From positions 1 to 39,138 of the forward strand of contig JALSIX010000145.1 in assembly GCA_026989655.1 (NCBI GenBank): a stretch of 39,138 bases of DNA. The letters are read 5' to 3'. Below are positions 1 to 39,138 of this stretch, one piece after another. Origin of the DNA: Caldilineaceae bacterium (GTDB lineage: Bacteria > Chloroflexota > Anaerolineae > Caldilineales > Caldilineaceae). Each line of letters starts with the position of its first letter. The first letter of the stretch is position 1. Under the pieces are notes generated by a model that saw only the letters and a list, made by a program, of their open reading frames with translations, did not search any database and had not been told where the DNA came from. The translations under genes and the position numbers were made by a program.

Positions 1-215
1 CCCGCATCCTCCTGGCCCTCTCCCGGGCCGAGCTCTGTGTCTGCGACCTGGCCACCCTGCTGGGGATGAGCCTCTCCGCGGTCTCCCATCAACTGCGCCT
101 GCTGCGGGCCCACGGCCTGGTCCGTTTCCGCAAGCAGGGGCGGCTGGTCTACTATTCCCTGGCCCATCCGCAGGCAGTCCAGCTCTTGGAGGCGGCTCTG
201 GAGCTGGCGGGCTGA
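1..215 (+). CDS. ArsR/SmtB-family metal-responsive repressor (C-terminal part, cut by window edge)
   Basis: The reading frame is open from base 3 to the TGA at 213-215 and encodes about 70 residues of a winged helix-turn-helix protein. The visible sequence has the ELCVCDLA motif, the CxC metal-sensing motif in the DNA-binding domain of ArsR/CadC-type repressors. It is followed by the recognition helix (MSLSAVSHQLRLLRAHGLV) and the wing (RKQGRLVYYSL). Family members bind operators of metal or metalloid resistance genes and release DNA when As, Sb, Cd, Pb or Zn occupies the cysteines. The exact metal cannot be told from this fragment. The N-terminus and any regulated partner lie outside the window. 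The next gene is convergent and unrelated (Nudix). Confidence 0.88.
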   Translation, partial: RILLALSRAELCVCDLATLLGMSLSAVSHQLRLLRAHGLVRFRKQGRLVYYSLAHPQAVQLLEAALELAG

Positions 216-230
216 GCAAGACACTGGAAC

Positions 231-662
231 TCAGGTGGCCAGATCCGATGCTCCCGCAGCGCCCACCTGTGCCAGGAGCCTCCGGTCCGAGGGGTAGGTG
301 ACGCGCTCTCGGGCCTTTTCCAGGGGCACCCACGCCACTTCCTCCACCTCCCAGTCGTGCTCCCCCACCTTCTGGAGCGGGCGCATCAGGTACCAGTGGA
401 CCGTCTTCTTGACCAGGGTGTCACCCCGGCGGAACCAGTACTGGGATCGCGGTAGCTCCCGTTCGATGCGGCAGGCGTAGCCGGTCTCCTCCTGGACCTC
501 GCGGAGGGCCGCGGTCTGGGGATCCTCGTCCGGCTCCACCAGGCCCTTGGGCAGGGTCCACACCGTCTCCCCCCTCAGGTTCTGGGCACGGATCAGCAGA
601 ACCCGTCCCCGATGGTCCACGACCACACCTCCGGCCGATGTCTCGAAAGCGACTTGGGTCAT
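231..662 (-). CDS. Nudix hydrolase
   Basis: This 143-residue protein has a complete Nudix box, G-x5-E-x7-REVQEETG (GLVEPDED... to REVQEETGY), in the N-terminal half. The box coordinates the metal that drives hydrolysis of nucleoside diphosphate-X bonds. The opening strand (ETSAGGVVVDHRGRVLLIRA) and the segment VWTLPKGLVE resemble the diadenosine-polyphosphate or general housekeeping branch, but the substrate cannot be assigned. I chose the ATG at 662 because AGGAG lies at 670-674 with a 7-base spacer and the protein then begins at the family's usual first strand. An open frame extends upstream to 803 but its sequence is not Nudix-like. The gene is divergent from the DUF937 gene and convergent with the ArsR fragment. 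Confidence 0.9.
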   Translation of the reverse strand: MTQVAFETSAGGVVVDHRGRVLLIRAQNLRGETVWTLPKGLVEPDEDPQTAALREVQEETGYACRIERELPRSQYWFRRGDTLVKKTVHWYLMRPLQKVGEHDWEVEEVAWVPLEKARERVTYPSDRRLLAQVGAAGASDLAT

Positions 663-968
663 GGGGGGTCTCCTGTGTTGGGTGGACACGGATGGGATGG
701 AAAGGCCACTGCGGATCTTACCACATCGCGCCGTGGTTCCTGGGGGTCCCTTCAGGTCCGGAGACACCGGGTCCACCCGTGGATGTTGGAGTCTCGCCCC
801 CACCCTGAGGGCGAGACAGGGGCAGCCCTGGGTCGTCCTGCATGCCCTTTCCCGGATATCTCCTTCCGCCCTGCCGTCCTGTAAGGGCCATCCTGTAATG
901 ATCGATGTAACCTTTCGGTGCGATCCTGGCAGGGGCAGGACGGTCTACCCATTCACAGGAGAGAGAAA
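663..968. other. Divergent intergenic region between Nudix and DUF937 genes
   Basis: This stretch of about 300 bases separates two divergent genes and must hold both start regions. The ribosome-binding sites are clear: AGGAG at 670-674 for the minus-strand gene and AGGAGAG at 957-963 for the plus-strand gene. Apart from one weak minus-strand -10 I could not identify promoters. No coding frame here looks real. Confidence 0.5.
715..720 (-). promoter_or_regulatory. Possible -10 element of the Nudix gene
   Basis: TAAGAT on the minus strand would place a transcript start near 708, about 46 bases before the Nudix ATG. No convincing -35 lies 16-18 bases upstream, although GGAACC occurs at 735-740. 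This is a weak assignment. Confidence 0.25.
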
Positions 969-1553
969 ATGAGCGTACTGGCGAGCACTCTGATGCAGAT
1001 GCTGGGGGCGGAGGGGGTACAGCAGATCAGCCAGCAACTGGGCGCGGACGAGCAGAGCACCCAAAAGGCGGTGCGTGCCGCCCTGCCCATGCTGATCAGC
1101 GCGCTGGGGAAGAATGCCGCCTCCCCGGAAGGGGCGGAAGCCCTGGACAGGGCCTTGGAGAAGGACCACGACGGCCAACTGCTGGAGGACGTGGTCCAGG
1201 TGTTGCGCGATCGGGCCGTGCAGCAGGATGGCCAGGCCATCCTGGGCCATGTGCTGGGCGAGAGGCAGGGGCTTGTGGCCAAGGGGCTGGGCAGCACCAC
1301 AGGTTTGGACCCAAACTCGGCCGGGCAGCTTCTGGCCATGCTGGCCCCCCTGGTCATGGGCGGCCTGGGCAAGACCAAACGGGAGATGGGGCTGGATGCC
1401 CAGGGCATCGCTCGCCTGTTGGGGCAGGAGCGCCAGAGGGCCGACTCCCAGTTGGGCGGCCTGGCCCGGCTGTTGGACATGGACGGCGACGGCGATCTCA
1501 CCGACGACATCCTGGGCCTGGGATCCCGGTTCCTGGGTGGGCTGTTTCGCTGA
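969..1553 (+). CDS. DUF937 (YidB-like) domain protein
   Basis: This 194-residue protein is mostly helical and rich in Gly, Leu and Gln. It matches the DUF937 family: an N-terminal segment (LMQMLGAEGVQQISQQLG), a middle segment with AAALPMLISALGKNA-like sequence, and an Ala/Gly-rich helix (LLAMLAPLVMGGLGK). The C-terminal part carries a DMDGDGDLTDDILGL segment, similar to a calcium-binding loop but without an acidic residue at the usual twelfth position; related acidic loops are common in this family. The function is unknown, and there is no signal peptide or membrane helix. The ATG at 969 follows AGGAGAG (957-963) with a 5-base spacer. An upstream in-frame ATG at 918 is not needed. The gene is a single transcription unit ended by the hairpin at 1668-1693. 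Confidence 0.85.
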   Translation: MSVLASTLMQMLGAEGVQQISQQLGADEQSTQKAVRAALPMLISALGKNAASPEGAEALDRALEKDHDGQLLEDVVQVLRDRAVQQDGQAILGHVLGERQGLVAKGLGSTTGLDPNSAGQLLAMLAPLVMGGLGKTKREMGLDAQGIARLLGQERQRADSQLGGLARLLDMDGDGDLTDDILGLGSRFLGGLFR

Positions 1554-1918
1554 CCGGCCTCGGCCCTCCCAGGGCATGGAGTTCGCAGATCACGGGTCTG
1601 CCACGCAAGACATCCACAGGCTCTCTGCACCGTACCCTATCCTACCCGCAAGGCAGCTCGTGGTCCCAAGCCCCGCTGAACCCGGCGGGGCTTCTTCTTT
1701 TCTTTTCCATGGGTTTCCCTGCATCCGATGGTCCTGCTGAGCCGTGGTTCGACCGGATCGGCCCGGGATCCCCACGAGTCCTCCATAGGGCTCCACGGCA
1801 GCCGACAACGTCGCCGGCGTCCCTGCCCTGGCCGTCTCGGCCGCGGTGCCCCGGAGGGGAACGGCGCGGCCGGTCCGTTGACATGCGTCAGGCGGAAGAG
1901 TCGGCCCGGGACGCCCGA
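1554..1918. other. Intergenic region between two convergent units
   Basis: Apart from the plus-strand terminator at 1668-1706, I see no gene in these 365 bases. No clear terminator for the minus-strand glycan operon, whose last gene stops at 1919, was found. Open frames here have no recognisable protein character. Confidence 0.5.
1668..1706 (+). terminator. Rho-independent terminator
   Basis: A perfect 9-base-pair stem AAGCCCCGC / GCGGGGCTT (1668-1676 and 1685-1693) with an 8-base loop is followed by a pyrimidine tract rich in T (cttctttcttttcc). It lies 115 bases after the DUF937 stop and is oriented to end that transcript. There is no T-rich tract in the minus direction, so it is probably one-way. 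Confidence 0.85.
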
Positions 1919-2644
1919 TCAGTCGTCGCCCTCCGGGTCCGTGCGATCTCCCTCTCGGTACTCCTCCCCATCCGGCTCCCGATCCTCTTCCGGGTTCTCT
2001 GAACCCCGTCGGTGTCTTCCCTGCCTCTCCTCCTGGGGTTCCTTTTCCTCCTCGTGTCGCTCCTCGGCCGCTCCGTTGTCCCCAAGAGCCCGCTGGCCGG
2101 CCACCCAGGCCTCGGGTGTGGCCGGTTCGGGCACTGGGGGCGGGGTGGCCCTATGGCTCGCGCTTTGGTTCGACCGGGGCGGGCTCTCCGGGGGCGGCAC
2201 GGCCCGCGGACCGGCGGTGGGGGTTGGGCTTTCGGCGGGCACCGATGCATGGAGTGGCCTGGGGGCGGGAGCTGGGAGATGGGAGAGAGGCGCTTGGGCG
2301 GTGGCCGGGCAGCTTGCCTGCAGTCCGTGGACCGGTGAGAGGGTGTAGGGGGTTGCCTGGGAGACGCGTTCCGGGGCCGATGTCGGGGCATCTTGCTCGT
2401 TCCCGGGCGCGGACGAGCCGGGAGCGTCCCCCCCGGAGGGCGTATCCCCAGGGAAGGCCGGTCTGGGGGAAAGGGCGGTGGGCCTCGCGATCGGTTGGCC
2501 CGTCACCTCCCTGTCCACCGTGGCTGTTGTCTCCCGGGTGGGCGTCGCCTGCAGCAGGCTCCACAGGCTCCAGCCGGTGACCAACACCACCGGCAGGAGC
2601 AACAACAGCATGATCGACAGCGACTTGGGAATGCGTTCACCCAT
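1919..2644 (-). CDS. Membrane-anchored Pro/Ser/Thr-rich protein of unknown function
   Basis: I do not recognise a family. The 241-residue product starts with a short basic segment and one hydrophobic helix (about residues 9-32, LSIMLLLLLPVVLVTGW), so it is probably a signal-anchored exported protein. The rest is low-complexity: a long Pro/Ala/Ser/Thr-rich stretch (about 35-165) and then a highly charged Glu/Arg/Asp tail (about 180-241). Such architecture suggests an extended extracytoplasmic linker without an enzymatic domain. The ATG at 2644 has AAGGA five bases upstream. It lies 115 bases downstream of the ABC transporter stop on the same strand and is probably the last gene of that operon. 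It could be an accessory surface protein; its reality rests on the start signals and the membrane helix. Confidence 0.6.
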   Translation of the reverse strand: MGERIPKSLSIMLLLLLPVVLVTGWSLWSLLQATPTRETTATVDREVTGQPIARPTALSPRPAFPGDTPSGGDAPGSSAPGNEQDAPTSAPERVSQATPYTLSPVHGLQASCPATAQAPLSHLPAPAPRPLHASVPAESPTPTAGPRAVPPPESPPRSNQSASHRATPPPVPEPATPEAWVAGQRALGDNGAAEERHEEEKEPQEERQGRHRRGSENPEEDREPDGEEYREGDRTDPEGDD

Positions 2645-2759
2645 CGGGTTCCTTCCCGTGATGGCATGTGGTGTATCCCGTTCCGTCGGCCTGGCGGGCC
2701 GCTCTCTCCCGACTTTCGGGAAGTGGGGTGGAGGCCCATGCCGCCTGGGAGCGGGTCAG

Positions 2760-4748
2760 TCAGCCGAGTTCGGCCACGGCCCCGGAAGCCGGGTGGGGCG
2801 CGCTGGGTCCATCCTCGGCCGTCGACGTGCTCTGCGTCCCCTCCTGGTGGCCTTTGGCTCCGGTGGAGAGATCTCGTGGCGCCGAGGGGGACGGGGATGT
2901 TTCCGGGTCGCCCATCTGCAGGCAGACCAGCCGGGCATAGATCCCGCCCCGGCCCATGAGCTCCTGGTGGCTGCCCTGTTCCACGATGCGTCCCCGATCC
3001 AGGACCACGATGCGGTCCGCGTTGCGTACCGTGGAGAGCCGATGGGCCACCACGAAGGTGGTCCGTCCCTGCATGAGCCGTTCCAGCGCGCTCATGACCA
3101 GCTCCTCGGAGCCCGCGTCCAGGGCCGCGGTGGGTTCGTCCAGGATCAGGATGGGGGCGTCGCAGAGGAGGGCTCGGGCGATGGCGATGCGTTGCCGCTG
3201 TCCGCCGGAGAGGGTGGCGCCCCGTTCACCCACCACCGTGTCGTAGCCCTGGGGCAGCCCCAGGATGAACTCGTGGGCGTTGGCGGCCTTCGCGGCGGCC
3301 ACGATCTCCTCCTCCTGGGCCTCTGGGCGGCCGTAGGCGATGTTCTCCCGGATGGAACAGGCGAAGAGCACCGATTCCTGGGGCACGATGGCGAACTGGC
3401 GGCGCAGGTCTGCCAGGCGGATGGAGCGGATGTCCTGGCCGTCCAGGTAGATGGTGCCGGCCGTGGGCTCGTAGAAGCGCAGGAGCAGGTTGGCCAGGGT
3501 GGATTTCCCCGCTCCGGTGCTGCCCACCAGGGCGATCACCTGGCCCGGCGCCACCTCCAGGTCGACCTCCTGGAGCACAGGCCGTTCTGGAGCCCGAGGG
3601 TAGGCGAAGCTGACCCTCTCGAAGCGGATGGCTCCCTGGGCCCGTTCCAGGGGGCGGGCGTCGGGGGGTTCCTCCGTGTCGCGCCTCGCGTCCAGGATCT
3701 TGGCCAGGCGATCGCCGCTCACCGCGGCCTTCTGCAGGGTGGCGGAGAGCTTGCTGAACTTGCGCAGGGGCCGGTACATGTCCTTGAGGTAGGACATGAA
3801 GATGATCAGCTCGCCCACGCTGAGCTGGCCCACCAGGATCTGGGAGACACCGTACCAGATCACCGCGGCAGTGCTGGTGGCCTGGATGAAGTCGATGACC
3901 GGGCTGAAGGAGGCCTCCCAGCGAATGGAGCGCAGGGCCGAGCGGATCCGCTCCTGGCCATGGGCCTGGAACCGGGCCAACTGCTGGGCCTCCCGGCCGA
4001 AGGCCTTCACCTCCCGGATGGCGCCCAGGGTCTCCAGGGTCAGGGTCATCATCTCCCCCTCCTTGGTCCGGGCTACCTTGGCCGCGGCCCGGATGTTGCG
4101 ACGGAAGGTGATGTAGAGGAAGAGGAGCAGGGGCACGTAGGCCAGGACGATCACCGAGAAGCGCCAGTTGATGAAGAGCATGACCCCCGCGAAGCCGATG
4201 AACTTCACCCCGTTGACCAGGAACTCGCCGGAGATGGCCACCAGCGCGGCCATGATCTTGTTCGCGTCCTCGGTCACCCGCTTCAGCACGTCCCCCAGGC
4301 GGTTCTGGTCGAAGAACTGGAGGGGCAGCTCCTGCACGTGGCTGAAGACCCGGGAGCGGAGCAGGAAGGTGGCGCGCTCCTGGACCAGGCCGCTCATGTA
4401 CTCGTAGGCGAAGGCCGCAGCGCCCTGGAGCACGGTGACCAGGAGCAGCGCGGCCCCCAGGATCGCGGTCAGGGTGCGGGGATCGGGGTCCAGGTAGGTG
4501 TGGATCCAGCCCTCGATCTCCCCGGGAAAGGGCTGGCCCTGGAGGACGTTGTCGATGATGAACTTCAAGGGCCAGGGCGCCACCACGTCCAGGAGGGCCA
4601 CCAGGAAGATGAGCCCTACCGAGAGGGCCAACAGCCCCCCAAAGGGCCTCAGGTAGTGCAGGTAGCGTCGGTCGATCCCGATCAGGGGCAGGTAGGACGC
4701 GTTGGGGCGCTGTCGACGTCGGCGATCCTTTTTGCTACGGGCACTCAT
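2760..4748 (-). CDS. ABC transporter, fused permease/ATPase (MsbA/ABCB type exporter)
   Basis: This 662-residue half-transporter has a six-helix membrane domain (about residues 30-335) and a C-terminal nucleotide-binding domain. The ATPase motifs are complete: Walker A GSTGAGKST (409-417), Q-loop Gln457, signature LSGGQRQR (513-520), Walker B ILILDEP (533-539) and H-loop His569. It should act as a homodimer exporting a lipid-linked or amphipathic substrate. Its position directly downstream of three glycosyltransferase genes suggests a glycolipid or polysaccharide precursor, but the substrate is inferred. The last 60 residues form a Ser/Pro-rich tail outside the usual domain. The start is 12 bases after the stop of the preceding gene with only a weak ribosome-binding site, which fits translational coupling. 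Confidence 0.95.
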   Translation of the reverse strand: MSARSKKDRRRRQRPNASYLPLIGIDRRYLHYLRPFGGLLALSVGLIFLVALLDVVAPWPLKFIIDNVLQGQPFPGEIEGWIHTYLDPDPRTLTAILGAALLLVTVLQGAAAFAYEYMSGLVQERATFLLRSRVFSHVQELPLQFFDQNRLGDVLKRVTEDANKIMAALVAISGEFLVNGVKFIGFAGVMLFINWRFSVIVLAYVPLLLFLYITFRRNIRAAAKVARTKEGEMMTLTLETLGAIREVKAFGREAQQLARFQAHGQERIRSALRSIRWEASFSPVIDFIQATSTAAVIWYGVSQILVGQLSVGELIIFMSYLKDMYRPLRKFSKLSATLQKAAVSGDRLAKILDARRDTEEPPDARPLERAQGAIRFERVSFAYPRAPERPVLQEVDLEVAPGQVIALVGSTGAGKSTLANLLLRFYEPTAGTIYLDGQDIRSIRLADLRRQFAIVPQESVLFACSIRENIAYGRPEAQEEEIVAAAKAANAHEFILGLPQGYDTVVGERGATLSGGQRQRIAIARALLCDAPILILDEPTAALDAGSEELVMSALERLMQGRTTFVVAHRLSTVRNADRIVVLDRGRIVEQGSHQELMGRGGIYARLVCLQMGDPETSPSPSAPRDLSTGAKGHQEGTQSTSTAEDGPSAPHPASGAVAELG

Positions 4749-4760
4749 CTCTGTAGACGC

Positions 4761-7088
4761 TCATACGGGCTCGATGGATTGGGTCCGGTTCTTCCAGAAG
4801 GGGCTGTCGTCCTCCGTCAACGCGGCCAGGGTATGGCCGTGGACAGGGTCGAAGAGGTGGACCAGACGGGGCCGGGGGGCCACCACCTTGAGCAGGCGGA
4901 AGAAGGTGGCTGCCTGGTAGAAGCGGAAGCGTTCCCAGAAGTGGGGGTCGGGCTCCCGACGGCGGGCGTAGCCTTCCAGGAAGAGACGCCCTGCGGGGAC
5001 CAGGGCCTGGGCATCTCCCAGCTTCTCCAGCCCCAGGAAGATCAGGTGGGCCGCGAAGTTGGCCACGTCCAGGGCGGGATCGCCCAGGGCCATCAGGTCG
5101 AAGTCGATGAGGGTCAACTGCTCCCGGCCCGGCCCCTCCTGGACCAGCACTTGGCTGTAGTAGAAGTCCCGATGGATGGGCGTCACGGCCGGTGGAAGGG
5201 GCAGCCGTGACGCCCACTGTCGAAGCGCGTCCCGGAGGCGGATGGCTTCTTGGGCAAAGGAGGGGCGCACCTGGATCAGCTCCTGGGTGAAACGGTCCAG
5301 GTTGGCCACCTCCTCCTCCACCCCGTAGCGCTTCAACGTCACCGGCCCGTCGCCGTTGACGGGCAGAGGCACAGGCAGGCTGTGGAACTTGGCCAGCCCC
5401 TGGGCTGTCTGGTCCATGATGGGGCGGATGTCCTGCACCCTCACCAGTTGGTTCAGGGTGCGTCCCGGGGCCCAGGCCTGGAGCTGCATGCGCATCTTGG
5501 GCGCGTAGCCCAGGGGCTCCGCCACGTGGATGCCGTCCTGGGCGTCTGGCCCGAAGCCGTTCTCCCAGAGCAGCCGCTGCAGCCGGTCCAGCCGGCGGCC
5601 TCGTTCGTCCCGAAAGACCTTGCCGATGACCCGGTGGTGGGTGGGCTCTTGGCTGCCCCGTCTGCGGCCGATCAGATCGTATCCCAGGACGCAGCGCCGG
5701 CCGGGCTTGTACTTGAGCACGTGGATGGTCTCTACCCGGACCAGCCGTTCCGGGCCCCGCCTGCCGAAGACGGCCAGGGCCTGGGCCAGGAAGGGGGCCG
5801 CCAGGTCGGGCCGAGTGGCCCGGTAGAGCCGTTGGCGCAGCTTCCAATCCAGGATGGGCAGGGGGGGTGCCTTTCGCCCGCGGCCGGAGGGCTGGCGGGC
5901 TGGACGCGCGTCCAGCCCGACCCAGCGGAGGACCTGTTGGGCGTTCCCCTGCCAGGTGTGTTTCTCCAGCACCTGCACCGCGCCCTGCCAGGCCATCTGT
6001 CGGGCCTCGGCCGGATGGGTCACCAGCCAGTGGATGCAGCGGGCCAGGGCCTGGTCGTCTCCAGGCGGGTAGAGCAGACCGGCCTGGCTGCCCCAGAGGA
6101 GCTGGGCGGACTGGCCCAGATCGGCGGCCACGGTGGGCACGCCGCAGGCCAGGTACTCGTAGAGTTTCAGGGGCGAGAAGTAGAAGTCCTCCAGCTCCGC
6201 ATGGGGGGAGACGGCCACATCCATGGCGGCCAGGTACGCGGGGATCTCCCCGTGGGGGACCGGGCCCGTCAGGGTGGTGACCTCGTCCAGGCCCAGGACG
6301 GCCAGGCGAGCGGGAAGCTCCGGAGGCATCTGGCCCACCAGGAGCAGATGGTATCGGGGATCGTCCATCCAGAGCCGGCGAAAGGCCCGGAAGAGCGTGG
6401 GGAGATCGTGCCAGGGCCGGGCCCGGCCGGCGAAGCCCACCACGATCTTGCCCCCCAGCCCGTAGCGATGGCGGACCCGCCCACCTCGCACCGCGGGGTG
6501 GAAACGGACCGGGTCCACCCCGTTGGGCAGCACGTGGACCCGCTCGGGGGCTGCGCCCTGGCGGATCACGTACTCCCGCAAGGGCTCGGAGACCACCGCG
6601 ACGGCCGTGGCGGCCTGGAACTGCTGCCGTTCTACCTGCTGGGCCCGGTGGGGATCGGTGAGCCGACGATAGCGGGCTGCCTCCTCCCGCAGGGGCGCGT
6701 TCACCTCCAGGACGAAGGGCACCCCGGTGGCCTGGGCCAGCCGGGCCCCCACGTCGCTCCAGAGGGAGTGGCGCTCGTAGATGAGGGCATGGGGCTCCTG
6801 GGCCAGGAGCGCTCGCGCGCGCTGGAACAGGGCCGGGACCACTGCCTGGCTGCGGGCTTCCCGGGCCGCGAGAGGGTCCCCGATCTCCGTGGGGGCCGGT
6901 GGCATGGGCACATGGAGCAGCCGGGCCTGGGGGGTGGGGCCGTCCGAGGGGCCGGGCCGGGGCGTCAGAAGGGTGACCCGATGTCCGAGCTCCGCGAAGG
7001 CGTTGGCCATGGCCCGCACGTGGACGGCTGCTCCCTTGTGTCCCCGGATGGGGACGCCTCGATCCGCGCAGAGAAAGAGGATGTTCAT
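4761..7088 (-). CDS. GT4 glycosyltransferase fused to an APH-like phosphotransferase
   Basis: This 775-residue protein joins two enzymes. Residues 1 to about 410 are a GT-B glycosyltransferase of family 4: it opens with MNILFLCADRGVPIRGHKGA and has an acceptor-side segment HGEIPAYLAAMDVAVSPH and the donor-side segment SPLKLYEYLACGVPTVAADL. Residues from about 430 resemble aminoglycoside/choline-kinase-type phosphotransferases, with the catalytic loop HRDFYYSQ (His639, Asp641) and the metal-binding segment IDFDLMALGDPALD (Asp662). The start at 7088 overlaps the previous stop as ATGA. The likely role is to add a sugar and phosphorylate the same or a neighbouring glycan, or to act on a lipid-linked sugar. 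Neither substrate is visible. In the active loop the usual Asn after HxD is replaced by Gln. Confidence 0.88.
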   Translation of the reverse strand: MNILFLCADRGVPIRGHKGAAVHVRAMANAFAELGHRVTLLTPRPGPSDGPTPQARLLHVPMPPAPTEIGDPLAAREARSQAVVPALFQRARALLAQEPHALIYERHSLWSDVGARLAQATGVPFVLEVNAPLREEAARYRRLTDPHRAQQVERQQFQAATAVAVVSEPLREYVIRQGAAPERVHVLPNGVDPVRFHPAVRGGRVRHRYGLGGKIVVGFAGRARPWHDLPTLFRAFRRLWMDDPRYHLLLVGQMPPELPARLAVLGLDEVTTLTGPVPHGEIPAYLAAMDVAVSPHAELEDFYFSPLKLYEYLACGVPTVAADLGQSAQLLWGSQAGLLYPPGDDQALARCIHWLVTHPAEARQMAWQGAVQVLEKHTWQGNAQQVLRWVGLDARPARQPSGRGRKAPPLPILDWKLRQRLYRATRPDLAAPFLAQALAVFGRRGPERLVRVETIHVLKYKPGRRCVLGYDLIGRRRGSQEPTHHRVIGKVFRDERGRRLDRLQRLLWENGFGPDAQDGIHVAEPLGYAPKMRMQLQAWAPGRTLNQLVRVQDIRPIMDQTAQGLAKFHSLPVPLPVNGDGPVTLKRYGVEEEVANLDRFTQELIQVRPSFAQEAIRLRDALRQWASRLPLPPAVTPIHRDFYYSQVLVQEGPGREQLTLIDFDLMALGDPALDVANFAAHLIFLGLEKLGDAQALVPAGRLFLEGYARRREPDPHFWERFRFYQAATFFRLLKVVAPRPRLVHLFDPVHGHTLAALTEDDSPFWKNRTQSIEPV

Positions 7089-8416
7089 AGGGCCGCGAAG
7101 ACCTCCTCCAGTCCGGGGACCGGCAATTCCGGCAGCGGATAGATGGGCGACGGCTCTGGAAGCGGGGGCAGCGGCGGAGGACAGGGGGCCCCGGCCGCCA
7201 CGGTGGTCGGCTCGGTGAGCCATGCCCGGAGCTGGGCCACGTTCCGGCGCACGTCGAACTCCCGCTCTGCCTTGGCCCGGGCCGCGGTGCCCATGGCCTG
7301 GCGGCGGGCTGGATCGGTGAGGAGCTGGGCCAGGGCCTGGGCCAGGGCCGACACGTCTCCCGGTGGGACCAGCAGACCGTTCTGGTCGTGGTCGATGATC
7401 TCTGGGACGCCGGTCAGCTCTGTGGAGACCGGAGGCAGGCCGGTGGCCATGGCCTCCAGGAGCACCGTGGGCAGACCGTCCCGGTTGCCGTCCTGGCCCA
7501 CGACGCAGGGCAGGGCAAAGACGGCGGCCTGGCGGTAGGCCCTCAGCACCTGTTCCTGGGGGCGGGGTCCCAGGAGCTTCACCCGGTGGGACAGGCCCAA
7601 CGCCTGGATCTGTGCGGTGAGCCGGGGTTCCAGGGGCCCTTTGCCGATGATCTGGCAGTGGAACTTCACCCCTTGCTGGGCCAGGATCCCGCAGGCCCGG
7701 ATCAGGTCGCTGAAGCCCTTCTTCTCCACCAGCCGGCCTACGGCCAGGATGCGGTTGTCCCGGCGCTGTCCTGGGCGGCCTGGGCGGAAGCGGCCCAGGT
7801 CGATGCCGTTGTAGAGGCAGTGGATGGTGCCCGGGCCGTCCTGGATGAGCTCCTGCAGATAGCGCTGGTTGAAGCGGCTCACCGTGACCACGAAGCGGGC
7901 CTCGCGGATCTTGGCCCGGAGGCTCTCCGGGCGCACGCTCTCGTGGAAGATGTCCTTGGCGTGGGCGGTGAAGCTGTAGGGCATGCCGATGAGATGGTAG
8001 ATCAGGTTGGCCACCCGGGTGGCGCTGGACGCGAAGTGGGCGTGGACCCCATCCACCGGATGACGAAGCAGATGGGCCGCGATGTAGCCGGCCTGGAGGA
8101 ACCGCTTCACCGCGTAGAGATGCCCCTTGGCCTCCACCTGGGCCCGGACCCGGCGGTAGCGCTCGGGGACCGCAGCCTGGAGGAGCCGATGCGCGGCCAG
8201 GATCCGGTCCGGCTCCATCTGGGGATACTGGGGCACGTAGACCACGTTGGCCCGGACCCGGGCCAGACGGGCATGGAAGCGGCCATCGTCCGGCTTGCGC
8301 AGGGAGTAGATGCGCACGTCCACACCTTGGCGTTCCAGTTCCAGGATCTCGTTGACGATGAAGGTCTCGGAGAACCGGGGGTACATCTTCAGGATATAGG
8401 CGATCCGGGGCCTCAT
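7085..8416 (-). CDS. GT4-family glycosyltransferase
   Basis: This 443-residue GT-B enzyme opens with IAYILKMYPRFSETFIVNEI, the typical start of exopolysaccharide GT4 enzymes (WcaL/AmsK-like). The donor-binding half carries ILAVGRLVEKKGFSDLI and RDGLPTVLLEAMATGLP; in the latter the first Glu of the EX7E motif is replaced by Asp. It should transfer a sugar from a nucleotide donor to a lipid-linked oligosaccharide at the cytoplasmic face. The C-terminal 45 residues are Pro-rich and outside the fold. Start and stop both overlap the neighbouring genes as ATGA, so three transferases are translated as a chain. The frame runs open far upstream, but that part lies antiparallel in register over the previous gene and is not protein-like. 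Confidence 0.92.
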   Translation of the reverse strand: MRPRIAYILKMYPRFSETFIVNEILELERQGVDVRIYSLRKPDDGRFHARLARVRANVVYVPQYPQMEPDRILAAHRLLQAAVPERYRRVRAQVEAKGHLYAVKRFLQAGYIAAHLLRHPVDGVHAHFASSATRVANLIYHLIGMPYSFTAHAKDIFHESVRPESLRAKIREARFVVTVSRFNQRYLQELIQDGPGTIHCLYNGIDLGRFRPGRPGQRRDNRILAVGRLVEKKGFSDLIRACGILAQQGVKFHCQIIGKGPLEPRLTAQIQALGLSHRVKLLGPRPQEQVLRAYRQAAVFALPCVVGQDGNRDGLPTVLLEAMATGLPPVSTELTGVPEIIDHDQNGLLVPPGDVSALAQALAQLLTDPARRQAMGTAARAKAEREFDVRRNVAQLRAWLTEPTTVAAGAPCPPPLPPLPEPSPIYPLPELPVPGLEEVFAAL

Positions 8417-9663
8417 GAGAACAGCTCCTTGTGGATGGCGACGAAGGAGAGACGTCCATGGGGGTTGCGGGAGGAGCCGGGCCGCGGCCGCTCCTTCCCA
8501 GCCAGCAGTTCCTGGATGGCCTGGCTGACCCGTTCCAGACCGTCCAGGGCAAGGGTGATCTGGGGTGGGGGGGCGGCCAGCCCCTGTTGGATGGCCTGGA
8601 GGAGGCGGGCAGGTGTCAGCTCGTTGGGCAGCAGGACCTGGGCCAGGCCCTGATGGGCCATCTGGTGGGCCCGAATGCGCTGCTCGGCCCGCACCCGGTC
8701 TCGGGGGATCAGGAGGGCCCGTTTGCCCAGGGAGAGGAGCTCGCAGACGGTGTTGTAGCCGGCCATGCTCACCACCAGATCCGCGGCCTGGATGTAGCTG
8801 GGCAGGTCCGGGGTGAACTCCAGCAGGGTGACGTCCTGGCCCTGGGCCATGCGTTGGAGGAGCATCCTCTTTCCCCGAGGCATGAGGGGCCCGGTGACCA
8901 CCAGGCTGTGGAAGGCGGGACGATGGGCCGCCACCATCTCCAGATGGGTGCGCAGGATGGGGTAGCCGTCTCCGCCGCCGCCCACGGTGACCACCACCAG
9001 CGGGCGCTCTGCGACGTCCAGTTCCCGGCGCACCGTGTCCGGAGGGCGGGGCCGGGAACTCCGGCGCAGGTAGCCGCACTCCAGGAGCTTCTGAACGGCC
9101 CGGGGTGTCATCCCGTAGGCGGTCACGGGATCGAAGAGCCGTCGCTCTCCGTAGAGGAGGATGGCGTCGTAGACCTGTTCCAGGAGCTGGAGGGTCCCGT
9201 TCGCGTGCCACTCTGCCCGGGTGACCTCTGGGCTGTCCTCGATGTCCCGCATGCCCAGGACGAGCCGGGTCTCGGGGGACCAGGTGCGCAGGTAGCGGAG
9301 GGTGGGGAGCAGCTCTCCGTGGACACCGCCGGCCACCTTGTCCACCAACACCAGGTGGGGCCGGAAGTTCAGGGTGGCCTGGAGGATCATCTGTTCCCGC
9401 CAGCGGAGGGTCTGGCGCAGGGTCAAGGGCAGGGAGCGGGCCTTGTACTGGCCGCTGGAGCGCTTGCTCAGGGCCGGCAGCTTGACCATGTCCAGCCGGG
9501 GGGGCAGGCTGAAGGCCCCGGCCACCATGGACCCGGTGACGAGCAGTTGATGCAGGTCTGGGATGTCGCGGGCCAGTTGGTGGGCCACGCTCAGGCTTCG
9601 GCGCAGGTGGCCCAGGCCATAGGTGTCGTGGGAGTAGAGCAGGATGCGTGGTTTGGTGGTCAT
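8413..9663 (-). CDS. MurG/GT28-like predicted glycosyltransferase
   Basis: This 416-residue protein begins with RILLYSHDTYGLGHLRRSL, the nucleotide-sugar transferase start of the COG4671-like family. It ends with a GT28-type C-terminal domain: a glycine-rich loop (VVVTVGGGGDGYPIL), VVTGPLMPRGKR, and the donor-site segment LVVSMAGYNTVCELLSLGKR. Family members use UDP-sugars; the product here is unknown. It is the first gene of the minus-strand glycan operon and overlaps the next gene by four bases. No clear Shine-Dalgarno precedes the ATG at 9663. An inverted repeat at 9759-9791 in the A/T-richer leader could be its operator. Confidence 0.85.
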   Translation of the reverse strand: MTTKPRILLYSHDTYGLGHLRRSLSVAHQLARDIPDLHQLLVTGSMVAGAFSLPPRLDMVKLPALSKRSSGQYKARSLPLTLRQTLRWREQMILQATLNFRPHLVLVDKVAGGVHGELLPTLRYLRTWSPETRLVLGMRDIEDSPEVTRAEWHANGTLQLLEQVYDAILLYGERRLFDPVTAYGMTPRAVQKLLECGYLRRSSRPRPPDTVRRELDVAERPLVVVTVGGGGDGYPILRTHLEMVAAHRPAFHSLVVTGPLMPRGKRMLLQRMAQGQDVTLLEFTPDLPSYIQAADLVVSMAGYNTVCELLSLGKRALLIPRDRVRAEQRIRAHQMAHQGLAQVLLPNELTPARLLQAIQQGLAAPPPQITLALDGLERVSQAIQELLAGKERPRPGSSRNPHGRLSFVAIHKELFS

Positions 9664-9758
9664 GGTGTGGTGTGGACACAGATTAGGGATGAGCCCCCGA
9701 GGTCTGGGCTCTCTGGTTTTTCAGGGTTCCAGGGGGAGCCTTACTTCGGGAAACGGTC

Positions 9759-9791
9759 GGGCACATGGTGTCCTGTACCCAATATGTGCCC
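9759..9791. repeat. Inverted repeat, possible operator of the glycan operon
   Basis: GGGCACAT (9759-9766) and ATGTGCCC (9784-9791) are perfect 8-base arms separated by 17 bases. They lie about 100 bases upstream of the first glycosyltransferase start in a stretch that is A/T-rich for this genome (9784-9850). The spacing of about 25 bases centre to centre suits a dimeric regulator, but no matching regulator is known. Confidence 0.4.
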
Positions 9792-9905
9792 ATGGGGCCG
9801 GGCAAAAATACAGTGTAGGGAGAAAATGTAGCGATCTTTTCTGGGAAATTGGGGGAGAGCGGCCGCCGGGACGGCCGTGTAGGGGGGCTCGTCGGCCGCG
9901 CGGAG

Positions 9906-9929
9906 GGGCCCCAGGGACCCCTGGGGCCC
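9906..9929. repeat. Perfect 11-bp GC hairpin after the sensor-kinase gene
   Basis: GGGCCCCAGGG and CCCTGGGGCCC flank only two bases. It lies about 30 bases after the stop codon of the kinase on the minus strand and may help end that transcript, but there is no run of T after it. Confidence 0.45.
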
Positions 9930-9960
9930 TGGCCGGGGCATGGGAGTGGTCGGTCGGAGC

Positions 9961-13800
<3,840 letters not shown>

Positions 13801-14103
13801 CGCTGTCTTTCCCCGTGCATCATCGTGGCTATACTCGTGGTTATACCGGCTCCGGGTCGGGGGATCCCCAGGGGGCCGGGTCTGCCGGATTTGGCCGTTC
13901 GGGCGAAACGGGGTAAGGTACAGCGATCCGGGCCGCTCGCGCTTTCACCCTGCACAGAGCGGGCCCCTGTCCGCCGCCCAGCCCCGAGATCACCGATGAT
14001 TATGCCAGAGTGGGCCTCGGCGGGCTTCCCGAAGATCATCGAATTGGGGCGGATCCACCCTGAGCCCCTGATCCCATCTGTCAGAGCCCATCGGAGGTGG
14101 CCG
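13801..14103. other. Divergent region between sensor kinase and uridylyltransferase
   Basis: These 303 bases carry the starts of two divergent genes. A/T-rich hexamers such as TATAAC (minus, 13840-13845) occur, but without a partner -35. On the plus strand TTGGCC (13891-13896) and TAAGGT (13914-13919) have a 17-base spacer, a weak promoter candidate for the uridylyltransferase. No coding frame here is convincing. Confidence 0.4.
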
Positions 14104-15582
14104 ATGACGTCCCCAGCTCCATCCAATGACGTGGAACGGGCCCCGCGCCGCTTTGCCCCCTTCCAGGACCGTATGCAGGCGGCCGGCATCCCCTCGCGGG
14201 TCATCGAGAGCTTCCGGCGCCAGTACACCCAGTTGCTGCAGGGAGAGACCGGCTACATCCCCGAGAGCCAGGCCCTTCCCCTGGACCACCTGCCCTGCCT
14301 GGAGGCCCTGGAGAAGAGCTACGCTTCCGCCGGCGAGGAGGCCCTGGGGCGGCTGGTGGTGATCAAGCTCAACGGCGGCCTGGGCACCAGCATGGGCATG
14401 GCCGGCCCCAAGTCCCTCATCCCGGTGAAGCAGGGCCTCTCCTTCCTGGACATCGCCGTACGCCAGATCCTGGCCCTGCGACGCCACTGGAACGTGCGGC
14501 TGCCCCTGGTCTTCATGGACAGCTTCCACACCCGTGGGGCCACGTTGGAGGCCCTGGCCGCCTACCCCGAACTGGTCGCGGACCTGCCCCTGGACTTCCT
14601 CCAGCATCGGGTGCCCAAGATCTGGGCCCGAGATCTCACCCCCGTGGAATGGCCCGAGGATCCGGAGAAGGCGTGGGCTCCCCCCGGACACGGCGACATC
14701 TACCTGGCCCTCTATACCTCGGGCATGCTCCAGCAGATGCTGGACGCGGGCTACGAATATGCCTTTGTCAGTAATATCGACAACCTGTGTGCCACTGTGG
14801 ACATGGAGATCCTGGGCTACATGGCCGAGAAGGAGATCCCCTTCCTGATGGAGGCCACCCGGCGAACCCCCGCGGACCGCAAGGGAGGCCACCTGGCCCG
14901 CCGCGCCGACGGCTCCCTGCTCCTCCGGGAGATCGCCCAGTGCCCTCCCGAGGAGCAGGAGCGGTTCCAGGACATCCAGCGCTATCGCTACTTCAACACG
15001 AACAACCTGTGGGTCCACCTGCCCAGCTTGGCCCGGCTCCTGGAAGCCCACGAGGGCATCCTGCCGCTTCCCCTGATCCGGAACCAGAAGCCCGTGGACC
15101 CCACCCGGCCGAATACCCCACAGGTCTACCAACTGGAGACGGCCATGGGCCATGCCGTGGGCCTCTTCCCCGGTGCCCAGGCCCTGGAGGTACCTCGACG
15201 TCGTTTCCGGCCGGTGAAACGCACCGACGACCTGCTGGCCCTGTGGTCCGACGCGTACGTGTTGACCCCGGACTATCGGGTGGTCCTGGATCCTCGTCGA
15301 GAAACCCTGGACCCACCCCTGGGCGACCCGTTGGTCCGGCTGGACGAGGGCCACTATCGGTTATTCCGGGAGTTTCAGGCCCGCTTCTCCCACGGAGCCC
15401 CCTCCATGGTGTGGTGTCGCAGCCTGGTGGTGGAGGGGGATGTCTACTTCGGCCAGGCGATCGTCCTGCGGGGAGATGTACACATCGTCCATGCGGGACC
15501 CGAGCCGCTACGGCTGCCCGATGGCGCGGTGTTGGAGGGGTTCTGCTCGGGGACGAGGGTGGGCAGCGTCCCGGAACGCTAG
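14104..15582 (+). CDS. UTP--glucose-1-phosphate uridylyltransferase (eukaryote-type UDPGP family)
   Basis: This 492-residue protein makes UDP-glucose from UTP and glucose-1-phosphate. It belongs to the UDPGP family (eukaryotic UGP-like), not the GalU family, as shown by the nucleotide-binding loop KLNGGLGTSMGMAGPKS and the sugar-site segments VFMDSFHT, FVSNIDNLCATVD and RYFNTNNLWVHL. A C-terminal left-handed helix-like tail (VEGDVYFGQAIVLRGDVHI) completes the enzyme. The ATG at 14104 has GGAGGTG at 14093-14099 with a short spacer; the frame is open upstream to 13825 but that part is not conserved-looking. The product would feed the neighbouring glycosyltransferases and the priming phosphotransferase. 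Its TAG overlaps the stop codon of the convergent FemAB gene in CTAG. Confidence 0.93.
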   Translation: MTSPAPSNDVERAPRRFAPFQDRMQAAGIPSRVIESFRRQYTQLLQGETGYIPESQALPLDHLPCLEALEKSYASAGEEALGRLVVIKLNGGLGTSMGMAGPKSLIPVKQGLSFLDIAVRQILALRRHWNVRLPLVFMDSFHTRGATLEALAAYPELVADLPLDFLQHRVPKIWARDLTPVEWPEDPEKAWAPPGHGDIYLALYTSGMLQQMLDAGYEYAFVSNIDNLCATVDMEILGYMAEKEIPFLMEATRRTPADRKGGHLARRADGSLLLREIAQCPPEEQERFQDIQRYRYFNTNNLWVHLPSLARLLEAHEGILPLPLIRNQKPVDPTRPNTPQVYQLETAMGHAVGLFPGAQALEVPRRRFRPVKRTDDLLALWSDAYVLTPDYRVVLDPRRETLDPPLGDPLVRLDEGHYRLFREFQARFSHGAPSMVWCRSLVVEGDVYFGQAIVLRGDVHIVHAGPEPLRLPDGAVLEGFCSGTRVGSVPER

Positions 15583-17858
15583 CCGGTCCACCCGGCCCGC
15601 AGGAGACGGCGCAGCCAGGGCATGGCCCCGTGGTACAGACGCCAGGCCACCTTGGGCCAGGGAGACCAGTCCCAGGGCCCGATGTGGACGCGCAGCCGGG
15701 CGCCGAACCCCTGTTTGAAGCGCCACACGCCCTGGAGGGGATCCTCGGGATCGTCCACGCAGGTGGGCGCGCCCCACCAGTCGTAGATCCGGGCGCCCTG
15801 GGCCTTGGCCCAGCGCAGGGCCTCCCACTGGAGGCGGTGGTTCGGCATGTCTCGCCGGCGTCGTCGGCTGCTGGCCCCGTAGAAGTACCAGACCCGATCC
15901 CGGAAACGCAGGAGGAAGATCCCGGCCACCGGTGCCGACTCCTGTGGGTGCTCGGCCAGCAACAGGGCACCGCCCGCGGGCGTGTTCGGGTCCTCCTGGG
16001 CGGCCAGGAAGGTGCGCCATACCGCCTGGTAGTAGGCCAGGGGGCGTACCAGGAACCCATCCCGGCGGCCGGTCTCCTGGTAGAGCCGGTAGAAGGCCTC
16101 CAGGTCCTGGAGGCCTCCCTGCCGGACCCGGATCCCCCGGCGTGCGGCCAGGCGGATGTTGTAGCGCCATTTGGGCTTCATGGCCGCCAACAGCGTCTCC
16201 TCGGTTCCGTGGAGCTCGGTGATCCCGGTGTTCCGGAACTGGATGGCCTCGGGGCTCGGGAGCCAGCCCCGTTCCTGAAGCACGGCCACCAGGGCCTGCC
16301 CCGGCACGGTGTCCTCCTCCACATCGGGATCGATCTTGACGAAAAGGGCTCCCAGGGCCCGGGTTCGCTGTTCGATGGCCGCCAGCACGGCCGTGACGTG
16401 ATCGGGGTTTGACCAGTCCACCACCGGCCCTTTGGGCACGTATGCGATCCGCAGGGGCACCCGTCCCAGGGGCTGGCGCCACAGGAGCTGGAACGCGGCC
16501 ATGGGCACGCCATGGGTCTCCTGGAGCACCCAACGTTCCGCCGACCACCCTGCCTGGGCCTTGACCGCTCCCCACTCCCAGCTCTGGAGCACGTGGGGCT
16601 CGGGGAGCTGGGCCAAGGCCTCGTGCCAGGTGGTGGCCGTGGTCGCCGGGTGGAGCTTCCGGCCCCCGGAGGGGTGGCCCTGCTGGCCTCGGATGTGGGC
16701 CGGGTCTGTCGGGGCTCGAAGGTGGGACCGCAGCCGGGCCACGGCCTGGAGCGCGTGGGGACGTGCCTGCCATGCCAGGCGGTACAGCCGATGTCGGAGG
16801 GGGCGGTAGGGCTGTTCCCAGGCGCCCACCGTGCGCACCACGTGGCCGCCGAATCCCTGTTTGAACCGGTAGACTCCCCAGAGATCGCCCTGGGGCAGCC
16901 GGGCCAGGTCCACCGGCAGCCGGGCCACGGCCACCGGCTCACCGGCCTCCAGCCCCAGGGGCCGGGCCAGTTGGCCCAGAGGATCGGGGATGCCCCACAG
17001 GTCGTAGACCTGTGCGCCCCGGGCCCGGGCCCAGCGCATGGCCTCCCACTGGAGCAGATGGTTGGGCATGCGTCGGCGTTCCCGGTTCCCGCTCGCGCCC
17101 CAGAGGTACCAGGCCGTCGTGCCCAGGTGGAGCACCGCGATGGCGGCCAGGGGTGTCCCCTGGTGTTCGGCCAGGAGGAAGATCCCCTGTTGGGGCACGA
17201 ACAGGTGAAAGGCCAGGCGGTAGTACTCTGGGCTGTGGACCGGGAACCCGTCTCGGGCGCCGGTCTCCTCCATCAGGGCCTGGAACGTGGGGAGGTCCTG
17301 GGCCGTCATGGGCCGCACGGTCACTCCCCGCCGTTGGGCCAGGCGGATGTTGTAACGCCACTTTCCCTTCATGCGGGCCAGCAGCGCGGCCTCGTCTCCC
17401 TGCAGCTCCAGATGGAGAGTGGTCCGGGGCTGGATCGTGTGGGGGCTGGGTTGGAAGCCGTAGCCTGCCAGCAGCCTCCGGTGCTCGGCCGTGTCCCGCA
17501 GTTCCGGCTCGATCTGGAGGAACGCGGCGCCGGATGCTCGGGCCAGATGGCCGATGGCCTCCAACAGGGCCTGGGTCAACGCCCGATCGTGCCAGTCGGT
17601 CAGGGGGCCTTTGGGCACGTAGGCCAGGGTGAGGCCTGGCAGCGAGCGCAGCAGCACCAGGGCGCCGGCCCGCAGGCCGCTGTCATCGGCCAGGCCCACG
17701 GTGTGGCTGCGCCACCCGAACCGGGACTTCAACACGCCCCAGCCATGGCTCTGGAGGATGTGGGCACGGGGATGCTGGGCCACAAAGGCATCCCAGGTGG
17801 AGGGAGGGATGTCGAAGACAGGAGACAGCGGGGACATGGATCTCGAACACGCTCCCAT
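15579..17858 (-). CDS. Double-length FemAB-like aminoacyltransferase (two fused GNAT-type units)
   Basis: The 759-residue product contains two complete FemAB/lipid II:glycine-transferase-like units in one frame, offset by about 389 residues. Matching blocks are ILQSHGWGVLK (34 on) and VLQSWEWGAVK (423 on), AYVPKGPLTDW and AYVPKGPVVDW, KWRYNIRLAQRRG and KWRYNIRLAARRG, LLQWEAMRWARARGA and RLQWEALRWAKAQGA, and YRFKQGFGG and WRFKQGFGA. Family members add amino acids from aminoacyl-tRNA to the peptidoglycan stem peptide, or modify surface glycans. The reaction here is not known. A linker of about 40 residues joins the units. The start is uncertain: ATG 17858 or 17837, with no clear ribosome-binding site. 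The frame stays open far upstream over the divergent glycosyltransferase but is not protein-like there. Confidence 0.9.
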   Translation of the reverse strand: MGACSRSMSPLSPVFDIPPSTWDAFVAQHPRAHILQSHGWGVLKSRFGWRSHTVGLADDSGLRAGALVLLRSLPGLTLAYVPKGPLTDWHDRALTQALLEAIGHLARASGAAFLQIEPELRDTAEHRRLLAGYGFQPSPHTIQPRTTLHLELQGDEAALLARMKGKWRYNIRLAQRRGVTVRPMTAQDLPTFQALMEETGARDGFPVHSPEYYRLAFHLFVPQQGIFLLAEHQGTPLAAIAVLHLGTTAWYLWGASGNRERRRMPNHLLQWEAMRWARARGAQVYDLWGIPDPLGQLARPLGLEAGEPVAVARLPVDLARLPQGDLWGVYRFKQGFGGHVVRTVGAWEQPYRPLRHRLYRLAWQARPHALQAVARLRSHLRAPTDPAHIRGQQGHPSGGRKLHPATTATTWHEALAQLPEPHVLQSWEWGAVKAQAGWSAERWVLQETHGVPMAAFQLLWRQPLGRVPLRIAYVPKGPVVDWSNPDHVTAVLAAIEQRTRALGALFVKIDPDVEEDTVPGQALVAVLQERGWLPSPEAIQFRNTGITELHGTEETLLAAMKPKWRYNIRLAARRGIRVRQGGLQDLEAFYRLYQETGRRDGFLVRPLAYYQAVWRTFLAAQEDPNTPAGGALLLAEHPQESAPVAGIFLLRFRDRVWYFYGASSRRRRRDMPNHRLQWEALRWAKAQGARIYDWWGAPTCVDDPEDPLQGVWRFKQGFGARLRVHIGPWDWSPWPKVAWRLYHGAMPWLRRLLRAGWTG

Positions 17859-17981
17859 GGAGGTCCCGACGACGGCCACGGCCAGTCCGCGAGCTCGGGG
17901 GGCCGCGGGGGATCCATCATAGCACAGGCCCCTGGAGGGGCGACAATCCACCTGGTCGGGTTTCCGGATCCTCCGATTCCT

Positions 17982-18011
17982 TTGACCAGACACTGGCCGG
18001 CGTGCTACAAT
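17982..18011 (+). promoter_or_regulatory. Sigma-70-type promoter of the GT2/priming transferase unit
   Basis: TTGACC (17982-17987) and TACAAT (18006-18011) have an 18-base spacer, very like the hrcA promoter. Transcription would begin near 18018, about 95 bases before the GT2 start codon. Confidence 0.75.
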
Positions 18012-18113
18012 GCACAGGTGTGCAACACGGGGTGAAGCCCCCTGGCCCGGGGTCCACAGGATGTGTGCCGGGCAGGTGCCCGAGATCGCGTGCGGACGGC
18101 CAAGGCGCGTACC

Positions 18114-19151
18114 ATGATCCAGCCTCTGTACATCCCCTGGAACGAGTGGCTTGCCATCGCCCACGGCGATCCGGACCGCCGGCCCCATTCCACCGAGACG
18201 CTCCCCGGGCTGGATCTGGCCGTGCTGATCTTGAACTACAACACCCGGGATCTGTTGGCAGACTGCCTGGACTCGGTCTTTGCCGCGGAGGGGGCGTTCA
18301 GCTATACGGTCTGTGTGGTGGACAACGCGAGCACCGACGGCAGCCCGGAGCTGGTGCAGGATGGGTTTCCCCAGGCCGGCCTGATCCGCAGCCCCGAGAA
18401 CCGGGGCTACAGCGCGGGCAACAACCTGGCCTTGCGGGCCCTGGGCTTTCGGGACGGTGCCCCCACCACGGCCCATCTTCCCCGTTACGTGTTGCTCCTG
18501 AACCCCGACACCCGGGTGCCGTCCACCGTCTTCGGGGCCATGATCCGGTTCATGGATGGCCGTCCTCGGGTGGGGATGGCCGGCCCCCGGGTCCGGCGGC
18601 CCGACGGCAGCATGGATCGGGCCTGTCGACGCAGCTTTCCCACCCCCCGGGTGAGCTTCTTCCGGATGGTGGGCCTCAGCCGCCTCTTTCCCCGGAGCCC
18701 CTACTTCAACGCGTACAACCTGGAATATCTGCCCGAGGACGCGGTCCACCCGGTGGACGCGGTGGTGGGTGCGTACATGCAGGTCCGTCGGGAGGCCATC
18801 CTCCAGGTGGGCCTGTTGGACGAGAGCTACTTCATGTACGGCGAGGATCTGGACTGGGCCAAACGGATCAAGGAGGCAGGCTGGGAGGTCTGGTACAACG
18901 GCCAGGTGGAGATCACCCACGTCAAGGAGGCGGCCAGCCGGCGCAGCCCCAGGGCCCGTCGGGCCTTCTACCAGGCCATGTGGATCTTCTACCGGAAGCA
19001 CTACCAGGCCACCACTCCCTGGCTCCTGGACAAGCTGATCCTGCTCGGCATCGCCTTGAAGGGGGGGCTGGAGCTGGCCACCCTCATGTGGCATGGACGT
19101 CGGCCGGCCTCGAAGCCGTTGCCGTCCCACCGTCTGCCCAGCCGTCCGTGA
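18114..19151 (+). CDS. GT2-family glycosyltransferase
   Basis: This 345-residue GT-A enzyme has the family 2 start LAVLILNYNTRDLLADCLDS, the nucleotide-binding segment VVDNASTDGSPEL, the DxD-like LLNPDTRVP and the acceptor/base region MYGEDLDWAKRIKEAGW. This is the rhamnosyltransferase-like WbbL type of GT2, which adds a sugar to a lipid-linked glycan in the cytoplasm. The C-terminal stretch (WLLDKLILLGIALKGGLELAT) may be amphipathic and membrane associated. The ATG at 18114 has AAGG at 18102-18105 with an 8-base spacer; a longer frame from 18063 lacks one. The next gene starts two bases after its stop, so both are one operon. Confidence 0.92.
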   Translation: MIQPLYIPWNEWLAIAHGDPDRRPHSTETLPGLDLAVLILNYNTRDLLADCLDSVFAAEGAFSYTVCVVDNASTDGSPELVQDGFPQAGLIRSPENRGYSAGNNLALRALGFRDGAPTTAHLPRYVLLLNPDTRVPSTVFGAMIRFMDGRPRVGMAGPRVRRPDGSMDRACRRSFPTPRVSFFRMVGLSRLFPRSPYFNAYNLEYLPEDAVHPVDAVVGAYMQVRREAILQVGLLDESYFMYGEDLDWAKRIKEAGWEVWYNGQVEITHVKEAASRRSPRARRAFYQAMWIFYRKHYQATTPWLLDKLILLGIALKGGLELATLMWHGRRPASKPLPSHRLPSRP

Positions 19152-19153
19152 CC

Positions 19154-20617
19154 ATGGAACTCATGCAATCCGGCGCCATCACCAGCCCCATCGACGAGTA
19201 CAAGGTGCGCCGGTCCACGCGTCCAGGGCTCCTGAAACGGCCGCAGCTCCTCTTCATCCTGGCCCTGGTGGCCGTGGATGTGGCCAGTGTGTGGCTGGGC
19301 TTCTACCTGGCCTACCTGCTCCTGGCCCTGGACCCCGACGTGATCATCGGGCCCTTCCGGGAATTCCTCCCCCTGCCCGGGCTCCACACGGGCCTCCTGT
19401 TGGGCACCTTCTTCATCCAACGGATGTACCAACGCCGCCGGCCCGTGACCCACTTGGACGAGACCTACCGCGTCGTGGGCCTGACCACCCTGAGCCTCCT
19501 GCTCACCGTGGCCCTGGTCAGCCTTTTCCTGCGGGATTTCGTCTACCACCGGAGCCTGGTGGCCTACGCCTGGCTCTTCACCATGGGGTTCCTGGCCCTG
19601 GGGCGGGCCGTCCATGCCCAGATCCAGTGGCGGGCCCAGGCCCGGGGCATCGGCGATGACCGGGTCCTCCTGGTGGGCAGCGGGGAGGCGGCCCGCCTGA
19701 TCCTGCAGAAGATCCTCCACACCCCGGAACTGGGCTTCCAGATCGTGGGGGTGGTGGACAACAGCGGTGTCCGCAGTGTCCTGGGCGTTCCCGTGCTGGG
19801 TTCCTTTGCCGACATTCCCCGGCTCATCGACGAGCACGGGGTGGACGAGGTCATCATCGGCATGCCCGAGAGCAGCCACCAGGAGATCGTGGGCATCATC
19901 AGCCTGTGCGAACGGGAGAAGGTGGGCATCCGGGTCTTCCCGGATGTCTTCCAGATCATGGCCAGCGAGGTCACCATCGGCGACCTGGGCGGGCTCCCCC
20001 TCCTCACCGTCCGGGACATCGCGCTCCAGGGCTGGCGCCTGGCGCTGAAACGGGGCATGGACATCGTGGTCAGCGCGGTGGGGCTGGTGGTGCTGAGCCC
20101 CTTCATGTTGCTCATCGCGCTGCTCATCAAGCTGGACAGCCCAGGGCCGGTCTTCTACTCCCAGGAGCGGATGGGGCTGGATGCCAAGCCCTTCCGCATG
20201 CTCAAGTTCCGCTCCATGCGCCAGGACGCGGAGGCCAGCGGCCCCGGATGGACCCGGCCGGACGATCCCCGACGTACCCGGCTGGGCGCGTTCATGCGGC
20301 GGTTCAACATCGACGAACTGCCCCAGCTGATCAACGTCCTGATGGGCGACATGAGCCTGGTGGGGCCCCGCCCCGAGCGTCCGGTCTACGTGGAGCAGTT
20401 CCGCCAGCAGATCCCCCGCTACATGGATCGCCATCGGGAGAAGGCCGGCATGACCGGATGGGCCCAGATCAACGGCCTGCGGGGCGACACCTCCATCGCG
20501 GAGCGCACCAAGTACGACCTCTGGTACATCGAGAACTGGTCCCTGGCCCTGGATATCAAGATCCTCATCCGTACGGTGGTGCAGACCCTCCTGGGCAAGA
20601 ACCACAACGCATACTGA
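19154..20617 (+). CDS. Undecaprenyl-phosphate sugar-1-phosphate transferase (WcaJ/polyprenyl glycosylphosphotransferase)
   Basis: This 487-residue protein starts exopolysaccharide synthesis by moving a sugar-1-phosphate from UDP-sugar (commonly UDP-glucose) to undecaprenyl phosphate. Four N-terminal membrane helices (about 28-160) are followed by a soluble CoA-binding-like domain (DDRVLLVGSGEAARLILQ) and the catalytic bacterial sugar transferase domain from about 298 (KRGMDIVVSAVGLVVLSPFM, RMLKFRSM, NIDELPQLINVLMGDMSLVGPRP, KAGMTGWAQINGLRGDT). All of these are standard for the family. It starts two bases after the GT2 stop. With the UDP-glucose synthase, the GT2 and the minus-strand transferases it gives a near-complete surface glycan pathway. 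Confidence 0.95.
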   Translation: MELMQSGAITSPIDEYKVRRSTRPGLLKRPQLLFILALVAVDVASVWLGFYLAYLLLALDPDVIIGPFREFLPLPGLHTGLLLGTFFIQRMYQRRRPVTHLDETYRVVGLTTLSLLLTVALVSLFLRDFVYHRSLVAYAWLFTMGFLALGRAVHAQIQWRAQARGIGDDRVLLVGSGEAARLILQKILHTPELGFQIVGVVDNSGVRSVLGVPVLGSFADIPRLIDEHGVDEVIIGMPESSHQEIVGIISLCEREKVGIRVFPDVFQIMASEVTIGDLGGLPLLTVRDIALQGWRLALKRGMDIVVSAVGLVVLSPFMLLIALLIKLDSPGPVFYSQERMGLDAKPFRMLKFRSMRQDAEASGPGWTRPDDPRRTRLGAFMRRFNIDELPQLINVLMGDMSLVGPRPERPVYVEQFRQQIPRYMDRHREKAGMTGWAQINGLRGDTSIAERTKYDLWYIENWSLALDIKILIRTVVQTLLGKNHNAY

Positions 20618-20651
20618 GGCTGAAGGCCAACGAACATCCCATCTCTGTTCC

Positions 20652-20681
20652 TTGACAGCCTGCAGACGGGGTTGCTACAAT
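20652..20681 (+). promoter_or_regulatory. Sigma-70-type promoter of hrcA-grpE
   Basis: TTGACA (20652-20657, consensus) and TACAAT (20676-20681) have an 18-base spacer. The predicted start point near 20688 falls at the left edge of the CIRCE operator. Confidence 0.88.
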
Positions 20682-20685
20682 GGCA

Positions 20686-20722
20686 GGGGATTAGCACTCA
20701 AGGGATGGGAGTGCTAATCCCC
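20686..20722. promoter_or_regulatory. CIRCE operator (HrcA binding site), extended
   Basis: TTAGCACTC (20691-20699), nine bases, GAGTGCTAA (20709-20717): an exact match to the CIRCE consensus. The palindrome continues outward as GGGGA / TCCCC, giving 14-base arms at 20686-20722. It begins five bases after the -10, so HrcA would block initiation and early transcript sequence, giving heat-shock control and autoregulation. Confidence 0.97.
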
Positions 20723-20760
20723 TGTGTGCCTGCGTCCACGGCAAGGCGCTGGACGAGACC

Positions 20761-21816
20761 ATGGCCGAGACCTACGCGCTCACGGAACGCCAGAAGAAGA
20801 TCCTGCGTATTGTTGTCCAGGAGTACGTGGACACCGCCCAGCCTGTGGGCAGCCGGACCATCGCGGAGAAGTATCACCTGGGCGTGAGCCCGGCCACGGT
20901 ACGCAACGAGCTGGCCGCTCTGGAGCGGCTGGGCCTGTTGGCCCAGCCCCACACCAGCGCGGGTCGGGTGCCCACCGACACCGGGTACCGTTACTATGTG
21001 GCCCATCTGCTGGAGACCCCGGAGCTCTCGCCTGCGGAGAAACAGGCCATTCGGCGCCGGTTCGAGGCCAGCCGCCAGGAGATCGACCAGTGGCTCCGGA
21101 TCACCACCACGGTGTTGGCCGAGATCTCCCGGGCCGCGGCCCTGGCCACCCTGCCCCAGGCCCGCCGCAGCCACTTCAAGCACGTGGAGCTGGTGGCCAT
21201 CCGGGACGCCGTGGTCTTGATGGTCCTGGTCCTGGAGGCAGGCACCGTCAAGCAGCAGATCCTGACCCTGGATCGGCCCTTGGAGCAGACGGAGCTGAGC
21301 CGGATCAGCAACGAGCTGAACGAACACCTGGCCCAGGCCGATGCGGAGGCGGTGCGAGCCCGGACCGGCCCCCTCTCCGCCCTGGCCCAGCAGGTGGCCC
21401 TGTTGGCCGCAGAGATCATGGAGCGGGAGGACAGCCACCTGAGCGATCGGATCTACCGCTATGGCCTGGCCCAGGTGCTGGAGACACCGGAGTTCGCCGA
21501 GGGGGAAAGCGCCCGTCGCATCGTCCAGGTCCTGGAACAGCGCCCTCTGTTGGAGGAGATCCTGGGCAGCCTGATCACGGTCCAGGATGTCCAGGTGCTC
21601 ATCGCCGGCGACGGCCGTTTCGTCCAGCTCCAGGACCTCAGCCTGGTCCTGGGGCGGTACGGCGTAGGGAACAAGGTCACCGGTCTGCTGGGGGTCATCG
21701 GCCCCACCCGGATGCCCTACGGCCGGACCATCGGCGCGGTGCGCTTCGTCTCGGCCCTGATGAGCGATCTGATGGGACAGCTATATGGGTTCCCCTCCAA
21801 CCGGCCACTCCCGTAG
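20761..21816 (+). CDS. hrcA: Heat-inducible transcription repressor HrcA
   Basis: This 351-residue repressor has an N-terminal winged helix (LTERQKKILRIVVQEYVDTAQPV then GSRTIAEKYHLGVSPATVRNEL), the family's GRVPTDTGYRYYV segment, and the GAF-like dimerisation domain that ends with VIGPTRMPYGRTIGAVRFVS. It binds CIRCE sites when folded with chaperonin help and releases them on heat stress. Its own promoter carries a perfect CIRCE. The ATG at 20761 has only a weak upstream ribosome-binding site but gives the standard family start. Length is normal. The operon runs on to grpE 54 bases downstream. Confidence 0.98.
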   Translation: MAETYALTERQKKILRIVVQEYVDTAQPVGSRTIAEKYHLGVSPATVRNELAALERLGLLAQPHTSAGRVPTDTGYRYYVAHLLETPELSPAEKQAIRRRFEASRQEIDQWLRITTTVLAEISRAAALATLPQARRSHFKHVELVAIRDAVVLMVLVLEAGTVKQQILTLDRPLEQTELSRISNELNEHLAQADAEAVRARTGPLSALAQQVALLAAEIMEREDSHLSDRIYRYGLAQVLETPEFAEGESARRIVQVLEQRPLLEEILGSLITVQDVQVLIAGDGRFVQLQDLSLVLGRYGVGNKVTGLLGVIGPTRMPYGRTIGAVRFVSALMSDLMGQLYGFPSNRPLP

Positions 21817-21870
21817 CCGTGTCCCACGGGGTACCTGTTTCGGACTGAGGTGAATCGAGGTGAGACGACC

Positions 21871-22473
21871 ATGAGCGAGCAGGAGAAGGAACTCAAGACC
21901 GTGGACCTGCCCGAGCCCGAGGCCCAGGCCACCGAGACGTCCGCGCCCGGGGAGGCGGGCTCGGACGACCTGCCCCTTCCCAAGGAGCCCGCGACGCTCC
22001 AGGAGGAGATCTCCCGGCTGGAGGCCGAGCTGGCCGATGCCAGGGCCCTGGTGGAGGAGTACAAGGACCGGCTCCAGCGGCTGGCCGCGGAATCCCAGAA
22101 CGTCCGCAAGCGCCAGGAGGTCATGCTGCAGGAGAGCATCGAACGGGCTGCTGAGGGGTTGATCGTGAAGCTGTTGCCCGTTTTGGACGATTTCCAGCGG
22201 GCCTTCGAGAACGTGCCCGCGACGTTGAGGGACCAGGAGGCCGCCTGGATCGAGGGCTTTCACCAGATCTACCACAACCTGGTCCGCGTGTTGGAGGAGG
22301 AGGGCCTGCGTCGGCTGGAGAGCCAGGGCGCTTTCGATCCCTATCGGCACGATGCCATCAGCCACGAGCCCGCGGAGGGTGTGGAGAGCGGCCAGATCAT
22401 CCAGACGGTTCGGGCCGGGTACGAGTACAAGGGCAAGGTCATTCGCCCGGCTCTCGTGCGGGTGGCCCAGTGA
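21871..22473 (+). CDS. grpE: Nucleotide exchange factor GrpE
   Basis: This 200-residue protein exchanges ADP on DnaK. It has an acidic, disordered N-terminus, a long helical part (LEAELADARALVEEYKDRLQR, RLAAESQNVRKRQE) and the C-terminal beta-domain signature IRPALVRVAQ preceded by YEYKGKV and a DPYRHDAISH loop. The ATG at 21871 follows GAGGTGA (21857-21863) with a 7-base spacer; an in-frame GTG at 21850 is less likely. It is co-transcribed with hrcA. DnaK itself is encoded about 4 kb away on the other strand. Confidence 0.97.
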   Translation: MSEQEKELKTVDLPEPEAQATETSAPGEAGSDDLPLPKEPATLQEEISRLEAELADARALVEEYKDRLQRLAAESQNVRKRQEVMLQESIERAAEGLIVKLLPVLDDFQRAFENVPATLRDQEAAWIEGFHQIYHNLVRVLEEEGLRRLESQGAFDPYRHDAISHEPAEGVESGQIIQTVRAGYEYKGKVIRPALVRVAQ

Positions 22474-22538
22474 GACCAGGGGGCCCGGCAGCGTCGGCCT
22501 CCGGTGTCGCCGGGCCCTTTCCACAGGAGCTAGGGGCC

Positions 22539-23555
22539 ATGGCGGCCATGCGCGCAGCCACCCAACCCACCCCGGGCGCCGTCCAGCACGGCATCCGCCC
22601 CTTTGAGCTGGGGCGCGATCTCCGCCCGGTAGCCCGCCTCATCGCGGAGGCCTTCGCCAACGACCTGGACGCCCAGGGGAAGGCGGCCCTGCGCGAGCTC
22701 CGGCTCCTGGGCTACATGGGCGGGCTCATCCGCCTGCTGAACCGGACCACCACCGCGGACTTCCGGGGCGTCTTCGGGGGGTTCGTGTGGGTGGAGGAGG
22801 GCCGGGTGGTGGGCAACGTCACGGTCCAGCGGCTCAACGAGCCGGGCACGCGATGGCAGATCGCCAACGTCGCCGTGGAGCCGTCCTTCCGGGGGCGTGG
22901 CATTGCCCGCGCCCTCATGGAGCACGCCCTCCACTACATCCGCGAGATGGGGGGACGCTGGGCCCTGCTCCAGGTGCGGGCCGACAACGCGATCGCACGG
23001 GGCCTCTACGAACGGCTGGGCTTCCAGGTGGTGGGCGGCACGGCCCGGCTGCGCATATCTCGGGTGCCGGGCCAGGTGTCCGCGCCCCCGATCCCCGGCC
23101 TGGCGCCCTTCTCGCCCGCCGAAGGCCATCGTCTCCACGAGCTCATCCGCAGCCAGGATCCCCCTCGGATCCTGGCAGGCTCCGGGGCCCCGCGCGAGCA
23201 TGTGCCGCCCACCCTCGAGGCGCGACTCGGAGAGTGGTTGAACCGTATTGTGGGGCGAGAACAGGTGCTGCGCATGGCGCTCCGGGATGCCCAGGGCCGC
23301 TTCCAGGCTGCCCTGGTTCTCCGGGCCCGGGGTTGGCCCGGGGAACACCGCCTGCAGCTATGGACCTGGCCTGGATTGGCCGAACGGTACGAGGAGCCGC
23401 TTGTCCGGTGGGGCCTGGCGGCCCTCCAGGGCTATCCCCGCTGGCCTGTGGAGGCCCGGTTGAGCATCCGCCAGGAAGAGGCCATCCGGGCCCTGGAGGC
23501 GTGGGGGTTCCAGAACGTCCATACCCTGCTCACCATGGAGTGTTCCCTCTCCTGA
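22539..23555 (+). CDS. GNAT-family N-acetyltransferase with extra C-terminal domain
   Basis: This 338-residue protein has a GNAT domain in its first half: FVWVEEGRVVGNVTVQRLN, then IANVAVEPSFRGRGIARALMEHAL (acetyl-CoA-binding V-x-P-x-x-R-G-R-G-I-A) and ARGLYERLGFQVVG. Residues from about 190 form a second domain of the same rough size that ends ...MECSLS and may be a degenerate second GNAT. The substrate is unknown. The ATG at 22539 has AGGAG at 22525-22529 with a 9-base spacer. A GTG at 22470 overlapping the grpE stop is possible but gives a low-complexity extension. It is probably co-transcribed with hrcA-grpE, with no obvious functional link. Confidence 0.85.
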   Translation: MAAMRAATQPTPGAVQHGIRPFELGRDLRPVARLIAEAFANDLDAQGKAALRELRLLGYMGGLIRLLNRTTTADFRGVFGGFVWVEEGRVVGNVTVQRLNEPGTRWQIANVAVEPSFRGRGIARALMEHALHYIREMGGRWALLQVRADNAIARGLYERLGFQVVGGTARLRISRVPGQVSAPPIPGLAPFSPAEGHRLHELIRSQDPPRILAGSGAPREHVPPTLEARLGEWLNRIVGREQVLRMALRDAQGRFQAALVLRARGWPGEHRLQLWTWPGLAERYEEPLVRWGLAALQGYPRWPVEARLSIRQEEAIRALEAWGFQNVHTLLTMECSLS

Positions 23556-23628
23556 GCCGCCCCTCGACGACGCCCGCTTCCCTCCGGCCGTTCTCCAACC
23601 GTCCTTCTTCCTCGGAAAGGGGAGGTCT

Positions 23629-23991
23629 ATGCGCTTCGTCGTCCGTCTCCTGATCAACGCCGTGGCCCTCTGGGTGGCCGCGAACGTGGTGCCGGGCATT
23701 CGTCTGGGCGAAGGGGGAGGCGTGGACATCGGGGCCTTGCTCCTGGTGGCCTTCATCTTCGGCGCGGTGAACGCGGTGATCAAGCCCATCGTGAAGCTGG
23801 TCACCTGTCCGTTCTACATCGTCACCCTGGGCCTGTTCACCTTTGTGGTGAATGCCCTCATGCTGATGCTGACGGCCTGGCTGGCCGGCCCCCGGTTCCA
23901 TGTGGACGGCTTTCTCCCGGCCCTGGTGGGCAGCCTGCTCATCGGCCTGATCAGCTTCGTCCTCAGCGTCTTCGTGTCCGACGACGACTGA
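23629..23991 (+). CDS. Phage-holin-4-like small membrane protein (DUF360 type)
   Basis: This 120-residue protein has four predicted membrane helices at about 3-20, 34-56, 62-85 and 92-116. The loop FGAVNAVIKPIVKLVTCPF is the signature of the widespread 'phage holin family' chromosomal protein, whose role is unknown and which is not evidence of a prophage. A strong ribosome-binding site, AAAGGGGAGGT, precedes the ATG at 23629. It follows the GNAT gene by 73 bases on the same strand and seems to be the last gene of the hrcA unit. Confidence 0.9.
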   Translation: MRFVVRLLINAVALWVAANVVPGIRLGEGGGVDIGALLLVAFIFGAVNAVIKPIVKLVTCPFYIVTLGLFTFVVNALMLMLTAWLAGPRFHVDGFLPALVGSLLIGLISFVLSVFVSDDD

Positions 23992-24041
23992 GGGCCCCCT
24001 TCGAGGTGGGGGACCTCCGGCCCCCCAGGCCATCCAATGCA

Positions 24042-24068
24042 CACAGGGCGGACTCGATCCGCCCTGTG
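24042..24068. terminator. Strong hairpin between convergent genes
   Basis: A perfect 11-base-pair stem CACAGGGCGGA / TCCGCCCTGTG with loop CTCGA lies 50 bases after the membrane-protein stop and 56 bases after the infA stop on the opposite strand. It is placed as a shared terminator, but neither side has a T run. Confidence 0.55.
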
Positions 24069-24123
24069 GTGCGCTGAGGGGTCTTTCCAAGCCGGGGAAG
24101 GGGCATGGCCGCCCCTGGACGGC

Positions 24124-24342
24124 TCATTTCTTGTATCGATAGGTGATCCGGCCTCGGGTCAGGTCGTAGGGGCTCAGCTCCACCCGCACCCGGTCGCCCA
24201 GGTAGACTCGGATGTAGTACTTCCGCATCTTGCCCGAGAGGTATGCCAGCACCTCGTGGCCGTTGTCCAGCTTGACCTTGAAGGTGGCATTGGGCAGGGC
24301 CTCGATCACTGTGCCGTCGACTTCGATGGTTTCCTCGGCCAT
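24124..24342 (-). CDS. infA: Translation initiation factor IF-1
   Basis: The 72-residue product is a single OB-fold protein with the family signature [10 protein letters not shown]...[24 protein letters not shown]. It sits in the A site of the 30S subunit during initiation. I chose the ATG at 24342 because it gives the normal IF-1 length and start ([12 protein letters not shown]). However, an in-frame ATG at 24381 overlaps the rpsU stop as ATGA and would add a basic 13-residue extension ([13 protein letters not shown]); neither has a strong ribosome-binding site, so coupling to rpsU makes the longer form possible. It lies after rpsU, away from the usual rpmJ-rpsM neighbourhood. Confidence 0.95.
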
Positions 24343-24377
24343 ACGGTTCCGTTTCGGGGCTGGTCTTTTCTTCATGT

Positions 24378-24584
24378 TCATAGGTATCGCTGCCGAGCGG
24401 CCCGGGCGGCGTTGCGGCGCGCCTTGCGGATGGCCTTCTGGCGCTTGATGCGGCGGATCTCGCTCTTGGGTGTGAACCACCGCTTCTGGCGCACCAAGGG
24501 CAGGATCCGGGCCTCGGACACGGCCTTGCGGAACCGTCGCAAGAGGCTTTCCTGGGACTCGCCCGGCCGGAGTTCCACGCTCAT
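24378..24584 (-). CDS. rpsU: 30S ribosomal protein S21
   Basis: The 68-residue basic protein has the S21 start [28 protein letters not shown] and the Arg/Lys-rich C-terminus [19 protein letters not shown]. It binds the 30S platform near the anti-Shine-Dalgarno sequence. A GGGGTGAG ribosome-binding site lies just upstream, and a promoter of the TTGCCC-17-TATAAT type is at 24735-24763. Its stop overlaps a possible infA start. Confidence 0.97.
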
Positions 24585-24734
24585 CTCAATCTCACCCCCT
24601 TTCTCGCGCGGTGTTCAGGCGCTGTCGCCGTCGGCTGTTCCACCGGCCAAAGGCGGAGGCGGATCCAGCCTGGGTGTGTCTCCACCGACACGTCCCGGGT
24701 TGTTTCCGTCGGCGTCGCGCCTGACAAAATCAGA

Positions 24735-24763
24735 ATTATAGAGGAGGAGCGAGCAAAGGGCAA
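24735..24763 (-). promoter_or_regulatory. Promoter of rpsU-infA
   Basis: On the minus strand TATAAT (24735-24740, consensus) lies 17 bases after TTGCCC (24758-24763). The transcript would start near 24728, about 145 bases before rpsU. Confidence 0.7.
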
Positions 24764-24782
24764 ATCATCCGGGGCCCGGTGT

Positions 24783-26321
24783 TCACTCCGACTCGTCGCT
24801 GGACCCGCCCTGTTCCACCTCCATGGAGAGGGGAGCCGGCGACACCTCGGCCATGGTCGAGGTGTCCTCGGAGGAGGCGTTCTCTGTCTCCGGGTCTGGG
24901 GCCATGGCCTCCTCCGCCTTGGGCATGGTCTCGGTCCCGGCCACGGGTGAGGTCACGGCCTCGTCCGTCTCCGGGGTCTCTGGGGGCTCGGGTTCGTCCG
25001 GGCCTTCCTGGGCTTCCGGAGCGGAGGGGGGCTCCGGGGGCGGGGAGGATCCCTCCGCCGCGGCCGGGGGTGGGGGGGATTCCGCAGGTTCCAGGGGCTT
25101 CTGTGCCCGCTGGGCTTCCTCCTCCAGCAGACGCTGCCCGACCACGGGATCGGCCTGGCGCCGGCTGAGCCCGATCCGTTGCCGCCTGGAGTCCACCCGC
25201 AGGATCTTCACCGGCACCCGGTCTCCGGGCTCCACGGTCTTGAGGGGTTCGGCCACGTCGATGTCCGCCAGCTCGCTCACGTGGATGAGCCCCTCCACCC
25301 CGGGCTCCAGCTGGGCAAAGGCGCCGAAGTCCACCACCCGGGTGATGGTGACCAGGATGGTCTGGCCGGGCTGGTAGCGTTCCTCGATGCTCTCCCAGGG
25401 GTTGGGCAGCAGGCGTTTGCGGCTCAGGGCGATGCGCTGGCGCTCCGGGTCCATGCGGAGGATCTCCACCTGGATCTCCTGGCCCACCTGGAGCACGTCT
25501 CGGGGGTGGCTCACCGGGGTCCATCCGATCTCGCTCACGTGGAGCAGGCCGTCGGCGCCGCCGATGTCCACAAAGGCGCCGAAGGGCCGCAGGCTGCGGA
25601 CCACACCGGTGATGATGTCGCCTGGACGCAGGCGCTCGAAGAGCTCTGCCTTGCGTTGGGCCCGGTACTCCCGTTCGGCCAGCCGCTGGGAGAGGACCAG
25701 CCGTCGGCGGCGACGGTCCACTTCGATGACCTTGGCCGGAATGACCTGGCCGATGAGGGCCTCCAGTCGCCGGTTGCGTTCCTCTTCGCTCAGGTTGCGG
25801 GGCAGGCCCACCACATGGGAGGCCGGGATGAAGCCCCGGAGATGGCCGAAGCGGACCAGGAGGCCGCCTTTGTTGTAGCCGATGACCGGGTAGGTTCCGA
25901 TCTCGCCGCTGGCCAGCATCTCCTCGGCCCGCTGCCAGTCCTTCTGCTGGAGGGCGTCCGCGATGCTGAGGACCAGCATCCCCTCATCCGCGGTCAGCTT
26001 GCTGACCACCACGGGCACGGTGGCCCCTTCCTTCAGGGAGGCCACGAATTCCTTGTCCAGGCGGGTCAGGTCCGACTGGGGCACGATGCCATCCCGCTTG
26101 GCACCGATGTTGACCAGGAGTTCGTTGGGGCGTACCTCGACGATGATGCCCTCCCGCAGTTCTCCGCGCTCGGGCATCCCGATCTCCTCTTCCTCGGCCA
26201 GGTACTGCTCGAACAGGGCCCTGTCCTCTGCGCTGCCTTCCTCCGCCTCCCCCTGTTCATGGAACCGTTCGAAATCGTCCTGCGCGAAGTCGTTCTCGTG
26301 GTACCGATCTGCTTCCGCCAT
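24783..26321 (-). CDS. rpsA: 30S ribosomal protein S1-like RNA-binding protein (four S1 domains)
   Basis: The 512-residue protein has four S1 domains: about 55-120 (EGIIVEVRPNELLVNIGAKRDG), 140-205 (TYPVIGYNKGGLLVRFGHLRGFIP), 225-295 (GDIITGVVRSLRPFGAFVDIGG) and 310-380 (PGQTILVTITRVVDFGAFAQL). Acidic segments lie before domain 1 and form a long Pro/Glu/Ser-rich tail (about 395-512). Gram-positive and Chloroflexota S1 proteins of this size are known; it is shorter than the six-domain enterobacterial S1. It helps load structured mRNA on 30S. The ATG at 26321 is preferred to a GTG at 26327. The tail, about 120 residues, has no recognisable fold. Confidence 0.92.
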   Translation of the reverse strand: MAEADRYHENDFAQDDFERFHEQGEAEEGSAEDRALFEQYLAEEEEIGMPERGELREGIIVEVRPNELLVNIGAKRDGIVPQSDLTRLDKEFVASLKEGATVPVVVSKLTADEGMLVLSIADALQQKDWQRAEEMLASGEIGTYPVIGYNKGGLLVRFGHLRGFIPASHVVGLPRNLSEEERNRRLEALIGQVIPAKVIEVDRRRRRLVLSQRLAEREYRAQRKAELFERLRPGDIITGVVRSLRPFGAFVDIGGADGLLHVSEIGWTPVSHPRDVLQVGQEIQVEILRMDPERQRIALSRKRLLPNPWESIEERYQPGQTILVTITRVVDFGAFAQLEPGVEGLIHVSELADIDVAEPLKTVEPGDRVPVKILRVDSRRQRIGLSRRQADPVVGQRLLEEEAQRAQKPLEPAESPPPPAAAEGSSPPPEPPSAPEAQEGPDEPEPPETPETDEAVTSPVAGTETMPKAEEAMAPDPETENASSEDTSTMAEVSPAPLSMEVEQGGSSDESE

Positions 26322-26460
26322 GGTCACTACCGCCCTGAAAGGTGGTTCGCTGTCCGGCCCCCTGGAGCTGATAAAACAGGCGGAAAGGCCCCTGTTCGAC
26401 AGATGACGGCCTGCGCTACGGAGGGTGATCTGTGCGGTGTGGAGACCTTCCCATCGCCTG

Positions 26461-26495
26461 GCATGCCGGTGTGGCCAGGCCCCTCACCGGCATGC
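26461..26495. repeat. Inverted repeat at the rpsA transcription start
   Basis: GCATGCCGGTG (26461-26471) and CACCGGCATGC (26485-26495) are perfect 11-base arms with a 13-base loop. They begin seven bases downstream of the rpsA -10, so the transcript would start with this hairpin, or a repressor could bind here. Confidence 0.75.
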
Positions 26496-26501
26496 TTCCA
26501 G

Positions 26502-26530
26502 ATTATAACAGGCACTCTGGAGGACGTCAA
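26502..26530 (-). promoter_or_regulatory. Strong sigma-70-type promoter of rpsA
   Basis: On the minus strand TTGACG (26525-26530) and TATAAT (26502-26507) have exactly 17 bases between them. The start point near 26495 leaves a leader of about 175 bases before rpsA. Confidence 0.88.
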
Positions 26531-26579
26531 GCAATTTTGTAAGTTTCGAATTATGTAACCTTCACAGGGGGCAAAGGAG

Positions 26580-26613
26580 AGAGGCCGGAGGGGGCTTCCC
26601 ACCTCCGGCCTCT
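26580..26613 (-). terminator. Terminator hairpin of dnaK
   Basis: AGAGGCCGGAGG (26580-26591) and CCTCCGGCCTCT (26602-26613) make a perfect 12-base-pair stem 34 bases after the dnaK stop. In the dnaK direction it is followed by TCTCCTTTGCC, a short pyrimidine run. Confidence 0.75.
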
Positions 26614-26646
26614 GTTGTTGCGGGGTTCGTGGAAGGGAGGACGTGG

Positions 26647-28557
<1,911 letters not shown>

Positions 28558-28652
28558 AGGGTTCTCCTCCTTGCTATCTCCTTGTCGTGAGGTTCGGCAG
28601 GTCCATGAGTGCTCGTGGACGATGGAACATCAGCAGTTCACGAATTCGTAGC

Positions 28653-28680
28653 GGAATCGGCATCCTCAGATGCCGATTCC
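28653..28680. repeat. Perfect 12-bp hairpin upstream of dnaK
   Basis: GGAATCGGCATC (28653-28664), loop CTCA, GATGCCGATTCC (28669-28680). It lies about 100 bases upstream of the dnaK start and could be a leader hairpin, a block to plus-strand transcription (TCCGTTTGGTT follows on that strand) or an operator. Confidence 0.75.
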
Positions 28681-28691
28681 TCCGTTTGGTT

Positions 28692-28723
28692 AAAATCGTG
28701 AATTACTAAAATCGTGAATTACT
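28692..28723. repeat. 16-bp perfect tandem repeat upstream of dnaK
   Basis: AAAATCGTGAATTACT occurs twice in direct succession (28692-28707 and 28708-28723). A related sequence in the opposite orientation, TTCACGAATT, lies at 28637-28646 beyond the hairpin. This is A/T-rich for the genome and looks like a protein-binding array at the dnaK promoter. Confidence 0.8.
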
Positions 28724-28990
28724 GAACATGGATTCCAGGCAATAGATCCAGAGCGGTCGGTCCATGCGTCTGTAAGGTATACCGCCTTGAAAGTACGCCG
28801 TCAGATGTGCCGCCCTGGGATACCGCGGCCGGGCTCTGCCGGCACCGGACCTCCGGAGCATTCCCAGGACCGCCCTGGCTGGACAGGATGCGCGATCCAT
28901 TGTACCGTTCCCACTATACACCGAGGAAGTTAATATCGTATATGGCGAGTATTAGCAAAACGTTTGAACTCAGCTCAAGGTGCCGCCTGC

Positions 28991-29608
28991 ATGGATCGAC
29001 GTCCCCCGAAGAGGTCGCCCGCCCAACCCAGTGACGCCGAGCTGGTCTCCCGCTGTCTGGCCGGCGACCAACAGGCCTGGCAGGCCCTGGTGGACCGTTA
29101 CGCGGCCCTGGTCCACTCGGTGCCCGCCCGCCACGGCCTTCCCCCCATGGAGGTGGAGGACGTGGCCCAGGAGACCTTCCTGGCCCTGGCCCGCAATCTG
29201 GACCGTCTCCAGGATCCCCAGGCCCTGCCCAGTTGGTTGATGATCACGGCCCGGCGCCTGAGCTGGCGCGCCCTGGCCCGACATCGGCGGGAGAGCGTGG
29301 GGGCCGAGGACGACCTGGGCGCCTCCCAGGACGGGCTGGCCATTCCGGCCACTGTGCCCACCGTGGACGAGCTGCTCCGCTCCTGGACGCGCCAAGAGGC
29401 CCTCCACCAGGCCATGGCCCAGTTGGATCCCCGCTGCCAGGAGCTCCTGACCCTCCTCTTCCTGGATGCCCGGGAGCCCTCCTACGCACATGTCAGCCAG
29501 ATCTTGGGCATCCCCGTGGGCAGTATCGGCCCTACCCGGAACCGCTGTCTGGCCAAGCTGCGGCGGCTCCTCCAGGAACAGGTGGAGGAGCCGAACGAGC
29601 TGCTCTGA
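28991..29608 (+). CDS. ECF-type RNA polymerase sigma factor
   Basis: The 205-residue protein has sigma region 2 (about 18-95; DAELVSRCLAGDQQAWQALVDRY and VEDVAQETFLALARNLDRL) and region 4 (about 140-195; QLDPRCQELLTLLFLDAREPSYAHVSQILGIPVGSIGPTRNRC shortened here to its landmarks PRCQELLTLL and GSIGPTRNRC). There is no region 3 or 1, which defines the ECF class. It should redirect RNA polymerase to a small regulon, and is normally held by an anti-sigma factor, probably the gene 225 bases downstream. The ATG at 28991 follows AAGGTG (28977-28982) with an 8-base spacer. Its promoter is not identified; autoregulation is common in the class but not shown here. Confidence 0.92.
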   Translation: MDRRPPKRSPAQPSDAELVSRCLAGDQQAWQALVDRYAALVHSVPARHGLPPMEVEDVAQETFLALARNLDRLQDPQALPSWLMITARRLSWRALARHRRESVGAEDDLGASQDGLAIPATVPTVDELLRSWTRQEALHQAMAQLDPRCQELLTLLFLDAREPSYAHVSQILGIPVGSIGPTRNRCLAKLRRLLQEQVEEPNELL

Positions 29609-29833
29609 GCCGGAGGGCCCCGTGCACCCCGGAGATCCGCGGCAGAAGATCCGGGGACCAGGTATCAAAGCCCGTGGACGTTGTCTCCTTGGAAGTGAAG
29701 AGTGTGTGGCGATGGACGATAGAGAGATCGAGAGCCCGGAGCTCGCATGCCAGGGAGCCCTGAGCCCCAGGGGCATGCACCGGCACGGGCCGGCGAGAGC
29801 CGCCGCCGGCCGTCCCACGGAGCGCAGAATCCC

Positions 29834-30496
29834 ATGGACCACCTGAGCGACGAACGCCTCCTCCAACTCCATCTGGACGAGCAGGCCCTGCTGCCCCCAG
29901 AGGAAGCCCATCTGGAGAGCTGTCCGACCTGTCAAACCCTGTACGCCCAGTACGCGGCCCTGGCCGAGGATCTGGCCCTGGCCCGGCGCAGCCGGCCCTC
30001 TGCCCAGGCCCTGGCCCGGTACTACCGCCTCTTTCAGGAGATCCCCCGGTCCTCCTTGGCGCAACGGGTGGAGCGGGCCCTGCGCGCGGTGATCCTGGGC
30101 CTGGGCTTCGACAGCCGACAGCAGGCCGCCCTGGGTGTCCGACGGGCTGCCGAGGGCCTGGGCTATCGCCTGCTCTTCAGCGGCGACCAGGCCGATCTGG
30201 AGCTCTACGTGGAACCCACCGGCGACACCCGTCGGCTGGAGGGGGCCCTTATCCTCGGCGAGGACCTGGGGATCGAGGGGCCTTTCTGGGTCGAGCTCCG
30301 CCCGATTCCAGAGGGGGCTCCATCTCCCTATCCAGCCCAGGAGTCCTCCCGCCCCGTCGCGGTCACCCTCTCTCGTCCTGACGGCTACTTCCGGATCCGG
30401 GACGTCCGGCCCGGCCGCTATCGGCTGGCCCTGACCCCCACCCGGGGCGCCGTGCTGGCACCTTGGCTGGAGGTAGAGTCCATCCACATCACATGA
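29834..30496 (+). CDS. Zinc-finger anti-sigma-like protein, soluble
   Basis: The 220-residue protein begins with a short helix (HLSDERLLQLHLDEQALLPPEE) and the HxxxCxxC motif AHLESCPTC (His26, Cys30, Cys33), the hallmark of ZAS-type anti-sigma factors, which bind and silence ECF sigma factors. No membrane helix is visible, so it is cytosolic. The remaining part has a helix and a beta-rich domain (LGYRLLFSGDQADLELYVEP, then GYFRIRDVRPGRYRLAL), the latter like a carboxypeptidase-regulatory fold. The start is uncertain: an ATG at 29747, with GGAG five bases upstream, would add 29 low-complexity residues. Its TGA overlaps the start of the TPR-CHAT gene as ATGA, so the two are translated together. 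Confidence 0.82.
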   Translation: MDHLSDERLLQLHLDEQALLPPEEAHLESCPTCQTLYAQYAALAEDLALARRSRPSAQALARYYRLFQEIPRSSLAQRVERALRAVILGLGFDSRQQAALGVRRAAEGLGYRLLFSGDQADLELYVEPTGDTRRLEGALILGEDLGIEGPFWVELRPIPEGAPSPYPAQESSRPVAVTLSRPDGYFRIRDVRPGRYRLALTPTRGAVLAPWLEVESIHIT

Positions 30497-33405
30497 ACGC
30501 GCCCGAGCTGACGCCCGAGATCCTCGAACAGTTGGCCCAGCATCCGGACACCGACCGGGCCCTTGTCCTCCTGGACACCCTGGGCCTGGCGGATCCCCAG
30601 GTTGCCGCGCGCCTGGCCGACCAGGCTCTGGAGAGCGCGGAGTCCGACCCCGAGCGGGCTGCCCGGTGGCTCAGCGTGGCCTCGGCCCTGGCTCGGCACG
30701 TGGGCAAGAAGCCCCTGGTCCTGGCCCGGATCCACTATGCCCAGGCCCGCCTGGCCCTTGCCGCGGGCCTGTTGGAGGAGGCCGAGAAGGAGATCCGCCA
30801 GGCCCAGCGTTGGTGGCGCCGCGCGGGGGATCGGGCATCCCTGGCCCGGAGCGCGCTGGGCCTGACCCAGGTGTGGGTCCTCCAGGGTCGCTACGCGGAG
30901 GCGGAACACACCATCCGCCAGGCCCTCCAGGAACTCCCGGCCAACACCCCTCTGCGGGCCCAGGCCCTGGTCAACCTGGCCAACCTGCTCCGCCGTCGGG
31001 AGCACCACGCGGAGGCCCTGGAATGTTACCGGCAGGCCGAGGCCATCTACCGGACCGTCCTGGCCTCGGCGCCGCCCTCCCAGGCCGAGACCCTGCGGCG
31101 CAAGGTCGCCTACGCGGCGGTGAACCAGGCCAACGCCCTCATGGCCCTGGACCGGCCCCTGGACGCGGAGAAGGCCCTGCGGGATGCCCTGGCCGTTCTC
31201 CGGGAGAGCGACGATCGGCTCAACCTGGGTCGTACCTGGACCAATCTGGGCACCCTGTATCTGCGTATCGGCCACTATACCCAGGCCTTGGAGGCCTTCC
31301 AGCAGGCCGCCGAGATCCTTCAGGCCAACGGACTCCTGGACGACAGCGATCCGGCCCGACAGGCCGATGTGCTCCTGCTGGAACAGGCCAAGGTCTACCT
31401 GGCCCTGAACCTCATCCCGGAGGCCATCCACGCGCTCCAGGGGGCCATCCAGCTCTTCCAGGAGGCCGGGCAACCCTACGAGCTGGGCCAGAGCCTCTAC
31501 ACCCTGGCCCTGGTCCACCTGCGCAACCACCGCTGGGACACCGCCCAGGAGCTCCTGGACCGGGCCGAGGCCCTGTTCGCGGAGATCGAGAACCCCAACT
31601 GGCAGTACCGGGTGCGGCTGGCCCAGGCGACCCTGGCCTTCCGGCGGGAACACCTGGACGCGGCCCGAGCCCTCCTGGCCCAGGTCCCAACCCACACCGC
31701 GGAGATCCCAGGTTGGGACCTGGCCCTCCAGGTGGAGGCCACGCTCCTGCGCCTTCAGGTCGATCTGGCCGGCGGCCAGGTGGACCGGGCCCGTCAGTGG
31801 GCCGAGGAGGCGCTCCCCCACCTGATGGATCAGGTGGGGCAACAGGGGCTGCATCTGCCCCATCTCTCCATGGCCCTGGTCCATGCCCAGGGCAGCCTGG
31901 CCCTGGCCGCTGGCCAGATCTCCCAGGCCCTCCAGGCCTTCCGCCGGGCCACCGAGCTGCTGGAGCAGGTCCGGGTGCGGCTTCCCATGGAGGAGGCCAA
32001 GGCCGCCTATCTGGACGACAAGGAGAGCTACTACGGGGGGTGGGCGGCCGCTCTATTGGCTCGAGGGCCTGCCCAGGACGAGCTCACCGGCCCCGTGGTG
32101 GCCGAGCTCTTCGGGGTGGCCGAACGGGCCCGGGCCCGGATCCTCCTGGAGCGCCTCCACGCGGCCACCAGCGGGGACACCGCCAGCGCCCCGGACCGAG
32201 AGTCCGCCCTGCGTCGGGAGCTCCACTGGCTCTACAACCAGCTCCTGGATGTCGACGATCCGGCGGTGCGGGAGGAACGACAGCGCCAGGTGGCCGTCCG
32301 AGAGGCCGCCCTGGCCCGGCTGGCCTGGCAACAGGATGCCCTCCAGGCCCAGGTCCAGACCATCGGGCTGGCCCAGTTCCAGGCTGCCCTGGCCCCGGAC
32401 GAGCAGGCCCTGGTCTACTACTGGCTCTCCTCTCCCTTGGATCGGCAGGGCCCGGAGCTCCTGGCCTTTGTGGTGTCCCGGGAGGAGGCCTATCTGGTGC
32501 GGGGCCTGGCCCGAGAGCCCGAGCTGGACGACCTGGCCACGGAGCTGCGTTTCCAGATGGGGCGGATGGAGGTGGGAGCCGCCTACGCCCAGCGCCATCG
32601 GGCCCGGCTCCTGGCCGGCGTGCAGGAGACCTTGGGGGCCCTGTATCGGCGGCTGGTGGCTCCCCTTGCCCATCGGCTGTGGGCCCCCCGGCTCCGGATC
32701 GTGCCCCATGGGCTGCTCCATCGGCTGCCCATCCATGCCCTGTGGGACGGGGAACGGTACCTGATGGAGCGGATGACCTGTCGCTACGCCCCCAGTCCCG
32801 GGGTGGCCGTCCACCTGGCTCGTCTGGAGGAGCCCCTCCTGCCCAAGGGAACCCTCCGCTGGGCCGGCCTGGCTCCGGAGGATCCCTCCATTCCCGGAGC
32901 CCGCATGGAGGTGGAACGGGCTGCACCGCTTTTCCAGGAGGCCCGTCTCTATCTGGGGGATCGGGCCGATGAACCCGGCCTCCAGGAGGCCGGCTCCTGG
33001 GCCCATATCCTGCACCTGGCCACCCACGGTCTCTTCCGTCCCGACAACCCCTTCTTCTCCGCGCTCAAGCTGGCCGACGGCTGGATCGACGTGCGCCGGC
33101 TCTATCGTCTGCCCCTCCAGGCCCGGCTGGTGGTGCTCAGCGCGTGCGAGAGCGGCGCGGGTCGGGTCCACGGTGGCGACGAGGTCATCGGCCTGGTCCG
33201 GGGCTTTCTGGGGGCCGGAGCCCGCTCCCTGGTGGTGACGCTATGGAACGTCCACGACCACAGCGCCGTTCGTCTGATCGAGGATTTCTATCGGGCACTC
33301 CAGCGCACCGGTTCCACGGCCCAGGCCCTGGGCTGGGCTCAGGAACAGGCCGTGCAGCGGGAGGAACATCCCTACCTCTGGGCACCGTTCATGGCCGTTG
33401 AGTAG
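30493..33405 (+). CDS. TPR-CHAT caspase-like protease
   Basis: The 970-residue protein has about 500 residues of tetratricopeptide repeats (for example ARSALGLTQVWVLQGRYAEAE, WTNLGTLYLRIGHYTQALEAF, SLYTLALVHLRNHRWDTA), a helical middle part, and a C-terminal CHAT domain (about 690-970). CHAT domains are caspase/separase-like cysteine proteases. The dyad is intact: His845 in LHLATHGLF and Cys885 in VVLSACESGAG, followed by GLVRGFLGAGARSLVVTLW. TPRs would bind a partner that switches the protease. It lies between the anti-sigma and subtilase genes. By analogy with type III-E CRISPR TPR-CHAT, its natural target may be the anti-sigma protein; this is inference. It has no signal peptide. Confidence 0.93.
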   Translation: MNAPELTPEILEQLAQHPDTDRALVLLDTLGLADPQVAARLADQALESAESDPERAARWLSVASALARHVGKKPLVLARIHYAQARLALAAGLLEEAEKEIRQAQRWWRRAGDRASLARSALGLTQVWVLQGRYAEAEHTIRQALQELPANTPLRAQALVNLANLLRRREHHAEALECYRQAEAIYRTVLASAPPSQAETLRRKVAYAAVNQANALMALDRPLDAEKALRDALAVLRESDDRLNLGRTWTNLGTLYLRIGHYTQALEAFQQAAEILQANGLLDDSDPARQADVLLLEQAKVYLALNLIPEAIHALQGAIQLFQEAGQPYELGQSLYTLALVHLRNHRWDTAQELLDRAEALFAEIENPNWQYRVRLAQATLAFRREHLDAARALLAQVPTHTAEIPGWDLALQVEATLLRLQVDLAGGQVDRARQWAEEALPHLMDQVGQQGLHLPHLSMALVHAQGSLALAAGQISQALQAFRRATELLEQVRVRLPMEEAKAAYLDDKESYYGGWAAALLARGPAQDELTGPVVAELFGVAERARARILLERLHAATSGDTASAPDRESALRRELHWLYNQLLDVDDPAVREERQRQVAVREAALARLAWQQDALQAQVQTIGLAQFQAALAPDEQALVYYWLSSPLDRQGPELLAFVVSREEAYLVRGLAREPELDDLATELRFQMGRMEVGAAYAQRHRARLLAGVQETLGALYRRLVAPLAHRLWAPRLRIVPHGLLHRLPIHALWDGERYLMERMTCRYAPSPGVAVHLARLEEPLLPKGTLRWAGLAPEDPSIPGARMEVERAAPLFQEARLYLGDRADEPGLQEAGSWAHILHLATHGLFRPDNPFFSALKLADGWIDVRRLYRLPLQARLVVLSACESGAGRVHGGDEVIGLVRGFLGAGARSLVVTLWNVHDHSAVRLIEDFYRALQRTGSTAQALGWAQEQAVQREEHPYLWAPFMAVE

Positions 33406-33431
33406 CCACAGAGGAGATGGCGAGGGAGACC

Positions 33432-35270
33432 ATGGGCATTCAACGAGACACCGGACGCACTCCCTGGGCTTTCTGGCTTTCTGCCCTGACCGCGGCGGTC
33501 GGGGTGGTGGCCCTGCTGGGGGTCCTGGTCTGGCCGGGTCGACCTGCCCGGGCCGACGGCGATGGCTGTGAGCTCAAGGGCACGGTCCTGGCGAGCCCGG
33601 GCACGTCCACGGGCATGGGCTCGTGGCAGGTCCAGGGGACCCTCTCGGACTGTGGCGCCGCGAACGCGTCGGGGATCTACACGGTCCAGGCCACGGAGAC
33701 CACCCGTTTCCCGGACGGTCTGCCGGAGGTCCAGGAGCGGGTGGAGGCGAAGGGGATCCTGGTAGCCGGGCAGGTCCTGGAAGCCTGGGAGATCGAGCGG
33801 GAGGAGTCGGAGGACGACCCATCCCAGGTGGAGTTCCACGGCTGGGTGGAGACGCGCCCGAGCCGGGTCGACGGCATCGGCACCTGGTCTATCCGGCTGT
33901 CGACCAGCCAGCGGGAGACCGTGGTGGCCGACGGGAACACCCGCTTCAAGAAGGGGGTGCCCGAGGTGGGCCAGTGGGTGGAGGTGGAGGGGAGCCGCCA
34001 GGCAGACGGCACCGTCTTGGCCCGCCGCATTCGCCCGGACGACTACGAGGCCAACCAGGTGGTGGTGCGCCTGAAGGAGGGCATCCCTCCGGGGGAACTG
34101 GCCCGCCGTCGCAACCTGGTCCTGTTGCAGTCCCTGCTCCCCAGCGCGAACATCCACCTGTTCGCGCTCCAGGACGACGATGACGAGGAGAACCTGGTCC
34201 AGCTCCTCACCACCCAGGACAGGGACCTGGTGGTCTGGGCCGAGCTGAACTACGTGGGCGGCATCCCCGAAGGGGATCCCTACGACATCTGGGAATGGGG
34301 CGGAGAGGACCGCAGCGGCTACGTGAACCAGGCCGCCTTCCAACAGGTGCACCTCCCCGATCCTCTCACCGCCGTCAGGGGGCAGGGGGTGACCGTGGCC
34401 GTGGTGGACACCGGGATCGCCCTGGACCATCCGGAGCTCCGGAGCCGGGTGGTTCCAGGATGGGACATGGTGGATGACGATGCCGTGCCCAACGACGAGC
34501 CCGGTGGAGGCGGCTGGGGCCACGGCACCCACGTGGCCGGCATCATCGCCCGGATGGCTCCGGACAGCACGTTGATGCCGGTGCGGGTCCTGGATCCCCA
34601 AGGCCGGGGCAACAGCTTCGTGGTGGCCTACGCGGTGGAGTGGGCGGTGAACCAGGGGGCCCAGGTGATCAACCTGAGCCTGGGCGGCCCCTTCGACTCC
34701 CAGGTGCTCCGGGAGGCCGTGGCCTGGGCCGCCCAGCAGGGGGCCATCGTGGTGGCGGCGGCCGGCAACCAGGCCACCGAGGCCCCCCAGTATCCCGCGG
34801 CCTATCGAGATGCCGTCGTTGCGGTGACCGCGGTGGACGCGGCCAACCGGAAGGCGGACTTCGCCAACTACGGCTCCTGGGTGGACCTGGCGGCGCCGGG
34901 GGTGGGCATCACATCCACCCTGGTCAGCCAGGTGGGCTACGGGTACGCCAGCTGGAGTGGAACCTCCATGGCCACCGCGTTCGTGAGCGGTGCGGCTGCC
35001 CTGCGGCGGGAGCAGGATCCCGCCATCCCGGCCCGCCGGCTGGCCCAGGAGCTCCGCAGCACGGCCGAGGGCCTGGAGGCGACCAATCCCGACTACATGG
35101 GCGATCTGGGGGGCGGCCTGCTCCACGTGGCCCGGTTCCTGGGGATCCAGGAGACCACGCCCACGCCGACCCCGACCCCGACTCCGAGCCCGACACCGAC
35201 GCCACAGCCCACACCCACGCCCGCGCCGCCCAGGCCCCTCTACCTGCCTCTGGTGCTCCAGGGGCCGTGA
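33432..35270 (+). CDS. Secreted subtilisin-like serine protease (S8) with DUF5666-like N-terminus
   Basis: The 612-residue product has a signal peptide (hydrophobic core SALTAAVGVVALLGVLV, then ARAD). Two DUF5666-like beta-rich units follow (about 40-115 and 120-195), then a 'VVRLKEG' propeptide-like segment and the S8 domain with Asp326 (AVVDTGIALDHPEL), His364 (GHGTHVAG), oxyanion Asn446 (AAAGNQ) and Ser512 (SGTSMAT). All four are intact. A Thr-Pro repeat linker leads to the tail PLYLPLVLQGP at the C-terminus, a short hydrophobic end typical of Chloroflexota secreted proteins and probably a cell-surface signal. The start is uncertain (33417 or 33432). It is 26 bases after the TPR-CHAT gene, so likely in its operon. 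Confidence 0.93.
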   Translation: MGIQRDTGRTPWAFWLSALTAAVGVVALLGVLVWPGRPARADGDGCELKGTVLASPGTSTGMGSWQVQGTLSDCGAANASGIYTVQATETTRFPDGLPEVQERVEAKGILVAGQVLEAWEIEREESEDDPSQVEFHGWVETRPSRVDGIGTWSIRLSTSQRETVVADGNTRFKKGVPEVGQWVEVEGSRQADGTVLARRIRPDDYEANQVVVRLKEGIPPGELARRRNLVLLQSLLPSANIHLFALQDDDDEENLVQLLTTQDRDLVVWAELNYVGGIPEGDPYDIWEWGGEDRSGYVNQAAFQQVHLPDPLTAVRGQGVTVAVVDTGIALDHPELRSRVVPGWDMVDDDAVPNDEPGGGGWGHGTHVAGIIARMAPDSTLMPVRVLDPQGRGNSFVVAYAVEWAVNQGAQVINLSLGGPFDSQVLREAVAWAAQQGAIVVAAAGNQATEAPQYPAAYRDAVVAVTAVDAANRKADFANYGSWVDLAAPGVGITSTLVSQVGYGYASWSGTSMATAFVSGAAALRREQDPAIPARRLAQELRSTAEGLEATNPDYMGDLGGGLLHVARFLGIQETTPTPTPTPTPSPTPTPQPTPTPAPPRPLYLPLVLQGP

Positions 35271-35386
35271 TCCTGTCCCCGGCCAGGAGGGTGGGCCTCC
35301 GGCAACGGGGGCAGGCGGGACCCGGGGCGCCGGCGCTTCAGCCCCCGGCCGGATGGCTCTGCAATGCACCCCGGTGGCGCGGGGAT

Positions 35387-35415
35387 TTGCCCATTCGTCC
35401 CGGATCTGTTATCCT
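35387..35415 (+). promoter_or_regulatory. Promoter of rpsT
   Basis: TTGCCC (35387-35392) and TATCCT (35410-35415) have a 17-base spacer, about 100 bases before rpsT. Confidence 0.55.
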
Positions 35416-35517
35416 ACTCTCCTGTGCCGAGATGGGTCTTCAACGGGAAGGGCCCATTCCAGGGACAGAGCCAAGTGGCTCGTAGCGGAGCCGGATCACT
35501 ACGGAGCGGGAGAGGAC

Positions 35518-35799
35518 ATGGCCAATACCCGATCTGCTGCCAAACGTGCTCGACAGGCCGAGAAACGCCGGATGCGCAACCGGGTCTATCGGAGCTGGGC
35601 CCGAACCGCGATCAAGAAGGCCCGGGCCCATATCCAGGCCGGTGACTTCCAGGCCGCGGAGGAGGCCGTGCGGGTCGCGGTCCGGGTGTTGGACAGGGCC
35701 GCGCGGAAGGGGATCATCCACAGGAACAACGCGGCCCGACGCAAGAGTCGGCTGATGCGCATGTTGGCCAAGGCCAAGGCCGCGGCCCAGCAGTCCTAG
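35518..35799 (+). CDS. rpsT: 30S ribosomal protein S20
   Basis: The 93-residue basic helical protein has the S20 pattern: MANTRSAAKRARQAEKRRMRNR, RSWARTAIKKARAHI and KGIIHRNNAARRKSRLMRML. It binds 16S rRNA early in 30S assembly. The ATG at 35518 has GGGAGAGG just upstream. It is a single-gene unit between a weak promoter and a hairpin. Confidence 0.97.
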   Translation: MANTRSAAKRARQAEKRRMRNRVYRSWARTAIKKARAHIQAGDFQAAEEAVRVAVRVLDRAARKGIIHRNNAARRKSRLMRMLAKAKAAAQQS

Positions 35800-35851
35800 C
35801 CCCGGGGGCCGGGCTGCCTCCCTGGCCAGCAGGGCCCAATTCGAGCTCTCC

Positions 35852-35874
35852 GAGCCGCCCTAGATGGGCGGCTC
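35852..35874 (+). terminator. Terminator of rpsT
   Basis: GAGCCGCCC and GGGCGGCTC form a perfect 9-base-pair stem with a 5-base loop about 55 bases after the rpsT stop. The T run after it is short (TTCG), so efficiency is uncertain. Confidence 0.6.
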
Positions 35875-35940
35875 TTCGCGTGGAGCGCCAGCGCCATCTG
35901 GCCCTGGGGCGGGCGTCGGCCAGGCCGGGGGGCGTTTCCG

Positions 35941-36726
35941 TCAGGGCACCGGGGCCGGGGACCGCCCGTCCGGGGAGGGGGCGCCCTGGTGCGCGTAGTA
36001 GTCACACAGGTCCTGCAGGATGCAGGCCTCGCACCGGGGATTCCGGGCCCTGCACACCTCCCGGCCGTGGCGGATGAGGTTCAGGTGAAGGGGGTAGTAG
36101 GTCTCCGGCGGAAGGAGGGCCTCCCAGGTCTGTTTGACCTTCAGGGGGGAGGCCTTGGGCGGCACCATGCCCAACCGTTGGCTGACCCGCTGGACGTGGG
36201 TGTCCACCGGGAAGGTGGGCTGGCCGAAGCAGAAGAGCAGGACGATGCTCGCGGTCTTGTGGCCCACTCCGGGGAAGCTCTCCAGGTAGGCCAGGGCCTC
36301 TTCCACCGGCATGTCCTGCAGGGCCTCCAGGGTGTAGCCGCCCTGTTCCTGGCGTAGCTTCTCCAGCGCGGCCACGATGCGGGGGGCTTTCTGGCGGTAC
36401 ATCCCCGCGACCCGGATGGCTTCCATGATCGCCTCCAGGGGCGCGGTCCGCACCCGGTCCCAGTCGCCGTCGAAGCGCTCCTTGAGCTGTTGGAAGGCCC
36501 GGAGGCTGTTGCGGTCGTTGGTGTTCGCGCTGAGGATGGTGAGGATCAGTTCGTCCACCGGCTCGTAGTGGGGCCGCCAGTCGGGCTCGCCGTAGGCCTC
36601 CAGCAGACGGCGGTGGATCTCCCAGGCCTTGGCTCGGAGGCGCTCCCGGTCCGGTTCCTCCGGTTCCTCCCATGGGCTGGGGAGGGCGGGATCTGGGGAA
36701 GGGGTGGGGGGCGTGGATCGGGCCAT
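35941..36726 (-). CDS. nth: Endonuclease III (DNA glycosylase/AP lyase)
   Basis: The 261-residue protein is an HhH-GPD DNA glycosylase. The helix-hairpin-helix FPGVGHKTAS carries catalytic Lys157, and Asp175 lies in PVDTHVQR. The iron-sulphur cluster loop C-x6-C-x2-C-x5-C is complete (Cys225, 232, 235, 241). It removes oxidised pyrimidines in base excision repair. An N-terminal Pro-rich extension of about 25 residues and a C-terminal tail are outside the core. The ATG at 36726 has AGGAG seven bases upstream, overlapping the stop of the LacI gene nine bases away; the two are co-transcribed. Confidence 0.95.
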   Translation of the reverse strand: MARSTPPTPSPDPALPSPWEEPEEPDRERLRAKAWEIHRRLLEAYGEPDWRPHYEPVDELILTILSANTNDRNSLRAFQQLKERFDGDWDRVRTAPLEAIMEAIRVAGMYRQKAPRIVAALEKLRQEQGGYTLEALQDMPVEEALAYLESFPGVGHKTASIVLLFCFGQPTFPVDTHVQRVSQRLGMVPPKASPLKVKQTWEALLPPETYYPLHLNLIRHGREVCRARNPRCEACILQDLCDYYAHQGAPSPDGRSPAPVP

Positions 36727-36735
36727 GCCGGGCTC

Positions 36736-37761
36736 CTAGGTGCTCTCCCGCACCACCAGGTGGACGGGGTAGGTTCGGACCTGGGGCATGGTGCGCTCGT
36801 CCATTCGTTCGTAGATCAGGTCGAACAGGGCCCGCAGGGCATCGCGGACCCGGAGCTCGATGTCGTAGTGGACGGTGGTCAGGGGGGGCAGGGCCGAGGC
36901 GGCCTCGGGGAGGTCGTCGTAGCCCACGATGGCCAGGTCGTCGGGCACCCGCACCCCGGCTTTGCGGGCCCCCCGGAGGATGGCCAGGGCCCGCACGTCC
37001 GAGACGCAGAGCACGGCCGTGGGGCGAGGGCGGAGCCTCCACACGGCCTGGAAGGACTCCTGGCTGGCGCCAAGGCGGCCGGGGGTGTGGACGATCTGGA
37101 GGGTCTCTGGCGGCAGGCCGAACGCCTCCACTGCCTTCCGGTACCCCGCGATGCGCCACTCGAAGGTGGGGATGACCACGCCGTCGTCCCGAGGGGGCAT
37201 GGTGGCCACCGCGATCCGCCGATGGCCCTTCTCCAGCAGGTGTCGGGCTGCCTCGTATCCTCCCTGGATGTCATCCAGGTTGAACATGGGGACCGGGATG
37301 GCCGGGTCGCCGTTGAGGATCACGGCCGGTCGACTCAGGTTCTCCAGGGCCCGGGCCAGGGGATGGTCGCGGTGGATGCCGAAGAGGACGAAGCCGTCCG
37401 CGGCCACCGTCTCCAGGATGGCCGGGGACACGTCGCCCTTGGCCGGGACCAGGAGGATGTGTTTCTGCTCCTGGTCGCAGACGGTGCCGATGGCGCCCAG
37501 GAACCGGCTGAAGAGGGGATCGTGCAGGATCCAATCCAGGCTGGTGGGGACCACCAGGCCGATGGTGTGGGTCCGGCCGGTGGCCAGGGTGCGGGCCACG
37601 GGATGCGGTTGGTAGCCCAGCTCGGCCGCGGTCTCCAGGATCCGGTCCCGGGTGGTGGGGCTGAGCTGGTGCGGTGCGTTGTAGGCAAAGGAGACCGCGG
37701 TGGGCGACACCCCGGCCTCTCGGGCCACATCTCGCAGGGTCACACGTTTCTTTCTGCCCAC
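36736..37761 (-). CDS. LacI-family transcriptional regulator
   Basis: The 341-residue protein has the LacI headpiece (VTLRDVAREAGVSPTAVSFAYN, then DRILETAAELGYQPHPVARTLATGRT) and a periplasmic-binding-like sensor domain (IGLVVPTSLDWIL; FNLDDIQGGYEAARHLLEKGHRRIAV; AIVGYDDLPEA). It should bind a sugar or nucleoside effector, but no transport or sugar-use gene lies nearby. The start is a GTG at 37761 with GAGGAG eight bases upstream; no in-frame ATG fits. It lies between rph and nth with short gaps, so its own expression is tied to housekeeping genes. The target is not apparent. Confidence 0.92.
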   Translation of the reverse strand: MGRKKRVTLRDVAREAGVSPTAVSFAYNAPHQLSPTTRDRILETAAELGYQPHPVARTLATGRTHTIGLVVPTSLDWILHDPLFSRFLGAIGTVCDQEQKHILLVPAKGDVSPAILETVAADGFVLFGIHRDHPLARALENLSRPAVILNGDPAIPVPMFNLDDIQGGYEAARHLLEKGHRRIAVATMPPRDDGVVIPTFEWRIAGYRKAVEAFGLPPETLQIVHTPGRLGASQESFQAVWRLRPRPTAVLCVSDVRALAILRGARKAGVRVPDDLAIVGYDDLPEAASALPPLTTVHYDIELRVRDALRALFDLIYERMDERTMPQVRTYPVHLVVREST

Positions 37762-37805
37762 GATGAGCGCTCCTCTGAGCTCGTCTCCGGATGCAGGGCC
37801 CCGGT

Positions 37806-38567
37806 TCAGCGTCGGTCCTCGGCCTGGGCCAACGCCGCGCGCTGGTGCTCCAGGAGCTCGCGAATGCCGAGCTCGGCCAGGACCAGCATGGCGTTCAGCG
37901 CGCCCCGGGTGAAGGGAGCTCCCTCTGCCGTGCCCTGGACCTCCACAAACCGGCCCTGCTCGGTCATCACCACGTTCATGTCCACCTCCGCGGCCAGGTC
38001 CAGCGCGTAGTCCAGGTCCAACATGGCCTGGCCGCGGACGATGCCCACGCTCACCGCGGCCACCTGGCGCTCCAGGGTCCCGGATGGGACCTTCTTGTCC
38101 CGTTCCAGGCGGCGGATGGCCAGGGCCAGGGCCACCCATCCCCCGGTGATGGCCGCGGTTCGGGTGCCTCCGTCCGCCTGGAGCACGTCGCAGTCCACGA
38201 TGATCTGCCGGCGCCCCAGCTTCTCCAGGTCCACCGCACAGCGGAGGCTGCGGCCGATGAGCCGTTCGATCTCCTGGGTGCGTCCTTTGGGCCACTGGGT
38301 CTCCCGGCGGGTGCGAGATTGGGTGCTGCGGGGCAGCATCGCGTACTCCGCGGTCACCCAGCCGTGGGATGCGTTCGACTGGTGGAGCCACCGGGGCAGC
38401 CGCTCCTCGACCGTGGCCGTACAGAGGACCTTGGTGTTGCCCATGCTGATGAGCACCGAGCCCTCGGGGTGCATCAGGTAGTCCACCTCGAACCGAACCG
38501 GACGGAGCTCGTCCGGTCCTCGGGAGCATGGCTCTTCGGCAGCCTGGGAGACGGGCGATTGGCTCAA
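37806..38567 (-). CDS. rph: Ribonuclease PH
   Basis: This enzyme trims the 3' ends of tRNA precursors by phosphorolysis. The family landmarks are present: [55 protein letters not shown] and [19 protein letters not shown]. The start is difficult. No ATG or GTG is in frame near the expected position; a TTG at 38567 gives 253 residues, close to the family size. The usual R-x-DGR motif before DELRP is missing, although an ATG at 38529 in another frame would encode MLPRTGRAP, which resembles that motif. So a frameshift near the start is possible. A promoter lies at 38627-38655. Two tRNA-Ala genes, which need 3' trimming, are directly upstream. Confidence 0.9.
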
Positions 38568-38626
38568 GGTGGAGAGGGCCCTTTCGACAGCATGGAACGG
38601 CGAGCCAACAGGCGGTTGGTGAGGAT

Positions 38627-38655
38627 ATCTTACCAGCCACCCGGGGGAAGCGCAA
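38627..38655 (-). promoter_or_regulatory. Promoter of rph
   Basis: TTGCGC (38650-38655) and TAAGAT (38627-38632) on the minus strand have a 17-base spacer. The -35 directly follows the T tract of the tRNA terminator. Confidence 0.6.
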
Positions 38656-38682
38656 ACAAAAAGGCCGACCCGTGGCCGGCCT
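38654..38682 (-). terminator. Terminator of tRNA-Ala(GGC)
   Basis: On the minus strand AGGCCGGC, a five-base loop CACGG and GTCGGCCT (one G:U pair) form an 8-base-pair stem followed directly by TTTTGTTT. It begins five bases after the tRNA 3' end. Confidence 0.85.
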
Positions 38683-38686
38683 GGAG

Positions 38687-38759
<73 letters not shown>

Positions 38760-38784
38760 ATGTGGTTGTATCGCCCAGCGCCCA

Positions 38785-38814
38785 ATGTTAGTGCAGGCAC
38801 CGGGCGGCTGTCAA
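38785..38814 (-). promoter_or_regulatory. Promoter of tRNA-Ala(GGC)
   Basis: TTGACA (38809-38814, consensus) and TAACAT (38785-38790) on the minus strand have an 18-base spacer. Transcription would start about 20 bases before the tRNA. Confidence 0.8.
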
Positions 38815-38844
38815 ATCTGCCGGAAGGCCCGTGGACCTGGAAGG

Positions 38845-38917
<73 letters not shown>

Positions 38918-38974
38918 ATGACAAACCGCGCGATCCAGTTCCGCGCGGCCCAACCCTCCAACGGTTTCGAGCCC

Positions 38975-39003
38975 AGTATAGCAGAGGAGCCATGGCCGGT
39001 CAA
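38975..39003 (-). promoter_or_regulatory. Promoter of tRNA-Ala(CGC)
   Basis: TTGACC (38998-39003) and TATACT (38975-38980) on the minus strand have exactly 17 bases between them, about 55 bases before the tRNA. Confidence 0.8.
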
Positions 39004-39138
39004 ATTCCCCGGAGGAGCGGGAAGGGGCACCCAGGGCCTTTCGTGCCGGAACCCCGGCACAGGATGGGCCATCTTGTCGCTCCATGCACGGCCGGGTGGG
39101 GGACGATGCCCCTGAGCGGCCTCCCGCGCGGGGGCTGC
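39004..39138. other. Right-edge sequence without recognised gene
   Basis: I see no supported gene. A 7-base-pair hairpin GTGCCGG / CCGGCAC lies at 39043-39060 without a T run. A short plus-strand frame open from about 39084 to the edge has no ribosome-binding site. Confidence 0.4.

What the first reader, a model, noticed from the sequence alone, without database searches (positions are those of the whole stretch)
15579..17858. Tandem FemAB fusion in one chain
Two full FemAB-like units repeat with an offset of about 389 residues and share long identical blocks. Known Fem enzymes have one unit each and work in sequence (FemX, FemA, FemB). A covalent pair could add two amino acids or act as an obligate dimer. 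Both units keep the same conserved blocks, so neither looks dead.
Basis: partly seen in the sequence, partly recalled or inferred. Interest (0 to 1): 0.6.

Follow-up and report, generated by a model that had tools for sequence, protein, structure and literature searches.

The report
Fused two-step cell-wall bridge enzyme
In one bacterial family (Caldilineaceae, phylum Chloroflexota), two neighbouring genes for enzymes that hang amino acids on the cell-wall building block have been joined into one protein, a modest but clear variation on known Fem enzymes that probably adds two amino acids in turn.

Summary
On the minus strand, 15579-17858 encodes a 759-residue chain with two complete FemABX units, 41% identical, joined by a floppy linker of about 20 residues. 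It is the only FemAB protein found in the genome. Both units keep the catalytic Phe-Lys pair and the tRNA-binding helix, and both evolve under purifying selection in relatives.

The fusion arose once, in the Caldilineaceae stem, from a two-gene operon spread across the class. The N- and C-type units form two cleanly separate subfamilies with different fixed residues in the substrate pocket. N-type units often occur alone (31 genomes) and C-type units almost never (1 genome). One genus keeps a catalytically dead C unit in frame. The best reading is a sequential two-amino-acid bridge enzyme, with the N unit acting first and the C unit second. No reaction was measured.

New variant of a known kind; moderate interest.

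The parts
15579..17858 (-). Fused tandem FemABX gene, 759 aa, ATG start, TAG stop
   Evidence: homologous fused ORFs in relatives, 29 distinct fused units counting the window
16716..17858 (-). Unit N (N-type FemABX unit, residues 1-381; two GNAT subdomains)
   Evidence: N-type clade
16665..16715 (-). Inter-unit linker, residues 382-398, predicted disordered and variable in length
   Evidence: pLDDT below 50; alignment A4
15582..16664 (-). Unit C (C-type FemABX unit, residues 399-759; two GNAT subdomains)
   Evidence: C-type clade
17340..17369 (-). Unit N predicted tRNA-binding helix motif KGKWRYNIRL (residues 164-173)
   Evidence: aligns with FemA helix alpha6 (K180/R181); conserved
16149..16178 (-). 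Unit C predicted tRNA-binding helix motif KPKWRYNIRL (residues 561-570)
16860..16865 (-). Unit N catalytic F332-K333, equivalent of FemXWv F304-K305
   Evidence: equivalence by conserved FK motif; essential pair in FemXWv
15714..15719 (-). Unit C catalytic F714-K715, equivalent of FemXWv F304-K305
17235..17237 (-). Unit N H208, where C units and solved Fem enzymes have Arg (FemXWv R211)
16044..16046 (-). Unit C R605, equivalent of FemXWv R211
13825..15582 (+). Convergent neighbour: UTP-glucose-1-phosphate uridylyltransferase-like gene (PF01704); both stop codons lie in one CTAG (15579-15582)
   Evidence: homologue present in 25 of the fetched loci

Best explanation
The gene encodes a bifunctional FemABX-type aminoacyl-tRNA-dependent transferase that builds a two-residue side branch on the peptidoglycan precursor (lipid II or UDP-MurNAc-pentapeptide) in two steps. 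[quoted passage not shown] The two enzymes were originally separate genes of one operon, and the fusion keeps them at equal dose and close together. Shown here: two complete units, intact catalytic residues, two distinct subfamilies, a single fusion from an operon, and dependence of C-type on N-type units across the class. Inferred: the substrate, the two-step chemistry, the order N then C, and the residue-3 diamino acid being ornithine or lysine rather than DAP. Unknown: which amino acids are added.
For: FemABX family and fold: PF02388 E 1e-92; top structural matches FemX of S. aureus and W. viridescens. Catalytic F/K, the K36 and Y215 equivalents and the tRNA helix are kept in both units (roles of F304, K305, K36, R211, Y215 from PMC4964394; helix alpha6 from PMC6428869). 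Both halves show dN/dS of about 0.1-0.2 in most relative pairs. N and C units separate completely, support 100, with fixed differences at three positions: E117/D510, P144/F541, H208/R605. Adjacent genes in the same order outside the family, several with a 4-base overlap. In 150 class genomes, N-only in 31 and C-only in 1, with the N-only state changing about 6 times on the tree. The one lineage with a dead unit (g16) lost C, not N. It is the sole FemAB protein found in the genome. MurE carries AEDPR in place of DNPR in most relatives examined, and L-ornithine peptidoglycan is usual in Chloroflexi (PMC3368417).
Against: No peptidoglycan chemistry is known to me for this organism, and none was found in the library for its family. 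Unit N lacks the Arg211 equivalent (His instead), which in FemXWv contributes to substrate binding, so its substrate contact may differ. The N-then-C order rests on presence and absence patterns, and the root of the N/C tree is not known. The MurE motif has not been shown to specify ornithine.
Confidence: 0.66

Rival explanations
1. The two units form an obligate pseudo-dimer: they add one amino acid, and the second unit mainly stabilises or positions the first.
For: FemXWv is a dimer in the crystal (PMC4964394). In genus g16 a C half without the tRNA helix or the catalytic pair is kept in frame in three species at dN/dS 0.35-0.43, confidence interval below 1, so a dead C half still seems useful.
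Against: In the other relatives C keeps the catalytic residues and is as constrained as N. N-type units occur without any C in 31 genomes. The AF2 model shows a disordered linker and no confident fixed arrangement (pTM 0.59).
Confidence: 0.15
2. The two units act on different acceptors or in different pathways (for example one on lipid II and one on a lipid, exopolysaccharide or protein), and are fused only because they were neighbours.
For: Different fixed pocket residues in N and C. FemAB/GNAT relatives act on antibiotics and phosphatidylglycerol, and XrtA-linked FemAB proteins exist.
Against: Both units are most similar to peptidoglycan FemX/FemA in sequence and structure and match the XrtA-type model only far below its cut-off. 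C hardly ever occurs without N, as expected for one pathway.
Confidence: 0.12
3. Assembly or annotation artefact: two genes joined by a sequencing error.
For: The source is a 150-contig assembly, and one relative, L072, shows a frameshift.
Against: Many independent relatives carry the same fusion with no stop, including chromosome-level records OY282381, OX638330 and OY282376.
Confidence: 0.01

Closest known systems
FemX of Weissella viridescens (PDB 1NE9, 4II9)
   Same: Double-GNAT unit without a coiled-coil arm; catalytic F304-K305; K36 and Y215 equivalents in both units
   Different: One unit per chain and one alanine added; the R211 equivalent is His in unit N
FemX, FemA and FemB of Staphylococcus aureus (PDB 6SNR, 1LRZ)
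   Same: Successive aminoacyl-tRNA-dependent additions to lipid II by related enzymes; 6SNR is the best sequence and structure match
   Different: Three separate proteins, FemA with a helical arm; five glycines in all. Here two units in one chain, without the arm
Split N-type and C-type FemAB gene pair of other Anaerolineae (e.g. L051-L070)
   Same: Orthologous units in the same order, adjacent on one strand
   Different: Two genes with their own stop and start codons

Membership tests
FemABX (Pfam PF02388) | Sequence match to the family over the curated cut-off | tested here: met
   311 bits against 24, four stretches, both units
FemABX (Pfam PF02388) | Double-GNAT unit fold like FemX/FemA | tested here: met
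   AF2 pLDDT 90.6; FemX and FemA top Foldseek hits
FemABX (Pfam PF02388) | Catalytic Phe-Lys pair (FemXWv F304-K305) | tested here: met
   F332-K333 and F714-K715
FemABX (Pfam PF02388) | Transfer of an amino acid from aminoacyl-tRNA to a peptidoglycan precursor | not testable with these tools
   Needs biochemistry
FemX equivalog (NCBIfam NF047883) | Score over the equivalog cut-off | tested here: not met
   123 bits against 500
FemX equivalog (NCBIfam NF047883) | Substrate residues K36, R211, Y215 | tested here: inconclusive
   Unit C has all three (K433, R605, Y609); unit N has K44 and Y212 but H208 in place of R211
XrtA/PEP-CTERM-associated FemAB (TIGR03019) | Score over the equivalog cut-off | tested here: not met
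   113 bits against 260

The most novel reading that the evidence does not exclude
A single-chain, two-step bridge synthase in which the second unit also serves as a structural or regulatory partner, so that a lineage can lose the second chemistry yet must keep the dead unit: a pseudoenzyme half in the FemABX family, seen in genus g16.
Probability: 0.25. Interest if true: 0.55.

Novelty: new variant of a known kind. Interest (0 to 1): 0.38.

Why it matters
FemABX enzymes set the length of the peptidoglycan bridge, and in the characterised systems each step is a separate protein. A natural fusion of two successive steps, with split ancestors, single-unit relatives and a lineage with a dead half, is a ready comparative set for asking what limits each Fem enzyme to its own step. 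It also predicts a two-residue bridge in a family whose wall chemistry appears unstudied.

Tried and rejected
1) Stop-codon readthrough in the split pairs: 25 of 46 pairs lie in one frame with a stop between, but the search ranks same-frame pairs higher, and the stops are mixed (10 TGA, 10 TAA, 5 TAG), so this is an ascertainment effect. 2) L072 as a natural split: it is a frameshift inside the C unit with homology running on in the other frame. 3) L101, 791 aa, as another fusion: the upstream part has the look of a non-coding open frame. 5) Literature: no held paper has both FemAB and Chloroflexi; the Litorilinea envelope paper gives no wall chemistry in the parts read. 6) MurE motif as proof of ornithine: only suggestive. 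7) An N-to-C order from closeness to FemX or FemA: both units match 6SNR about equally. Fusions in other phyla were not searched systematically.

Full report
What is there. The minus-strand frame 15579-17858 encodes 759 residues from an ATG at 17858 to a TAG at 15581-15579, without stops. Pfam FemAB matches at E 1e-92 in four stretches. The halves align over 359 residues at 41% identity, E 2e-76. Each half is a whole Fem enzyme, which itself holds two GNAT subdomains, so the chain carries four. The AlphaFold2 model has mean pLDDT 90.6 with a disordered stretch at 382-398 and pTM 0.59, meaning two well-folded units with no confident fixed arrangement. FemX of S. aureus and FemX of W. viridescens are the best structural matches. 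No other FemAB protein was found in the 4.09 Mb, 99% complete genome.

Is it real and how old. A set of 29 distinct fused proteins, the window's own and relatives that include chromosome-level records, carries the same fusion. In a tree of 180 units, N-type and C-type units separate completely (support 100). The fused N units fall in one clade and the fused C units in another (99 and 100); the only other members of these clades are the two g16 species and the frameshifted L072. In an even draw of 150 genomes of the class (at least 90% complete), 148 have an N-profile match. Among the rows listed, frames long enough to be this fusion occur only in the window's family; the one other frame above 700 aa, in G096 (apparently locus L101), is an open frame running upstream of a single unit. 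Outside the family the two units are adjacent genes in the same order, several with a 4-base overlap. So a two-gene operon was fused once, in the stem of the family that named records call Caldilineaceae.

Are both halves alive. FemXWv needs F304 and K305 for catalysis, and K36, R211 and Y215 for substrate binding (PMC4964394). The equivalents here are F332-K333 and F714-K715, K44 and K433, and Y212 and Y609. The tRNA-binding helix tested by mutation in FemA (PMC6428869) aligns with the nearly invariant KxKWRYNIR of both units. In close pairs of fused relatives both halves have dN/dS of about 0.1-0.2 in most cases. Neither half looks dead in the window's gene.

Are they the same enzyme twice. 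No. Three positions are fixed differently across the units, split and fused: E117 in N (88/88) and D510 in C (89/90); P144 in N (87/88) and F/Y at 541 in C (90/90); H208 in N (86/88) and R605 in C (90/90). The first and third correspond to D108 and R211 of FemXWv. This fits two different acceptors, as expected for two successive steps.

Which acts first. Among the 150 class genomes, those with one unit were examined. Thirty-one have only an N-type unit and one (G114) has only a C-type unit. On the N tree the N-only state changes about six times, at least four on well-supported branches, so C was apparently lost repeatedly. Loss of the second step leaves a working first step, while the reverse would leave an enzyme without substrate. 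This points to N first and C second. Some N-only calls could be gaps in draft assemblies, but whole families are consistent (f2, f36, f38, f40). Because the root is unknown, a few N-only lineages could pre-date the duplication.

A natural experiment. In genus g16 (L019, L020, L120) the chain is still about 750-760 residues long, but the C half has lost the tRNA helix and the catalytic pair. It has no stops and few indels among three species, and dN/dS is 0.35-0.43 against 0.16-0.18 for its N half, with confidence intervals below 1. A model built on an alignment with intact relatives still gives a tandem-GNAT fold for this half (Z about 16 to 2wpx), though that alignment favours such a result. 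The dead half therefore seems to be retained for something other than aminoacyl transfer, or is decaying slowly. The dN/dS values use a simple counting method and are rough.

Mechanism and substrate. Both units fit aminoacyl-tRNA-dependent transfer to a peptidoglycan precursor. Chloroflexi peptidoglycan usually contains L-ornithine (PMC3368417), and MurE here has AEDPR in place of the DNPR motif that I recall for DAP enzymes, as do most relatives examined. Thermus and Deinobacterium control genomes also have PF02388 proteins, and Thermus thermophilus has an ornithine wall (PMC10836841). A branch of two amino acids on ornithine is the most likely product. Which amino acids they are cannot be read from the sequence.

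Verdict. It is a family-wide fusion of two known-type enzymes: a new variant of a known kind. No held paper mentions FemAB together with Chloroflexi, so I found no earlier description, but the library is partial.

Noticed in passing
L019, L020, L120 (genus g16): C half of the fused protein is catalytically dead but retained in frame at dN/dS 0.35-0.43 in three species.
   Followed up: yes
window 15579-15582: The fused gene and the convergent UDP-glucose pyrophosphorylase-like gene share one CTAG that holds both stop codons; a homologue of the neighbour lies beside the fusion in 25 fetched loci.
   Followed up: partly
L018, inter-unit linker of the fused ORF: The linker is lengthened by repeated motifs (IVNRKSKIVN-like) that look like a translated intergenic repeat.
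   Followed up: no
G024, G010, G002 (same family): No match to the fused protein at E 0.001, although G024 is 96% and G010 93% complete; possible losses or assembly gaps.
   Followed up: no
G003:C608, G008:C777, G065:C10: Clusters of more distant FemAB-like genes (28-35% identity or weak profile scores) of unknown role.
   Followed up: no
MurE loci L115, L124-L152: MurE in most relatives examined carries (A)EDPRTED where DAP-adding enzymes are remembered to have DNPR.
   Followed up: partly
window 8413-9663 (-): MurG-like protein that matches only the C-terminal glycosyltransferase-28 domain, far below the MurG cut-off.
   Followed up: no

Follow-up and report, generated by a model that had tools for sequence, protein, structure and literature searches.

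Whether a TPR-CHAT protein can release a sigma factor from its inhibitor outside a CRISPR system is the question raised by four neighboring genes of a Caldilineaceae bacterium, encoding an ECF sigma factor, a soluble anti-sigma-like protein, a TPR-CHAT protein and a secreted S8 subtilase. The genes lie in a window of 39,138 nucleotides (GCA_026989655.1, contig JALSIX010000145.1, positions 1-39,138, forward strand; the window denotes this whole stretch of DNA), and the preliminary description of the locus had likened them to the Csx29/Csx30 pair of type III-E CRISPR systems. Here, using gene linkage, profile searches, structure models and DNA motifs, we evaluate the reading to which we give a slight preference, namely, a cytosolic, CRISPR-free, protease-gated sigma switch in which the TPR-CHAT protein probably cuts the likely inhibitor and sets the sigma factor free.

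Gene order and its conservation

All four ORFs were confirmed on the forward strand (Table 1), and the reported ATGA coupling holds, with the ATG of the TPR-CHAT gene overlapping the TGA of the anti-sigma-like gene, the ORF of which is open from 29747, its start being set at 29834. Given a likely internal promoter in the sigma/anti spacer, the four genes need not form one transcription unit. No CRISPR-type direct repeats were seen between positions 24000 and 39138, and PADLOC reported for the window a subtilase, a TPR match and weak BovA/IetS matches, and nothing more.

Table 1. Coordinates of the features discussed, as positions in the window
Feature	Position	Strand	Basis or remark
ECF sigma factor, 205 aa	28991..29608	+	Sigma70_r2, TIGR02937 and RpoE 1or7 matches
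Promoter-like element GTAT-N19-C(T/A)C, sigma/anti spacer	29661..29692	+	spacing kept among modules
Soluble anti-sigma-like protein, 220 aa	29834..30496	+	zinc anti-sigma domain and C-terminal Ig/FN3-like domain
Arg103/Arg104 codons of the anti-sigma-like gene, GxR loop	30140..30145	+	candidate CHAT cleavage site
TPR-CHAT protein, predicted protease, 970 aa	30493..33405	+	CHAT 1e-56, fold matches
His845 and Cys885 codons, TPR-CHAT gene	33025-33027, 33145-33147	+	predicted catalytic dyad
Secreted S8 subtilase, two DUF5666 stretches	33417..35270	+	Peptidase_S8, DUF5666, hydrophobic N-terminus
Glycosyltransferase with a GT28 C-terminal domain, perhaps another target	8413..9663	-	Glyco_tran_28_C 2.9e-18
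Promoter-like element 5' of the glycosyltransferase gene	9781..9812	-	matrix score 21.4

A protein search of genome contigs with the window's anti-sigma-like protein as the query yielded no match, so the CHAT alignment was used as the query instead, and the best 80 of 574 confirmed loci were taken. A separate set of 40 regions comprised 37 matches of another search and 3 CHAT loci of the window's own genome. The sigma-anti-CHAT-S8 order was found in the window and 19 ortholog loci from, altogether, 17 genomes and 14 genera, of which 12 are complete and 8 are cut by contig ends, none contradicting the order; the ATGA overlap is possible in the window and in 10 of 15 orthologs. The same arrangement recurs in Actinobacteria, Acidobacteria, Planctomycetes and one betaproteobacterium. 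Linkage, which had been chosen beforehand as the point on which the proposal could fail, is kept across genera and in other phyla.

Among 46 genomes of the window's bacterial family, 23 of the 24 matches to the anti-sigma-like protein (E <= 1e-9) adjoin a TPR-CHAT gene. The converse association is partial. Of 40 CHAT regions sampled, approximately every third among the matches listed by score, one lacked a CHAT ORF; of the remaining 39, an anti-sigma-like gene lies just 5' of the CHAT gene in 16, a sigma gene in 13 and both in 12, leaving 23 CHAT genes with no anti-sigma-like gene 5' of them. Other CHAT regions of the window's class include the anti-sigma-like gene in 13 of 21 cases and lack it in 8, two of which start at a contig end.

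The sigma factor, the TPR-CHAT protein and the subtilase

The sigma factor is identified by Sigma70_r2 (Pfam, 5.9e-11) and by TIGR02937 (5.9e-24, above the model cut-off), and its best match among solved sigma factors is RpoE (1or7, 3e-10). The TPR-CHAT protein combines a CHAT domain (PF12770, 1e-56) with TPRs, and its structure model (pLDDT 88.3) has Csx29 (8eey_B, E 2.2e-15) as the top Foldseek match, with DdvA (8rot_A, E 2.7e-14) also among the top matches and separase matched as well; in VIA-align comparisons, Csx29 reaches a Z score of up to 31.3, with the TPR protein APPBP2 scoring higher (33.4). By the NCBIfam model NF041237, the protein falls outside the Csx29 family, scoring 64.5 bits where 300 are required. 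The His845/Cys885 pair, described as intact, proved invariant in 16/16 (alignment A1) and 27/27 (alignment A3, diverse) aligned CHAT proteins. By fold and by this dyad, the TPR-CHAT protein fits the CHAT/separase group (clan CD) and is a predicted protease.

The subtilase matches Peptidase_S8 (4e-47) and contains two DUF5666 stretches (1e-13), and the expectation that it is secreted is borne out by a hydrophobic N-terminus (hydropathy 2.32). By strict text patterns only, all three catalytic motifs were found in 12 of 19 related S8 proteins, and at least one was missing in 7.

A class I anti-sigma domain in the middle gene

In a profile search, the N-terminus of the middle protein matched the solved anti-sigma factors RsiW (1.5e-5, spanning the inhibitory domain), DdvA (0.014), RslA (0.023) and ChrR (0.29). 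The structure model (mean pLDDT 77.5) predicts helices at residues 6-14, 21-29, 31-50 and 57-69. Pfam returned for the window's protein no zinc-finger domain and only a weak CarboxypepD_reg match (0.011, below the Pfam cut-off), which recurs at E <= 0.1 in 20 of 22 anti-sigma-like proteins. The fold search with the model was filled by its beta domain, returning Ig/FN3-like and other beta domains (Z <= 8.2); it was silent on the helical part, and the matches listed included no anti-sigma factor. Judged by the profile matches, the protein carries the N-terminal helical domain of class I anti-sigma factors (ASDI/ZAS). The absence of an apparent membrane helix, noted previously, was confirmed, the best 19-residue hydropathy being 0.78 in the window and 0.86-1.29 in 15 orthologs.

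The HxxxCxxC motif singled out in the preliminary description is real and conserved within the window's bacterial family but is not general outside it. The Hx3Cx2C zinc signature, which is optional in class I anti-sigma factors, is present in 16/16 sequences of the family, the window included (His26, Cys30 and Cys33 in all 16, His3 in 15). The ligands are missing in many relatives, L076, L083, L094 and L099 among them, and in some Acidobacteria (L080, L081, L089) the N-terminal domain is shortened, so that inhibition in such relatives must differ or be absent.

Past the inhibitor domain, the model has a low-confidence loop (residues 101-110, pLDDT 68) with a GxR arginine that is invariant in 71/71 aligned proteins, with Gly or Ser as the next residue in 49; this count was drawn from 74 anti-sigma-like ORFs that include near-duplicates (L055/L078, L104/L236), with a profile trained on most of the same ORFs. 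In MAFFT alignments, the same arginine is found in 15/15 and 22/22 sequences. Its conservation and location make it a candidate cut site, and it may instead serve structure.

In three genomes (L072, L230, L257), a sigma-like part is fused to the anti-sigma-like protein directly 5' of CHAT. The TIGR02937 matches of the sigma-like part (1.8e-7, 2.4e-4 and 1.4e-5) all fall below the cut-off of that model and a Pfam search of the fusions found no sigma domain; the profile-profile probability is 95.4. Release of sigma from such a fusion would be hard to picture without cutting, and the fusions hint indirectly that the anti-sigma-like protein may bind and inhibit its cognate ECF sigma factor.

A recurrent promoter-like element

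A promoter-like element precedes the anti-sigma-like gene in 16/16 modules, at the same spacing in 15, the window included, and by matrix in the 16th (L045); the window's own copy is weak (matrix score 11.8). In unrelated taxa, the matrix yields 8 matches per million strand-bases at scores >= 17, which translates to about 3.5 matches expected in the module loci. There, matches at this threshold number 24 at offset 23, against 10 at offset 21 and 8 at offset 25. Of 10 held-out matches >= 17 in module loci, one is in a sigma/anti spacer, and the other nine lie 13 bp to 1.1 kb 3' of the S8 gene. The exact pattern TGTATTTTTN{13,15}CTCT was found 17 times in the 46 genomes, compared to 6 matches when reversed and 8 with shifted spacing, a modest excess, so that the case for the element rests on position and matrix.

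The element was also detected 5' of genes for secreted proteins, a MAM protein and a multi-DUF5666 protein, although 3 of 7 MAM loci and 16 of the 24 DUF5666 genes examined (S8 proteins and a small number of short matches set aside) lack a site. A site of score 20.8 lies near a homolog of the window's glycosyltransferase in L044 (35% identity), and one of score 12.2 lies near another in L053 (82%). Both the presence of the element and its reappearance 5' of genes for secreted proteins support the earlier suggestion that the subtilase is a co-regulated output. Upstream of the sigma gene, no shared promoter was found, and the dyad count was no better than in shuffles. By eye, a stretch 5' of the sigma gene is common only to the window, L036 and L050.

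Proposed mechanism and alternatives

What can be shown directly is the presence and linkage of the genes, the sequence-based assignment of their domains and the recurrence of a promoter-like element; the following scheme is proposed around these. The N-terminal domain of the soluble anti-sigma-like protein would keep hold of the ECF sigma factor until the TPR array, on sensing a signal from inside the cell, switches on the separase-like site formed by His845 and Cys885. CHAT would then cut the inhibitor, with the likeliest point just past the invariant arginine in the GxR loop that separates the anti-sigma domain from the main Ig-like part at the C-terminus, and the destabilized inhibitor would let go of the sigma factor. 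The freed sigma factor, as the DNA motif suggests, would transcribe its own anti-CHAT-S8 genes and those of the MAM and multi-DUF5666 proteins, perhaps along with that of a glycosyltransferase; if so, protease, output and fresh inhibitor would rise together.

An alternative that we consider unlikely, yet the most serious of those weighed, is that gating is non-proteolytic: the TPR-CHAT protein, acting as sensor or co-inhibitor, would bind the anti-sigma-like protein and allosterically shift its grip on sigma, with catalysis directed at CHAT itself or at another substrate, and Myxococcus DdvA would be the version in cis. The fold match to 8rot_A, titled 'transmembrane anti-sigma factor DdvA', points in this direction, as does 8rot_B, deposited as a CHAT domain-containing protein, which weakly matches residues 6-48 of the anti-sigma-like profile (0.085); adjacency and ATGA coupling suit partners in a complex no less than an enzyme and its substrate. 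A scaffold, however, has no need of the dyad that is invariant in the 27 diverse CHAT proteins, and the low-confidence loop with its invariant arginine also speaks for cutting.

Somewhat less probable still is an ordinary soluble zinc anti-sigma switch of the ChrR/RsrA kind, in which zinc or redox chemistry would free sigma, and CHAT and S8 would be mere regulon members, as the promoter-like element would allow. The HxxxCxxC motif and N-terminal His of the bacterial-family orthologs are compatible with such a switch, and PMC7406223 describes zinc motifs as enriched among soluble anti-sigma domains. The lack of zinc ligands in many relatives that share the gene order, the rarity of the anti-sigma-like protein away from TPR-CHAT in the bacterial family and the fusions directly 5' of CHAT all argue against it. 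That the proteases target sigma itself, with no anti-sigma factor involved, as proposed for ECF54 from the same kind of gene neighborhood in the accessible part of a review (PMC8999054), appears improbable even with the truncated N-terminal domains of some Acidobacteria, given that the profile search places an anti-sigma domain in the carboxypeptidase-domain gene.

Comparison with known systems

The Csx29/Csx30 analogy of the preliminary description gains from the Csx29 fold match and from the anti-sigma domain in the middle gene. As far as the accessible sources on type III-E Craspase/CASP go, both systems comprise a TPR-CHAT protease (Csx29; predicted here), a two-domain sigma inhibitor (Csx30; likely here) and an ECF-like sigma factor (CASP-sigma). 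The locus described here differs in its additional secreted subtilase and in an inhibitor that joins an RsiW/ChrR-type anti-sigma domain to an Ig-like domain. In the available text of PMC10028731, Csx30 is cut in its C-terminal domain, within a small flexible loop, and alanine scanning revealed no residue essential for cutting.

DdvS of Myxococcus xanthus is an ECF sigma factor that becomes active once its anti-sigma factor is inactivated (PMC4374960, accessible part). The solved structure of that factor, DdvA, an anti-sigma protein with a CHAT-like fold, matches the TPR-CHAT model; DdvA is transmembrane according to its PDB title, whereas here the anti-sigma and TPR-CHAT proteins are separate and the former has no membrane helix. 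With RsiW/ChrR-type class I anti-sigma factors, the likely inhibitor shares the anti-sigma domain with Hx3Cx2C. RsiW is membrane-bound and is cleared by a membrane cascade; by contrast, the inhibitor here is soluble, has a C-terminal Ig-like domain and is encoded next to a protease. In EACC2-caspase systems, which also involve DUF1822, a caspase-fold protease gene is found beside an ECF sigma gene, and a transcriptional output is proposed; their constant domain is a different one, and the term 'anti-sigma' does not occur in the source (PMC8195603).

With the ECF54 gene grouping, the Csx29/Csx30 parallel and DdvA all preceding it, the idea is less new than originally implied. If correct, it would give the Csx29/Csx30 logic a CRISPR-free setting, add soluble, cytosolic anti-sigma proteolysis to the known membrane cascades and supply ECF54, a catalogued sigma group, with a candidate for the inhibitor that it seemed to lack, and the question is directly testable through the predicted cut site (Arg103/104), the catalytic residue Cys885, the promoter and the secreted targets. 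A bolder generalization, which we offer tentatively and with more doubt than conviction, is that separase-like TPR-CHAT proteins free ECF sigma factors by one cut past the invariant anti-sigma arginine throughout a widespread CRISPR-free class that includes ECF54-type sigma factors, with an anti-sigma factor present, and that type III-E CRISPR captured such a device under RNA control.

For ECF54, the review, in its accessible part, describes CHAT, subtilase and carboxypeptidase-domain genes near the sigma factors and regulation without an anti-sigma factor (PMC8999054). The module analyzed here has the same gene neighborhood but departs from that description in the anti-sigma domain encoded by its carboxypeptidase-domain gene. 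The sigma-anti-CHAT-S8 module is also carried by a Modestobacter locus (L099), from a genus of the same family as Geodermatophilus, the ECF54 model organism.

Gene set and its conservation

The four genes claimed in the preliminary description, encoding an ECF sigma factor, an anti-sigma-like protein, a TPR-CHAT protein and a secreted S8 protease, were all recovered on the plus strand; the anti-sigma-like and TPR-CHAT genes overlap as ATGA.

Features of the window and of paralogous modules
Feature	Position	Strand	Remarks
ECF sigma factor	28991-29608	+	Pfam sigma match, 5.9e-11
Anti-sigma-like protein	29834-30496	+	Pfam: weak CarboxypepD_reg match only, 0.011
TPR-CHAT protein, 970 residues	30493-33405	+	Pfam CHAT, 1e-56
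Secreted S8 protease	33417-35270	+	Pfam S8, 4e-47; two DUF5666 stretches
Presumed dnaK, divergent, left of the set	26647-28557		Judged from sequence
Presumed rpsT and nth, right of the set			
Glycosyltransferase gene	8413-9663	-	Preceded by a site scoring 21.4
tRNA-like sequence, 77 nt, two copies	38686-38762; 38844-38920		Copies 97% identical
Paralog element, TGTATTTTT plus GCATA-like second half	L054 10562	-	Matrix scan
Same	L057 5864, 9673, 12611	+	Matrix scan

The window's TPR-CHAT protein was searched against 61 genomes, and 40 CHAT regions were taken, 3 of them from a separate search of the window's own genome. The four-gene order, looked for in related genomes, was found again: the ortholog set comprises the window and 19 further loci of the same bacterial family (17 genomes, 14 genera), 12 of these 20 with all four genes in order, while in the other 8 a contig end falls inside or beside CHAT and the remaining genes keep their order. 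Besides the window, 10 of 15 orthologs allow the ATGA overlap, and an anti-like gene was also seen at 13 of the 21 other CHAT regions fetched. For genera g8, g16 and g17, the 61-genome search gave nothing better than E 4.6e-6. The reverse test, from the anti protein to TPR-CHAT, is sharper than counting anti genes near CHAT. Among 24 matches of the anti-protein profile at E <= 1e-9 in 46 family genomes, 23 adjoin a TPR-CHAT gene, although in 5 of these (G004:C753, G012:C297, G008:C323, G003:C114 and G010:C842) the contig stops before the CHAT domain and the TPR part alone is visible; the one match that does not, in G010:C384, has a sigma gene next to it and CHAT 6 kb downstream.

Linkage beyond the family

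Named genomes yielded 574 CHAT loci. The best 80, which include Rubrobacter, Modestobacter, Thermoflexales, Ardenticatenaceae, Acidobacteria, Planctomycetes and Rubrivivax, have an anti gene upstream in 23, a sigma gene in 23, both in 20 and both plus a downstream S8 gene in 16, a rate that is not general because the loci were picked by CHAT similarity to the query. As a less biased sample, 40 regions were drawn from a PF12770 search of 301 Chloroflexota genomes, taking about every third of the score-sorted matches listed; 39 contained CHAT ORFs. Among these 39, an anti gene stands at most 3.5 kb upstream in 16 and was not found within that distance in 23; a sigma gene was found for 13, anti and sigma together for 12, and a downstream S8 gene for 9. 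Sigma- and anti-like genes that score weakly also occur near CHAT at L251 and L252, and about 3 kb off at L250, on the strand opposite to CHAT, and were left out of the counts. Two Meiothermus loci (L084, L086) have anti-like genes without the N-terminal domain near CHAT, with an S8 gene preceding in L084; a profile search for sigma found none at either.

The middle gene as a probable anti-sigma factor

A profile of 15 diverse anti members, compared with solved structures, matched the anti-sigma factor RsiW (1.5e-5), followed by DdvA (0.014), RslA (0.023) and ChrR (0.29), with every match on the N-terminal domain; towards the C-terminus the protein is Ig-like, matching NOMO2 (1.4e-15). In the predicted model, of mean pLDDT 77.5, the helices fall between residues 6 and 69, and a beta domain lies in 86-214. 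The protein had been described as HxxxCxxC anti-sigma-like; the motif, with its zinc ligands, is conserved in the family but missing from many relatives. Some Acidobacteria anti-like proteins keep only a short N-terminus, and some relatives have two HxxxCxxC repeats. As excerpted, PMC7406223 reports that known groups of anti-sigma domains mix zinc and non-zinc forms and that ~35% of anti-sigma-domain proteins are thought soluble.

Another class of inhibitors linked to CHAT carries a tandem pair of HxxxCxxC repeats (L059, L061, L063, L071, L075, L233, L236-L238, L240, L242-L244); in several of these loci a divergent sigma-like gene lies upstream.

Upstream of CHAT in L072, L230 and L257, a single ORF joins a sigma-like region to an anti-sigma region. 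A Pfam scan of these fusions found no sigma domain; the NCBIfam ECF model was the best match for all three, below its cut-off (1.8e-7, 2.4e-4 and 1.4e-5), and a profile of nine sigma-like proteins including them matched the window's sigma family in a profile-profile comparison (probability 95.4%, E 1.8e-8, 172 columns). A fused inhibitor would presumably be difficult to release unless it is cut, and the protease gene adjoins the fusions.

The predicted TPR-CHAT protease and a candidate cut site

His845 and Cys885 are invariant in aligned CHAT sequences (16/16 and 27/27). With the confident TPR-CHAT model (pLDDT 88.3, pTM 0.88), Foldseek placed Csx29 on top (8eey_B, 2.2e-15) and human separase next, and also matched the transmembrane anti-sigma factor DdvA (8rot_A, 2.7e-14). 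VIA-align gave Z 31.3 for Csx29 (rmsd 8.7, 569 aligned), Z 27.1 for separase (rmsd 7.3, 813 aligned) and, above Csx29 on the repeat part alone, Z 33.4 for the TPR protein APPBP2 (rmsd 3.4, 385 aligned).

Separase cleaves after arginine. In 74 aligned anti-family ORFs, the column of the window's Arg103 ranks first in conservation among the well-filled ones, with Arg in all 71 that have a residue there, followed by Gly in 27 and Ser in 22. MAFFT concurs on an invariant Arg (15/15 at window Arg103; 22/22 at Arg104), the exact residue being ambiguous because two arginines stand consecutively. This arginine is a candidate CHAT cut site; the anti model places it between its first and second predicted beta strands, in a stretch with pLDDT 68. 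It could instead be structural. For Csx30, the available text of PMC10028731 assigns cleavage to a small flexible loop in the C-terminal domain, with no single residue essential.

Proposed switch and known systems

Judged from sequence, a soluble inhibitor would hold the sigma factor until an internal signal, sensed by the TPR array, activates CHAT, which would cut the inhibitor; the released sigma factor would then transcribe the genes for inhibitor, protease and secreted proteins. Gene anatomy, linkage and motifs are the parts of this proposed switch seen directly here. The original observation was right. Linkage of the sigma, anti, CHAT and S8 genes is widespread as well as strong, and the proposed mechanism is plausible and sharply testable.

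In type III-E CRISPR, Csx30 inhibits CASP-sigma and is cut by Csx29 (PMC10028731, in part). The window's TPR-CHAT was ruled out as a Csx29 family member (64.5 bits against a cut-off of 300), so the module is not type III-E Csx29 but may work likewise. DdvA, by Foldseek and the available part of PMC4374960, is itself an anti-sigma factor whose fold resembles that of TPR-CHAT. The middle gene bears a carboxypeptidase-like domain (20 of 22 anti members at E <= 0.1), as do ECF54 neighbourhoods, which also hold CHAT and subtilase genes and which the accessible text of a review (PMC8999054) describes as lacking an anti-sigma factor, whereas the middle gene here has an anti-sigma domain. That domain would revise the review's reading of ECF54, of which the window's sigma factor is a candidate member. 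Among the matches listed in a search of the open literature, with subscription papers and preprints mostly outside its scope, none dealt with a TPR-CHAT protease that is CRISPR-free and targets an anti-sigma protein distinct from itself.

A promoter-like element and possible regulon

The sigma/anti spacer carries GTAT-N19-C(T/A)C at identical spacing in 15 modules including the window, and a matrix built on these located the element in a sixteenth, L045, where it lies inside the 3'-terminal part of the called sigma ORF. Module loci hold 24 sites with a score of at least 17: 14 training sites, the L045 spacer and nine that follow the S8 gene at a distance of 13 bp to 1.1 kb. With both strands counted, 0.51 million bases of the other CHAT loci in the class contain no such site, and unrelated named loci contain 20 in 2.49 million. 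Among the nine downstream sites, five stand before multi-DUF5666 genes and two before genes for MAM-type secreted proteins; the L044 site precedes a glycosyltransferase and the L052 site runs into the contig end. In the window's own set, whose spacer site is weak against the matrix (11.8), rpsT comes next after S8.

The strict pattern occurs 5 times in the window's own genome (4.09 Mb) versus once for the reversed control, and two of the five sites precede a MAM/DUF5666 operon (contig C45) and a DUF5666 gene (C107). On these two contigs (L204, L205), operons that carry the promoter-like element encode a secreted MAM protein together with multi-DUF5666 proteins. An upstream site scoring at least 13 was found for 8 of 24 DUF5666 genes examined (7 by scan, plus L049, counted separately as its gene start was first set too far upstream), and one scoring at least 11 for MAM genes at 4 of 7 distinct loci.

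In the paralogous sigma-anti-CHAT modules L054 and L057, the left half of the element is shared and the right half differs, as if their sigma factor read a different -10. The paralog elements stand ahead of the anti gene; L057 also has one ahead of a gene whose protein begins with a signal-like N-terminus.
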